NCBI GenBank assembly: GCA_902610585.1
Contig: CACLWE010000004.1
Coordinates: 1-64,000 of the forward strand
Origin: an uncultured Pelagibacteraceae bacterium
GTDB lineage: Bacteria > Pseudomonadota > Alphaproteobacteria > Pelagibacterales > AG-422-B15
Length of the DNA stretch: 64,000 bases
Reading direction: 5' to 3'
In this document: piece after piece, positions 1 to 64,000 of the stretch
Numbering within the stretch: the first letter of the stretch is position 1
How the letters are laid out: each line of letters opens with the position of its first letter
Notes under the pieces: model-generated
The model's input: the letters and a program-made list of their open reading frames with translations, nothing else
Databases searched by the model: none
Told to the model about the DNA's origin: nothing
Translations under genes and position numbers: made by a program

Positions 1-665
1 TGCTCAACTGCCATTTCAACCATTTCAGATCGATATTTTTCAGCAGTCTCTTTTAATTCTTCTGGAATCTCTGTGTACTCATATTTAGCTCCAAGATCTT
101 CATTTGCCCAAACAATTGCTTTATTTTTTACAAGATCAATAACGCCCCTAAGATTAGACTCACTTCCATAGGGTATTTGTAAAACTAAAGCATTTGCTTG
201 AAGTCTGTCTTTAATCATATCAAGACATTTATAGAAATCAGCCCCAGTACGATCCATCTTGTTAACAAAACACATTCTTGGAACCTTGTATCTATTCGCT
301 TGTCTCCATACAGTTTCAGTCTGAGGTTCAACACCAGCAACACCATCAAATACTGCAACAGCACCGTCAAGAACTCTAAGTGATCTCTCAACTTCAATAG
401 TAAAGTCAACGTGGCCCGGAGTATCAATTATATTAATTCTATGATCATTCCAAAAACATGTAGTTGCTGCTGAAGTAATTGTGATTCCTCTTTCTTGCTC
501 TTGTTCCATCCAGTCCATAGTAGCTGCACCATCATGAACTTCTCCGATTTTGTGACTTTTACCGGTGTAATAAAGAATTCTTTCTGTTGTAGTGGTTTTC
601 CCTGCATCAATGTGAGCCATGATTCCTATGTTTCTATATTTCTGCAGTGCGTATTCTCTTGTCAT
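1..665 (-). CDS. fusA: Elongation factor G, N-terminal part (runs off the window edge)
   Basis: Minus-strand reading from ATG at 665 gives [63 protein letters not shown] (EF-G G1 and switch motifs). Not in the supplied ORF track because it is truncated. Sits downstream of rpsL-rpsG. Confidence 0.96.
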
Positions 666-666
666 A

Positions 667-1137
<471 letters not shown>

Positions 1138-1509
1138 TTATTTAGGTTTCTTCGTTCCATATAATGAACGACGTTGTTTTCTCTCACCAACACCTTGAGT
1201 ATCTAAAACTCCTCTTACAGTGTGATAACGAACTCCTGGCAAGTCTTTAACACGACCGCCTCGAATTAATATTACCGAGTGTTCTTGTAAATTATGACCC
1301 TCACCGCCAATATAACTTGTAACCTCAAATCCATTAGTAAGTCTAACTCTCGCAACTTTTCGCAATGCTGAGTTAGGTTTTTTAGGGGTAGTTGTATAAA
1401 CTCTAGTACATACTCCTCGTTTTTGAGGGTTTGCTTTTAATGCTGGAACCTTATTTCTTTTTTGAACTTTGGTTCTAGGTTTTCTAATCAGCTGACTTAT
1501 AGTCGGCAT
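1138..1509 (-). CDS. rpsL: 30S ribosomal protein S12
   Basis: [60 protein letters not shown]. Confidence 0.99.
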
Positions 1510-1648
1510 AAAGTATCTCCAGTCTTTACAACTTAAAGGTTATCTATTTTAAAATAATTAATAAAAAGTAGCGTTTAGATCTCTCTACCACCTACTATTT
1601 AAGAATGCCGAATAATACTTAATAGTTTATACAGGTCAACAAAATTTA

Positions 1649-4600
1649 TTAGGAATTCTCCTGAATTTCAGCTGATTCTTGCTCTTTCTTAGCTTGGATT
1701 GCCTCAATTTCAATTTTAGCCTCTTTATCTAGCATTTTTGCCTTATTTTCAATTTGGTTAAAGGTCCGTCCTGTTCCAGCTGGAATTAACCTCCCAACAA
1801 TCACATTCTCCTTAAGGCCCTCAAGCCGATCCATTTTTCCTTTTATTGAAGCGTCAGTAAGAATTCTTGTAGTTTCTTGGAAAGATGCAGCTGAAATGAA
1901 GGACCTTGTTTGAAGAGATGCTTTTGTAATACCTAACAATACAGGTTTAGCGATGGCAGGTTTCTTTCCTTCGCCCTCTAACTGTTCGTTTGTGGTTAAG
2001 AACTCAAATCTATCTATTTCTTCACCTTTAATAAATGAACTATCACCAATTTCAGTTATATGAACCTTCTGTAACATCTGCCTACATAAGACTTCAATAT
2101 GCTTATCGTTAATTAAAACGCCTTGCAATCTGTAAACCTCTTGTACTTCATTAATTAAGTAATCAGCTAGTGCTTCGATCCCTAAAATTTCTAATATATC
2201 GTGAGGATCTGGATTGCCATCAAGTAAGTAATCACCTTTTTCAATTGTTTCACCTTCTTGATATGCGATATGCTTTCCCTTCGGAATTAATACTTCAACA
2301 GGATCTCCTTGCTTTTCAGGCGTAATAATAACTTTTTGTTTTCCACGAATATCTTTTCCAAAAGAAATCATACCAGAAGTCTCAGCAATTATTGCGTGAT
2401 CTTTAGGTTTTCTTGCTTCAAATAATTCTGCTACTCTTGGCAGCCCTCCGGTAATATCTTTAGTTTTTGAAGCGGCCTTTGGAGTTCTTGCAAGAACATC
2501 TCCTGCGTGTACTTCAGATCCATCAGCTACTGAAAGAATTGAATCAGGTGGCAAGAAGTATCTAGCTTCGTTACCATTTGCAAGAAGAATAACCTCGCCT
2601 TTTTCATCTCTTAATGTTATTCTTGGTTTTAACTCGCTTCCTTTTGGATCTGATTTCCAGTCCTTAACTTTAGTATATGTTAATCCAGTTTTTTCTTCCG
2701 TTTCCTCAATCAGAGAAATTCCTTCTTCCATATCTACGTAATTAGCAGTTCCTGATTTTTCTGATATAACTGGATTTGTAAATGGATCCCATTCACAAAT
2801 TTTTGTTCCACTATTTACTTTAGAGTCCTCCTCCACTAATATTTTTGTACCGTAAGGAACTTTATAATTTGCAAGTTCTCTTCCGTTCTCATCTTGTATA
2901 GCTAATTGACAATTCCTACCCATAACAATCAAATCATTGTTGCTGTCTTCAACAGTATTTTTATTTAAAATTTTAAATATTCCATCAGTGTTAATCTCAA
3001 TAAATGATTGATCATTAATTTGAGCAGCGCCACCGATGTGGAACGTTCTCATGGTGAGTTGAGTACCAGGCTCACCTATTGATTGTGCAGCTATCATTCC
3101 AACAGCTTCACCCTCGTTAACGAGGAAGCCTCTTGCTAAATCGCGACCATAACACTTTACGCAAATGCCCCGTTTACTATCACATGTTAGTGGGGATCGA
3201 ATATAAAGACTTTGAATGCCTGCGGTTTCAATTTTTTCTGCAATAATCTCATCTACGTAATCATCTTTTTTTGCAATATTTTCGCCTGTAAGCGGATGGT
3301 TAACATCATTCTGAAGGAATCTTCCTAACACCCTGTCTGCTATTGAAATTATAACCTCTCCCCCTTCAACAACATCTGATATCCACACCCCATTATTCGT
3401 ACCACAATCATGTTCTGAGATAGTACAGTCCTGAGCAACATCACAAAGTCGTCTTGTTAAGTACCCAGAGTTTGCCGTTTTTAATGCGGTATCGGCAAGT
3501 CCTTTTCTCGCTCCATGTGTTGAATTAAAGTATTCTAATACGTTCAATCCCTCCTTAAAATTTGATATAATCGGTGTTTCAATTATATCGCCTGAAGGCT
3601 TAGCCATAAGTCCTCTCATACCTGACAATTGTTTCATTTGTGCTGCAGAACCACGAGCGCCAGAGTTTGCCATCATATAAATTGAATTAATTGGCATTTC
3701 TCTTTTGGTTTCATCATCAAATTTTTTTGAGGATATCTCATTCATCATTTCCTGAGCAACACGATCCGTGCACTTAGCCCATGCATCTATTACTTTGTTA
3801 TACTTCTCCCTATTAGTAATTAAGCCATCATTGTACTGCTTTTCGTATTTTTCAATTTGTCCTGCTGTTTCAGAAACAAGTTTCTCTTTAGTCTCTGGAA
3901 TTATCATGTCGTCTTTTCCAAAAGAAATACCTGCCTTGTATGCATAATGAAAACCCAAAGCCATTAGTTGATCAGCGAATATTACTGTATCTTTTTGTCC
4001 GCAATATCTGTAAACCGTATCAATAAGTCCTGATATTTCTTTTTTACCTAAAAGCCTATTAACTAGTTTAGGGTCAAGATCTTTATGTTGGGGAACTAGA
4101 TTCCATAGCAACATTCTTCCAGGAGTCGTCTCAATTCTTTTTTGTTTTTTGTTACCCTCCAAATCGATAAAGTCAATTCTTGCATGAACTTTTGCGTGGA
4201 CAGTCGTTGCATTATTTTCAAGAGCTTGCTGTACTTCGAAAATATCTTTGAATACAGTTCCTTGGCCAGGCTCATTTTCTTTTTCTTGCGAAAGATAATA
4301 AATACCTAAAACGATATCTTGACTTGGCACAATCACTGGTTTGCCATTTGCTGGATTAAGTATGTTATTAGTTGACATCATAAGCACTCTGGCCTCAAGC
4401 TGAGCTTCTAAACTTAATGGTACGTGCACCGCCATCTGATCACCATCGAAGTCTGCGTTGAATGCGGTACAAACTAGAGGATGAAGCTGTATCGCCTTGC
4501 CTTCAATTAGAATTGGCTCAAAAGCCTGAACACCAAGCCTGTGTAGTGTTGGTGCTCTATTCAATATTACCGGATGCTCCCTGATTACACGGTCTAATAC

Positions 4601-5836
4601 ATCCCATACCTCTGGGCGCTCTTTTTCAACCATTTTCTTTGCTTGTTTAAGAGTAGTTGCTAAACCTAAAGACTCTAACCTTGCATATATGAATGGTTTG
4701 AACAACTCAATGGCCATTTTTTTTGGCAAGCCGCACTGATGTAGTTTTAATTCAGGACCCACAACAATTACTGATCTTCCAGAGTAATCAACTCTTTTTC
4801 CAAGTAAATTTTGTCTAAATCGACCCTGCTTACCTTTGAGCATTTCTGCTAATGATTTTAGAGGTCTTTTATTCGTTCCAGTAATTACTCTTCCTCTTCT
4901 TCCATTGTCAAAAAGTGCATCAACAGACTCTTGAAGCATTCTTTTTTCATTTCTTATGATTATATCGGGTGCTCTTAATTCAATTAATCTCGATAATCGG
5001 TTATTCCTATTGATGACTCTTCTATATAAATCATTTAGATCACTTGATGCAAATCTTCCTCCGTCAAGTGGAACAAGTGGCCTTAATTCTGGCGGGATAA
5101 CAGGCACGGAAGTTAATATCATCCACTCAGGCCTGTTGCCAGAGGATATAAATGCCTCAAAAATTTTAATTCTTTTTACTAACTTTTCTGATAACGCAAC
5201 AGCTTTTGTTTCAGAAAGTTTTTTGCGTAAACCTTCAAGTTCTGATTCAAGCTCAACTCTTTCAAGAACTTTTCTAACAGCTTCCGCACCAATACCAGCC
5301 GAGAAGGAATCTTCTCCGTACTCTTCTTTAGCATTTTCTAATTCATCTTCATCAAGTAGCTGATTTTGAATTAAAGGTGTTAAACCAGGTTCAGTGACCA
5401 TGAATTTTTCAAAATAGAGAACCTTTTCAAGATCTTTAAGCTTCATATCCATCATAAGAGCTATTCGGCTCGGTAGTGATTTTAAGAACCATATATGAGC
5501 AACAGGAGCTGCTAGTTGAATATGCCCCATTCTCTCTCTTCTTACATCTTTCTTTGTTACTTCAACACCACATTTCTCGCAAATGATACCCTTGAATTTC
5601 ATTCTCTTATATTTACCGCAAAGACATTCATAATCTTTGATTGGCCCAAAAATTCTTGCACAAAAAAGGCCATCCCTTTCAGGTTTAAAAGTTCTGTAAT
5701 TTATTGTTTCAGGTTTTTTTATTTCACCATATGACCATGATAATATTCTCTCCGGGCTTGCAATTGAAATTTTAACCTGATTGAAATCATCCCTTGATGC
5801 GGCAGGATTAAATATATTCATTAATGATTGACTCAT
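1649..5836 (-). CDS. rpoC: DNA-directed RNA polymerase subunit beta'
   Basis: 1395 aa; [16 protein letters not shown] catalytic motif, zinc-binding [23 protein letters not shown]. Confidence 0.99.
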
Positions 5837-5845
5837 AGTTTTTCC

Positions 5846-8800
5846 CTAATTCAAATTCGAAAGTTCAATATTAAGACCTAATGACCTGATTTCTTTAATC
5901 AAAACATTAAATGACTCGGGTGTTCCAGATTGAAATACATCTTCACCTCTTATAATAGTTTCATAAACTTTAGTTCTGCCGGCCACATCGTCAGATTTTA
6001 CAGTTAAAATCTCTTGCAGAGTGTAAGCTGCTCCATAAGCCTCAAGCGCCCAAACTTCCATTTCTCCAAATCTCTGTCCCCCGAATTGAGCTTTACCACC
6101 TAGTGGCTGTTGTGTTACGAGACTGTAAGGCCCGATAGATCTTGCATGAATCTTATCATCAACTAAATGATGAAGTTTAAGCATGTAAATATATCCAACA
6201 GTTACTTTTCTCTCAAATTTTTCACCGGTCAACCCATCCCATAGCTGTGTTTGACCACTTTTATCAAAACCAGCTTCACCCAACATTTCTGATATTTCTG
6301 CTTCGGATGCACCATCAAAAACTGGTGTTTTGATTGGAACACCATTAGCAATATTTATTGCAAGTTCTTTTTTCTCATCATTACTCAATGATGAAATTTC
6401 ATTTTTATATTGATCCTTACCATAAACTTTTTCGAGAGATTTCCCGATTACCGAGTAATCATTTGATAATTTATATTGTGCAAGAGATTTATTGATTATT
6501 TCGCCTATTCCAGCGCATGCCCAACCTAAATGCGTTTCTAGTATTTGACCTACATTCATTCTACTTGGAACTCCCAGAGGATTTAGCACAATATCAACCG
6601 TTCTACCATCTTCAAGGTAAGGCATATCCTCAACTGGAGCAATTTTGCTTATTACTCCCTTATTGCCGTGCCTACCAGCCATTTTATCACCTGGCTGTAA
6701 CTTTCTTTTAACAGCTACAAATACTTTAACCATTTTCATCACACCAGGTAAGAGTTCATCTCCTCTTTGAACTTTATCTACTTTATTATCGAAGCGTACT
6801 TGAATTGCAGATCTGGCAATGTCGTATTGTTTTTTTAAATTATCAATTTCATTTTGATCATTTGAATTTTCAAGTTTCATTTTCCAAAGAGAGTCTAACT
6901 TAATGTTTGACAAAGCCACCTTATCGTATTTATTCTGACCAGTAACATCACCAGGTGACTCATTTACATTTTTGTCGTTAATTAGTAAAATAAGTCTCTC
7001 CTTGATGTTTCTATTTAAAATACCTAATTCAGCTTCTCTGTCATTTGCTAGTTTTTCAATTTCATCTCTCTCAATTGACAAAGCTCGATCATCTTTTTCT
7101 ATTCCATATCTGTTAAATACTTTTACATCCACAACAATACCACTTGAACCAGGCGGAAGTCTCAAGGATGTATCTTTGACATCAGTTGCTTTTTCTCCAA
7201 ATATCGCTCTTAACAATTTCTCTTCTGGAGTTACAGGGCTTTCACCTTTAGGTGTAACTTTTCCAACAAGAATATCCCCAGGACTGACATCAGCTCCAAC
7301 ATACACAATGCCTGCTTCATCAAGATTACGCAACATTTCATCACCAGCATTTGGTATATCTCTTGTTATTTCCTCTGATCCTAATTTAGTGTCTCTTGAC
7401 ATAACCTCAAATTCTTCAATATGAATAGAAGTAAACTTGTCTTCTTGAACAATTTTTTCTGAGATTAAAATAGAGTCTTCAAAGTTATACCCTCTCCATG
7501 GCATAAATGCCACAACCACATTTCTACCTAAGCCAAGCTCTCCAAAGTGTGTCGATGGTCCATCAGCTATTATATCACCCCTCGACACCTTATCTCCAAC
7601 TTTTACAAGAGGCCTTTGGTTAATGCATGTACTTTGATTTGACCTTTGAAATTTTTGAAGAGTGTAGATGTCAACACCGGATTCGGTTGTTTTAATCTTT
7701 TCTGTTACTCTAACAACTATTCTTTTTCCATCAATCTTATCAACAATACCGTCTCTATTCGCTACGATAGTAACCCCGGAGTCTACTGCTACGACCTTTT
7801 CCACGCCTGTTCCTACTAATGGGGACTCAGCTTGTATTAGTGGCACAGCCTGTCTCATCATATTTGATCCCATAAGAGCCCTATTTGCGTCATCGTTTTC
7901 AAGGAATGGTATCAGAGATGCTGCGCAAGAAACTACTTGCTTAGGTGAAACATCCATATAATCAATTTCATTGGGGACAGTCATAACAAAGTCACCGTTT
8001 CTTCGGCAAGAGACTAATTTGGTAATAAAGGTTCCCTTATCATCTAGTTCACTGTTGGCTTGAGCAATAGTATAATCTGCTTCCTCCATAGCTGGGAGAT
8101 ATTCAACTTCATTACTTACCTTACCTTTAATTACCTTTCTATAAGGGCTTTCAATGAAACCATATTGATTCACACGTGCATGAGAAGCTAAGCTATTTAT
8201 CAAACCAATATTAGGACCTTCGGGTGTTTCAATTGGACAAATCCTTCCATAATGAGTTGGATGAACATCTCTAACTTCAAAACCTGCTCTCTCCCTACTA
8301 AGTCCGCCCGGTCCTAATGCTGATAATCTTCTTTTATGTGTGATTTCAGCTAGAGGGTTAGTTTGATCCATGAATTGCGATAATTGGGATGTTCCAAAAA
8401 ATTCCTTAAGAGATGCAACCAATGGTTTTGCATTAATAATATCTTGAGGAGTAGCAGCATCAACCTCAAGAGAATTCATTCTTTCTTTAATTGATCTTTC
8501 CATTCGGATAAGCCCCATTCTGAATTGGTTTTCGACTAATTCACCAACTGACCTAACTCTTCTATTGCCCAAATGATCAATATCATCTACTTCACCTTTT
8601 CCTGTTCTTAAATCCATTACAGTTTTTATAACTTCAATAACATCCTCGCTTCGAAGCACCGTAATTGTATCAGAGCACTTTATATTGAGCCTATAATTCA
8701 TTTTAACCCTACCAACATCGGAGAGATCATATTTTTCTGATTTAAAAAACAATGAATTAAATACCTCAAATGCTGTCTCAAGATTTGGTGGCTCGCCTGG

Positions 8801-9949
8801 TCTTAGTACTTTGTAAATTTCAACTACCGCTTCCTCAGGACTTAAATTTTTATCAACTCTTAACGTATCGCGTATAAACGAGCCTACATTGATACCATCA
8901 ATTTCTAAAATAGGAATCTTTGATATCTTAAGCTCTTTCAATTTTTCAATTGTTTCAAACGTAATCTCATCAGAAGACTCAAAATAAATTTCTCCTGTTT
9001 TTTCATTAATAATGTCATCAGCAATAAACTTACCAATAAGCTCATCATCATCTAACAATAAGTTTTTAAGACCCTCATTAAAGAGCTTTTTTGCTATAGC
9101 AGGGTTTATTTTTGTTCCTAGTTTAACAGCTACTTTTCCATCGGCGGCATTGACTAGACTTTTTTGCAACTTTCCTGTCTTAATATTTTTAGGGTTGAAA
9201 CTCACTTTCCATTTACCATCCTTAGTATTAAATGAGTAAGTTTCAGTGTTATAGAAAAGAGATAGTACCTCATCACGTTTGATGCCCATCGCCATTAAAA
9301 ATGTCGTGATTGGAATTTTCTTTTTTCTATCTATTCTACAGTGAATAATATCTTTGTGGTCAAACTCTATATCTAACCACGAACCCCTATAGGGGATTAC
9401 TCGTGCTCCGAATAAAAGTTTACCACTTGAGTGTGTTTTCCCATTATCATGATCAAAAAAAACTCCTGGACTTCTATGCATCTGACTAACAACCACTCTC
9501 TCTGTTCCATTAGTAATAAATGTTCCTTTTTGAGTCATTAAAGGTAAATCACATAAATAAATCTCTTGTTCCTTAATATCTTTTACAGTTCTAGATTCTG
9601 TTTCTTCATCTATATCAAAAACAATAAGTCTTAATTTTACATTTAATGGAGTAGCATAGGTCTTATCTCTTTGACGACATTCATCGACATCAAATTTAGG
9701 AGGTTGAAAATTATATTCAATGTATTCAATTCTCGCTGATCCGGAAAAATCTTCTAGAGGAAATACACTTTTAAAAACTCTCTGAAGACCCTTATCTGGT
9801 CTCTCAGAGGGATTTGCATGTTCGAGTAAAAAATCTTCATAAGATTTTTTCTGTATTTCGATAAGGTTAGGGAATTTTGAAACTTCTTTTAACTTGCCAA
9901 AGTTTTTACGAACTCTTTTTCGTTCTGTAAATGATAATGTATTAACCAT
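5846..9949 (-). CDS. rpoB: DNA-directed RNA polymerase subunit beta
   Basis: 1367 aa; [68 protein letters not shown]. Confidence 0.99.
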
Positions 9950-9971
9950 TAATGTATGTTCGCCCTATAAA

Positions 9972-9997
9972 CAATAGTAATGCGTCGAAAACTATTG
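9972..9997 (-). other. Predicted RNA hairpin in the rplL-rpoB intergenic region
   Basis: Inverted repeat caatagt (9972-9978) / actattg (9991-9997), 12-nt loop, inside the short rplL-rpoB gap. Confidence 0.4.
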
Positions 9998-10018
9998 AGT
10001 AAATAATATTTAAAAAAA

Positions 10019-10399
10019 TTACTTAAGTTCTACAGTTGCACCAGCAGCTTCTAGCTTTTCTTTAAAGCCATTAGCTTCATCTTTTGATACGCCAGTTTTC
10101 AATTCCTTAGGCGCACCCTCGACAAGATCTTTTGCTTCCTTTAAACCTAATCCAGTGATTGTTCTTACTTCTTTAATAACGTTAATTTTTTTGTCGCCTG
10201 CTGCAGCTAATACAATTGTGAATTCATCTTTTTCTTCTGCAGCGGCTGCGTCACCTGAGGGTGCAGCTCCTGCAGCGGCCACGGCTACGGGTGCAGCAGC
10301 AGATACGCCCCATTTCTCTTCTAGCATTTTTGATAACTCAGCAGCTTCAATTACTGTTAAGTCGGATAGTTGATCAACTATTTGTTGGAGGTCAGCCAT
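10019..10399 (-). CDS. rplL: 50S ribosomal protein L7/L12
   Basis: [36 protein letters not shown]...[16 protein letters not shown]. Confidence 0.98.
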
Positions 10400-10422
10400 G
10401 TTTATTCCCTTTCTTAATTAAA

Positions 10423-10929
10423 TTACTTCAAACTATATGCGTTAAATACTCTTGCTAAATCACCTGTTGGAGCAGTTAAAACTGAAGCAATTTTCTGCGC
10501 AGGTGTACTTATCAAACCTATTAATTGTGCCCTTATTTCCTCGAGAGATGGCAATTTAGATAAAATTTCAATTTTTTCAATAGTTAAAATTTCATTGTCC
10601 ATTATGCCGCCAAGAATAACTAAATTACTGTTATTTTTAGCGAAATTTGTCAAAAGCTTAGTCAATTGCACAGGATCATTTGAGTAGGCTATTGCAGTGG
10701 GCCCATCAAAAAGGTCTGATAGCTCAGATTTATCCGTACCCTCAAGGGCCAATTTTGTTAACCTATTTTTAGTAACTTTTATATTACAACCTGAATTGAA
10801 AGACTGCACTCTTAAATCAGTCATATCAGTCATGGACATTCCTCTATAATGAAAGACTAGTACCAAACTATTTTCACTCAAAATAGTTTTCAAATTCTTA
10901 ATAAATATTTCTTTTTGTTCTCTTTTCAT
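10423..10929 (-). CDS. rplJ: 50S ribosomal protein L10
   Basis: 168 aa, L10 features (VFHYRGMSMTDMTDLR, KVTKNRL, GPTAIAYSNDP); between rplA and rplL. Confidence 0.97.
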   Translation of the reverse strand: MKREQKEIFIKNLKTILSENSLVLVFHYRGMSMTDMTDLRVQSFNSGCNIKVTKNRLTKLALEGTDKSELSDLFDGPTAIAYSNDPVQLTKLLTNFAKNNSNLVILGGIMDNEILTIEKIEILSKLPSLEEIRAQLIGLISTPAQKIASVLTAPTGDLARVFNAYSLK

Positions 10930-10931
10930 AT

Positions 10932-11615
10932 TTACGCTCCAAAAGAATCTAGATTGACATTAATGCCTGGTCCCATAGAAGGACTTATTGAAACTTTTTT
11001 TACAAAATCCCCCTTAATACCTGAAGGCCTTTCTTTTGAAATGGTCTCATAGAAAAATTTTATATTTTTTATTACATCATTCTTTTCAAAATCAGATTTT
11101 GCAATTCCCGCCTGGACTAATGTGTCACTATTTTTAAATTCTAGTTCACCTGCTTTAGCGTCCTTAACTGCTTGTTTTAAATCATTTGTTACACTTCCTA
11201 ACTTTGGATTAGGCATGAGGTTACGAGGTCCGAGAACTTTTCCTAATTTACCAACTTTAGACATCATGTCAGGAGTTGAAATACATCTATCAAAATCAAC
11301 AAATCCATTTTCTACCTTTTCAACAAGTTCATCTGATCCTACAATATCAGCACCAGCATCTTTAGCTTCTTGTTGTTTATCATCTGATGCAAACACACAG
11401 ACCTTAACATTTTTTCCAAGACTTTTTGGAAGCTTAATCTTGCCTCTAACGTTTTGCTCGCCATTTTTTGGATCAATATTTAAATTCATACAAATATCAA
11501 TAGTTTCATTAAACTTAGTTGTTGCTGTTTTAATTGCCATTTCTACTGCCTCTTCAAGAGAGTAACTTTTTGAAAAATCATTTTCATTTATAATTTTTTT
11601 TAATCTTTTACCCAT
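10932..11615 (-). CDS. rplA: 50S ribosomal protein L1
   Basis: GKRLKKI..., MSKVGKLGKVLGPRNLMPNPKLGSVT. Confidence 0.98.
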   Translation of the reverse strand: MGKRLKKIINENDFSKSYSLEEAVEMAIKTATTKFNETIDICMNLNIDPKNGEQNVRGKIKLPKSLGKNVKVCVFASDDKQQEAKDAGADIVGSDELVEKVENGFVDFDRCISTPDMMSKVGKLGKVLGPRNLMPNPKLGSVTNDLKQAVKDAKAGELEFKNSDTLVQAGIAKSDFEKNDVIKNIKFFYETISKERPSGIKGDFVKKVSISPSMGPGINVNLDSFGA

Positions 11616-12043
11616 TATCCTGTTATCTCTATCCCCATAGACTTTGCAGATCCAACAATTATTTTAACGCCTTGTTCTACAGTATTAGCATTCAAGTCTT
11701 TTAATTTCTTCTCAGCTATTTCTTCACATTGCTTTATGGAAATAGTATTAATAATATCTCTTCCAGGTTCTTTAGATCCTTTTTTTATTTTTAAAGCCTC
11801 TTTAATAAAGAAAGACGCAGGTGGGAGTTTTATATCCATTGTAAAACTCTTGTCAGTAAAGTATGTAACTACAACAGGCAGCATAACACCTGGTTGTTCA
11901 TTTTTACTTTTATCATTAAACATTTTACAAAAGTCCATAATGTTAATACCTCTTTGTCCAAGAGCAGGTCCAACCGGTGGGGATGGATTTGCCTGTCCCG
12001 CAGGTACTTGTAATTTTAATGTTCCTTCAATTTCTTTTGCCAT
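11615..12043 (-). CDS. rplK: 50S ribosomal protein L11
   Basis: [35 protein letters not shown]. Confidence 0.98.
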
Positions 12044-12576
12044 TATGCCTTCTCTACTTGTGTATACTCCAATTCAACGGGTGTTGACCTACCAAATATC
12101 GATACAGATACTTTCACTCTCGCCCTTTCTTCATCTATCTCTTCTATTAAGCCATTGAAAGAAGCGAATGGTCCATCGCTTACTCTTACCTGCTCTCCAA
12201 CTTCAAATGTAATAGATGGTTTAGGACTAGTTACACCTTCTTCAATATCTTGTAAAATCTTATTTATCTCGCTTTCAGGGACTGCCGATGGTTTTCCTTG
12301 CGTGTGACCAAGAAAGCCGCTTACTTTTGGCAAAGACTTTACCATGTGATAAGTTGCGTCAGTCATCTCCATTTTAGTCAGCACATAACCTGGAAAAAAT
12401 TTTCGCTCAGCATTTCTCTTTTTTCCCTTTTTTACCTCAACAACTTCTTCAGTTGGAACAATGATTTCACTGAATGCAGATTCAATATTTTTTGTTTTTG
12501 CTTTTTCTAAAATTGCTGCCGCAACTTTTTTCTCAAAACCAGAATACGCATGCACTATGTACCATTTATGTGACAT
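12043..12576 (-). CDS. nusG: Transcription termination/antitermination protein NusG
   Basis: [18 protein letters not shown]..., [34 protein letters not shown]. Confidence 0.98.
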
Positions 12577-12578
12577 TT

Positions 12579-12767
12579 TTAAACAGCAACTCCAATAAGT
12601 TTATCTAATCCAAAACTAAATATCTGATCGATTATCAGAAAAAAAACTGCTGCAAAGGCAGTAATCAGCACTACCATTACAGAGCCAGTTAATGTTTCTC
12701 TAGAAGTTGGCCATGTAACTTTACTTCCTTCTCTTCTTACTTCTTGAATAAATTTAAATGGTTTCAT
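12579..12767 (-). CDS. secE: Preprotein translocase subunit SecE
   Basis: MKPFKFIQEVRREGSKVTWPTSRETLTGSVMVVLITAFAAVFFLIIDQIFSFGLDKLIG. The ORF-track start at 12812 lies inside the tRNA-Trp gene, so the ATG at 12767 is preferred. Confidence 0.95.
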   Translation of the reverse strand: MKPFKFIQEVRREGSKVTWPTSRETLTGSVMVVLITAFAAVFFLIIDQIFSFGLDKLIGVAV

Positions 12768-12782
12768 AAAGTTTACCTTAAG

Positions 12783-12858
12783 TGGCAGGAGCGAAGGGAC
12801 TCGAACCCCCAACCCCCGGTTTTGGAGACCGGTGCTCTACCAGTTGAGCTACACTCCT
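12783..12858 (-). tRNA. tRNA-Trp (CCA)
   Basis: Minus strand: aggagtgtagctcaactggtagagcaccggtctccaaaaccgggggttgggggttcgagtcccttcgctcctgcca; anticodon CCA, encoded 3' CCA. Confidence 0.97.
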
Positions 12859-12862
12859 CCAG

Positions 12863-14053
12863 TTATGAGATAATCTCAGTTACAACACCTGATCCAACAG
12901 TACGTCCACCTTCTCGTATTGCAAAACGTACGCCTTTATCCATGGCAATTGGAGCTATTAGCTCAATCTCCATTGCAATGTTGTCACCGGGCATAACCAT
13001 CTCGGTTCCATCAGGAAGCTTACAAACACCTGTAACATCAGTAGTTCTAAAATAAAACTGAGGACGATAATTTGTAAAGAAAGGGGTGTGTCTGCCACCC
13101 TCTTCTTTTTTCAGCACATAAGCTTCACATTTAAATTTAGTATGCGGCGTGATAGATCCAACGTGTGCCAGAACTTGGCCTCTTTCAACTTGGTCTCTCT
13201 CAATGCCTCTTAAAAGTGCACCTATATTGTCACCAGCTTCACCTGTATCTAGGAGTTTTCGGAACATCTCAACTCCAGTACAAGTTGTTTTTTGAGTTTC
13301 TTTAATCCCAACTATTTCAAGCTCTTCACCTACTTTAACGATACCACTTTCAACTCTTCCAGTACAAACAGTACCACGTCCAGAGATTGAAAATACATCC
13401 TCAATTGGCATAAGGAATGGCTTATCCTTATCACGCTCAGGTTGAGGAATGTGATCGTCTACAGCTTTCATGAGTTCCACGATTGAATTCTTTCCAATTT
13501 CATCATCTCTACTTTCTACCGCTGCCAAAGCTGAACCTTTAACTATTGGAGTAGTATCACCTGGAAATTCATATTCATTTAGAATATCTCTGATCTCAAC
13601 TTCAACAAGCTCTAATAATTCTGCATCATCAACTTGATCAACTTTATTTAAGTAAACTACTATTGCAGGAACTCCAACTTGACGAGCAAGAAGTATATGC
13701 TCTCTAGTTTGTGGCATTGGTCCATCTGCAGCGTTCACAACTAAAATTGCTCCATCCATTTGCGCAGCACCTGTAATCATATTTTTTACGTAGTCAGCGT
13801 GTCCTGGACAGTCAACGTGCGCATAGTGTCTTGCATCAGTTGTGTATTCAACGTGAGCCGTTGAAATCGTAATTCCACGTTCTTTTTCTTCAGGAGCCTT
13901 ATCAATTGCATCATATGCAGTAAATTCTGCTCCACCTGATTCTGATAATACTTTTGTTATTGCCGCGGTCAAAGTTGTTTTACCGTGATCCACGTGACCG
14001 ATAGTTCCAACGTTACAGTGTGGTTTACTTCGATCGAATTTTTCTTTAGCCAT
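12863..14053 (-). CDS. tuf: Elongation factor Tu
   Basis: [33 protein letters not shown]... Confidence 0.99.
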
Positions 14054-14090
14054 TTTTTTGTTCCTCTCAATTTTTAGTCTTCGTTGTTTT

Positions 14091-14164
14091 TGGAGCGGGT
14101 GAAGGGAATCGAACCCTCGTAATCAGCTTGGAAGGCTGGAGCTTTACCACTAAGCTACACCCGC
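14091..14164 (-). tRNA. tRNA-Gly (UCC)
   Basis: Minus strand: gcgggtgtagcttagtggtaaagctccagccttccaagctgattacgagggttcgattcccttcacccgctcca; anticodon TCC. Confidence 0.97.
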
Positions 14165-14198
14165 TTATTCCTTCTAGCTACCCTAAGGTACCTTAACG

Positions 14199-14283
14199 TG
14201 GTGGAGGGGGTTGGATTCGAACCAACGTAAGCATAGCTAACGGGTTTACAGCCCGTCCCCTTTAACCACTCGGGCACCCCTCC
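14199..14283 (-). tRNA. tRNA-Tyr (GUA)
   Basis: Minus strand: ggaggggtgcccgagtggttaaaggggacgggctgtaaacccgttagctatgcttacgttggttcgaatccaaccccctccacca; long variable arm, anticodon GTA. Confidence 0.97.
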
Positions 14284-14433
14284 CGAGATAGTTTTTAACA
14301 TCTCAAGATAAGTTTCCTTAGACCTCGTCTATAGAACCTTAAGGGGTGACTTATATGGAAAAAAAGACCCTAAATCAATAAATATTAATATTTTTGAACC
14401 TAATTAAATTATAAATGTTAAATTATTGAGGTA

Positions 14434-15207
14434 ATGAGCAAGAGATCAAAAAAACTCCCGAAAAAAAGGCAAAATTCTGATTACTGGATATACGGACATC
14501 ATGCTGTGGTTGGGGCTCTAATAAATGAGAATAGAGTTAAATACGAAGTTTATTTCACTTCAGAAGCTGAAAAAAAACTCAAAAAAGAAATAAAATTGCA
14601 AAATATCAATGTCATATCAATTAAAAAAACTAGAGATGAAATTGACTTACTCTTAAAGGGTATCTCAAATCATCAAGGCATTTGTGTAAGAGTTGAAAAA
14701 ATACAAACACCCCAACTTTCAGATTTCATAAAAAATTTAAATGAGGAGAAGTCTATTATCTTTTTATTAGATCAACTTGAAGATCCACAAAATGTCGGTG
14801 CAATTTTTAGATCTGCGCTCGCATTTAATATTGATGGTATAATATTAACAAATAGCAATTCAGTAACTGAGAATTCATTTCTAGCAAAAACTGCATCTAG
14901 TGCCATAGATAAAGTGCCATTTACAAAAATCCAAAATATAAGCTCTTGCATTAAAATATTAAAAGATAATGGTTATTGGATTTATGGCTTAGATATGAGA
15001 GCAAAAAGCTCAATAACAGATATAAAGTTTCCAAAAAAAACCGTTTTTGTTTTAGGATCTGAGAATAAAGGTATGAGAAAAATCACAGCCACGCTATGTG
15101 ACGAGAGTCTTAAGATTAAAATGAATGATAGCCTTGAGAGTTTAAATGTATCAAATACAGCAGCTATAATGATGTTCTATGTTTCAAATATAAACTTAAA
15201 AAGCTAG
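14434..15207 (+). CDS. rlmB: 23S rRNA (guanosine-2'-O-)-methyltransferase RlmB (SpoU/TrmH family)
   Basis: YWIYGHHAVVGALINENR, LDQLEDPQNVGAIFRSALAF, LGSENKGMRK, ESLNVSNTAAIMMF SpoU motifs. Confidence 0.92.
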   Translation: MSKRSKKLPKKRQNSDYWIYGHHAVVGALINENRVKYEVYFTSEAEKKLKKEIKLQNINVISIKKTRDEIDLLLKGISNHQGICVRVEKIQTPQLSDFIKNLNEEKSIIFLLDQLEDPQNVGAIFRSALAFNIDGIILTNSNSVTENSFLAKTASSAIDKVPFTKIQNISSCIKILKDNGYWIYGLDMRAKSSITDIKFPKKTVFVLGSENKGMRKITATLCDESLKIKMNDSLESLNVSNTAAIMMFYVSNINLKS

Positions 15208-15294
15208 AGCTATCATTGAGATAACTAAAATAAAGAAAACTACTAGATAAGCTAAAGCAATTTGACCACCAATAAAATTTAAGAATTTTTTCAT
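15196..15294 (-). CDS. Candidate 32-aa single-span membrane microprotein
   Basis: Minus-strand ATG at 15294 reads MKKFLNFIGGQIALAYLVVFFILVISMIALAF*; fills the rlmB-tRNA-Thr gap and overlaps the rlmB 3' end. Below the ORF-track size cutoff. Confidence 0.4.
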   Translation of the reverse strand: MKKFLNFIGGQIALAYLVVFFILVISMIALAF

Positions 15295-15358
15295 ATTCTC
15301 ATTTTACAAATAATTATGGACAATTAAAACTTAAAAATTTAAAAGTTTTATTAGTTTA

Positions 15359-15434
15359 GCCCCTATAGCTCAATTGGTAGAGCAATTGATTTGTAATCAA
15401 TAGGTTCGCGGTTCAAGTCCGTGTGGGGGCACCA
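15359..15434 (+). tRNA. tRNA-Thr (UGU)
   Basis: gcccctatagctcaattggtagagcaattgatttgtaatcaataggttcgcggttcaagtccgtgtgggggcacca; anticodon TGT. Confidence 0.97.
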
Positions 15435-15466
15435 CTAAATTAGATGAACTACTTCTCGTTAATTAA

Positions 15467-15739
15467 TCAGTCAAGCTCGACTGCGACTGTACCCATCATT
15501 CCACCTGTTGTGGTCATGCCTACAGCTTTACCAGCCGCTGCTCTAATTTCATCGATGTTAGCTTTAACTTGTTCTTCGCTGCTCCAGATAGTCATCGTTC
15601 TAAGTGTTTTTTCACCCGTGACTGTTGCACGCAAATTAGTTGCTCCGTGTTTTTTCATCTCGGGCCAAAAACCTTTCATATTTTCAACGGCATTTTCAAT
15701 ATTTCCGTCAAATTCCCAATCGGTAAAAGATACAAACAT
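15467..15739 (-). CDS. Small hypothetical protein, possibly ferredoxin-like / antibiotic-biosynthesis-monooxygenase-type fold
   Basis: 90 aa MFVSFTDWEFDGNIENAVENMKGFWPEMKKHGATNLRATVTGEKTLRTMTIWSSEEQVKANIDEIRAAAGKAVGMTTTGGMMGTVAVELD; fold assignment is by impression only. Confidence 0.7.
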   Translation of the reverse strand: MFVSFTDWEFDGNIENAVENMKGFWPEMKKHGATNLRATVTGEKTLRTMTIWSSEEQVKANIDEIRAAAGKAVGMTTTGGMMGTVAVELD

Positions 15740-15783
15740 TTATTACTCCATATTTTTTAATAATAATTAGTCAGTATATCGAC

Positions 15784-15835
15784 CAATTGATTTGTAATCA
15801 ATAGATTTGCGGTTCAAGTCCGTGAGGGGGCACCA
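15784..15835 (+). pseudogene. tRNA-Thr 3'-part duplicate (no 5' half)
   Basis: 52-nt caattgatttgtaatcaatagatttgcggttcaagtccgtgagggggcacca matches 15383-15434 at 49/52 positions; the 5' acceptor strand and most of the D-arm are missing. Confidence 0.93.
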
Positions 15836-15840
15836 ATTAT

Positions 15841-16461
15841 TTAATCTGTATAACCCGATATAGATTTTGCAGTAGTACTTTTTTTTATAGTTTTGTTATC
15901 TTTTAAAGTACCAAAGAAATAATCACCGATCATATTTGTAATACCCCAGTTGTAATTCTCATTATGAAAATGATGGCTCATATGAGCATCTCTTAATTTT
16001 TTTCCAATTACTGAAACAGGTTTATACTCTTTAGAATGATGGGCCAAATGAATCCATTCGTACCATAAGTGATAAACTAGATGTCCTGTAAAAGGCACCA
16101 TTGCTACTGGAAAGCTCCAAAGTATAAGTGAATAGAGCAAATATACTTGTCCATATGTATAGATTAAGTATCTCCAAGGCGCAAATTGAAGTTTTATATT
16201 GTCAGGATCTCTATGGTGTCCATGGTGTAGTATAATTTGATATCTTCTGTACCAACCTTCTTTTTTTGTAAGCTCTCTATGTAATTGATACTTATGAACA
16301 TACCATTCATAAAAAGGGGCTAGAATAATTGGTATAAAAAACCAAAATAAATATTCAGACAAAAGTCCATTTGAAACAATATAGTACATTCCAACAACTG
16401 CCATTATGAAGAAGCCATAGATGGTTGAGTGTGAAAAATAGTTTTTAAATACACTTAACAT
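15841..16461 (-). CDS. Sterol desaturase / fatty acid hydroxylase superfamily membrane protein
   Basis: Histidine clusters HHGHH, HLAHHSKE, HMSHHFHNENYNWG with transmembrane segments. Confidence 0.85.
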   Translation of the reverse strand: MLSVFKNYFSHSTIYGFFIMAVVGMYYIVSNGLLSEYLFWFFIPIILAPFYEWYVHKYQLHRELTKKEGWYRRYQIILHHGHHRDPDNIKLQFAPWRYLIYTYGQVYLLYSLILWSFPVAMVPFTGHLVYHLWYEWIHLAHHSKEYKPVSVIGKKLRDAHMSHHFHNENYNWGITNMIGDYFFGTLKDNKTIKKSTTAKSISGYTD

Positions 16462-16475
16462 ATAAATATTATATA

Positions 16476-16495
16476 GGACGGATTTTATTCCGTCC
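16476..16495 (-). terminator. Hairpin downstream of the formate dehydrogenase gene (possible terminator)
   Basis: ggacgga ttttat tccgtcc perfect 7-bp stem, 17 nt past the FDH stop; no clear poly-U tract. Confidence 0.5.
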
Positions 16496-16511
16496 CAATA
16501 TAAAATTTAGA

Positions 16512-17711
16512 CTATTTTCTTTGATATTTTGCAGCTTCTTCTGAACCACTTGTAGCGGATCCTTCACTATAAGAGTGGGCGCCTGTTCCAGCAAGTGCGC
16601 CATCTTTAACAATTGTATATTCCGTTCTTTGAACCTCTCCAGCAAAGAAGCATTCAAGAATTTCCCTTACACCAGCTGCGTATCTTGCTTGTGCTGATAG
16701 CGAAGTTCCTGAGGTGTGTGGAGTCATTCCATGATTTGGCATCGTTCTCCATACATGATCATTTGGGGCGGGTTGTGGAAACCATACATCGCCAGCATAG
16801 CCACTTAATTGACCTGACTCTAATGCGCGGGCAATTGCATCTCGATTACAAATTTTACCACGTGCAGTATTTACAATATATGCTCCCTTTTTCATTTTTC
16901 CGATCATTTCGTCGTCAAATAGATTTTCAGTTTCAGGGTGAAGTGGACAATTGATTGTAACAACATCGCATACTCCAACCATTGACTCTACTGAGTCATG
17001 AAAAGTCAAGTTCAATTCCTTTTCTACTGACTCTGGTAATCTGTGTCTGTCAAAATAATGCATGTGAACATCAAAATGCTTAAGTTTTCTTAATGCATCT
17101 AAGCCTATTCTTCCGGCTGCAACTGTGCCTACGTGCATACCTTCAAGGTCGTACGATCTTTGTACTGCATCTGCAATATTCCATCCGCCCTCATTAATAA
17201 TTCTATATTGATTATGATAATCTCTCACCAAAGATAAAATCATCATTACAATATGCTCAGCTACGGACCTTGAATTACAAAAGGTAACTTCCATGACATC
17301 AATTTTATTATCCATAGCAGCCTGTAAATCAACGTGGTCCGAACCAATACCAGCAGTTATTGCCATTTTTAAATTTTTTGCCATAGTAATACGTTCTTTT
17401 GTTAAATAAAATGGAAAGAAAGGTTGAGAAATTACTACATCAGCATCAACAAGTTCTTTTTCTGCTACGCACCCGGGAGCATCTTTATCATTAGTAACTA
17501 CCAATGTATGACCTGCATCTTCAAGAAATTTTCTTAGGCCTAGTTCGCCAGAAACACACCCAAGCAATTCTCCTGGATTAAAATCGATCCCTTTTGGCGT
17601 TGGTAATGTCTGTCCATCTGGATACTTTTCAATTTTTGGCAGAGTTTCCAAAGGATAACTTGACGGCATTCCACCTTTTGGATCATCATATAAAATACAC
17701 AATACTTTCAT
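16512..17711 (-). CDS. fdh: NAD+-dependent formate dehydrogenase
   Basis: 399 aa; MKVLCILYDDPKGGMPSSYPLETLPKIEKYPDGQ, ITAGIGSDHVDLQAA, TFCNSRSVAEHIVMMIL, GRIGLDALRKL, MTPHTSGTSLSAQARYAAG. Confidence 0.95.
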   Translation of the reverse strand: MKVLCILYDDPKGGMPSSYPLETLPKIEKYPDGQTLPTPKGIDFNPGELLGCVSGELGLRKFLEDAGHTLVVTNDKDAPGCVAEKELVDADVVISQPFFPFYLTKERITMAKNLKMAITAGIGSDHVDLQAAMDNKIDVMEVTFCNSRSVAEHIVMMILSLVRDYHNQYRIINEGGWNIADAVQRSYDLEGMHVGTVAAGRIGLDALRKLKHFDVHMHYFDRHRLPESVEKELNLTFHDSVESMVGVCDVVTINCPLHPETENLFDDEMIGKMKKGAYIVNTARGKICNRDAIARALESGQLSGYAGDVWFPQPAPNDHVWRTMPNHGMTPHTSGTSLSAQARYAAGVREILECFFAGEVQRTEYTIVKDGALAGTGAHSYSEGSATSGSEEAAKYQRK

Positions 17712-17734
17712 CTATATCTCCTTATTTACTTTAA

Positions 17735-18481
17735 TTAATTAAGAAAAGATGAGTCTAATCGTTCCATCTTTCTTTTTACTGCGGGCCATAGTAAAGCCGC
17801 AGCCATTTCTCTTCCCTCACCTTGCTGTCTTGTTGTTTCAATTGATTCTTCTGAGGGGTAGTTCAATTCAAGATTTCCAGAAAGAGCTCTTACCTGATAA
17901 GAGCATGCTTTCTCTAAGAAATATATATTTGTAAATGCTTCTGCAACATTTTTACCTAAAGCTAATGTTCCATGATTTCTAAGTATCATTAAACGCGCTT
18001 CACCAAGATCCTTTACCAATCTTTCTTTTTCTTCTTCAAAAAGTGCAACTCCTTCATAATCGTGGTACGCAATTTGACTTCTAACTAACATTCCTGTTTG
18101 TGATAGAGGCAACAAACCATCTTTAAGTGAGGCTACTGCCACGCCGTCATTTGAGTGAAGATGAACAATACAATGTGCATCCTCTCTTGACTCATGTATC
18201 GCACTATGAATTGTAAATCCTGCAGGATTTATAAAATTATTTGTATCACTAAGTATTTTTCCTTTTAAGTTAACTTTCACTAAGTTTGAGGCAGTTATTT
18301 CATCAAATAAAAATCCGTATGGGTTAATTAGAAACTCATCATCAGCTCCAGGAACTTTAGCAGAGATGTGTGTGAAAATTAAATCATCCCAACCAAAATA
18401 TGGAATTGTTCTATAGAATGCTGCCAAGTCTTGCCTTGTTTCCCATTCTTCTTTTGAAACAATATTTTTTACATCAACCAT
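17735..18481 (-). CDS. Class II aldolase/adducin family protein
   Basis: FGWDDLIFTHISAKVPG, FLINPYGFLFDEITASNLVKV, HLHSNDGVAVASL, LRNHGTLALGKNVAEAF. Confidence 0.92.
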   Translation of the reverse strand: MVDVKNIVSKEEWETRQDLAAFYRTIPYFGWDDLIFTHISAKVPGADDEFLINPYGFLFDEITASNLVKVNLKGKILSDTNNFINPAGFTIHSAIHESREDAHCIVHLHSNDGVAVASLKDGLLPLSQTGMLVRSQIAYHDYEGVALFEEEKERLVKDLGEARLMILRNHGTLALGKNVAEAFTNIYFLEKACSYQVRALSGNLELNYPSEESIETTRQQGEGREMAAALLWPAVKRKMERLDSSFLN

Positions 18482-19967
18482 TACTAATAAGTCCTTTTAC
18501 AGTTTTTAGCCATCTGTTATATTGTTGATCTGCCTCGTCCAACGAAATACCAGGTTCAAACTTGCGGTCAGTCTTCCACAATTTCTCCACCTCTGCAACA
18601 TCTTTGTAAACGCCAGATTTCATTCCGGCTAAGTAAGCTGCGCCCATAGCTGTTGACTCTTGATTCAAAGGCCTTTCAATTCTCACTTGAGTGATATCCG
18701 ATAATAATTGCATCATAAGATTATTTTTAGACATACCTCCATCAACTCGAATAGTAAAATCACTTCTCTTTAGTTCTGTATCGTTAAGAAGGCACTCAAG
18801 AAGATCTCTTGTTTGATAACATATTGATTTTAGTGCTGCCATGGCAATGTCAGCCTTAGAGGTATCTCGAGTAATTCCTGTAATTTGACCCCTTACATCA
18901 GAGTTCCAATATGGAGCGCCCAAACCAGTGAAAGCAGGGATGAATTGTATTTTGATCTTGCTGTTATTTGCAAGCTCTTCGACCTTACTTGCATCGTTAA
19001 TAAAATTCATTTCATCACGCATCCATTGAACAACAGTGCCCGCATTGAAGATACTGCCTTCTAAAGCAAAATCTTTTTTATCAAATATATTATAAGCTTT
19101 GGTAGACAACAATTTAGATTCAGACTCTATAAATTTATTCCCAGTATTCATCAATAAAAAGCAACCTGTACCATAAGTTGATTTAACCATTCCTTCTTTA
19201 AAACAAGCCTGTCCAATAGTTGCTGCCTGTTGATCTCCAGCTACGCCACCTATTGGAATTTTTTCACCAAAAAAACTGGAGTCTATTTCTCCAAAATCAT
19301 CAACACAATTTTTAACATCAGGTAAAATATATTTGTTAATATGAAAAATTTCTAATAGTTCATCATCCCAACAATCTTCATTTATATTATAAAGCATTGT
19401 TCTTGATGCATTTGTAACATCAGTATAATGACATTCACCTTTTGTAAAATTCCAAATGAGCCAGGAGTCAATGGTTCCAACTAATAAATTATTTTCATGA
19501 ATTGTTTTTTTTGCCTCTTCAATATTTTCAATAATCCATTTAATTTTTGTTGCTGAAAAGTAAGGATCTATTATGAGACCAGTCTTTGATTGAATTAGTT
19601 TTGTTAAATTCTTTTCTCTTAATGTCTCACAAAAGTTTTCTGTTCGTCTGTCCTGCCAAACAATAGCATTGTAGAGTGGCTTTCCTGTTATTTTGTTCCA
19701 TGCAACAACCGTCTCTCTTTGATTTGCTATACCTGCAATAATAATATCTTTTGGGCTAATGTTTGTTTCTCTAATTACATATTCAATGGCGTCTTGTGTT
19801 GTCTTTAAAATTTCTATGGGATCATGCTCAACCCAGCCATCATTTGGAAAATACTGTTTAAATTCGAAGTTTTTTTGAATTATAATATTTCCTTGAATAT
19901 CTGAAATTAAGGCCCGAGAACTGGTTGTGCCTTGATCTATTGAGAGTAAATACCCATCTAAAGACAT
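18474..19967 (-). CDS. glpK: Glycerol kinase
   Basis: YLLSIDQGTTSSRALISD, GWVEHDPIEIL, NQRETVVAWNKITGKPLYNAIVWQDRRT, GGVAGDQQAA. Confidence 0.95.
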   Translation of the reverse strand: MSLDGYLLSIDQGTTSSRALISDIQGNIIIQKNFEFKQYFPNDGWVEHDPIEILKTTQDAIEYVIRETNISPKDIIIAGIANQRETVVAWNKITGKPLYNAIVWQDRRTENFCETLREKNLTKLIQSKTGLIIDPYFSATKIKWIIENIEEAKKTIHENNLLVGTIDSWLIWNFTKGECHYTDVTNASRTMLYNINEDCWDDELLEIFHINKYILPDVKNCVDDFGEIDSSFFGEKIPIGGVAGDQQAATIGQACFKEGMVKSTYGTGCFLLMNTGNKFIESESKLLSTKAYNIFDKKDFALEGSIFNAGTVVQWMRDEMNFINDASKVEELANNSKIKIQFIPAFTGLGAPYWNSDVRGQITGITRDTSKADIAMAALKSICYQTRDLLECLLNDTELKRSDFTIRVDGGMSKNNLMMQLLSDITQVRIERPLNQESTAMGAAYLAGMKSGVYKDVAEVEKLWKTDRKFEPGISLDEADQQYNRWLKTVKGLISNG

Positions 19968-20047
19968 AAGATAAGAATAATTAATTAATTATGTTCAATT
20001 AGAGGAGATTTTAGGATAAAGGAATACTTTTTTGTAGGTAAAAAACC

Positions 20048-20815
20048 ATGAATTTGAATAAACCAGTTTTTTTGGCTTCCAGCAGTGATGAAGCAAGTTC
20101 TCAAAAAAAAATCTTAGAGGATAAGTACGGCAAAACTGCCTTTGATAATGCTGATGTAATAGTGGTCCTGGGCGGTGATGGATTTATGCTTGAAGCTATA
20201 AAATCTCACATGGATAAGCACTTGCCAATATTTGGTTTAAATTATGGTAGCGTTGGGTTTTTGATGAACTCTTCAAATGAAAATGATTTGATAGACAGAA
20301 TTAACCAATCTCAATCAATTAAAATTTCTCCATTAATAATGAAAGCTACCAGTGCGGGTGGCTCAATTCATGAAGCGATTGCTATGAACGAAGTATCATT
20401 ACTTAGAGAAACACATCAAGCATCAAAGATAAAAATTTCAGTTGATGGTAAAGTAAGACTAGATGAACTAATTTGCGATGGTATATTAATTTCAACACCA
20501 TCTGGTAGTACAGCTTATAACCTATCTGCTCATGGTCCAATACTTCCAATAAATGCTGATGTGCTTGCATTAACTCCTATAAGTGCTTTCAGACCAAGAA
20601 GATGGAAAGGTGCAATACTGAATAATGAGTCAAATGTGAAATTTAAAATTATTGAAAGTAAAAAAAGACCTGTAAGTGTTGTCGCTGATAGTACTGAGTT
20701 TAGAGATATCAGTTCTGTTGAAGTACATCAAAGTAAAGATCAAGTTGTAGAACTGCTTTTTGATAAGGATCACTCATTCGATGAAAGAATCTTAAACGAA
20801 CAATTCAAGTTTTAA
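20048..20815 (+). CDS. nadK: NAD kinase
   Basis: VIVVLGGDGFMLEAIK, GLNYGSVGFLMN, NEVSLLRE, STPSGSTAYNLSAHGPILP. Confidence 0.95.
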   Translation: MNLNKPVFLASSSDEASSQKKILEDKYGKTAFDNADVIVVLGGDGFMLEAIKSHMDKHLPIFGLNYGSVGFLMNSSNENDLIDRINQSQSIKISPLIMKATSAGGSIHEAIAMNEVSLLRETHQASKIKISVDGKVRLDELICDGILISTPSGSTAYNLSAHGPILPINADVLALTPISAFRPRRWKGAILNNESNVKFKIIESKKRPVSVVADSTEFRDISSVEVHQSKDQVVELLFDKDHSFDERILNEQFKF

Positions 20816-21687
20816 TCAACTGATATCAAAGATTGAAATGGACCACTTCCAATAAATAATTGGTTAGAACCGTTGTTTCCAAGTGTCATTCCTTCCCCTA
20901 CATTCATTGACATATCAAGACTGGTTGTGTTATCTGTGAATGTAATCGATGGATCAAATGAGACTACACCTAATAGTTGATTAACGTCACTGCCTTCACT
21001 AGCTAACATACTATTACTATCAATCAAATATCCTGTAACATCAGAATTAGTTCCATTAATGTTATTAGCAACAGCTGTTGCATTGAACGCACTAAAGTCA
21101 AAAGTAAGCAATGTTTCTGTTGTTTTTCCGGCTGTAGGAGCGGAGTCCGCACATGTAGAAGTCCCTCCAGAAGGAATAATACTTCCTCCTTCAGGTTGAG
21201 CCCTGAAAGTGGTATCAACTTCTTTTGATGCACAATAAGCTCCCGTAGTACCATCAGAGCCTGTCATCGATGCACTAAACTGGGCAGATATAGTAATTCC
21301 GAAGGTATTATTTAGTAACATCACACCGTGTGTATAAGTACCATTAGCAGGTCTTGATATAGACCCTGACATATCGAATGATCCACCCTGTGTAATACTA
21401 ATCGTATTTCCTGATGTATTCTCCCAGACTTTAGTGCAATTTGTTAGATCAGCAGCTGTTGTGACATTTGGTGCAGTTGGAGCACTAGAACACAAATACA
21501 TTTCATAAGCAACGATTTCATAAAGATCGGGAGCAGTAAAACAGCTATAATTATTTCCAGCGTCAGTTAAAAAACCATTGTCAATTACACCACCTGTTAT
21601 ACTGCAACTAGCTGATGATTTATTAATTGAAATCAAAGTAACAAAAAATCCAAATATTATTGAGATGATATAAATATTTCTTTTCAT
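20812..21687 (-). CDS. Secreted protein of unknown function with six cysteines after the signal peptide; candidate partner of the upstream barrel
   Basis: From ATG at 21687: MKRNIYIISIIFGFFVTLISINKSSASCSITGG... (N-terminal signal peptide); Thr/Ser/Asn/Gly-rich mature part. ORF track start is 21702. Confidence 0.7.
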   Translation of the reverse strand: MKRNIYIISIIFGFFVTLISINKSSASCSITGGVIDNGFLTDAGNNYSCFTAPDLYEIVAYEMYLCSSAPTAPNVTTAADLTNCTKVWENTSGNTISITQGGSFDMSGSISRPANGTYTHGVMLLNNTFGITISAQFSASMTGSDGTTGAYCASKEVDTTFRAQPEGGSIIPSGGTSTCADSAPTAGKTTETLLTFDFSAFNATAVANNINGTNSDVTGYLIDSNSMLASEGSDVNQLLGVVSFDPSITFTDNTTSLDMSMNVGEGMTLGNNGSNQLFIGSGPFQSLISVD

Positions 21688-21691
21688 ATTC

Positions 21692-22579
21692 TTAAAAACC
21701 ACTTGCTGTTACATTTAAACTAGTTTTGGTGACTCTAATTTTATTTTCTCTTTTCACAGGTTCGTACATTCTATCTTCAACTGGAACATAATTTAAGTAA
21801 CCATATGTTTGGTTAAAGGGTTTAGTATCTTCGTTTAAAGGAATAACATATGAAATATTAGCAAATGTACCGTCACCAGTTTTATTATCATCTACATATC
21901 CTACCTCTAAATCAATATTACTACCGATCAGATTGAGGCCATATTTTTCTCCTTCAACCTCGAATGATCCTGTTCCATTCTCAAATTCAAAAAGCGCAGC
22001 AAATACTCTTGCGTTAGCATCTATAGGCAAATGATAATCTAATCTTGTATCCCAACCATCCATAGCTTCTTCTGTGATACCCGTAGAAATAGTTTGTATT
22101 CCAGAGGATGAGTCATAAATATTTGAGCGAAAATCAAAAACACTACTAATTACTTCAATACCTGCGCCGTTTCTCTGGTGTGAGTCATCAAATGAATAAT
22201 CAAAAAATAAATTAAATCCAAATATAACTTTGTTATCATTAAGAAGAGTTCTATGTCCAAGACCCAGGTTAATTGTTTGGTCATTGTTGTGAAGGTTCAA
22301 AGAGTTTTGGTTAAATATTGCGCTGTTACCATACTCAGAAATCATATTAACATTGGTGAGAGATATCGTTGGCTTTAAATGTTCTTGCACGCCCAAATTT
22401 AAATCGAGATACTTCACTCTACTATTTTCGCTCAATAATGATGAAATGCTATTACCAAAACTATTAGCTAAACCATTAAAATATGAGGTAACTCTATTTT
22501 CTAAATTAGATGCATTTGAAATGCCTATTAGCAAAAAAATACCTATTATTGAATAAATGTAAGCCCTAAGATTTCTCAT
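21692..22579 (-). CDS. Putative inverse-autotransporter (intimin/invasin-type) beta-barrel domain protein, stand-alone
   Basis: 295 aa; signal peptide, then NSLNLHNNDQTINLGLGHRTLLNDNKVIFGFNLFFDYSFDDSHQRNGAGIEVISSVFDFRSNIYDSSSG and DGWDTRLDYHLPIDANARVFAALFEFENGTGSF, resembling the inverse autotransporter beta-domain; ends shortly after PVKRENKIRVTKTSL with no Ig-like passenger. Confidence 0.72.
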   Translation of the reverse strand: MRNLRAYIYSIIGIFLLIGISNASNLENRVTSYFNGLANSFGNSISSLLSENSRVKYLDLNLGVQEHLKPTISLTNVNMISEYGNSAIFNQNSLNLHNNDQTINLGLGHRTLLNDNKVIFGFNLFFDYSFDDSHQRNGAGIEVISSVFDFRSNIYDSSSGIQTISTGITEEAMDGWDTRLDYHLPIDANARVFAALFEFENGTGSFEVEGEKYGLNLIGSNIDLEVGYVDDNKTGDGTFANISYVIPLNEDTKPFNQTYGYLNYVPVEDRMYEPVKRENKIRVTKTSLNVTASGF

Positions 22580-22637
22580 AGATTATAAGATAACAGAAAA
22601 ATGTATTTATAGCATTGATAAAAATTATCTAATTATT

Positions 22638-22724
22638 TGGTGGCCTCACCCGGACTCGAACCGGGACGGGAATAAATCCCAAAGGATTTTAAGTCCTTTG
22701 CGTCTACCAATTCCGCCATGAGGC
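22638..22724 (-). tRNA. tRNA-Leu (UAA)
   Basis: Minus strand: gcctcatggcggaattggtagacgcaaaggacttaaaatcctttgggatttattcccgtcccggttcgagtccgggtgaggccacca; anticodon TAA. Confidence 0.97.
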
Positions 22725-22781
22725 CAATACAGTGATTTATAACTCTATGTGTAATCAAGTTCCAGAACTTTAACAATGGAT

Positions 22782-22810
22782 AAAAAAAAGGGGCCCGAAG
22801 GCCCCTTTTT
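22782..22810 (-). terminator. Rho-independent terminator of proteorhodopsin (symmetrical)
   Basis: aaaaaaaaggggcccgaaggcccctttttaa: GGGGCC-CGAA-GGCCCC stem-loop flanked by A and T tracts, 22 nt past the proteorhodopsin stop. Confidence 0.93.
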
Positions 22811-22831
22811 AATTATTTACTTTACAGTTAA

Positions 22832-23524
22832 TTAGTTGCTGTCTGATACTGCAGCTACATAAATAGCCATACCAAATGCAATTTTATTAACAAAGTCTGC
22901 AAGGTTATAGATTAAGTTCAATGCGCCAGCGTCAACGCCGCCACCGAAGTAACCTACAGCATAACCAATTGGATAAATTGCCCATCCGACTGTAACAATT
23001 AATCTCAATGCGTTAAATGCAGTCTGACCGGCAGCGTTTCCACTACCAGCACTTGCCTTGCTCGCTTCACCTGCAAAAACCTCGTAGATGATATATAACC
23101 ATCCAGCCATACCAATTACAAAGGCTAGAGTTACATTCATCGCTCCAGTTTCACCTAGATAACCGAAGACAAGCATAATAATTGATGCAATTAGTAGTCT
23201 CCAGAAAAGGCTTGAAGCAACAGCAGTCATCGCTGCAAGAATTACATAGAATTCTACGATTTGTAGAGGCACAGTAATCAACCAGTCAATATAACGAAGG
23301 ACTGTTGGCGAATCACCTGTAGCTACCCATACATCTCTCATGTAGAAATAGTGCCACGCCGCCACACCAGTAACCAAACCAGCAACTGTTAGGGACGTTT
23401 TCCATTTAGCAGCTACACGATCTCTTTCAAGAAAGAAGAAAGCAGTAGCGGCAACCATGGCCATAGAGATCAACCAAAACGAAATGGCTACCTGATCTCC
23501 GGGATTTAGCATTAATACTTTCAT
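22832..23524 (-). CDS. Proteorhodopsin, DTE-type proton pump, predicted blue-absorbing
   Basis: WHYFYMRDVWV, RYIDWLITVPLQIVEFYVILAA (Asp/Thr/Glu triad; Gln at the spectral-tuning position), retinal Lys in NLADFVNKIAFG. Confidence 0.97.
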   Translation of the reverse strand: MKVLMLNPGDQVAISFWLISMAMVAATAFFFLERDRVAAKWKTSLTVAGLVTGVAAWHYFYMRDVWVATGDSPTVLRYIDWLITVPLQIVEFYVILAAMTAVASSLFWRLLIASIIMLVFGYLGETGAMNVTLAFVIGMAGWLYIIYEVFAGEASKASAGSGNAAGQTAFNALRLIVTVGWAIYPIGYAVGYFGGGVDAGALNLIYNLADFVNKIAFGMAIYVAAVSDSN

Positions 23525-23645
23525 GTTTATTTTCCCCTTAATTTTATAAAATTAGGCAATTATTATTGAGAATCCTACTTAAGTAAATATTAAAAAAATA
23601 ATAATAATAAATAAAATCAATTACTTAGAGATTTGTGGATAAAAA

Positions 23646-24371
23646 TTAACAATATTTTGTATCATAATTTTTAACTAATTCCTTTAATTCTGTATCACAT
23701 TTTGAAAGCTGATCATCGCTCGTTGAACGCATAACAATTGATGTTCCAAATCTATTTTCCTTGCTAAATGGATAACTGCCTATTTCAACCGAGCTATATT
23801 TTGCCTGAAGGTTAGTCAGTATCTCGGCCACATTGCTTTCGGGGGTAAAAATGTCGACTGATTTAGATTTTACCACATCCCCTTTCTTAAGAAATTGACG
23901 AGCCCCCTCCAACATTCCTTGCATAATTCCTGGTATACCTGCCAAAACAAATACATTGTCCATTTTAAACCCTGGCGCTCTACTGACTGGATTTTCAATG
24001 AGCTCTGAGCCAACAGGCATCTTAGTCATCTTCATTCGAGCTTCTGTGAGCTCTCCATCTTTATAATACTCTTTTAATATTGAGAGCGCTCCATGATTTA
24101 TTTCCAAATCAACAGAAAATGCTTTAGCAATTGACTCCGAAGTGATGTCGTCGTGTGTTGGCCCAATGCCCCCAGTGGTAAACACATAGTCATAAGTTTT
24201 TCTTAAATGGTTAACTGTCTCAACAATCACATCCTCTTCGTCACGAATTACTCTGACTTCTGTTAATTGAATACCTATTTCATTCAACCAATTTGCAAGA
24301 TATGATAGATTCTTATCTTGTGTACGACCTGATAAAATTTCATTACCTATAATAATCAATGATGCTTTCAT
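23646..24371 (-). CDS. Competence/damage-inducible protein A-like molybdopterin-binding domain protein
   Basis: ASLIIIGNEILSGRTQDKNLSYLANWL, VFTTGGIGPTHDDITSESIAKAF, LAGIPGIMQGMLEGA. Confidence 0.92.
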   Translation of the reverse strand: MKASLIIIGNEILSGRTQDKNLSYLANWLNEIGIQLTEVRVIRDEEDVIVETVNHLRKTYDYVFTTGGIGPTHDDITSESIAKAFSVDLEINHGALSILKEYYKDGELTEARMKMTKMPVGSELIENPVSRAPGFKMDNVFVLAGIPGIMQGMLEGARQFLKKGDVVKSKSVDIFTPESNVAEILTNLQAKYSSVEIGSYPFSKENRFGTSIVMRSTSDDQLSKCDTELKELVKNYDTKYC

Positions 24372-24377
24372 AAGCTT

Positions 24378-25079
24378 ATGTCAAAAAATTCGAAAAATTT
24401 CCTCACTGGTAAGTTCATAAAGAGATATAAGAGATTTTTTGTAGATGTTCAACTTGATAGTAAAAAAATTGTCACAGCTCATTGTCCTAATACAGGCTCT
24501 ATGATGGGATTGCTTGAAAAAGATAATTTGGTCTATTTAACAGAAGCAGATGATCCTAACCGAAAACTAAAATTTACTTTAGAAGCTATTCAATCAAACG
24601 GGGCAATGGTTGGAGTAAATACTCATCGAGCTAATCGAATTGTTGAGGAAGCAATAAGCAATGGCAAAATTTCAGAGCTAGGAAAAATTGTATCATTCAA
24701 AAGAGAAGTTAAATATGGACAAAATTCTAGAATTGACTTTTTAGTTCAAAAAAAAAATGAAGAAATATACGTTGAAGTTAAAAATGTTACTTTATCGAGA
24801 GACAAATCAATTGCAGAATTTCCTGATGCGGTCACTGAAAGAGGACTAAAGCATTTAAATGAGCTATCCACTCTTCCAACCAAGTCTATTAGAGCGGTCA
24901 TGCTTTTCTTAGTCCAAAGAGATGATTGCAGTAAGTTTAAGATCGCTGCAGATATTGATAGTAAATATGCAGATACTTTTAAAAAGGTTAAAAAAATGGG
25001 TGTTGAACCTTTATGTTATGACTGTTCTTTTAATAGAAATGGTATAAGTGTTAATAAAAAAATAAAGATATTAAATTGA
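24378..25079 (+). CDS. sfsA: DNA/RNA nuclease SfsA (sugar fermentation stimulation protein homolog)
   Basis: FIKRYKRFFVDV, VTAHCPNTGSMMGLLE, GQNSRIDFLVQ, YVEVKNVTLS, FPDAVTERGLKHLNEL. Confidence 0.95.
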   Translation: MSKNSKNFLTGKFIKRYKRFFVDVQLDSKKIVTAHCPNTGSMMGLLEKDNLVYLTEADDPNRKLKFTLEAIQSNGAMVGVNTHRANRIVEEAISNGKISELGKIVSFKREVKYGQNSRIDFLVQKKNEEIYVEVKNVTLSRDKSIAEFPDAVTERGLKHLNELSTLPTKSIRAVMLFLVQRDDCSKFKIAADIDSKYADTFKKVKKMGVEPLCYDCSFNRNGISVNKKIKILN

Positions 25080-25846
25080 ATAACACTATTCATAGTTCTG
25101 ATGATTTTGAAGGGATGCGAAAAGCAGGTAATCTTGCAGCATCTACATTGGATCTACTTGTTGAAAAAGTAAAACCAGGTGTTTCCACTGAAGATTTAGA
25201 TAATATTGCATTTGATTATATAGTCCGTAATGGAGGTCTTATTGCCCCTTTATTTTATAAGGGCTATCCTAAGTCAGTTTGTACTTCAATTAATCACGTA
25301 ATATGTCATGGAATTCCTTCATCAAGAATTTTAGAAAATGGAGATATTGTGAATATCGATGTAACAGTAATTGTTGATGGTTGGCATGGCGATACTAGTC
25401 GCATGTTTCCTGTTGGAAAAATAAATGCCAAAGCACAAAAATTAATTGATTGCACTTTTCAAGCAATGCATGAAGGCATTAATGCTGCTCAACCTGATGC
25501 AACATTAGGTGATATTGGTAATGCAATTCAAACGTATGCAGAAAAACAAAACTACAGTGTTGTTCGTGATTTTTGTGGTCATGGACTAGGAAAAGTTTTT
25601 CATGAGTTTCCAAACATTCTACACTACGGGGATAAAGGTAAAGGTGAAAGAATTGAACCAGGAATGTTTTTTACAGTAGAACCGATGATTAATTTTGGAA
25701 AATATGATGTTAGAATGTTAGGCGATGGTTGGACGGCTGTTACAAAAGATAAAAGTTTGTCAGCACAATTTGAGCATAGTATTGGCATTACCAACGATGG
25801 TGTAGAAATTTTTACAAAATCACCTGCTGGGCTTGATAAACCGTAA
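25076..25846 (+). CDS. map: Type I methionine aminopeptidase
   Basis: FEGMRKAGNLAASTLD, INHVICHGIPS, DVTVIVDGWHGDTSRMFPVG, CGHGLGKVFHEFPNILHYG, FTVEPMI; TTG start overlapping the sfsA stop. Confidence 0.96.
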   Translation: MNNTIHSSDDFEGMRKAGNLAASTLDLLVEKVKPGVSTEDLDNIAFDYIVRNGGLIAPLFYKGYPKSVCTSINHVICHGIPSSRILENGDIVNIDVTVIVDGWHGDTSRMFPVGKINAKAQKLIDCTFQAMHEGINAAQPDATLGDIGNAIQTYAEKQNYSVVRDFCGHGLGKVFHEFPNILHYGDKGKGERIEPGMFFTVEPMINFGKYDVRMLGDGWTAVTKDKSLSAQFEHSIGITNDGVEIFTKSPAGLDKP

Positions 25847-25870
25847 ATTAAAGATTAAAAACATACTTAT

Positions 25871-27163
25871 ATGATCCCTCGTTATTCTAGAGCCGAGATG
25901 ACTGACGTTTGGAGCTCTAACTCTAAATTTAAAATATGGCTTGATATTGAACTCTACGCTTGCGAAGCCATGGAGAAATTAGGAACTGTTCCTAAGGGAA
26001 CAAGTAAAAAAATTAGATCAAAAGCAAAGATTAATGAAAAGAGAATTGATCAAATAGAAAAAAAAGTGAAACACGATGTAATTGCTTTTTTAACAACAAT
26101 TTCTGAATACGCGGGTCCACCTGCAAGATTTCTTCACCAAGGTCTAACTTCTTCAGATATTTTAGATACAGCCTTTAATGTTCAACTAAAACAGTCCTCG
26201 GTCATCATTGAGAAGGAACTATTAAATTTACTAAAATCATTAAAAAAGATTGCAACAAAGCACAAGAACACACCTTGCATTGGAAGAAGTCATGGGATAC
26301 ATGCCGAACCCACAACCTTTGGAATTAAAATGGCATCTTTTTATGCAGAATTTCAAAGGAGTCATAAGCGTTTTTTAAAAGCAATCGAAGAAATAAATAT
26401 ATGCGCGATTTCAGGAGCAGTCGGCAATTACGCAAATATTGATCCACGTGTTGAACAGCACGTTGCAAAAAAGTTGGGCATGAAAGCAGAAACGATTTCA
26501 ACTCAAATAATTCCAAGAGATCGTCACGCAGTATATTTTAATACTCTTGCAGTAATTGCAAGTTCGATTGAACGTTTAGCTACCGAGATAAGACATTTAC
26601 AAAGAACCGAGGTTTTAGAAGTTGAAGAATTTTTTTCAAAAGGACAAAAAGGGTCATCAGCGATGCCTCACAAAAGAAATCCAGTTCTGACTGAGAATTT
26701 AACTGGACTGGCTAGACTGATTAGAGGTTATACGGTTCCTGCTTTAGAAAATATTACTCTTTGGCATGAAAGAGACATATCGCATTCAAGTGTAGAGAGA
26801 ATAATGGCGCCAGATGCAAATATTATAATCGACTTTGCACTTTCACGAATGAATAATGTGATATCAAATCTTGTTGTATATCCAAAAAATATGAAAACTA
26901 ATTTAGATAGATTAAAAAAACTGCCAATGTCAGAAGGTTTAATGCTCGCAATGACTCAAAAAGGTTTATCGCGAGAAAATGCGTACAAGATAGTTCAACG
27001 TAATGCAATGGAGGTATGGAAAACGAATACAGATTTTGAGGTAATACTTAACAAAGATGAAGAATTAAAAAAATACCTAAGCAAAAAAGAGATATCAAAA
27101 ATTTTAGATTTAAAACACGCCGCTCGCAGAACTGACTATATTTTCAAAAAAGTTTTTAAGTAA
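25871..27163 (+). CDS. purB: Adenylosuccinate lyase
   Basis: IPRYSRAEMTDVWSSNSKFKIWLDIE, HQGLTSSDILDTAF, FFSKGQKGSSAMPHKRNPVLTENLTGLAR signature. Confidence 0.97.
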   Translation: MIPRYSRAEMTDVWSSNSKFKIWLDIELYACEAMEKLGTVPKGTSKKIRSKAKINEKRIDQIEKKVKHDVIAFLTTISEYAGPPARFLHQGLTSSDILDTAFNVQLKQSSVIIEKELLNLLKSLKKIATKHKNTPCIGRSHGIHAEPTTFGIKMASFYAEFQRSHKRFLKAIEEINICAISGAVGNYANIDPRVEQHVAKKLGMKAETISTQIIPRDRHAVYFNTLAVIASSIERLATEIRHLQRTEVLEVEEFFSKGQKGSSAMPHKRNPVLTENLTGLARLIRGYTVPALENITLWHERDISHSSVERIMAPDANIIIDFALSRMNNVISNLVVYPKNMKTNLDRLKKLPMSEGLMLAMTQKGLSRENAYKIVQRNAMEVWKTNTDFEVILNKDEELKKYLSKKEISKILDLKHAARRTDYIFKKVFK

Positions 27164-27164
27164 T

Positions 27165-27404
27165 TTAATTTGAATAGTAAATTGCAACAGCAAATAAACC
27201 AAAAATCAGCGCATAAGCACCTGCATAGTAAAATACGACATAATTAGAACGATCAATCATATCCACTAAAGAAGCTTTCTTTTTATTAACTGATTTTTTC
27301 TTTGTTGATTTCTTAACAATTCTTTTTTTAGTAACTTGCTTCTTTTTTTTGGTTACTTTCTTTTTTACCGACTTTTTCTTTTTTTGGGCAAACTGATACT
27401 TCAT
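27165..27404 (-). CDS. Small protein with lysine-rich N-terminus and C-terminal transmembrane segment
   Basis: 79 aa MKYQFAQKKKKSVKKKVTKKKKQVTKKRIVKKSTKKKSVNKKKASLVDMIDRSNYVVFYYAGAYALIFGLFAVAIYYSN. Confidence 0.7.
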   Translation of the reverse strand: MKYQFAQKKKKSVKKKVTKKKKQVTKKRIVKKSTKKKSVNKKKASLVDMIDRSNYVVFYYAGAYALIFGLFAVAIYYSN

Positions 27405-27413
27405 AAAAAACTC

Positions 27414-27743
27414 TTATATGTTGTCTTTACCAATAATTTCTTCTTTTGCTTGAAGTAAAAATTGATCCATACTTTGTCTTAATTCGTCGTCTGAAATTGT
27501 AATACCTTTATCGTCAAAGTCCTTTCTAACCTTTCTGAAAACATCCATATCCCCATCTTCTTCAAGATCTGATTTTACAACCTCTGCAAAATATTCTTCA
27601 ACAGCCGGGCCTGATATACCTAATTTTTCAGCTGCCCACACACCTAAATACTTATTTCTACGGGCTAATATTTTAAACTCTAGTTCCTGGTCACGAGCAA
27701 ACTTACCCTCGAAACCTTTTTTTCTCTCATCAAGTTTTTTCAT
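27414..27743 (-). CDS. DUF1476 domain-containing protein
   Basis: MKKLDERKKGFEGKFARDQELEFKILARRNKYLGVWAAEKLGISG..., alphaproteobacterial DUF1476 signature. Confidence 0.92.
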   Translation of the reverse strand: MKKLDERKKGFEGKFARDQELEFKILARRNKYLGVWAAEKLGISGPAVEEYFAEVVKSDLEEDGDMDVFRKVRKDFDDKGITISDDELRQSMDQFLLQAKEEIIGKDNI

Positions 27744-27815
27744 GATTTTTTGTACTTTTGAATGAATTTAATTTAATTTAAGCACTTATCTTAACAAATA
27801 TTTTTATTACCTGCA

Positions 27816-28535
27816 ATGAGATCATCTAAAACTTTATATGAAGGTAAGGCTAAAAAAATTATTAAAGGGCCTAAAAAAAACACACTCATTCAAATTTTTA
27901 AAGACGATGCTACAGCCTATAATAAAAAGAAACATAAAATTTTTAAAGGCAAAGGCGTACTTAACAATCATATTTCTGCACACATAATGCAGTATCTTAA
28001 GTCAAAACGCATCCCAACACATTTTGAAGAAAAGCTGAATGACCGTGAGCAACTTATAAAAAAATGTGAAATTATTCCGATTGAATTTGTTGTAAGAAAT
28101 ATAACAGCTGGTTCTATTGCAAAAAAATTAGGTATTAAAGAAGGATTAAAGCTTAAAAAACCTTTACTAGAATATTATTACAAAGAAGACAGTTTGGATG
28201 ACCCAATGATTTCAAGAGACCACCTTATCACTTTTGGCTGGGCAACAAACTCTGAGCTAAAAAAAATAGATAAAATGTCTCTTCAAATTAATAAGCACTT
28301 AAGAAGTCTTTTTTTTAAAAAGAATATCATACTTGTAGATTTCAAAATTGAATTCGGTAGACTCTCATCGAACCCCAAAAAAATTGTATTAGCTGATGAA
28401 ATAAGTCCTGATTCTTGTCGATTATGGGATAAAAAAACTAATAAGAAACTTGATAAGGATGTGTTCAGAAGAAACCTCGGCAGTTTATTAAGTGCATATG
28501 AGGAGGTTGCCTCAAGATTAGGAATCGTGCATTAA
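27816..28535 (+). CDS. purC: Phosphoribosylaminoimidazole-succinocarboxamide synthase
   Basis: YEGKAKKII, GKGVLNNHISAHIMQYL, IPIEFVVRNITAGS, LVDFKIEFGR, LADEISPDSCRLWD. Confidence 0.97.
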   Translation: MRSSKTLYEGKAKKIIKGPKKNTLIQIFKDDATAYNKKKHKIFKGKGVLNNHISAHIMQYLKSKRIPTHFEEKLNDREQLIKKCEIIPIEFVVRNITAGSIAKKLGIKEGLKLKKPLLEYYYKEDSLDDPMISRDHLITFGWATNSELKKIDKMSLQINKHLRSLFFKKNIILVDFKIEFGRLSSNPKKIVLADEISPDSCRLWDKKTNKKLDKDVFRRNLGSLLSAYEEVASRLGIVH

Positions 28536-28541
28536 AGTCTA

Positions 28542-28784
28542 ATGCTAGCCAAAATTCATATCACATTAAAAAAAGATGTACTTGATCCTCAAGGCTCAGT
28601 TATTGCAAATTCACTGAAATCTCTTGGATTCGACAACGTTAATGATGTCAGACAGGGAAAATTCATAGAACTTGAAATCAACAGTAACAATAAAGAGGAA
28701 GCTGAGAAGCAGTGTAATGATATGTGTGAGAAATTATTGGCTAACTTAGTTATTGAAGACTACTCAGTAGAAATTGAAAATTAA
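28542..28784 (+). CDS. purS: Phosphoribosylformylglycinamidine synthase subunit PurS
   Basis: 80 aa, KIHITLKKDVLDPQGSVIANSLKSLGFDNVNDVRQGKFIEL; between purC and purQ. Confidence 0.96.
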   Translation: MLAKIHITLKKDVLDPQGSVIANSLKSLGFDNVNDVRQGKFIELEINSNNKEEAEKQCNDMCEKLLANLVIEDYSVEIEN

Positions 28785-29456
28785 ATGAAGACACATGTAA
28801 TTGTTTTCCCAGGTTCGAACTGCGACAGAGATGTAGCTGTTGCAATTCAAAATATTATTGGCTCTTCGCCTGAAATGGTTTGGCATAAAGACTCGACAAT
28901 AAATCAATCAGATTTGATTGTTGTTCCAGGTGGGTTTTCTTATGGTGATTATTTGCGATGTGGCGCAATGGCGTCAACATCACCTATCATGAAAAGTGTG
29001 ATTGAAAATGCAAATAAAGGTGTGCCGGTAATGGGAATTTGTAATGGATTTCAAATTCTAATTGAAAGTGGTCTTCTTCAAGGTGCACTAATGAGAAATA
29101 GTAGTTTAAGTTTTATATGTCGCGACATAATAATTAAACCAACAAATACGAAAACCATATTTACTAATAAATCCACTATTTCGAAAATGCCAATAGCTCA
29201 CAACGAGGGAAATTATTTTGCTAACAGTAATCAGATAAAAGAAATAGAAGATAACGATCAAATTGCCTTCCAATACTGTGACGAAAATGGAGATATCAAT
29301 GCCCATTCAAATCCAAATGGATCAATAAATAATATTGCCGGGGTGTTCAACAAAAGCAAAAATGTACTAGGTATGATGCCCCACCCCGAAAGAGCAGCTG
29401 AAAGCATTCATGGGTGTGATGATGGAAGAAATATTTTTGAAAGTCTTCTAAGTTAA
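28785..29456 (+). CDS. purQ: Phosphoribosylformylglycinamidine synthase subunit PurQ
   Basis: [54 protein letters not shown]. Confidence 0.97.
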
Positions 29457-31654
29457 TGACTTCATCCAATTGGCATTTTGATACAGAAAAATCACTTGTA
29501 GAAAGTCACGGTCTTAAACTTGACGAGTTTGAAAAAATTGTTGAGGGACTTGGGCGTGAACCCAATCTTACTGAACTTGGAATATTTAGTGCAATGTGGA
29601 ATGAACATTGTTCCTATAAATCGTCTAAATATTGGCTAAAAAAATTACCAACCTCAGGGGAACGAGTTATTCAAGGACCAGGTGAAAACGCGGGTGTTGT
29701 TGATATCGACGATGGAGATGTTGCGGTTTTCAAAATGGAAAGTCATAATCATCCTTCATTTCTAGAGCCTTACCAAGGAGCTGCGACTGGTGTAGGGGGT
29801 ATTTTGAGAGATGTATTTACTATGGGCGCAAGACCTGTAGCAAACATGAATGCACTTCGATTTGGAGATCCCAATCATCCAAAAACAAAGCATTTAGTCT
29901 CAGGTGTTGTCGGTGGTATTGGTGGTTACGGAAATTGTATTGGAATTCCAACTGTAGGAGGTGAAGTAAATTTTCATCCATCGTATAACGGCAATATATT
30001 GGTTAATGCTATGACAGTTGGTATCGCAAAAAAAGATAAAATTTTCTATTCAGCGGCTGCAGGAATAGGAAATCCAGTAGTGTATGTTGGTTCAAAAACA
30101 GGTAGAGATGGTATTCATGGTGCAACAATGGCATCAGCTGAATTTGATGATGACTCTGAAGAAAAAAAACCCACTGTCCAAGTAGGCGATCCTTTTACTG
30201 AAAAACTATTACTTGAGGCTTGTCTAGAACTCATGAAAGAGGACGCAATTATAGCAATTCAAGATATGGGAGCTGCAGGTTTAACTTCATCATCAATTGA
30301 GATGGCATCCAAAGGAAATGTAGGGATTGATATAAATTTATCTAAGGTTCCTATGCGAGCGGCTAACATGACCGCCTACGAGCTCATGCTTTCAGAAAGT
30401 CAGGAAAGAATGCTAATGGTTATTCAGCCTAAAAAAGAGGAACTTGCCCGAAGCATTTTTAAAAAATGGGATCTTGAATTTGAAGTGATTGGTGAAGTTA
30501 CAGATACAAAAAAATTAATATTGCATATGGATGGTGAAGAGCAGGCAAGTATACCAATTAATATTTTGGTAGAGGATGCGCCAGAGTATCAGCGAGATTA
30601 TATTGTCAATGACCCTTCTCCCCTAATTAGTTTCGAAAGTAAGGATTTTGAAGATAAAGATATCATAAGCGATTTATTAAAAATGATCAGTCATCCAAAT
30701 TTATGCAGCAGAAAATGGATATGGGAACAATATGATCACATGGTTATGGCAGATACAGTTGTACGACCTGGTTCTGATGCATCTGTTGTCAGAGTGCATG
30801 GAACCAATAAAGGAATAGCGATCAGTACAGACTGTTCACCCACATACTGCAGACATAATCCATATGAAGGAGGAAAACATGCGGTTGTTGAAACTTGGCG
30901 TAATATTGTTGCATCCGGAGCTGAACCAATTGCAATTACAGATTGTATGAATTTTGGAAATCCTGAAAAGCCAGAAATCATGGGACAATTTGTAGAATGC
31001 ATTCGTGGCATGGGAGATGCTTGCAGTAAGCTTAATTATCCTGTCATTTCAGGGAATGTATCACTCTATAATGAAACTAATGGTGAAGGGATTTATCCTA
31101 CTCCCGCTATTGGTGGAGTTGGACTAATTAGAGATCTATCAAATACAATGACAATAGATCTTAAAAATGAGGGTAATGTTTTATACCTCATTGGGGAAAG
31201 CGATAATCATTTAGGCAATAGTCATTATCTCTCAATCATACAAAATAGAGAAGATGGTGGTACCCCTTCAATTAATTTGGATGATGAATTAAAAAATGGA
31301 AAATTCATTCTAAATTGCGTCGCTAAGAAATTACTGAAATCTGTTCATGATGTTGGTGAAGGTGGTGTTCTTGTTGCAATTGCTGAAATGTGCATCTCAG
31401 GTAAACAAGGTATAAAAATTGATATAACAAAAGATTTTCTTCACGGATTCTTTTTTGGTGAGGATCAAGCTAGGTACCTGGTTGAGGTCTCACAAAATAA
31501 ACTTGAACAACTAGAAATTGACGCAAGCAAGAGTGCGGTCAAAATAGAAAGAATTGGAGAAATTGGAGGAACTTCTATCTCAATTAATTCAATTGGAGAG
31601 GTTGAATTATCAAGCATAATTGACCACCATACAAAATGGTTCAATGAGTTTTGA
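29456..31654 (+). CDS. purL: Phosphoribosylformylglycinamidine synthase subunit PurL
   Basis: 732 aa; [53 protein letters not shown]. Confidence 0.98.
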
Positions 31655-31711
31655 CCTAAAGGGCTCAAAATTATTATTGAATAATTATAAAAAGCAGTTA
31701 ATTCTTCATTC

Positions 31712-32041
31712 ATGACTGATAAAGTACAAGATGAAATAAAAAACATTGTTGATCAAAACGATGTAGTTCTCTTCATGAAAGGAACAAAGAACCAGCCTCA
31801 ATGTGGTTTTTCGAATGCTGTTGTAAATACTCTTTCTTTTATGAACGTAAATTACAAAGACGTAAATATTTTGGAAAGTGACGAACTAAGACAAGGTATA
31901 AAAGATTTCACTAACTGGCCTACAATTCCACAACTTTACATTAAGGGCGAGTTTATTGGAGGATGCGATATTATTTTAGACATGCATAAAAGTGGAGAGT
32001 TAGCATCAGTTTTTGATACAAAAGGAATTACGCACGATTAG
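31712..32041 (+). CDS. grxD: Grx4-family monothiol glutaredoxin
   Basis: VVLFMKGTKNQPQCGFSNAVVNTL, NWPTIPQLYIKGEFIGGCDIILDMHKSGEL. Confidence 0.95.
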   Translation: MTDKVQDEIKNIVDQNDVVLFMKGTKNQPQCGFSNAVVNTLSFMNVNYKDVNILESDELRQGIKDFTNWPTIPQLYIKGEFIGGCDIILDMHKSGELASVFDTKGITHD

Positions 32042-33144
32042 CCTATCGAAGTAAGATATTCGACTGCTCTATTAAATACAATCTTTCCTCGCGCAATTAA
32101 ACTTGCATGCCATTTTTTATTGTCTGGATTAAATGTAAGTAATAAATTATTTCTACTCCAATGTTTCATAATATCCAACGGATCATTGAGTTTATTATTT
32201 TGTGTCCATCTATTTTCAGCTCTTAAATTTTTAAAAACTGTTACAGGTCCGTAAGTTCCAAATTCTTGTGTAATTGTAAGCCACTTAATAGATGGAAATT
32301 CAGATGAAATTCCAGAGTGAATGTCACCTGTTACGTGATAGCCCACTCCCTTATTTGGATCCAGCGGCGCTATATGACTTCCATATAAATTTTTCAGCAA
32401 TTCATAATCAACTTCATTAATTTGGTCTGAAATTAAAATAGTATCGTAACCAGATTTACCAAGCCCAGTGTGCAAATCGATACCAAATATCATTTGAGTT
32501 TCTTTTAAGTTTTTTCTCAACCAATCAATTAATAATTTAGGACCTTTTTGAAGTTTATTACCCCCATACTGCAGGCTGGAAGGCCTTGTGTACTGACCTT
32601 GAGCAAACCATTGCTTGAAATTAGTGAAACCATATTTCAAAATTAATTTTATTCCATCTATATAAAAGGATAATTCAAATTTTTTTGGTATTGTATTTGG
32701 ATTTAAAAATTCATCTATTTTTTTGTAGCCATCGGGCTCACCGCTATGCGTGTTAATAAAATTTCTATTCATATCAACATTGTTTTCATTGACTCTTCGG
32801 TGCCAAGCCATGCCAAAAGGATTAATAATATGTACGAAAATTATGCAATAATCTTCAATTAGTTTTTGACTCTTTAACATATCAATAACTGAAAGTTGTA
32901 TAGCTGAACCGGCAAAACCCTCAACACCGTGTATACCAGAGGTATATAACAATAATTTACTACTTGTTAAAGATCCAAGAACTGCGATATCTATTGTGAG
33001 ATCCTCTCCATCAGGACCTACTAAATCTAATGATAAGCTATCACGTTGAACTTGATGACCCAGTGACTCAAGTTGGTTAACAGACTCATTAAACCGTTTC
33101 TTAGCTTCAGTATAAGATTTGGAAAACCAGTGCGATGCACTCAT
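32038..33144 (-). CDS. DUF2817 / M14-like metallopeptidase family protein
   Basis: LLYTSGIHGVEGFAGSAIQLS, VHIINPFGMAWHRRVNENNVDMNRNF, GIDLHTGLGKSGYDTILIS. Confidence 0.88.
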   Translation of the reverse strand: MSASHWFSKSYTEAKKRFNESVNQLESLGHQVQRDSLSLDLVGPDGEDLTIDIAVLGSLTSSKLLLYTSGIHGVEGFAGSAIQLSVIDMLKSQKLIEDYCIIFVHIINPFGMAWHRRVNENNVDMNRNFINTHSGEPDGYKKIDEFLNPNTIPKKFELSFYIDGIKLILKYGFTNFKQWFAQGQYTRPSSLQYGGNKLQKGPKLLIDWLRKNLKETQMIFGIDLHTGLGKSGYDTILISDQINEVDYELLKNLYGSHIAPLDPNKGVGYHVTGDIHSGISSEFPSIKWLTITQEFGTYGPVTVFKNLRAENRWTQNNKLNDPLDIMKHWSRNNLLLTFNPDNKKWHASLIARGKIVFNRAVEYLTSIG

Positions 33145-33151
33145 TTTAATA

Positions 33152-33769
33152 TTATCGAGAGTAATACTCGATAACTAGTTTCGGATCCATTTGAGTTGCA
33201 TATGGAACTTCAGCAAACTGAGGTGTTCTTACAAAAGTTGAAGAACATTTTTTTTCATCAACTGTAATGTATCCTGGGATGTCTCTTTCCTGGCTTTTCA
33301 TTGACTCAACTACTAATGCCATCTCTTTAGATTTATTTTTGACTTCGACAACATCACCTTCTTTAAGAAGACAGCTTGCAATATTAACTCTTTTTCCATT
33401 AACTTTGACATGTCCATGATTAATAAATTGTCTAGCAGCAAATACAGTAGGTACAAACTTCGATCGATAAACAATAGTATCAAGTCTGCGTTCTAAAATA
33501 GCAATTAAGTTTTCACCTGAATCACCTTTTTGTCTAATAGCCTCTTTATAACAATTACGGAATTGTCTTTCGTTGAGGTTTCCATAGTAACCTTTTAGCT
33601 TTTGCTTAGCATTTAACTGAACACCATAATCAGACAATTTACCTGTATGCTTTTGTCCATGCTGGCCGGGTCTGTATTTTCTTAGGTTGAATGGGCTTTT
33701 TGGTCTGCCCCATAGGTTAACACTCAGACGTCTATCTATTTTATGTTTTTGCGCAACTCTTTTTGTCAT
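33152..33769 (-). CDS. rpsD: 30S ribosomal protein S4
   Basis: [46 protein letters not shown]. Confidence 0.98.
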
Positions 33770-33822
33770 ATTTGATGATCCGTGGTTTATACTGGTTTCC
33801 TCGCCAATGTCAAACCTGAAAG

Positions 33823-34560
33823 CTAAATTTCCTTAGTTTTTCTATATTCTGTAAGCACTGTCACAACCCCTCTAAGTGTTGCTATCTCACGTTCACTGAG
33901 ATCAGCACGATGAAAGATATTTCTTAGATTTTGCTTCATTTTTGGCATTTTTTCTTCAGGTTGAAAAAAACCTCTAGATTCAAGCTCTTCTTCTAAATGA
34001 TCAAAAAAATACATCAGATCATTCTGACTTCCATGAGGCTCAGAATTCTTATCAACCAACTGCTCCGTTTTAAATACTTTAGAAAATAATGAATAACAAA
34101 ATACATTGACTGCATGAGATAAATTAAGAGATGTAAAATTTTCATGCGTATCAATAGTCACACATTTTGTTATAAGTGACAAATGATCATTTGTAAGTCC
34201 CGAAGCTTCGCCGCCAAAAACAACACCGATACTATCATTAATTTTCTGTTCTTTTATTTCACCGATAATTTTAGAATTGTCACTAAATTGTTTACTCATA
34301 TCTCTTAGACGTGCTGTGTAGCCAATTGAATAATTGGAGTCACTCAACGCCTCTCGAAGAGAGCTATATACTTTGATATTTTCAACTATGTTCTTAGCAT
34401 CTACAGCTACAGCAAGTGCTTTTTCTGATGGCCATTCGAGTTTAGGTGATACAAGTCTTAAACTGGTGAAACCAAAATTGTACATAGAGCGAGCAACAAG
34501 ACCGACATTTTCAGGTAATTGAGTATCAACAAGAATAATTGAAATTTTATCAAAATTCAT
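33823..34560 (-). CDS. trmJ: tRNA (cytidine/uridine-2'-O-)-methyltransferase TrmJ-like
   Basis: [70 protein letters not shown]. Confidence 0.9.
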
Positions 34561-34566
34561 TTGAAT

Positions 34567-36159
34567 TTAAACTTTTACTTGTTCTTTCATTAATTTAAAT
34601 TCAACACTATCAATAAGTGCTCTAAAAGATGCTTCAATAATATTTTCTGAAACACCTATCGTGTACCAACTTTTCTTATTTGCATCAGAACTTTCAATTG
34701 AAACTCGAGTTATCGCATCTGTACCCGTATTGAGAATTCGAACCTTATAATCAATTAATGATAAATCGTTTATGTGCTCAGCATAACGGCTTGACTTAAA
34801 ATTATTTCGAAGGGCATTATCCAATGCGTTGACTGGACCAACTCCTTTACCGGCACCAATAATTTCATCATTATCAATTTTTAATTTCACAGAAGCTTCT
34901 GACATGGTCTGCCCCTCTTCACCTGAATTTTGTACATTCACATTAAAACTAATTACTTCAAAATATTCTGGCATTTTGCCAAGTACTTTATTAACAAGAA
35001 TTTCAAAAGAAGCATCGGCCCCATCGTAAGAGTATCCATTAAATTCTCTTTCTTTTACTCGATCTAAGATTTTTTGAATTGTCTTATCGTCTTCATTAAC
35101 TTCTATTCCTGCTGATTTTAACTTTGATAAAATATTAGATTTTCCTGATTGTTCAGAGATGATAATTTGCCTTTGATTGCCCACAAGTTCTGGATTGATG
35201 TGTTCGTAAGTCTTTGGATCTTTATTGACAGCAGAAACATGTAATCCACCCTTATGTGCAAAAGCAGAAGAGCCAACATAAGGCGCTGTTCGATTTGGGA
35301 CTCTGTTTAAGATTTCATCAAGGAGCCTTGAAAGCTCGGTTAAAAGATTAAGTCGTTCTCTATTAATTGATAAGTCAAATTTTTGTTCAAATTCATTTTT
35401 GAAAGCAAATGTTGGCAAAAGTGAAATCAGATTGGCATTTCCACATCTCTCACCTAAACCATTTATCGTGCCCTGAATCTGTCTTGCACCCGCTCTTACA
35501 GCAGCAAGAGTATTGGCGACTGCATTACCTGTGTCATTATGTGCATGAATTCCAAGATGATCTCCTGAAATTTCTTTAGAAACTTTTGATACGATATCTT
35601 CAACTTCATGCGGGAGGGTTCCTCCATTCGTGTCACAGAGAACAAGCCAACGTGCGCCATTTGACTTTGCAGCTTTAAGACAGTCAATTGCATAATTTGG
35701 ATTAGATTTGTAACCATCAAAAAAATGTTCAGCATCGAAATGCACTTCTTTTTTCGTTTTTGCTAAAAATTTTACCGACTCTCCAATATTTTCTAAATTT
35801 TCCTCATTTGTAATTCCCAGTGCAAGATCAACATGGAAATCCCAAGATTTTCCAACAACACATGCTGATGGCGCATTAATATTTATCATTGCAGCTAAAC
35901 CAGGATCATTTTCTGCACTGCGACCGGATTTTTTTGTCATGCCAAACGCGGTAAACATTGAGTTTTTAAATTTTAAATTTTCATTAAAAAACTTAGTATC
36001 AGTTGAGTTTGCTCCTGGCCATCCACCCTCAATATAGTCAACACCAAGCTCATCTAATTTTTTTGCGAGAAGCTTTTTTTCATCAACATTAAAATCAACA
36101 CCGTAAGTTTGAGCTCCATCTCTAAGAGTCGTATCAAATATGTATAGTTTTTCTTTCAC
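34567..36159 (-). CDS. cimA: (R)-citramalate synthase
   Basis: 530 aa; LYIFDTTLRDGAQTYGVDFNVDEKKLLAKKLDELGVDYIEGGWPGANSTD, HIHAHNDTGNAVANTL-type HMGL/LeuA motifs with regulatory domain. Confidence 0.92.
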   Translation of the reverse strand: MKEKLYIFDTTLRDGAQTYGVDFNVDEKKLLAKKLDELGVDYIEGGWPGANSTDTKFFNENLKFKNSMFTAFGMTKKSGRSAENDPGLAAMININAPSACVVGKSWDFHVDLALGITNEENLENIGESVKFLAKTKKEVHFDAEHFFDGYKSNPNYAIDCLKAAKSNGARWLVLCDTNGGTLPHEVEDIVSKVSKEISGDHLGIHAHNDTGNAVANTLAAVRAGARQIQGTINGLGERCGNANLISLLPTFAFKNEFEQKFDLSINRERLNLLTELSRLLDEILNRVPNRTAPYVGSSAFAHKGGLHVSAVNKDPKTYEHINPELVGNQRQIIISEQSGKSNILSKLKSAGIEVNEDDKTIQKILDRVKEREFNGYSYDGADASFEILVNKVLGKMPEYFEVISFNVNVQNSGEEGQTMSEASVKLKIDNDEIIGAGKGVGPVNALDNALRNNFKSSRYAEHINDLSLIDYKVRILNTGTDAITRVSIESSDANKKSWYTIGVSENIIEASFRALIDSVEFKLMKEQVKV

Positions 36160-37524
36160 TTACTTAACTTTCCAAGTTGTTTCATCGCCTTGATCTTCAA
36201 GGATGACTCCCATTTTGTCTAACTCATCTCGGATCCTATCAGCATCATCAAAGTTCTTGTTTGATCGTGCCTCATTTCTTTGAGCAATAAGCAACTTAAC
36301 TTGAGCAGTATTAATATTTAAATTTTCCTTTTTCCAGGAGAGCCATTCAGATGGCTTTTCATTTAAAAGTCCAAGCATATTTGCTGAATATATAAAATTG
36401 CTTACTAAGTCTTTATCACCTGATTGGCAGTCTTTAAATTTTTGATGAAGCAGGCTAATAGCTTTTGGTGTATTCATATCATCCAATAATGTTTCCATAA
36501 TTTCATTATCATTGCCTGCATCTTTTAGTTCACCATTATTAAAATTACTCAAGAATGTGTACCATTTATCTAATGTTTTTTTACTTTCATTGAGGTTATC
36601 CCTGGTCCAATTCAGAGGTTGTCTGTAGTGAGTTGATATCATAGTAAGCCTAATAACTTCCCCTTGGAAACTGTCTTTTAACTCATTTACAGTTACAAAA
36701 TTACCATCAGACTTTGACATTTTATTACCTTCAACAGTGACAAAGCCATTGTGAACCCAATAATTTGCAAATTTGTTGTTATTTGCACACTCACTTTGAG
36801 CAATTTCATTCTCATGATGTGGAAATATTAAATCTTGGCCTCCTCCATGAATATCAAAATTTTCCCCTAAAAGTTTTTCACTCATTGCAGAGCACTCAAT
36901 GTGCCAGCCAGGTCTCCCATCTCCCCATGGACTTTTCCAACTGGGCTCATCTTCTTTTGAAGGTTTCCATAATACAAAGTCAGTCCCTTCTTTTTTATAA
37001 CTTTCTACACCTACACGCGAACCAGCAACCATTTCATCTAAATTCTTACCAGAAAGTTTTCCATATTCTTTAAATTTATTTGAAGAAAAAAGAACATTAC
37101 CATCCGCTACATATGCAAACTCTTTTGATATGAGTTTTTCAATCAACTCGATCATCTCAGGTATATGTTCGGTTGCTCTTGGCTCAAATGTAGGTTTTAA
37201 AGCACCAATATATTTCGCATCGTCATGAAAATAATTAATTGTCTTTTCTGTAAGTATTCCAATGTCTTCATTTTGATTTCTTGCTGCGTGTATAATTTTA
37301 TCATCAACGTCAGTGATATTTCTTACATAAGTTACATTTTCACTACCATAAATCTTTTGGAGTAATCGAAATAAAATATCAAACACTATAACTGGTCGAG
37401 CATTGCCTACATGTGCATAATCGTAAACAGTTGGCCCACAAACGTACATTCGTACATTATTTGGATCAATGGGTTCAAACTTCTTTTTTGAATTGGTAAA
37501 TGTATCGTAAAGCATCAAGTCCAT
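36160..37524 (-). CDS. cysS: Cysteinyl-tRNA synthetase
   Basis: MYVCGPTVYDYAHVGNARPVIVFD, GWHIECSAMS, IHGGGQDLIFPHHENEIAQSEC, KMSKSDGN. Confidence 0.98.
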   Translation of the reverse strand: MDLMLYDTFTNSKKKFEPIDPNNVRMYVCGPTVYDYAHVGNARPVIVFDILFRLLQKIYGSENVTYVRNITDVDDKIIHAARNQNEDIGILTEKTINYFHDDAKYIGALKPTFEPRATEHIPEMIELIEKLISKEFAYVADGNVLFSSNKFKEYGKLSGKNLDEMVAGSRVGVESYKKEGTDFVLWKPSKEDEPSWKSPWGDGRPGWHIECSAMSEKLLGENFDIHGGGQDLIFPHHENEIAQSECANNNKFANYWVHNGFVTVEGNKMSKSDGNFVTVNELKDSFQGEVIRLTMISTHYRQPLNWTRDNLNESKKTLDKWYTFLSNFNNGELKDAGNDNEIMETLLDDMNTPKAISLLHQKFKDCQSGDKDLVSNFIYSANMLGLLNEKPSEWLSWKKENLNINTAQVKLLIAQRNEARSNKNFDDADRIRDELDKMGVILEDQGDETTWKVK

Positions 37525-38853
37525 TTAAGTCTTTATCCTCTCAACAATTTTGTCTCTACCAATTAGTTGTATGAGAAGCTTCATTTCTGGACCATGTGTC
37601 AGTCCTGTGAATGCTACTCGCAATGGAAGAAACAATTCTTTACCCTTGCGTCCTGTTTTTTCTTTTATGGCATTCGTCCAAATGGTCCAAGTATCATCAT
37701 TCCACGGTTCCTCTGGTATTAACTCTAATGCTAATTTTATGTAATCTTTATCATCAGACTCAGCAGGCTTGCTGTTAAATACAATGTCAGTCCAAGAAGA
37801 TATTTCTTCAACAGTTTCCAAATTACCTTTTATGGTGTCCCAAAACTTTTTATCAATATTTTCGTCAATCTCAGTAAGTCTTGATTGAATTTCTTCATAA
37901 TCAAATTTTTGGACTTGTTTTTTGTTAAGCGCCTTTAGGACATCAATTTCGATGCGTCCTGGTGATGTTGAAATTGTCTCAAGTTTAAATTCTTCAATGA
38001 TTTGTTTGATCCCACTCTTTAGTTCAATTGAATTTGAAGTTCCAATCGTTGCTAGTAAGCTGAGAATTGAGATAGGCTCAATATTATCTTTTCTGAAACT
38101 ATCGATTGATATTACATTGTCTCTTTTTGATAGTTTGTCTCCTGTAGATGCCTTTAAAAGGGCATGATGCGCAAATGAAATTTTATTTTCATCCAATGCA
38201 TTTATGATTTCAATTTGTACAGCAGTATTACTAGTGTGATCATCCCCTCTAATTACATTAGTAATATTGTAATCAATATCATCTACGGCAGAACTGAATG
38301 TATAAAGTGGAACACCATCTTCTCGAAACAAAACTGGATCTGATAAGCTTGTTAAATCAATATCAATTTCACCCTTTAATAAATCATTCCATTTCATGCG
38401 TTCTGTTTGAAGAAGAAATCGCCAATGAGGTTTTCTTCCATCATTCTCATAATCTTTTATTTGTTGCTCCGTTAACTTTAATGCAGAACGGTCATACACT
38501 TGCTTTCCACCGGCAGCCATCTGAAGCTTTCTTTTTCTCTCAAGTTCCTCAGGGGTTTCATAGCAAGCATATATCCTGCCATCAGATTTTAATTTTTCAA
38601 ATTGCTCTTTATATCTTTCAAATCTAGAAGATTGATTAAAAGTCTCATCATAGTCTATTCCTAGCCACTCCAAATCATAATTTATTTGAGAAATGTATTC
38701 ATCTTTTGACCTCTCTTGATCAGTATCATCAATTCGAAGAATAAATTTTCCACCACTATTTTTAGCATACAACCAATTTATGAGGGCTGTTCTGATATTA
38801 CCCAAGTGCAATAATCCTGTTGGACTAGGGGCAAATCTTGTTATCGTTGTCAT
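37525..38853 (-). CDS. gltX: Glutamyl-tRNA synthetase
   Basis: TRFAPSPTGLLHLGNIRTALINWLYAK, KLSKRDNVISID. Confidence 0.96.
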   Translation of the reverse strand: MTTITRFAPSPTGLLHLGNIRTALINWLYAKNSGGKFILRIDDTDQERSKDEYISQINYDLEWLGIDYDETFNQSSRFERYKEQFEKLKSDGRIYACYETPEELERKRKLQMAAGGKQVYDRSALKLTEQQIKDYENDGRKPHWRFLLQTERMKWNDLLKGEIDIDLTSLSDPVLFREDGVPLYTFSSAVDDIDYNITNVIRGDDHTSNTAVQIEIINALDENKISFAHHALLKASTGDKLSKRDNVISIDSFRKDNIEPISILSLLATIGTSNSIELKSGIKQIIEEFKLETISTSPGRIEIDVLKALNKKQVQKFDYEEIQSRLTEIDENIDKKFWDTIKGNLETVEEISSWTDIVFNSKPAESDDKDYIKLALELIPEEPWNDDTWTIWTNAIKEKTGRKGKELFLPLRVAFTGLTHGPEMKLLIQLIGRDKIVERIKT

Positions 38854-40503
38854 CTATTTTTCCTTATCTCTGAATGCATTTGTTATTGGATATCGTCTGT
38901 CATACCCAAAATTTCTCTCTGAAATTTTCACACCCGGAGCTGCTTGTCGTCTTTTATATTCAGAATTATAGAGCAAATTCTGAACTTTTGTAACCAAGCT
39001 TGGCTCATAACCTTTCGAAATAATCTCGTTAATTGAACTTTCTTTTTCAACAAGTAAGTACAAAATTTTATCCAAGACATCATAGGGCGGAAGGGAATCA
39101 CTATCTTTCTGATCCTCTTTAAGTTCAGCGGTTGGCTCTTTTGTTATAATATTTTTAGGAATAACTTCCTTTGCTTTTATTGCTGAAAATGATGGAAGAT
39201 TATCGTTTCTCCATTCGGAAAGTTTATATAAATCAGATTTATAAATATCCTTAACTACTGAAAACCCTCCACACATATCTCCGTATAAAGTTGAATATCC
39301 TACTGAGACTTCTGATTTATTGCCATTAGTAACTACCATATGGCCAAACTTGTTTGAATAGGCCATTAATATTGCGCCTCTAGTTCTTGATTGGATATTT
39401 TCTTCTGTAATATCTTTTTCTTTACCTGCAAATAAATTTGAAAGAGTGCTATCGTATGAGTTTACGATATCTTTTATAGAAACACTTATTAACTCAATAC
39501 CTAATTTTTTGCCTAGCTGATTTGCATCCTCATTACTTTCCTCGCTTGTAAACTGTGATGGCATTAAAATGCCTTTTACTCTTTCAGGTCCTAGTGCATC
39601 GGTTGCGACAACCGCGCTAAATGCACTATCTATACCTCCTGAAATACCAATGACAACTCCTGGAAATTTATTTTTTTCTACATAGTCTCTTAGCCCAAGC
39701 ATAAGATTGGAATAGACAATATCGTGCTTGTCACTACTGAAAGATGCCTCTTCTTCAATATCAAAAGTCTTAGTATTGAGGTTGAATGTATATTCCTTAC
39801 TTTCTTCAACACAGTATTTAAATTTAGAAATTACCTTTTTTTGATCACATAAGAATGATGATCCGTCAAAAACTATCTCATCTTGACCTCCAACTTGATT
39901 TACATAAATCAAAGGAGCATCAATAGAGCTTGCAAAACCAAGTGCTTTTTTTTCTCTTTCCTCAATTTTATTTATATCAAATGGAGATGCATTTAATGAT
40001 ACTCCCAAATCAATTTCATTTTTATCAATCTCAACAATTGTATCGTTCACCCATATGTCCTCACAAATAAATAAACCCAATTTAATTCCATTGAATTCGA
40101 TTATGCTGACTTTCTCTCCATTTGAGAAAATTCTTTTTTCATCAAATACTCCATAGTTTGGCAAAGCCATTTTGTGATGTTTATGTAAGATCTTACCCTT
40201 TTTAATTACTAGAGCTGTATTGAACAGTTTGCTCTCTTCCAAAAAAGGAGTACCTATGATTATTGTTGAATTACTATTTTTAGAAAAATTCAAAATATCT
40301 GAGATTGCATTATTAACTTTTTCCATAAAAGCTGGTTTTAAAACCAAATCTTCTGGTGGGTAACCTGTGAGCATTAACTCAGAGAAAATTATGAGGTCAG
40401 ATTTATTGCTTTCAATATGATCAATCACAATTTGTTTATTCTTATCAATATTTCCCACTTGTGGGTTGGACTGAACGATTAATATGGAGGTTTTTTCTGT
40501 CAT
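38854..40503 (-). CDS. nadE: NAD+ synthase (glutamine-hydrolysing)
   Basis: N-terminal nitrilase domain (IIFSELMLTGYPPEDL, LGLFICEDIW) and synthase P-loop VVIGISGGIDSAFSAVVA, TNGNKSEVSVGYSTLYGDMCGGFSV. Confidence 0.97.
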   Translation of the reverse strand: MTEKTSILIVQSNPQVGNIDKNKQIVIDHIESNKSDLIIFSELMLTGYPPEDLVLKPAFMEKVNNAISDILNFSKNSNSTIIIGTPFLEESKLFNTALVIKKGKILHKHHKMALPNYGVFDEKRIFSNGEKVSIIEFNGIKLGLFICEDIWVNDTIVEIDKNEIDLGVSLNASPFDINKIEEREKKALGFASSIDAPLIYVNQVGGQDEIVFDGSSFLCDQKKVISKFKYCVEESKEYTFNLNTKTFDIEEEASFSSDKHDIVYSNLMLGLRDYVEKNKFPGVVIGISGGIDSAFSAVVATDALGPERVKGILMPSQFTSEESNEDANQLGKKLGIELISVSIKDIVNSYDSTLSNLFAGKEKDITEENIQSRTRGAILMAYSNKFGHMVVTNGNKSEVSVGYSTLYGDMCGGFSVVKDIYKSDLYKLSEWRNDNLPSFSAIKAKEVIPKNIITKEPTAELKEDQKDSDSLPPYDVLDKILYLLVEKESSINEIISKGYEPSLVTKVQNLLYNSEYKRRQAAPGVKISERNFGYDRRYPITNAFRDKEK

Positions 40504-40538
40504 TTGACTGATCTTACAACTAAATAATTTAGTCGCAA

Positions 40539-41918
40539 TTACTTAGCAATCGTAATCTTTGAATTATGTGGTTCTTGGGACTCTCTGAGCTTGTCAGATA
40601 TTAAAAATGCAAGTTCAAGTGCTTGATTTGCATTCAGCCTTGGGTCACAGTGGGTATGATATCGTGCTGAAAGATCTTCATCCTTAATGGCTTGAGCGCC
40701 ACCAATACATTCAGTTACATTTTGACCTGTCATTTCTAAATGTACTCCACCTGGGTATGTTCCCATTTGATGATGAATATCAAAAAATGTCTCGACTTCT
40801 TTGAGAACACTTTCAAATGGCCTTGTTTTAAAGCCTGAATTAGCTTTCATGGTGTTACCGTGCATTGGATCACAAGACCAAACTAAATTATGATCTGAAT
40901 TTAAGAACGGTTGTATAAGCTTTGGTAACTTTTCATTAATAGTCTCAGAACCAAATCGACAAATTAATGTTATTTTTCCAGCCTCATTCTCAGGGTTTAG
41001 TATATCAAGAAGCTTTTTCAACTCCTCAGGATCTAAAGATGGTCCACATTTAATTCCAATTGGATTTTTAATCCCTCTGCAGAATTCTACATGTGCTCCG
41101 TCAGGCTGTCTGGTGCGATCACCAATCCAAACCATGTGAGCTGATGTGTCATAAACTTCACCTGATGTACTATCAAGCCGCGTCAGACATTCTTCATAAG
41201 GAAGCAATAGAGCCTCGTGACTTGTAAAGAAGTCAACACTTCTTAAACGTTTTGTATTTCTTGAAGAAATTCCAATAGCTTCCATAAAAGATAACGTATC
41301 CGAAATTTTATTCGCTAGTTCTCTAAATTTCTTTCCTTGAGAACTTTCATCTACGAATCCCATATTCCATTGATGAACTTTATTTAAATCTGAAAATCCA
41401 CCTTTGGCAAATGCTCTTAATAAATTAAGTGTAGCAGCTGATTGTGTGTAGGCTCTGATCATACGATCAGGGTCGGGAACTCTCGCATCTTCTGTAAAGT
41501 CCATATCATTTATAATGTCACCTTTATAGCTATCTAACTCAATACCATCGATTTCTTCTTTTGGAGCGCTTCGTGGTTTTGCAAACTGACCTGCCATTCT
41601 TCCAACTTTTACAACAGGGCAATTACCTGCAGCGGTTAATGTGACTGACATTTGTAATAATACTTTAAATGTATCTCTTATGTAATCTGCATTGAAATCA
41701 TCAAAACTTTCTGCACAATCACCACCTTGCAATAAAAATGCTTTACCCTCTGAAACTTTGGCAAGATTTCTTTTTAAATCTCTTGCCTCACCTGCAAAAA
41801 CAAGTGGCGGGTAAGATCTTAACTGATCCTCAGTTTTTTCTAATTTCTTGACATCTGGATACTCTGGCAAATGCTTAGCCTCGTAATTTCTCCAACTGTT
41901 AACAGACCATTTCTTCAT
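40539..41918 (-). CDS. 3-deoxy-7-phosphoheptulonate synthase, class II
   Basis: LLQGGDCAESFDDFNADYIRDTFKVLLQMS, KVGRMAGQFAKPRS, DPMHGNT, GGVHLEMTGQNVTECIGGA. Confidence 0.96.
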   Translation of the reverse strand: MKKWSVNSWRNYEAKHLPEYPDVKKLEKTEDQLRSYPPLVFAGEARDLKRNLAKVSEGKAFLLQGGDCAESFDDFNADYIRDTFKVLLQMSVTLTAAGNCPVVKVGRMAGQFAKPRSAPKEEIDGIELDSYKGDIINDMDFTEDARVPDPDRMIRAYTQSAATLNLLRAFAKGGFSDLNKVHQWNMGFVDESSQGKKFRELANKISDTLSFMEAIGISSRNTKRLRSVDFFTSHEALLLPYEECLTRLDSTSGEVYDTSAHMVWIGDRTRQPDGAHVEFCRGIKNPIGIKCGPSLDPEELKKLLDILNPENEAGKITLICRFGSETINEKLPKLIQPFLNSDHNLVWSCDPMHGNTMKANSGFKTRPFESVLKEVETFFDIHHQMGTYPGGVHLEMTGQNVTECIGGAQAIKDEDLSARYHTHCDPRLNANQALELAFLISDKLRESQEPHNSKITIAK

Positions 41919-42001
41919 ATTTTTTAAATATTCGTTTTGCGGGCTTTATAGTACTAAATAAAGTAAAATACTAGAGTTTCAGTAAAATACATTGATTTTA
42001 C

Positions 42002-42682
42002 TTAGTTTATTGCTCCTAAGGTATCTATCCCAGCACTTATTTTTGCTGCTACATCTTCCTGGTCGAGTTTTTTGGTTTGCTGATATTGTGGATGAGCGAG
42101 TGTTGCTAAATCTTTTGCTTTAGCCAATGCAAGCTCCATTAACTTTTCATGTTCAGTTACTTCATCTAAATAACCTGGAGCAATAGCATCTTCTATTGAA
42201 TACATTTCAGCATTTAATAGTGCTCTCTGCTTGTGTGGTTTTGTCAGTTTAAATTTTGCAAGTTCTAGTATTGGTGTTGGAATAATCATGTTATTTCGTA
42301 ATTCGTTAGCTCCAATTTTAAAGTCGCCTTTAATTCCTATGCGGTGATCACAGCTACAAAGTAAAAAAGCACCAAGCGCGATTGCGTGTCCGCTGCAAGC
42401 TGCAACAATCGGTCTTGGAAAAGTAAAAATTTTTAATAACAAGTTAAAACCACTTTTAACCATTTCAGCAGCATTTTCTGGACTTGACATCATAACTTTT
42501 AAATCAAACCCAGCAGAAAACATTCCTTCTCGACCTGTTATTAAAACAGAACCTTTATCAGATGGAACTTGATCTAATATCTCACTAAAATTTTTTATCA
42601 TATCAGGAGAGAATACATTTACTTTACCATCATCCATTTGAATGATTGAAACATCTCCATCTGATCTTAAAGTTACTGTCAT
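42002..42682 (-). CDS. Crotonase/enoyl-CoA hydratase-isomerase family protein
   Basis: VLITGREGMFSAGFDLKVMM, RPIVAACSGHAIALGAFLLCSCDHRIG. Confidence 0.9.
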   Translation of the reverse strand: MTVTLRSDGDVSIIQMDDGKVNVFSPDMIKNFSEILDQVPSDKGSVLITGREGMFSAGFDLKVMMSSPENAAEMVKSGFNLLLKIFTFPRPIVAACSGHAIALGAFLLCSCDHRIGIKGDFKIGANELRNNMIIPTPILELAKFKLTKPHKQRALLNAEMYSIEDAIAPGYLDEVTEHEKLMELALAKAKDLATLAHPQYQQTKKLDQEDVAAKISAGIDTLGAIN

Positions 42683-42736
42683 ATATTTAATTTTAGATAA
42701 AAGTATAATTTATAATAGATATAAATTTTATATTTT

Positions 42737-43807
42737 CTAGTTTTTTAGAATAAAATTATTTATTAAATTTGCTAGTTCAGGACCAGCCTCTTCTTGGCAG
42801 AAATGTCCAACTCCTTCCAAAGTAACAACAGTCGGATTCGGTATCCTAGTCAAAAAATCTTCCTTCATAGTTATTGTTATTCGTTCATTACCTCCAAACG
42901 CCACAAGAAAAGGTTTATCCCATTTTTCATAAACATCTTTCCAGTATTTCTCATTTTCGGATAATTGTGTTGGAATAAAATAAGCCATTACATGAGCTCC
43001 TGCTTTGTATTTACCTGAAGGATACGGTGCTTCATAAGCTCTGATTTGCTCATCAGATAGCTCTAAACGCCCAAAGGTAGAAATAATTCCTGATACATCC
43101 ATATCATCCGAGTAATACGAATGTGCAATCCATTTTGAAAACATTCTCATACCTTCAAGTGGTGATGACTCTTCCAACATTAGTGCTTTATCGGCGGCTG
43201 TCTTAAGTTCCTCAAAAGTGACCTCTCCATTCCACCAGACCATAAACTTTAAGAAATTTTCAAACAACCATGCCGCTATTCCATCTCTAGCAGCCATGCC
43301 TGTATTTGACACAACAACTCTTGCAAAACGATCAGGCATCTCAGCTACAACCCTAAGTCCGATCATACCTCCCCAATCTTGTCCAAAGAATGTGGCTTCT
43401 CTTAAATCAAGTTGCCCAACCAACGCCTTCATGGTGTTGATATGAAACTCATAACTATAGTCATTTTTAGATATAAATTTATCTGACTTTCCAAATCCTA
43501 CTAAGTCAGGAACAATAACTCTATGACCTGCGTCAGTTAAAACCGGTATCATTGTTCGAAATATATAACTCCAAGTCGGCAAGCCATGAAGAAGGAAAAC
43601 TGGATCACCGTCTTTAGGCCCTTCGTCGAGGTAATGAATTCTTAAACCGTCAATTTCAATATAATTTGGATCAAACGGATAATCTTCTAGATTTTCAAAT
43701 TGTGTGTCAGGCGTTCTCAAAATACCTGGTGATACTTCATATGCTTGAATGAAACTTATTGCATTAAAAAAAAATAAAAAAATAAGAGTGCTTATTTTTG
43801 ACAACAT
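42737..43807 (-). CDS. Haloalkane dehalogenase-like alpha/beta hydrolase with signal peptide
   Basis: MLSKISTLIFLFFFNAISFIQA..., VFLLHGLPTWSYIFRTMIPVLTDAGHRVIVPDLVGFGKSDKF, TFFGQDWGGMIGLRVVAEMPDRFARVVVSNTG, EGVGHFCQEEAG. Confidence 0.85.
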   Translation of the reverse strand: MLSKISTLIFLFFFNAISFIQAYEVSPGILRTPDTQFENLEDYPFDPNYIEIDGLRIHYLDEGPKDGDPVFLLHGLPTWSYIFRTMIPVLTDAGHRVIVPDLVGFGKSDKFISKNDYSYEFHINTMKALVGQLDLREATFFGQDWGGMIGLRVVAEMPDRFARVVVSNTGMAARDGIAAWLFENFLKFMVWWNGEVTFEELKTAADKALMLEESSPLEGMRMFSKWIAHSYYSDDMDVSGIISTFGRLELSDEQIRAYEAPYPSGKYKAGAHVMAYFIPTQLSENEKYWKDVYEKWDKPFLVAFGGNERITITMKEDFLTRIPNPTVVTLEGVGHFCQEEAGPELANLINNFILKN

Positions 43808-43848
43808 TTAAACAAAGATAATATGTTGTCAGTTTTTGTGTCAATAAA

Positions 43849-45672
43849 TTATTCTACTGTAACAGACTTAGCAAGATTTCTTGGCTGATCGACATCATTG
43901 CCAAGCTCAACTGCCGTGTAATAGGCAAGCATATGAATGGGAACTGAATAAACGATTGCTTCAATTGATTTAGGACATTTTGGTAAACGAAAAACTTCCC
44001 AAATATTTTCAGAATTTGACTCTAATGTTTCATCGTCTGTTATCATTAATATTTTACCTCCACGAGCAATAACTTCTTGTATGTTTGAAATTGTTTTATG
44101 AAAAAGTGGACCCGGTGGGACAATACAAACAACTGGCAAATCTTTTTCAATTAGAGCAAGTGGACCATGTTTCATTTCACCTGCAGGATATCCTTCTGCG
44201 TGAATATATGATATTTCTTTAAACTTTAATGCTCCTTCCAATGCCAATGGAAACGCAGTACCGCGGCCAAGATACATTACACCCTTGGCATTTATAATTG
44301 CTTTTGCTGTGTCTTTTAGTGAATAAGATCTCTCAATTGCTTGTTCAAGCAATAGAGGTGCTTGCATAATCTCCTTGCATAATTTTTTATTTTCCTCAAC
44401 AGACATGAATTTTTTTGCTGATGCTAAATGAATTGATAGAGATAAAAGTGCTGATAATTGAGCGGTAAATGCCTTAGTTGAAGCAACTCCTATTTCTGCT
44501 CCTGCCTTAGTATAAATACAGTGATCACTATCTCTTGCTATTGAACTATTTTTAACATTCACAATACTCAACGTCTGAATTTTTTGCTTTCTACAATAAT
44601 CTAATGCAGCTTTAGTATCGGCGGTTTCACCAGATTGAGAGACAAATATACATAATGCATTTGAATCAATTACTGGATCACGATAACGAAACTCTGATGC
44701 CATATCGCATTCAACTGGTGTCCTTGCATATTGTTCAAAATAATATTTTCCCACCAAACATGAGTAATAAGCTGTTCCACAAGCAATCAGATAAATCTTT
44801 GAAATTTTATCAAAATTTAAATTGATATTTGAAATTGTGATTGTGCCCTTATCGTAATCTATAAATTTTCGAAATGTTTCACCTACTGCATGAGGGTGTT
44901 CATGTATTTCTTTCTCCATAAAATGTTTATAAGGACCTTTTGAAACTTCTGACTCGTTTATTCCTATTTCAACAAATTCTCTATTCGCTCTTTCGCCCTC
45001 CAGGTTATAAATTTCTATACTTTCTTTGTTTAATACTGTTATATCCCCGTCTTCCAAGTAACACACTTTATTTGCAACTGAACTTAGTGCAATCGAGTCA
45101 GATCCTATTGAATTGCCAACTCCATTTGTACCTGCAACAAGTGGACTTCCATTCTTAGCGCCATAAATGGTATCCTCACTATCACTAAAAATAATTGCTA
45201 GTGCATATGATCCCTCTAGAGAAGAAATTGTCTTTTGAACACTCTCCAGATGGCTCAGACCTTCCTTTAGATAAAACGTTAATAATGCAGTGATTACTTC
45301 AGAGTCAGTGTCAGACTCAAAATGGTAATCTTTAACCTCCTTTAATTTTTTTAATTCTGCAGCATTTTCAATTATTCCATTATGTACAAGCGATACCGAG
45401 GTTGATGAATGGGGGTGAGCATTTTTATCAGAAGGTTCCCCATGAGTAGCCCAACGAGTATGACCTATTCCTGTATTGCCATCAAATTGATCTTTCTGAA
45501 GAGCGTAAATCAAATTATCAAGCTTGCCTTTTACTTTTCTTTGATTGATCTTATTGGCAGTATTTATTGCAATGCCAGCAGAGTCGTAACCACGATATTC
45601 TAATTTCCTTAATGCATTTATAATGTTCGAGGACACATTCTCTTTAGAAGCTATACCAATGATACCGCACAT
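43849..45672 (-). CDS. glmS: Glutamine-fructose-6-phosphate aminotransferase (isomerizing)
   Basis: MCGIIGIASKENVSSNIINALRKLEYRGYDSAGIA, GHTRWATHGEPSDKNAHPH. Confidence 0.98.
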   Translation of the reverse strand: MCGIIGIASKENVSSNIINALRKLEYRGYDSAGIAINTANKINQRKVKGKLDNLIYALQKDQFDGNTGIGHTRWATHGEPSDKNAHPHSSTSVSLVHNGIIENAAELKKLKEVKDYHFESDTDSEVITALLTFYLKEGLSHLESVQKTISSLEGSYALAIIFSDSEDTIYGAKNGSPLVAGTNGVGNSIGSDSIALSSVANKVCYLEDGDITVLNKESIEIYNLEGERANREFVEIGINESEVSKGPYKHFMEKEIHEHPHAVGETFRKFIDYDKGTITISNINLNFDKISKIYLIACGTAYYSCLVGKYYFEQYARTPVECDMASEFRYRDPVIDSNALCIFVSQSGETADTKAALDYCRKQKIQTLSIVNVKNSSIARDSDHCIYTKAGAEIGVASTKAFTAQLSALLSLSIHLASAKKFMSVEENKKLCKEIMQAPLLLEQAIERSYSLKDTAKAIINAKGVMYLGRGTAFPLALEGALKFKEISYIHAEGYPAGEMKHGPLALIEKDLPVVCIVPPGPLFHKTISNIQEVIARGGKILMITDDETLESNSENIWEVFRLPKCPKSIEAIVYSVPIHMLAYYTAVELGNDVDQPRNLAKSVTVE

Positions 45673-46973
45673 TACTTTTTTCCTTTTTTATTTGACCAAT
45701 TTTTTACCATCTTTTGAGATGATCTTTCAACCGCAAGACTGTTCTCAACTACATGTTTAGTTATAGTTGAACCAGAACCAATATATGCATTCTTTCCTAC
45801 AATTAACGGGGCAACTAAAGATGAGTTTGAGCCTATAAATGCTTTATCTTTGATAACTGTTTTAAATTTTGAGGTACCATCGTAATTGCAAGTAATAGTG
45901 CCAGCTCCCACATTAACTTTTTTACCTATTTCTGTGTCACCTATATATGACAAGTGATTAACTTTTGACCCCTTATCTATTTTTGAATTTTTGATCTCTA
46001 CAAAATTACCAATCTTAGCATTATCAGATATTTTTGTACCTGGTCTTATTCTTGCATAAGGTCCAATACTGACTTCATTTCCAATTTTACAATCTTCAAT
46101 ATGACTGAATGCGTGAATTTCAGTATTATTACCAATAACGACGTTTTTGCCGATGATCACAAATGGATGAATTGTAACGTCTTTTCCAATTTTAGTATCT
46201 TTGGATAAATAAACAGTATCAGGATCTCTCATGGTCACTCCTGCAGTAAGGTGCTTGGATCTCAATTCATTTTGGATTACTTTTTCAGCCATCGCTAAAT
46301 CATTCTTGTCATTTACGCCCATAACTTCTGTCTCAGATGTTTCTATCGGATTAACTTTTACACCTTTTCTAAATGCCAGATTAAATATATCAGTTAAATA
46401 AAATTCTTTCTTCTTATTATTATTATTTAATTTAGGTAACAAAGAGCCTAATAGCTTTGTCTCGATAGCAAAGACTCCTGAATTGCATAAGTAGTAATTT
46501 TCGTTTTTCTCTAGCTCTTTTTGCTCAACCACTTGACTGATCAAGCCATCTGTACCTAATATAACTTTACCGTAGTTATTTCTTTCTTCTTTATTGAAAC
46601 ATAATAAGTTAACTTTATTGGTCTTGATTTTTGAGACATTAAGAATGGTTTTATGTTTTATAAGAGGGACGTCGCCATAAAGAACTAAAGCTACTGAATC
46701 TTTTTTAAGACTTTTTATAGCAGACTTTATTGCATCGCCTGTACCATTCTGTTTTTTTTGAATAACAATATTTAAATTGTTATAGTTTTTAAAATTGTCT
46801 TTAATTTGGTTGTTTACAACAAGATGAATTCTTTTTGGCTTCAATCTATTTGATGCTTCAATCACATAATCAATTATTTGCTTACCACCCAATTCGTGAA
46901 GTATTTTGGGTTTGCTTGATTTCATCCTTGTGCCTTTACCTGCGGCAAGTATTATAATCTCTAAATTTTTCAT
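45672..46973 (-). CDS. glmU: Bifunctional UDP-N-acetylglucosamine pyrophosphorylase / glucosamine-1-phosphate N-acetyltransferase
   Basis: IILAAGKGTRMKSSKPKILHELGGKQIIDYVIEA, VALVLYGDVPLI, left-handed beta-helix repeats, NVGAGTITCNYDGTSKFKTVI. Confidence 0.97.
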   Translation of the reverse strand: MKNLEIIILAAGKGTRMKSSKPKILHELGGKQIIDYVIEASNRLKPKRIHLVVNNQIKDNFKNYNNLNIVIQKKQNGTGDAIKSAIKSLKKDSVALVLYGDVPLIKHKTILNVSKIKTNKVNLLCFNKEERNNYGKVILGTDGLISQVVEQKELEKNENYYLCNSGVFAIETKLLGSLLPKLNNNNKKKEFYLTDIFNLAFRKGVKVNPIETSETEVMGVNDKNDLAMAEKVIQNELRSKHLTAGVTMRDPDTVYLSKDTKIGKDVTIHPFVIIGKNVVIGNNTEIHAFSHIEDCKIGNEVSIGPYARIRPGTKISDNAKIGNFVEIKNSKIDKGSKVNHLSYIGDTEIGKKVNVGAGTITCNYDGTSKFKTVIKDKAFIGSNSSLVAPLIVGKNAYIGSGSTITKHVVENSLAVERSSQKMVKNWSNKKGKK

Positions 46974-47043
46974 TGAATTTTTTTTGGAAAATAACCAATA
47001 TGCCTTTAATTGTATCGTAAAATTTTATTTCAGAGATTTACCC

Positions 47044-47715
47044 ATGAAAATGAATTTAAAAAATAAGAAACTCTTCATATTTGACCTGGATGGAACTCTA
47101 GTTGATACAGCTCCAGATTTTAAGAACTCACTTAATTATATGCTTTCAGAGCTGAATGAACCGCTAGTCACATTGGAGGAAATAAGGAATTTAGTTGGTT
47201 ATGGAGCTCGAGAATTAATAAGAAGAACTGTGGTAACAAAAAATATTTCTCATGATGATGATAAAATTAATGAGATGTTAAAAATATTTCTGCTTCACTA
47301 TACTCACAATATTGATGACGATAGTGTATTATTTGAAAATGTTGAAACGGTATTAAAGCTCATAAAATCTAAAAAATTAAAGTTGGCAGTTTGTACAAAT
47401 AAAATGGAAAAGCTCAGCAATATGTTATTAGAAAAACTTGGAGTCTTGCATTACTTTGACTATCTAGTTGGTGGAGATACGTTTGCAAAAAGTAAGCCTG
47501 ACCCATTTCCATTGATCGAAATATGTAAAAAATTAAGTGTAAGTGAAAATGAGTCAATAATGATTGGTGATAGTGCAACAGACTTAAATGCAGGTCATAA
47601 TGCAAATATGCCAGTTGTTTTGGTGGGTTATGGATATACTGATAATAAAAATATTTACAATGATGCTGATTTAGTTATAAACAATTTTTCTCAATTAACG
47701 GAATTAATCGAATAG
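47044..47715 (+). CDS. gph: Phosphoglycolate phosphatase-like HAD hydrolase
   Basis: LFIFDLDGTLVDTAPDF, VCTNKMEKLS, GGDTFAKSKPDPFPL, MIGDSATDLNAGHNA. ORF track extends upstream into glmU; ATG 47044 preferred. Confidence 0.88.
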   Translation: MKMNLKNKKLFIFDLDGTLVDTAPDFKNSLNYMLSELNEPLVTLEEIRNLVGYGARELIRRTVVTKNISHDDDKINEMLKIFLLHYTHNIDDDSVLFENVETVLKLIKSKKLKLAVCTNKMEKLSNMLLEKLGVLHYFDYLVGGDTFAKSKPDPFPLIEICKKLSVSENESIMIGDSATDLNAGHNANMPVVLVGYGYTDNKNIYNDADLVINNFSQLTELIE

Positions 47716-47724
47716 GAGTTATAC

Positions 47725-48627
47725 ATGACAATTAGTTTTGACGATAAAGTTGCAATAGTCACAGGTGCAGGCGGTGGTCTTGGACGATGTCACGCATTAG
47801 AATTTGCAAAAAGAGGAGCTAAAGTTGTCGTAAATGACTTAGGTGGTTCTGTTGATGGTACTGGTGGATCAAGTGAAGCTGCTGATAAAGTAGTTGATGA
47901 AATAAAAGCCATGGGTGGTGAGGCAATTTCTAACGGATCAAGTGTAACAGACAAGGTAGGCGTGAAGAAATTAGTTGATGATACAATGGCTGCCTTTGGT
48001 CGTGTTGATATTTTAGTAAATAATGCAGGTGTTCTAAGAGACAAATCGTTTGCAAAAGTAACACTTGATGATTTCGAATTTGTAGTAAACGTTCACATGA
48101 TGGGTTCTGTTTATTGTACGAAAGCGGTTTGGCCAATTATGACAGAACAAAATTATGGAAGAATAATCATGACATCTTCGTCATCTGGTGTATTTGGAAA
48201 TTTTGGACAATCAAATTACGGTGCAGCTAAAATGGGAGTTGTTGGACTAATGAATACTCTTAAAATTGAAGGTATGAAATATAATATTAGAGTAAATTCT
48301 CTAATTCCTGTTGCGGCAACACGAATGACAGAAAATTTAGGAATGCCAGATGCAGTTTTCGATAGTTTAAAACCGGAAACTGTTTCACCTGCAGTCATGT
48401 TTATGGCATCAGAAGACGCACCGAATGGTGCGATGATATCAGCCGGTGCTGGTGTATTTGCTTCTGCAGAGATAGTTCATTCACAAGGTGTTGCTCTTAA
48501 AGGCGATGAGCTTAATGCAGATATGTTAGCTGAAAAATGGGCTGAAGCATCGAATATGGATGGTGGTAAGGCTCTCAAAACAGGCGCAGAGCATACAGCT
48601 CACATATTTAAAAAACTGGCTGAATAA
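47725..48627 (+). CDS. SDR-family 3-hydroxyacyl-CoA dehydrogenase (17beta-HSD4-like)
   Basis: DDKVAIVTGAGGGLGRCHALEFAKRGAKVVVNDLGGSVDGTGGSSEAADKVVDEIKAMGG..., YGAAKMGVVGLMNTL. Confidence 0.92.
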   Translation: MTISFDDKVAIVTGAGGGLGRCHALEFAKRGAKVVVNDLGGSVDGTGGSSEAADKVVDEIKAMGGEAISNGSSVTDKVGVKKLVDDTMAAFGRVDILVNNAGVLRDKSFAKVTLDDFEFVVNVHMMGSVYCTKAVWPIMTEQNYGRIIMTSSSSGVFGNFGQSNYGAAKMGVVGLMNTLKIEGMKYNIRVNSLIPVAATRMTENLGMPDAVFDSLKPETVSPAVMFMASEDAPNGAMISAGAGVFASAEIVHSQGVALKGDELNADMLAEKWAEASNMDGGKALKTGAEHTAHIFKKLAE

Positions 48628-48634
48628 AATTTAT

Positions 48635-49813
48635 TTAGGTAACACTGACTGAAATTGATTCGTCAGAAGATGAAATACCTGATTGGGTAAGAGTCATATA
48701 TCTTTTCATATGATAATCAATATTGCCAAATAATACTCCAATCATTGTTGCCCTTTTAAAATAGTGACTTACCATATATTCATCAACAACACCCATTCCG
48801 CCATGCAACTGAATAGCGCTTTCGCCTACAAATTTTATTGCTTTACCTATACGTGCTTTAGCAGCTGATACTGCTTTTCTTCTTTCATCTGAATTACTCA
48901 AATCCGCTGTCACTGCCATGTAAAGAATTGACTTAGCCTGTTCATACTCAATCATCATATCGACTAGACGGTGCTGTATAACCTGATTTTTAGCAATTGA
49001 TTGTCCGAATTGTTTTCGGTTTTTGCAATATTCAGTTGTAGAGTCTTTTAAAACTTGCAGTATACCAACTGCTTCAGAGCATGCAGCAATAGTGCTTATA
49101 TCTACAATTTCCTCAATGGCATCGTAAGCCATATTAACTTTTCCTAAAACATTATCTTTTGAAACTTTTAGATTCTCAATGATAACTTCAGAGGCTCTGT
49201 ATTCATCAATTGTTGGATAATTTTGCAGTGTAAGCCCCTCAGACTTTGTATCAACAATAAATAATGTAATTCCAGACTCAGATCTTTGCTCTCCTTCAGT
49301 TCTTGCAGAAATAATAAGGTGTGAAGCCATACCTGCTCCAAATACCACCGACTTAAAACCATTTAATACATAATCATCTCCGTTAAGTACAGCTGACGTT
49401 TTTACATCATTTAGATCAAATCTACTTTGCGGCTCAGCATATGCAAACGCACATCTAATATTTCCTGAGATTATTTCTGGTATAATCGAATTCTTTTGCT
49501 CCTCAGATCCAAGTTTTGATATCAATCCACCAGCTAATATTACAGTTGGTAAATATGGTTCAACAACCAGTCCTTTTCCAAACTGTTCCATCACAATCAT
49601 TAAATCAGCAGATTTTCCTCCAAGCCCTCCGTAAGCTTCATCAAATGGAACTCCTAGAAGACCAAGTTCAGCAAATTGTTTCCAATTTTCTTCTTTCCAT
49701 CCCTCTTCCGACTTGACTATATTACAACGAGTGTCCCAATCATAATTATCTCTTACAAAAGAAGTAACCATATTGTCGAGCAGGGTCTGTTCCTCGGTGT
49801 AATCAAAATTCAT
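48635..49813 (-). CDS. Acyl-CoA dehydrogenase family protein (small/beta-type)
   Basis: MNFDYTEEQTLLDNMVTSFVRDNYDW..., LGVPFDEAYGGLGG, ESAIQLHGGMGVVDEYMVSHYFKRA; no Glu in the helix-G position seen in its neighbour. Confidence 0.92.
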   Translation of the reverse strand: MNFDYTEEQTLLDNMVTSFVRDNYDWDTRCNIVKSEEGWKEENWKQFAELGLLGVPFDEAYGGLGGKSADLMIVMEQFGKGLVVEPYLPTVILAGGLISKLGSEEQKNSIIPEIISGNIRCAFAYAEPQSRFDLNDVKTSAVLNGDDYVLNGFKSVVFGAGMASHLIISARTEGEQRSESGITLFIVDTKSEGLTLQNYPTIDEYRASEVIIENLKVSKDNVLGKVNMAYDAIEEIVDISTIAACSEAVGILQVLKDSTTEYCKNRKQFGQSIAKNQVIQHRLVDMMIEYEQAKSILYMAVTADLSNSDERRKAVSAAKARIGKAIKFVGESAIQLHGGMGVVDEYMVSHYFKRATMIGVLFGNIDYHMKRYMTLTQSGISSSDESISVSVT

Positions 49814-49856
49814 AAAAAAGCGTTATAAGTTATGACAGTAACTATGTCAAAAGGTA

Positions 49857-51059
49857 CTAAAGACCTAGGACCATTTTAGCTATGATATTTCTTTGAATTT
49901 CGTTAGATCCTCCATAAATGGATGCCTTACGAAAGTTAAAGTATGTTCCTGATAGATTAGTGGCATAGTCTGGACCGACATATTCATTGCTCAAAGTTGT
50001 GCCTAGGTGAGGATTTGCATAATATCCTACAGCTTCCATAGCCAACTCAGTAACAGCTTGCTGAATGTCTGTTCCCTTAATCTTTAAAAGAGAAGACTCT
50101 GGCCCAGGACCTTTACCTGCAGAGTCCTTTGCTAGTGTTCTTAATTCAGTGTATTCAAGTGCTGATAACTCTAATTCTGCAGCTGCTATTTTTGCTTTAA
50201 ATGCTGGATCTTGAATTAAAGGTTCACCATATGACATTTCAGAACTAGCAATCTGTTTTATTCTTTCAATTGCTTTTTTTGATCTAGCAACACCGGCGAT
50301 ACCTGATCTTTCATGTGCTAATAAAAATTTTGCATATGTCCAACCCATATTTTCTTGACCAATTAAATTTTCTACTGGGACTTTGACATTATCAAACCAA
50401 GTTTCATTCACCTCATGAGATCCATCCATAAGCTTGATAGGTCTAACTGTTACACCAGGAGTTTTCATATCAATCAAAAGAAATGAAATGCCTTGTTGAG
50501 GTTTTTCCGCATCTGGATTGGTTCTAACTAAACAAAAAATCCAATCTGCGTATTGTGCCATTGTAGTCCAAGTTTTTTGTCCATTTACGATGTAATGGTC
50601 ACCTTCTTTTACGGCACTTGTTTTTAATGAAGCAAGGTCTGAACCTGAGCCAGGCTCCGAGTAACCCTGACACCAAAAAACTTCACCACTTAAAATTCCA
50701 GGTAAGTGTTGCGCTTTTTGCTCTTCATTTCCAAATGTATAAATTACTGGACCAACCATATTTATTCCAAATGGCATAATATATTGACATTCAGCTTTTG
50801 CGCATTCTTGCTCGAAAATATATTTTTGTGTAGGGGTAAATTCTGCGCCACCATATTGCTTAGGCCAACTCGGTGCTGACCAACCATTGTGCTTCCCTAA
50901 AATCTTATGCCAAGCCGTAAGATCTTCTCTCGAGAGTTCTTTACCGAGTTTTCTTTTTGAATTGATTGAGTCTCTAAGCTCTTGTGGGTAATTTGCTTTA
51001 ATAAAATCCCTTATTTCACTTTGAAACTTTAAATCATCATTTGAAAACGCGGTGTCCAT
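49857..51059 (-). CDS. Acyl-CoA dehydrogenase family protein (large/alpha-type)
   Basis: GWSAPSWPKQYGGAEF, WCQGYSEPGSGSDLASLKTSA, LLAHERSGIAGV, YGGSNEIQRNIIAKMVLGL. Confidence 0.94.
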   Translation of the reverse strand: MDTAFSNDDLKFQSEIRDFIKANYPQELRDSINSKRKLGKELSREDLTAWHKILGKHNGWSAPSWPKQYGGAEFTPTQKYIFEQECAKAECQYIMPFGINMVGPVIYTFGNEEQKAQHLPGILSGEVFWCQGYSEPGSGSDLASLKTSAVKEGDHYIVNGQKTWTTMAQYADWIFCLVRTNPDAEKPQQGISFLLIDMKTPGVTVRPIKLMDGSHEVNETWFDNVKVPVENLIGQENMGWTYAKFLLAHERSGIAGVARSKKAIERIKQIASSEMSYGEPLIQDPAFKAKIAAAELELSALEYTELRTLAKDSAGKGPGPESSLLKIKGTDIQQAVTELAMEAVGYYANPHLGTTLSNEYVGPDYATNLSGTYFNFRKASIYGGSNEIQRNIIAKMVLGL

Positions 51060-51121
51060 AGAATCTCCTAAAAATATTTATAAAATATATAATGTCTAAA
51101 AATTGAGTTTTCAACAAACTT

Positions 51122-51646
51122 TTAGGCGCTTTTTGGCCTAAAATTTGTATATTTTTCAGCCAAACGATAGGCTCCAAATGCAGCTATTCCATAAATTGCA
51201 CTTGATAATATGGTATTCTGCAAAAATGGCAGGGCCATTATATAGCATTTTATTAAACCGTTAAAATCCAACGCGTACATTCCGGAGCCATACCATACCG
51301 CAAAATTAGTTATCAAGTAGAAAGACAGGACGCCTCCACTCATTCCAATAACACCATTCAAAATACTCAGCTTATTTTGAATAAATGTTCCAAATAATAC
51401 ACAAATACTAAGAGCAAAATAAACAACAAATATGCTTGAATGAAACCCAATAAATAAATCACTCAGTATCATTGCAGATAATGTAATAATATATGCGAAA
51501 ATCTTTTTGTCTAATACAGCTCCTGCAAAAAATCCCATAGCAAGAATTGGTGTAAAGTTTGGTGGATGGGGTAACAACCTGCTTAAAGCTAAAATTAAAA
51601 TAATTGAAATACCAAATAGTAAATTTTTATTTATTTTCATTTTCAT
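51122..51646 (-). CDS. DUF6580-like multi-pass membrane protein, putative transporter component
   Basis: 174 aa; ALSRLLPHPPNFTPILAMGFFAGAVLDKKIFAYIITLSAMILSDLFIGFHSSIFVVYFAL; next to a riboswitch-controlled TonB receptor. Confidence 0.75.
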   Translation of the reverse strand: MKMKINKNLLFGISIILILALSRLLPHPPNFTPILAMGFFAGAVLDKKIFAYIITLSAMILSDLFIGFHSSIFVVYFALSICVLFGTFIQNKLSILNGVIGMSGGVLSFYLITNFAVWYGSGMYALDFNGLIKCYIMALPFLQNTILSSAIYGIAAFGAYRLAEKYTNFRPKSA

Positions 51647-51664
51647 CCTTATATATCTAATAAA

Positions 51665-53887
51665 TTAAAATGTATATTTAAAATCAACAAAGAAATTTCT
51701 TTCTGGCAAAGGGTATACATTTGACAGTCCATAATGTGCATCGTCATGAAACGTGCTTGATATTGCAAAGTCATAAATTTTTTCATTTGTTAAATTATTT
51801 ATACCTATCTTATAGACGTAGGGCCCTTTATTTGAACTAAGCGATGTATTGATTAAATAATAATCTGGTATTTTAGGTTCGATATTCTCTTGATCATTAG
51901 AAACATACTTTTCATCATTATATTTAATTCCTAAATTAAAAGTCATATCGCTACGAAGTTTATTCACATAATTGATACTATAGGTTATTGGTGATACAAG
52001 AGGAACTGATTTACCCGCAAGACTATATGAAGTTCCACCACCCATTAAATTTTGCCATGTAGATGAGTTACTGCAATAAGTAGTGTTGTCATAATTACAA
52101 GTACCTGAGCCACCTGAGCCAGGTGTAAGGGTTCCAGATGTGAACTCAGCCTCCGTATAATTAAATGAACTCATTATTTTTTGCTTTTCATCAATCATGT
52201 AATCTAAATCAATGTTTATTCCTTGACGTTCAATAGGATCAAGATTTGTATTGACCGATTGATTATATTGAATTTCGTTTTTTGTATCCATATTATAATA
52301 ACTCGCATTAATATCTATTTGATCATTTTGATACAACAAGCCAATTTCTATTCCATCAGATTCTTGATCTTCTAAATGAAAATTTCCTGATGTTGTCGCC
52401 TTGATATGCTCATCAATATTTGGAATTCTAAAAGACTCAGAATAACTTCCATATATAGATAAATTCTTATTTACGCCTTTTTCTATTCCAATATTAAAAG
52501 CAGTGTTATTTCTATCATTATTATAAGTGTCGTGATCAGTTGCATCCCAAGAATTAACAAAACCCGCAACAGTTCGATACACTTCATCCCTCGCGCCTGT
52601 TTCAGATCTTTCATGTCTTGCCCCTAGCGACATAGCTAAATCTAATTCATTATAATATGTTGTGTTTTGGACATAAAAAGCTCTTGCTTTTAAATCAGCG
52701 TGATAATTCTGACCTAGCTGCTCGTCTTCTTTTCGATGTCTATTGGAATTATAAAAAGCGTGACCAATTTCAAAACCAAGATTTAAAATATTTGAATAAT
52801 CTTCCTCAACTTGTTTTGTTTCATATCTGAGATTAAACAAATTATTATCAGTTTCTGTTTTTAAGTATCTATCTCCATTGCTTGGCGTTTCATTGGTATT
52901 AGCGTTTGCAGCTAAAAACGCTTTATCAAGTCTGTCTTTATAACCCAAATTAACAAAAAACTTATTTAATTCATCTAGGGTGTACTCAACGTTTGCATTA
53001 ATACGCATATTTTCTGCTTCGGCGTAATCATCTCTTTGATTTGTGTTGCAGGTGTCGCCATTTGTAGCAAAAGACCCACCAATGTGTTTTGCTGTTCTAC
53101 TATCCTCATAACGGTTACAAAAGTGGTAATTATATACCTCACCTCCTTTAACACGAGGCCCGGGTAAATCTTGCTCTTTGAACGATAAAAAAAGATCCAG
53201 ATTTATAATCATATCTGTTATTTTATTTTTATAATTTACAATAAAGTTTTGGTTTTCATAGTCAGCTGCATCTCTGAAAGTATCGCTAGTAGCTGCAGAT
53301 GCAGAAAAAGATATAGCGCTATTTTCATCTATTTTAGATCCTGTATTAAAATCTATTTTTCTTGCATTGTAACTTCCTATGGATAAGTTAACAGTATCTT
53401 CAATAATATCATTTTTAGTTATAACGTTTATTGATCCCCCTACTGCACCCGAGCCGTATATCGTTGCAGCAGATCCACCTCTTACTATTTCAATTCTTTC
53501 GATTGATGTGATTGGTATATGCGAAAAACTTATATTTGCCATATCAATTTCGTTTAATCTATTGCCATTTACTAAAATAAGTACGTTTGACTTTGACGCT
53601 TCACCAAAGCCCCTCATGTCAATTGAAGAATTTGTTCCTTCAACACCGTCATAAAGCCTTCTAATCTCTACACCAGAATACATTTCTAATATCTGAGGCA
53701 AATTTTTATTATAGTTCTCTCTAAGTATTGTCTCATCAATTATCGAAATATTTGAACCAGCTAGTCCTGATGACAACCTAGTATATTGTTCATTGTTTGG
53801 CTTAATTAGTATTTCAGGAAGATCCGCAAAAGCTGAAAATACCGATAATAAGTAAGTTATTAATAACGCGGATAATTTTTTAATCAT
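51665..53887 (-). CDS. TonB-dependent outer-membrane receptor, probable vitamin B12 transporter BtuB-like
   Basis: Start at MIKKLSALLITYLLSVFSAFA; plug domain IERIEIVRGGSAATIYGSGAVGGSINVITK; C-terminal PLPERNFFVDFKYTF; preceded by cobalamin riboswitch. Confidence 0.93.
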   Translation of the reverse strand: MIKKLSALLITYLLSVFSAFADLPEILIKPNNEQYTRLSSGLAGSNISIIDETILRENYNKNLPQILEMYSGVEIRRLYDGVEGTNSSIDMRGFGEASKSNVLILVNGNRLNEIDMANISFSHIPITSIERIEIVRGGSAATIYGSGAVGGSINVITKNDIIEDTVNLSIGSYNARKIDFNTGSKIDENSAISFSASAATSDTFRDAADYENQNFIVNYKNKITDMIINLDLFLSFKEQDLPGPRVKGGEVYNYHFCNRYEDSRTAKHIGGSFATNGDTCNTNQRDDYAEAENMRINANVEYTLDELNKFFVNLGYKDRLDKAFLAANANTNETPSNGDRYLKTETDNNLFNLRYETKQVEEDYSNILNLGFEIGHAFYNSNRHRKEDEQLGQNYHADLKARAFYVQNTTYYNELDLAMSLGARHERSETGARDEVYRTVAGFVNSWDATDHDTYNNDRNNTAFNIGIEKGVNKNLSIYGSYSESFRIPNIDEHIKATTSGNFHLEDQESDGIEIGLLYQNDQIDINASYYNMDTKNEIQYNQSVNTNLDPIERQGINIDLDYMIDEKQKIMSSFNYTEAEFTSGTLTPGSGGSGTCNYDNTTYCSNSSTWQNLMGGGTSYSLAGKSVPLVSPITYSINYVNKLRSDMTFNLGIKYNDEKYVSNDQENIEPKIPDYYLINTSLSSNKGPYVYKIGINNLTNEKIYDFAISSTFHDDAHYGLSNVYPLPERNFFVDFKYTF

Positions 53888-53966
53888 AATTTGTCTCCAG
53901 TTTGAAGTCACCGCAAACAAATTTTGTCCAAATGATTATCCCGATCATCTGTGGATGACTATATCT

Positions 53967-54117
53967 TGTTGGTAGGTCTCCTGACTTCTATTTCAACATT
54001 TAAATACACCTTCCCGAAAAATCAGTGGTATTCGTATTTAAACTCTTTAGTTACAGTTGCGGGTACAGTTGAAGCTTTAAACTTCATTCCCTGTTATTCA
54101 CTTTACGTGAACCAACA
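53967..54117 (-). promoter_or_regulatory. Cobalamin (AdoCbl-type) riboswitch upstream of the TonB-dependent receptor
   Basis: Minus strand reads tgttggt...cagggaatgaag...caactgtacccgcaactgtaa...aataccactgattt...cgggaaggtgt...agaagtcaggagacctaccaaca: B12-box AGTCAGGAGACCTACC, CCCGCAACTGT and GGGAAGG motifs; P1 pairing tgttggt/accaaca at the two ends. Confidence 0.95.
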
Positions 54118-54158
54118 TAAAAACTATTCTATATTTGAAATTACAAATCAAGTTAAAA

Positions 54159-55667
54159 ATGGATATTTTTGATAATCAGAAGCCTCTAACTTTTAATTTT
54201 CGTGAAGAATTGGACACACACATAATATCTCCCAATGGTTTTAGGGAGTATGATTTCCGTTGGCTTTATCCAGATGAAATCAATAAAAAAGGCCTAGAAA
54301 TATTTGGTTTTAGTCTTGGAAAATATATTTCCCAAAAAAAAGGAGGAGGATCTTCAATTGTTGTAGGTCATGATTATAGATCGTACAGCAGTGAGGTTAA
54401 ATATCACGTAGCAAAAGGACTTATAACAAGTGGGTTAAATGTCATTGACATAGGCTTAGCACTATCGCCAATGGTTTATTATGCGCAGCACTACTTGAAC
54501 ACTGATAGTCTTGCAATGATCACGGCGAGCCATAATGAAAATGGTTGGACTGGTATAAAATGTGGGATTGAAAAGTCACTTACGTTCGGTCCTGCTGAAG
54601 TAAAAGAAATAAAAGGCATTGTTGATAATTCAAATGATTTTAAGGCAGAAGAAAATGGAAATTATGAATTTAGGTCAAGTGTGCGCGAGATATACTTGGA
54701 GTATCTTAAAAGTAAACAAACAACAAATAGAAAGATGAAAGTTGTAATTGCTTGTGGCAATGGAACTGCTGGGGCATTCGCTCCTGAATTATTAAGAAGT
54801 CTTGGTTGTGAGGTGGTTGAGCTGCATTGTGATCTGGACTTTAATTTTCCAAATTATAATCCTAATCCAGAAGACTTAATTATGCTTAATGATCTGTCAA
54901 AAAATGTAAAAGAAAACGATGCGGATGTTGGATTTGCTTTTGACGGTGATGGCGATCGGTTGGGAGTTGTTGATGATAAAGGGAATGAAATATTTTCTGA
55001 TAAGATAGGTTTAATGTTAGCCGAATATTTGTCTGAGATACATGCTAACTCCAAGTTTGTTATTGATGTAAAATCGACTGGTTTATTTTTTAATAATGAA
55101 ATTTTGAAAAAAAATAATTGTACTGTTGATATGTGGAAGACTGGTCATTCACATATGAAAAGGCGAGTTAATGAAATAAGTGCTTTATGTGGTTTTGAAA
55201 AAAGTGGTCATTTTTTCATTAATAAACCTCTAGGACTGGGTTTTGATGATGGTTTGAGATCAGCTTCTATGATGATTGAATATTTAGATCACCATAAAGA
55301 TAAAAGTATGTCGGAACTATATTCAAAGTTGAATACTTCCTATCAATCTCCAACTATGGCGCCTTTCTGCAAGGATGAGGAAAAATATGCGGTCGTTGAT
55401 GAAATAACGGAAAAAATAATTCAAGACAAAAAAAATAAAACAAAAGTTACCGATTGTGAAATTGTTGAAACAAATACGGTAAATGGTATCAGATTTTGTT
55501 TATCCAATGGTTCATGGGGATTAATTAGAGCATCATCAAATAAGCCGTCTTTAGTTATAGTTATTGAGAGCCTTGTTTCAAATGAAGAAGTTGAAATGAT
55601 TTTTAAATACATTAACACACTTTTAAATGAAACTGGTAAAGTTGGAGAATTTGACCAAAAACTATGA
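54159..55667 (+). CDS. Phosphomannomutase/phosphoglucomutase
   Basis: FREYDFRWLYPDEINKKGLEIFG, LAMITASHNENGWTGIKCG, VGFAFDGDGDRLGVVDDKGNEI, CGFEKSGHFF; start ATG 54159 preferred over 54135. Confidence 0.92.
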   Translation: MDIFDNQKPLTFNFREELDTHIISPNGFREYDFRWLYPDEINKKGLEIFGFSLGKYISQKKGGGSSIVVGHDYRSYSSEVKYHVAKGLITSGLNVIDIGLALSPMVYYAQHYLNTDSLAMITASHNENGWTGIKCGIEKSLTFGPAEVKEIKGIVDNSNDFKAEENGNYEFRSSVREIYLEYLKSKQTTNRKMKVVIACGNGTAGAFAPELLRSLGCEVVELHCDLDFNFPNYNPNPEDLIMLNDLSKNVKENDADVGFAFDGDGDRLGVVDDKGNEIFSDKIGLMLAEYLSEIHANSKFVIDVKSTGLFFNNEILKKNNCTVDMWKTGHSHMKRRVNEISALCGFEKSGHFFINKPLGLGFDDGLRSASMMIEYLDHHKDKSMSELYSKLNTSYQSPTMAPFCKDEEKYAVVDEITEKIIQDKKNKTKVTDCEIVETNTVNGIRFCLSNGSWGLIRASSNKPSLVIVIESLVSNEEVEMIFKYINTLLNETGKVGEFDQKL

Positions 55668-56513
55668 TGTTAGTGATGTCCATTCAATAAAGAAGCGAAT
55701 AGACATAAATAAAATAAATAAACCAAAAATAAAACTTAATTTACCTTTGGAAAGATAATGGGCAAATCTTACACCTAAAGGGGCGCCAATAATTGTCATG
55801 GGCGTTATTAAAATTAAACCTACTAAACTTACGTATCCAAAAGTAAGAGGTAAGGATACATTGTTTTGAATTCCCGCTATGATGAAACCAATTGTACCAG
55901 GAACAGCAATTATTGTTCCAATACCAGCAGCAGTTCCAATGGCACGGTGTATATCGAAGTTATAAAGTTTTAAGATGGGTATACTTATTGAGCCACCACC
56001 AACTCCTATTATTACGGATAAAAAACCAATTGTTGATCCATAGCCATGACCTTTTAAATTGTTTGGAAATTTATCTGCAAATCTCCATTCATCTTTCCAA
56101 AAGAAAAATTGAAGAGCAACAAAAAATAAAATTATAGAATAAATTAGTATTAGGCTGCTACCTTCAAGAAATGATACTGCTATCGAACCAAAAATCACTC
56201 CGATCAATAATGACAAAAAAATAAATTTTAAAAAATCTAAACTGACTGAACCTCTTCTGTGATGATTTATGGCTGATATAATTGAAATTGGTACAATATT
56301 TGCAAGAGAAGTTCCAACAGCTAAATGCATCCTTATGCTCTCATCTACTTCTGCCAGTGTGTAGATATAGTATAGAGCAGGTACAACAACTACACCTCCT
56401 CCAATTCCAAAAAGTCCTGCAATAAATCCAGCAAAAATACCAGTACTTACCAATAACATTACAGAAAATAACAAGTCGCCAGAGGCAACATTGCTAAATA
56501 TCGTTGTAAACAC
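55662..56513 (-). CDS. Sulfite exporter TauE/SafE (TSUP) family permease
   Basis: FAGFIAGLFGIGGGVVVVPALYYIY, GFLSVIIGVGGGSISIPIL motif pair; multi-pass. Confidence 0.93.
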   Translation of the reverse strand: MFTTIFSNVASGDLLFSVMLLVSTGIFAGFIAGLFGIGGGVVVVPALYYIYTLAEVDESIRMHLAVGTSLANIVPISIISAINHHRRGSVSLDFLKFIFLSLLIGVIFGSIAVSFLEGSSLILIYSIILFFVALQFFFWKDEWRFADKFPNNLKGHGYGSTIGFLSVIIGVGGGSISIPILKLYNFDIHRAIGTAAGIGTIIAVPGTIGFIIAGIQNNVSLPLTFGYVSLVGLILITPMTIIGAPLGVRFAHYLSKGKLSFIFGLFILFMSIRFFIEWTSLTS

Positions 56514-56520
56514 TTAGAGC

Positions 56521-57804
56521 TTAGTTTTTGCCAGAAGGAAGTTCGTTAAATGGAACTTTTTTATCCGCTCTTTCATCTTGTGGTAACCCAAGAACTCGCT
56601 CTGCAATGATATTTCGAAGAACTTCATCTGTACCACCAGCAATTCTCATTGCCGCAGAGAAAAAATATCCATTTTGAAACAAGTTCTTTAATACAGGATT
56701 TTGATCATGATGAACCATGCCAGCAGAATCCATTAATTCAAGTGCATAGGCTGAAACGTCTTGCATTTTTGATGCTGTAACAAGTTTGCTTATTGAAAGC
56801 TCTGGTCCAGGGGTTTGGCCTTTTGACAAAGCGGTAATACTTCTAAATTTTGTGTATTGTAAACCACGCGATTGAACATACCAGTCAGCCATTTTTTGTC
56901 TTACTTCACTGTTCTTAATTGCAAGACCATCCTCCACTTCTAATTCCTTCGTTGCTTCAAATATTTGATCGAAGTCAAGTCCAGGAGGATCGCCAACAGC
57001 AAGTCTTTCGTTCATGAGAGTGGTAAGCGCAACTTTCCAGCCCTCACCTTCTCCACCTAATCTTTGGCAGTCAGGTATTCTTACATCATTGAAGAAGACT
57101 TCATTAAAATTTGAAGTACCTGAAATCTGCTTGATTGGTCTAACTTCGATACCAGGTGTCTTCATATCTAAATAAAAATAAGTAAGACCTTTATGCTTTA
57201 AGGCAGATGGATCAGACCTTGCAACTATCATTCCATAATCTGCAAAGTGCGCCCCAGATGTCCATACTTTTTGACCATTTAAAACCCACTCATCGCCATT
57301 CTTTTCAGCTTTCATTTTAATTCCAGCTAAATCTGATCCCGCTGAAGGTTCTGAAAAAAGCTGACACCATATTTCTTCACCCGTAATCATTTTAGGTAAA
57401 TATCTTTTTTTATCTTCGTCTTTGCCCCATACCATCATTGTCGGGCCAAGCATACCGATTCCAATTTCAAAATAACCAGAAGGAACTAAATAATCATGTT
57501 CCTCTTGAGAGTAGATAACTTGTTGTATAGGTGATCCACCATAACCACCAAACTCTTTTGGCCACAAGATGGCAGCAAAACCTGCTTCAGCTTTTTTCTT
57601 TTGCCATACTTTTGCTCTTTCTAATGCTTCCTGTGCAGCTTCTTTGCCTCCCTTGACTGTCTCGGGAGCGCCTGCAACAGCGATCTGTGGGCTTTTATCG
57701 TTAGGCTTATCAGAAATTATTGATCTCTTTTCGGCGTTTGCCTCAAGAAAATCTCTCGCTTCTTTTCTAAATTCAGCTTCCTGCTGTGAATCATTAAAAT
57801 CCAT
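56521..57804 (-). CDS. Acyl-CoA dehydrogenase family protein (large/alpha-type)
   Basis: AAILWPKEFGGYGGSPIQQVIYSQEE, WCQLFSEPSAGSDLAGIKMKAE, LTTLMNERLAVGDPPG, GGTDEVLRNIIAERVLGLP. Confidence 0.94.
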   Translation of the reverse strand: MDFNDSQQEAEFRKEARDFLEANAEKRSIISDKPNDKSPQIAVAGAPETVKGGKEAAQEALERAKVWQKKKAEAGFAAILWPKEFGGYGGSPIQQVIYSQEEHDYLVPSGYFEIGIGMLGPTMMVWGKDEDKKRYLPKMITGEEIWCQLFSEPSAGSDLAGIKMKAEKNGDEWVLNGQKVWTSGAHFADYGMIVARSDPSALKHKGLTYFYLDMKTPGIEVRPIKQISGTSNFNEVFFNDVRIPDCQRLGGEGEGWKVALTTLMNERLAVGDPPGLDFDQIFEATKELEVEDGLAIKNSEVRQKMADWYVQSRGLQYTKFRSITALSKGQTPGPELSISKLVTASKMQDVSAYALELMDSAGMVHHDQNPVLKNLFQNGYFFSAAMRIAGGTDEVLRNIIAERVLGLPQDERADKKVPFNELPSGKN

Positions 57805-57806
57805 AA

Positions 57807-58937
57807 TTAAACTATATTCCTTTTCTCAAGATTTGAAATTAAATTTTCTTTCCATTGTCTTGTACTACCAATATTCAAAGAAAGTAGTTTTGATCTTCGA
57901 TAAAACAAGTGACAATCATAATCCCAGGTAAAACCCACTCCTCCGTGGATTTGAATATTCTCCTTTGCAGCATAATTAAAGGCGTCAGATGCACTCACTC
58001 TTGCACCTGCTGCAGCAACTGGTAATTCATTGGAATCGGTACTCAAGGCCCATGCGCCATAGTATGCATTAGATCTAGCTAATTCGATCTTAACATACAT
58101 ATCTGCCATTTTATGCTTTAAAGCCTGAAATGAACCAATTTGCCTTCCGAAAGCAAACCTTTCCATTGAATATTTTTTTGCTTCATCTAGAGAAACTTGC
58201 GCTCCTCCAACTTGCTCAAATGAATATAAAACTGCCGCTCTGTTAAGTATGTTTTCTGTCATATCCCATGCCATTCCTTGCTCACCAATTAGTTCGGCTT
58301 CAACATTTTCAAAATTAATACTGCATGCAGGTCGGGTAGGATCAATAGTTTCAAGGCTTGTCTTCTTCACTCCATTTTCATGTAAATCGACGATATATAA
58401 TGAAAGTGAATTTCTATTTCCCTTATCATCGCTATTTGCAGCGATTATTAGAAAATCAGCTGACTCTCCATCACTTACAGGTGATTTGTAGCCATTAATT
58501 TTTCCAGATGAAAACTTCGTCTTTATATTTGATGGTTTTGGAGTTCCATTTGTTTCTGATAATGCAAAAGTACCTATTTTTTCACCTGATGCTATCGAAG
58601 GTAAGAATTTTTTCTTTTGATCTTCAGAACCATAGTTTTTGATAAATTCTGCAAATAAATATATTGATGATGAAAATGGTGTGGGTGCTAGAGATCTTCC
58701 CAATTCCTCTGCTATGACGCATAATTCCAACATACCGAGACCAAGTCCACCATATTCCTCTGGAATTGCAGTCCCAGTCCAACCCATTTCGGATATTTGT
58801 GACCATAGTTCTTTATGATAATGCAGTTGATCGTCATCAAGAACTGTTCTTACTGATTTACGATCACACTTATCGAATAAAAATTTTCTTGCTTGATCAC
58901 GAAGAAGTTTTTGATCATCTGAGAAATCAAAATTCAT
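57807..58937 (-). CDS. Acyl-CoA dehydrogenase family protein (small/beta-type)
   Basis: MNFDFSDDQKLLRDQARKFLFDKCDRKSVR..., GTAIPEEYGGLGLGMLELCVIAEELGRSLAP, QIHGGVGFTWDYDCHLFYRR. Confidence 0.93.
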   Translation of the reverse strand: MNFDFSDDQKLLRDQARKFLFDKCDRKSVRTVLDDDQLHYHKELWSQISEMGWTGTAIPEEYGGLGLGMLELCVIAEELGRSLAPTPFSSSIYLFAEFIKNYGSEDQKKKFLPSIASGEKIGTFALSETNGTPKPSNIKTKFSSGKINGYKSPVSDGESADFLIIAANSDDKGNRNSLSLYIVDLHENGVKKTSLETIDPTRPACSINFENVEAELIGEQGMAWDMTENILNRAAVLYSFEQVGGAQVSLDEAKKYSMERFAFGRQIGSFQALKHKMADMYVKIELARSNAYYGAWALSTDSNELPVAAAGARVSASDAFNYAAKENIQIHGGVGFTWDYDCHLFYRRSKLLSLNIGSTRQWKENLISNLEKRNIV

Positions 58938-58945
58938 GACGGCTA

Positions 58946-59602
58946 CTATTCTTTTGTATCGTTTTCTTCTTGAATTGCTGTTTCAGTTTCAGGGATTGTG
59001 TCGATAGTTTCTGAAACCTCATCTGCTTCAATGGTGTTTATTTCAGTTTCCTCAACTTCAGATACGTTCATTGGCTCACTTAATGATGTTGTATCCTCCG
59101 TTACCTCTAAATTTTCTACATCATTCGTCATATCAATTTCTGAATTTTCTTGTTCTATCTTTTCAAGTTCATCATCACTTGGAACTATTTCATCAGAGGA
59201 TGGTTGAGATTGGATAACTTCTTCAATTGGCTTTGCTCTGGACTCTACTCTTGGTGAACGAGCAGTAAATTTTCTCGTAGCTGATTTTTCCATTTCTGAC
59301 TTTGATAAACCACCTTGATACATCTGTCTGAAAGTATCATTATCAACTTCTTCTAGCTCTTCCTCTTCTTCATAATCGGGTATTTGTCTTAGCTTCGAAA
59401 CAATACTTTCCTTTAACTCTTCAGCAGTTATTTTTGACTCTCCAATTTCTCGAAGAGCAATAACTGGTTTTTTATCATTCTCAGGATCAACCGCTGGGGT
59501 AGCCCCTCTACCTAATTGAACAGCTCTTTCTTTAGCTAATATGACTAAATCGTATTGGTTATTCACCAACTTTATACAATCTTCAACAGTAATTCGTGCC
59601 AT
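58946..59602 (-). CDS. rpoZ: DNA-directed RNA polymerase subunit omega with long acidic C-terminal extension
   Basis: N-term MARITVEDCIKLVNNQYDLVILAKERAVQLGRGATPAVDPENDKKPVIALREI = omega; 218 aa with Glu/Asp/Ser/Thr-rich tail. Confidence 0.93.
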   Translation of the reverse strand: MARITVEDCIKLVNNQYDLVILAKERAVQLGRGATPAVDPENDKKPVIALREIGESKITAEELKESIVSKLRQIPDYEEEEELEEVDNDTFRQMYQGGLSKSEMEKSATRKFTARSPRVESRAKPIEEVIQSQPSSDEIVPSDDELEKIEQENSEIDMTNDVENLEVTEDTTSLSEPMNVSEVEETEINTIEADEVSETIDTIPETETAIQEENDTKE

Positions 59603-59679
59603 AAGAATATTTGGAATTGATGTTGCTTTTTATTGAAATATATAAATAAATCAAGCTGAAAGTTTAATTTATTAAGTAA

Positions 59680-59895
59680 ATGGCCCAATTTAGAGAAAAC
59701 CAAGAATATATCGGTAGTCCATGTGTAAAAATTTGTAAGTATAAGAAAGACTTCATGGATGGGAATGTTTGCATTGGTTGTTTTAGGGAACAGTTTGAAA
59801 TAACTAATTGGATGAAAATGAGTAATTCTGAAAAACAGTTAGTAATAGAAGATACTAAAGAAAGAAAAAAAGAATTTTTAAAAAATCATGTTTGA
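59680..59895 (+). CDS. DUF1289 domain-containing protein
   Basis: GSPCVKICKYKKDFMDGNVCIGCFREQFEITNWMKMSNSEK Cys pattern. Confidence 0.9.
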   Translation: MAQFRENQEYIGSPCVKICKYKKDFMDGNVCIGCFREQFEITNWMKMSNSEKQLVIEDTKERKKEFLKNHV

Positions 59896-60313
59896 TATTA
59901 GCTGGACGTGTAAACATACTTGGCAGAAAGCAAGCTATAATACAATGTGGTGTTTAATTGGCTGCAGTATTGGTGACTTTGGAACGATTTATTACTTTCA
60001 AATCATTGATCACTCTTTATCTATATATGTGGTGATGTTGCTCGCAATACTAAATGGTTTGATTACAAGTATTATATTAGAAACTATAATTCTAATGAGA
60101 ACATTTATTTTTGCTGAAGCAATTAGTATTGCATTTAAAATGAGTTTCATCAGCATGATTAGTATGGAAGTGGCTATGAATGCTACAGATTTAATATTTG
60201 CTGGCGGAGTTCTTACTATTACAATAATTCCTTTTATGCTCCTTGCGGGTTTTATTACCCCGCTTCCATATAATTATTACAGACTCAAAAAATATAACGA
60301 GTCATGTCATTAA
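59888..60313 (+). CDS. DUF4396 domain-containing membrane protein
   Basis: TWQKASYNTMWCLIGCSIGDFGTIYYF, AISIAFKMSFISMISMEVAMNATDL. Confidence 0.8.
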   Translation: MFDISWTCKHTWQKASYNTMWCLIGCSIGDFGTIYYFQIIDHSLSIYVVMLLAILNGLITSIILETIILMRTFIFAEAISIAFKMSFISMISMEVAMNATDLIFAGGVLTITIIPFMLLAGFITPLPYNYYRLKKYNESCH

Positions 60314-60317
60314 AATA

Positions 60318-61181
60318 ATGATTAAAGAAAATGTCAAAATTGGCACTGGTAATATCGCAACATACAGAAGATCAAACAAAACAAATGATGTACTATATTT
60401 TTCTCATGCTAATGGTTTCTGTGGACAGGCATATACTGATCTCTTAAATAAAATTGATAATTCATACGAGGTTATTACATATGATATGCGTGGTCATGGC
60501 GAAACCGATTTAATTGCAGACTCTAATAAACTAAAATCATGGTATACTTTTAGGGATGATTTGGAGCAATTAGTTAAAAAACATAATGAGCCAGTAACTT
60601 TGTCAGGTCATTCAATGGGAGGCACTGCGAGCTTGCTACTAGCTCTCTCAAAACCTAAATTAGTAAAAAAACTTATTCTCATAGATCCTGTCATATTGCC
60701 ATTGAGGTATATCATTTCATACCAGCTTTTACAGATTGTTAATCTTGCTCATTTAGCAAGTCCTCTTTCAAAGAATGCTTTGATCAGACGTAATTTGTGG
60801 AATAGCGAAGATGAAGCTCATAAATATTTTTCTAGTAAGACTCTTTTTAAAAATATAAGTGAAAAGATAATTAAAGACTATGTACAATATGGACTTAAAA
60901 AAAATGACCAAAATAAATATGTTTTAAAATGTGATCCACGCTGGGAGTCGGCTTGCTTTAGGCTTACCTCGCATGAGGTTTGGTTTGATTTAAAGAAAAT
61001 TAATATTCCAATTAAGATTATACTCACACCTAACAGTGTTGTCTGTAATGTGACAAGTCAAAATAGAATTAAAAAATTAAATCCTCAAACTGAGATTTGT
61101 TTTATTGATGAGACATCGCATATGCTTCCACTTGAAAAAACTGAGGATGTTGCAAGTGAAATTAATAATTTTCTCGCCTAA
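60318..61181 (+). CDS. Alpha/beta hydrolase
   Basis: LYFSHANGFCGQAYTDLLNKI, VITYDMRGHGETD, VTLSGHSMGGTASLLLAL; ATG 60318 preferred over 60243. Confidence 0.88.
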   Translation: MIKENVKIGTGNIATYRRSNKTNDVLYFSHANGFCGQAYTDLLNKIDNSYEVITYDMRGHGETDLIADSNKLKSWYTFRDDLEQLVKKHNEPVTLSGHSMGGTASLLLALSKPKLVKKLILIDPVILPLRYIISYQLLQIVNLAHLASPLSKNALIRRNLWNSEDEAHKYFSSKTLFKNISEKIIKDYVQYGLKKNDQNKYVLKCDPRWESACFRLTSHEVWFDLKKINIPIKIILTPNSVVCNVTSQNRIKKLNPQTEICFIDETSHMLPLEKTEDVASEINNFLA

Positions 61182-61223
61182 CTTAATCTGTTCTAAACAA
61201 AACAAATAAGGTATGTTTAGCAA

Positions 61224-62306
61224 ATGGAAAATTTTGCAAATTTAGTGCTATCTGTATGGAACCAAGGGGTTTTTGGTATCGATCTGAACAATATTTTAGT
61301 TGCAATAGCAATACTCTTAATTTTTATAATTTTAAGATCAGTTTTTTCAAAAATTGTGATTGGTAGATTAAAAGTTCTTGTAAAAAAATCTAAGACTAAG
61401 ATTGATGATGCGATGCTTGAGGCTTTTGATGGACCTCTCAGATTTTTTCCTGTAGTAATCGGTGTGTACATAAGCACTCAGTATTTAAATTTAAATACAA
61501 CTCTTGAACTGTTTGCTGCAAATTTAAATCGTTCACTCATAACAATTCAAATATTTTGGTTTTTATACAAAATTATTGATCCGATTTCATCGTTTATTCA
61601 TAAATTAGGAGAATTGTTAACAAATGATCTTATAGATTGGGGAGTAAGAATTTTAAAATTCTTCATATTTGTTATTGGTGCAGCTGCTGTTTTAGAAATA
61701 TGGGGAATCAAGGTTGGACCAATTCTAGCTGGACTGGGACTTCTCAGTGTGGCAGTAGCTTTAGGTGCTCAAGATTTGTTTAAAAATCTGATATCAGGAA
61801 TTTTAATTTTATTAGAGAAACGATTTCAAAATGGAGATTGGATTAAAGTTGAAAACATTGTTGAGGGCGTAGTAGAAAAAATAGGTTTTCGATCAACATT
61901 GGTTAGAAGATTTGATTCTTCACCTGTTATGGTTCCAAATTTTAATTTTGCAGAAAATGCCGTCACAAATTTTAGCAATATGAAAAGTAGGCGCATATAT
62001 TGGAATATTGGCTTAGAATATAGAACAACACGTGACCAGTTGCGGAAAATTAGAGATGAAATAGATAACTACATCACAAACGATGGGAATTTTGTTAAAT
62101 CTTCTGAACAGCCATTGTTTGTAAGAATTGAAAAGTTTTCAGATAGCTCAATTGATTTGTTAATTTATTGTTTTGCAACAACTACAAATTGGGGGGAATG
62201 GTTAGAGATCAAGGAAAAATTAGCTTTAGAAATAAAAGAAATTGTTGAAAATAATGGCGCTGGTTTTGCCTTCCCTTCTCAATCAATTTATATCGAAAAA
62301 AATTAA
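61224..62306 (+). CDS. Mechanosensitive ion channel family protein (MscS)
   Basis: ILAGLGLLSVAVALGAQDLFKNLISGILILLEKRFQNGDWIKVENIVEGVVEKIGFRSTLVRRFDSSPVMVPN. Confidence 0.95.
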   Translation: MENFANLVLSVWNQGVFGIDLNNILVAIAILLIFIILRSVFSKIVIGRLKVLVKKSKTKIDDAMLEAFDGPLRFFPVVIGVYISTQYLNLNTTLELFAANLNRSLITIQIFWFLYKIIDPISSFIHKLGELLTNDLIDWGVRILKFFIFVIGAAAVLEIWGIKVGPILAGLGLLSVAVALGAQDLFKNLISGILILLEKRFQNGDWIKVENIVEGVVEKIGFRSTLVRRFDSSPVMVPNFNFAENAVTNFSNMKSRRIYWNIGLEYRTTRDQLRKIRDEIDNYITNDGNFVKSSEQPLFVRIEKFSDSSIDLLIYCFATTTNWGEWLEIKEKLALEIKEIVENNGAGFAFPSQSIYIEKN

Positions 62307-63637
62307 AAAGACTCGCCTTCAAAAAGCTTCTGGATGTTCAATTTATCATTTTGAAAATATTGTTTTTTAGCTTTTTCTGATGCGGTTTCTTTTTTATCGA
62401 TTACTTCAAATAAATAATCTAAGTGAACGGTTTCATCATCTCCGTATAAATTTTTCTTACCCCGCCTCTTAAGTCCCTCAAATGAGATATTTAAAAGTTT
62501 CTCCGCTAATGCCCAGCCAGTTTTGTTCTTATATAAGGAATTGAGACCGTTTGATAAGACATCACTCCTAAATTTAATTAAGTCTTCATATTCAAATTCA
62601 CTAATCATTTTGAAAGTTTCTTCTAATGCGTCTTCTTGATATAAGATGCCTGACCAAAAAGCTGGTAAAGCACAGAGTGTATTATAACTTCCTGCATCAG
62701 CGCCTCTCATCTCAATAAATGTTTTTAACCTTACTTCAGTAAAGATAGTAGAGATATGATTTATCCAATCTTCAATTAAAATATCATCAGGCGCAAATTG
62801 ATTATTTTTTCCATCCAAAAGATCTTGGAATGTATATTTAGTACAATTATGATAATTATTATTTCTAATGATTGCATATACAGGAACTTGTAAGGCATAA
62901 TCGACATATTCCTCAAAGCTCAAAGTTTTTTCAGTCAAAAACTTTGGAATACCTGTTCTGTCTGGATCAGTTTTTGTCCATACATATCCTCTATAAGTTT
63001 CAAAACCAGAAAGTTTTGAATTTTTAAATGGTGAGTTTGAGAACAAACCTGTCACAATCGGCTGAATGAATGCAGAGACATTAATTTTTCTTTGCATATC
63101 ACTTTCTGAAATATAATCGAAATTCGCCTGAACCGTTGCTGATTGGTACATCATTTCTAGACCTAATCCGGAAAGTGATTTCATATAAGGAGTCATAATT
63201 TCTGAATATCTTTTTTTTGGAACCTTTGGCACATCTTTCAATTCACCAATTGGAAAGAAGCCCAGTCCTAAAAAGCCAATATTATATTTTTCTTCTAGTT
63301 TTTTTGTGAAAGCGAGGTGATTATTTATTTCCTTGCAAGTTTCGTGAATCGTTTTAAGAGGCGCTCCAGATAATTCAAATTGACCACCAGGTTCCAGTGT
63401 TATACTTGCCCTATCTTTAGTTAGTGCAATAATATTTTTACTCTCTTTTATAGGTGTCCAACCATCCTTTATAAAGTCTTCAAAAATTGAGTTAATACTG
63501 ACATCGCCGCTATAGGGAACTAAACTAAGATCAATTTTGTGATAAATAAATTTTTCATGTTCAGTACCTATTTTAATTTCGGAGGTACTCTTAATACCAT
63601 TTTCAAAATATTTTATTAGATCACTCTTGCTAAGCAT
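62303..63637 (-). CDS. gshA: Glutamate-cysteine ligase (plant/alphaproteobacterial type)
   Basis: IGTEHEKFIYH, ITLEPGGQFELSGAPLKTIHETCKE, YQSATVQANFDY, IEMRGADAGSYNTLCALPAFWSGILY. Confidence 0.95.
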   Translation of the reverse strand: MLSKSDLIKYFENGIKSTSEIKIGTEHEKFIYHKIDLSLVPYSGDVSINSIFEDFIKDGWTPIKESKNIIALTKDRASITLEPGGQFELSGAPLKTIHETCKEINNHLAFTKKLEEKYNIGFLGLGFFPIGELKDVPKVPKKRYSEIMTPYMKSLSGLGLEMMYQSATVQANFDYISESDMQRKINVSAFIQPIVTGLFSNSPFKNSKLSGFETYRGYVWTKTDPDRTGIPKFLTEKTLSFEEYVDYALQVPVYAIIRNNNYHNCTKYTFQDLLDGKNNQFAPDDILIEDWINHISTIFTEVRLKTFIEMRGADAGSYNTLCALPAFWSGILYQEDALEETFKMISEFEYEDLIKFRSDVLSNGLNSLYKNKTGWALAEKLLNISFEGLKRRGKKNLYGDDETVHLDYLFEVIDKKETASEKAKKQYFQNDKLNIQKLFEGESF

Positions 63638-64000
63638 TATAAATTTTGTCCATAATAATTGAGGCAGCGGTAATTGCAGCAGTTTCTGATTTTAAAGTAT
63701 TTGGCCCAAGTGTAACGCCAATAGATTTTTCCTTTGATTTCAAACTTTCATACTCTTTAGCTGAAAAATCTCCTTCAGGCCCTATGATTATACCAATAGC
63801 CTCGTTTTTGATTAGTTTTATATTTTTTATTTTTTCTTTATTGTTATCGAGCGAGCAATATAAATAATTCGCTAAAGAGTTATCATTAATCATTGAAGCA
63901 AATGATATAGGTTTATTAATTTCTGGTATCTTATTTCGATTTGACTGCTCACACGCTTCAATAGCAATAAGACTTAGTCTTTCAAAATTGATATTCTTCA
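63630..64000 (-). CDS. rsmE: 16S rRNA (uracil(1498)-N(3))-methyltransferase, partial (continues past window end)
   Basis: Reading past the track's internal Met at 63893 stays open to 64000 (...LSLIAIEACEQSNRNKIPEINKPISFASMI...); IGIIIGPEGDFSAKEYESL, VTLGPNTLKSETAAITA. Confidence 0.93.
   Translation of the reverse strand, partial: KNINFERLSLIAIEACEQSNRNKIPEINKPISFASMINDNSLANYLYCSLDNNKEKIKNIKLIKNEAIGIIIGPEGDFSAKEYESLKSKEKSIGVTLGPNTLKSETAAITAASIIMDKIYNA

Follow-up and report, generated by a model that had tools for sequence, protein, structure and literature searches.

The tRNA-Thr locus

The analysed window is a stretch of 64,000 nt from an uncultured Pelagibacteraceae bacterium, in which a tRNA-Thr(UGU) gene and a second, partial copy of it enclose a small gene. 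The locus contains the following features, with coordinates counted from the first base of the window.

14434-15207 (+): gene for a SpoU/TrmH-family RNA methyltransferase, conserved flank
15359-15434 (+): intact tRNA-Thr(UGU), the attachment gene (ARAGORN)
15383-15434 (+): left copy of the att core (tRNA nt 25-76); T7-like viral attP sites have exactly this core
15383-15783 (+): cassette unit, core to core, 401 bp; the site is empty in 8 relatives
15467-15739 (-): cargo gene for a 90-aa protein with a predicted ferredoxin-like / ABM-like fold (pLDDT 91)
15773-15778 (-): putative -10 box TATACT of the cargo gene, consensus match only
15784-15835 (+): right att core copy, read as the displaced original tRNA 3′ end, decaying, 3 mismatches
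15796-15801 (-): putative -35 box TTGATT, antisense of the right att core, spacer 17, consensus match only
15841-16461 (-): gene of the fatty acid hydroxylase / sterol desaturase family, conserved flank; directly after the tRNA at empty sites

The preliminary description had reported a duplication of the tRNA-Thr 3′ part 401 bp downstream in direct orientation, and the comparison of 15383-15434 with 15784-15835 confirms it: 49 of 52 bases agree in an ungapped alignment, the mismatches lie at tRNA nt 46, 49 and 66, and the second copy lacks the 5′ half. Gapless extension lengthens the repeat to 63 nt (89% identity, spacing 401). The next best 52-nt matches within the window are 27/52 on the + strand and 34/52 on the - strand, the latter in a tRNA-Leu gene. 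A chance origin of the repeat is ruled out, as the best match to the core in 50 Markov-random windows was 31/52. The single 90-aa ORF described between the copies on the opposite strand is likewise the sole supported gene there; a 108-aa ORF (15444-15770, +) overlaps it in antisense, and the frame that is conserved, other orders included, is the 90-aa one. The earlier argument that three mismatches make the event not recent is weak, because a displaced copy is unselected and such copies have decayed to differing extents in different relatives.

Variation of the site among relatives

The site was compared over 43 Pelagibacteraceae genomes of the same genus (labelled G...). An intact tRNA-Thr was found in 34 of the 43, with the same 76 nt in all 34, and the site beside it is polymorphic, occurring in empty, single, double and quadruple states. 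In particular, the empty sites that the preliminary description had proposed to look for exist in eight genomes (G003, G011, G017, G021, G031, G061, G062 and G065), where the fatty acid hydroxylase gene lies within a few bases of the tRNA. The sequence 3′ of the right copy in G059 equals the empty site of G011 over the compared stretch, as expected if the original 3′ end had been displaced. The same 90-aa cassette occurs in 14 of the 43 genomes; its hosts have AG-... names, which we take to denote single-cell genomes, and some of the records are titled MAG.

Moreover, about ten further cargos, mostly single-gene, occupy the tRNA-Thr site in this genus. The units measure 398-909 bp from core to core and hold one or two genes each, as a rule with one non-integrase ORF per unit. 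The cargos include proteins of 119 aa (G004) and 199 aa (G012), a 280-aa HNH nuclease (G035; Pfam HNH 1.4e-9, PADLOC type IV restriction 3.6e-8), and the pairs 103-aa + 72-aa (G032) and 114-aa + 90-aa (G030). The genome G015 has a tandem array of four units of 515, 513, 488 and 400 bp, each ended by a tRNA copy, the fourth being the 90-aa cassette. The arrangement in the window is thus far from uniform among relatives, which show empty sites, other cargos and an array of four. In another genus of the order (L110-L113; G042, G043, G058, G047), larger multi-gene units stand at the same tRNA-Thr; the repeat begins near nt 29 in G042, G043, G058 and G047, the last of which combines the 5′ half of a tRNA with an intact tRNA and a copy of the 3′ part.

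Further, the 90-aa gene has moved independently of its flanks: pairwise identity of the gene is 91-100%, whereas between clades the identity of trmH or of the downstream gene is about 70-78%. At four-fold degenerate sites of such clade pairs, the cargo is 73-97% identical and the flanking genes 22-57%, and G007 and G015 share 273 identical bases. Flanking gene order also varies, with pilus-type genes 3′ of the cassette in G007 and G022 and a different gene preceding the tRNA in G006, G008 and G015. The cassette of G007 combines the left part of one 90-aa cassette type with the right end of another; it looks like a mosaic of the two, which suggests that homologous recombination acts too.

The 90-aa cargo and its putative promoter

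The 90-aa protein has no family match in Pfam or NCBIfam. Its family extends to Rhodobacteraceae, SAR116 and further Alphaproteobacteria, and to one gammaproteobacterial MAG. An early AlphaFold model from 14 near-identical sequences was poor; the model from 28 sequences reached pLDDT 91 and predicts a ferredoxin-like/ABM-like fold, whose best PDB matches are YjcS, SnoaB-like monooxygenases and IsdG/MhuD. The gene is in no viral contig searched and viral proteins give weak fold matches only, and phages as its carriers were rejected on these grounds.

Two further settings of the gene were observed. A Paracoccaceae genome (L204:2588-3532) has it between 81-bp direct repeats close to a tRNA-Thr(UGU), on a contig that also bears a capsid-like gene. 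A second polymorphic locus (L080, L093, L100, L275-L304), between a cupin-like gene and a small DUF1674-like gene, is occupied in some genomes by the same 72-aa gene, the same 90-aa gene or both, and in others is empty; its right edge resembles the att core, and no tRNA is present there.

The motif TTGATT-17-TATA[A/C]T is present in every 90-aa cassette examined and absent from most other cargos. In the window (15773-15801), the putative -35 box of the gene lies in the antisense of the tRNA anticodon arm. The att core may thereby lend a promoter part to the 90-aa cargo, which we offer as a suggestion only, because most other cargos do not fit.

Viral contigs and the attachment core

Viral contigs were scanned for a 35-nt core, which was found in seven. 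Three of them (L175, L177, L181) encode the whole tRNA-Thr. The other four (L176, L178, L179, L180) are T7-like, and their core adjoins the RNA polymerase gene; a tyrosine integrase also adjoins it in L176, L178 and L180, and the L179 contig ends at the core. Like the cassette repeats, the viral core begins at nt 25 of the tRNA, and it extends to nt 76. The L180 integrase is about 38-40% identical to the integrases of HTVC019P-type pelagiphages. Among 385 genomes sampled across the class, of which one was of this genus, the exact 52-nt core was absent from the other 384, a restriction that fits a phage of this genus.

In four relatives, cassette ends are homologous to the arms of the viral sites. 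The L176 arm is matched by the left end of the G022 unit, which is a 90-aa cassette, with a score of 65 (z 24.7) and by the left end of G032 with a score of 56 (z 14.9), the first unit of G015 matches viral arms on both sides (left z 6.1, right z 10.7), and the right end of G012 matches L178/L180 (z 13, with 23 of 24 core-adjoining bases identical); these matches were also scored against a host background, which comes from the same loci, and its few high hits may be these very ends. The viral left arm overlaps the final integrase codons, which encode VVTKLPIDKHIP before the stop, and corresponding integrase C-terminal tails were read in G022 (FVTEKLIDIKSHKG), G032 (TIIDTISHSG) and the first unit of G015 (LPIDNLCDIT), each ended by a stop codon. 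Given these arms and tails, the arm-bearing units most likely descend from integrated phages of this T7-like family. The window's own cassette has no recognisable phage arm, and neither have most 90-aa cassettes compared with the viral arms.

The preliminary description had also pointed to larger islands with integrases at this locus; no integrase was found at the tRNA-Thr locus in same-genus hosts, and the integrase adjoining the core occurs in the T7-like viral contigs instead. The same-genus genomes have two XerC/D-like recombinases and few extra matches (G006, G031), which are not at the tRNA-Thr site. The match of core and arms to viral contigs makes these XerC/D proteins less likely to be the acting recombinase. 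A search of 297 genomes of the order gave no prophage whose integrase is closely related to that of L176, and two weak relatives in another genus, so that the helper is known from viral contigs only. Marine T7-like cyanophages integrate transiently and form no stable lysogens (PMC8776855); by analogy, an integrase could act in trans and leave no prophage, which would fit the absence of prophages here.

Origin of the cassettes

With a probability of about 0.75, we interpret the site as an additive tRNA hot spot for integrase-less, phage-att-bounded, single-gene cassettes resembling cis-mobilizable elements (CIMEs), which temperate T7-like phages either left behind or move in trans. For phages of this kind that infect the SAR11 genus, the 3′ half of tRNA-Thr(UGU) would serve as chromosomal attB, and the 401-bp unit would belong to a pool of small cassettes at that attB, mostly with one gene and none with an integrase. 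Each cassette would bring an att core (nt 25-76) at one end, so that every insertion restores a complete tRNA and displaces the former 3′ end to the distal side; in the window, nt 25-76 of the tRNA-Thr would derive from the cassette, and repeated insertion would give arrays such as the one of four. The cassettes may have arisen by phage insertion, loss of phage genes and retention or capture of one gene, and for those with arms, excision and reinsertion by the phage integrase, acting in trans during a later infection, would be possible in principle. The exact nt 25-76 repeat, the polymorphism of the site, the viral core with its integrase, the arms and tails, the restriction of nearly all hosts to XerC/D-like recombinases, the absence of the exact core from the other 384 genomes of the class sample and the discordance of cargo and flank identities support this reading; the absence of prophages from the 297 genomes, the absence of the 90-aa gene from viral contigs, the armless 90-aa cassettes and the apparent mosaic in G007 count against it. 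Since the window's cassette keeps the core and has no recognisable arms, it is more probably a relic that such an event left in place, and it may still exchange with related cassettes by homologous recombination. Both alternatives of the preliminary description, the scar of an element without its integrase and a tiny cargo mobilised in trans, therefore survive.

Pure prophage decay would make each cassette the end state of a separate phage insertion, with all but the att sites and one passenger deleted and none still moving. The arms and integrase tails in G022, G032 and G015 unit 1, the right arm in G012, the decayed right tRNA copies and the lack of an integrase at the locus are all consistent with it. 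However, distant clades whose flanks are discordant share the same 90-aa and 72-aa genes, which are also found at the second locus. In the 90-aa cassettes, moreover, no phage arm separates the core from the region upstream of the gene, unlike the product of a simple internal deletion; we regard pure decay as possible, at odds well below even. Cassettes could otherwise have spread, with no integrase, by homologous exchange at the conserved tRNA-Thr, its repeats or shared flanks, and the 100% identity of this tRNA throughout the genus, the apparent mosaic in G007 and the lack of an extra integrase in most hosts agree with such exchange. By itself it is an unlikely account, as it creates neither a tRNA 3′ repeat nor tandem arrays of different cargos, and the repeats start at the viral attP start base (tRNA nt 25) and four cassettes have arms. 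Simple tandem duplication of the tRNA 3′ end, a possibility that the preliminary description had named against itself, would give two copies in direct orientation but duplicates neighbouring DNA only, and it is rejected as extremely improbable because the DNA between the copies differs among relatives and includes unrelated genes.

Comparison with known systems

Ca. Actinomarinales (PMC7771536) and Ca. Methylopumilus (PMC10872708) have additive flexible genomic islands with tRNA repeats; those of Ca. Methylopumilus range over 330 bp-42 kb and 1-63 CDS. They share with the present site gene cassettes of variable content that were added at a tRNA and are marked by direct repetition of a piece of it. 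Here the cassettes vary at a single conserved tRNA whose end is repeated directly, and judging by cargo and flank identities they are shared horizontally between species. In contrast to those islands, a SAR11 cassette nearly always consists of one gene, measures about 0.4-0.9 kb and has the nt 25-76 repeat in full, and some cassettes have att arms of phage type and integrase tails that match viral contigs; this is not reported in the consulted passages of the two papers.

CIMEs have lost their integration genes and kept their att sites (PMC5704250). The cassettes resemble them in these respects and in tandem accretion at a tRNA 3′ end: core copies stand at both ends as attL and attR (G015 unit 1 alone has both arms, G022, G032 and G012 have one each, and none was recognised in the window), and integration and transfer genes are absent. 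CIMEs are, however, decayed ICEs or IMEs, which are tied to conjugation, whereas the relative here is a T7-like phage, matched by arms and integrase tail, and the element is one gene long; the cassettes are therefore CIME-like rather than strict CIMEs.

The HTVC019P-type temperate pelagiphages are T7-like SAR11 podophages with a tyrosine integrase and a tRNA-Leu target (PMC6811365). L176, L178 and L180 are likewise T7-like, with a tyrosine integrase and a core that matches a tRNA gene, but the viral contigs here carry the 3′ part of tRNA-Thr(UGU) instead of tRNA-Leu; compared with such phages, the cassettes lack all phage genes except the integrase tail. In HTVC109P (L234:2470-2520), an apparent 5′ part of tRNA-Leu lies between integrase and RNA polymerase. 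Tycheposons, described in PMC10872708 as 4-200 kb with a recombinase, share the association of tRNA and tyrosine recombinase with cargo in streamlined marine bacteria; unlike them, the units here are 398-909 bp with one or two genes, and the only XerC/D-like recombinases lie elsewhere in the genome. Phage satellites of the PICI/PICMI kind are also a poor match, as the cassettes have neither an integrase of their own nor phage-hijacking genes.

One-gene cassettes at a phage attachment site, with arms still visible, are a concrete and testable route of gene gain, and point to how streamlined SAR11-group ocean bacteria acquire genes. A broader and tentative idea, which we hold to be rather less probable than its opposite, is that streamlined SAR11 bacteria have a common pool of such mobile cassettes, which T7-like phages would move in trans while transiently integrated and which would be the phage-integrase counterpart of integron cassettes or MITEs, with the core lending a -35 box to some cargos. 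The cassettes resemble those of integrons in their single-gene arrays with one recombination site per gene, and appear to differ from them in two respects: no array-linked integron integrase was found in the same-genus hosts, and the recombination site would be a tRNA 3′ end. Against the open-access literature, additive islands with tRNA repeats were already known, and what appears new is the single-gene arrays together with their link to phage arms.
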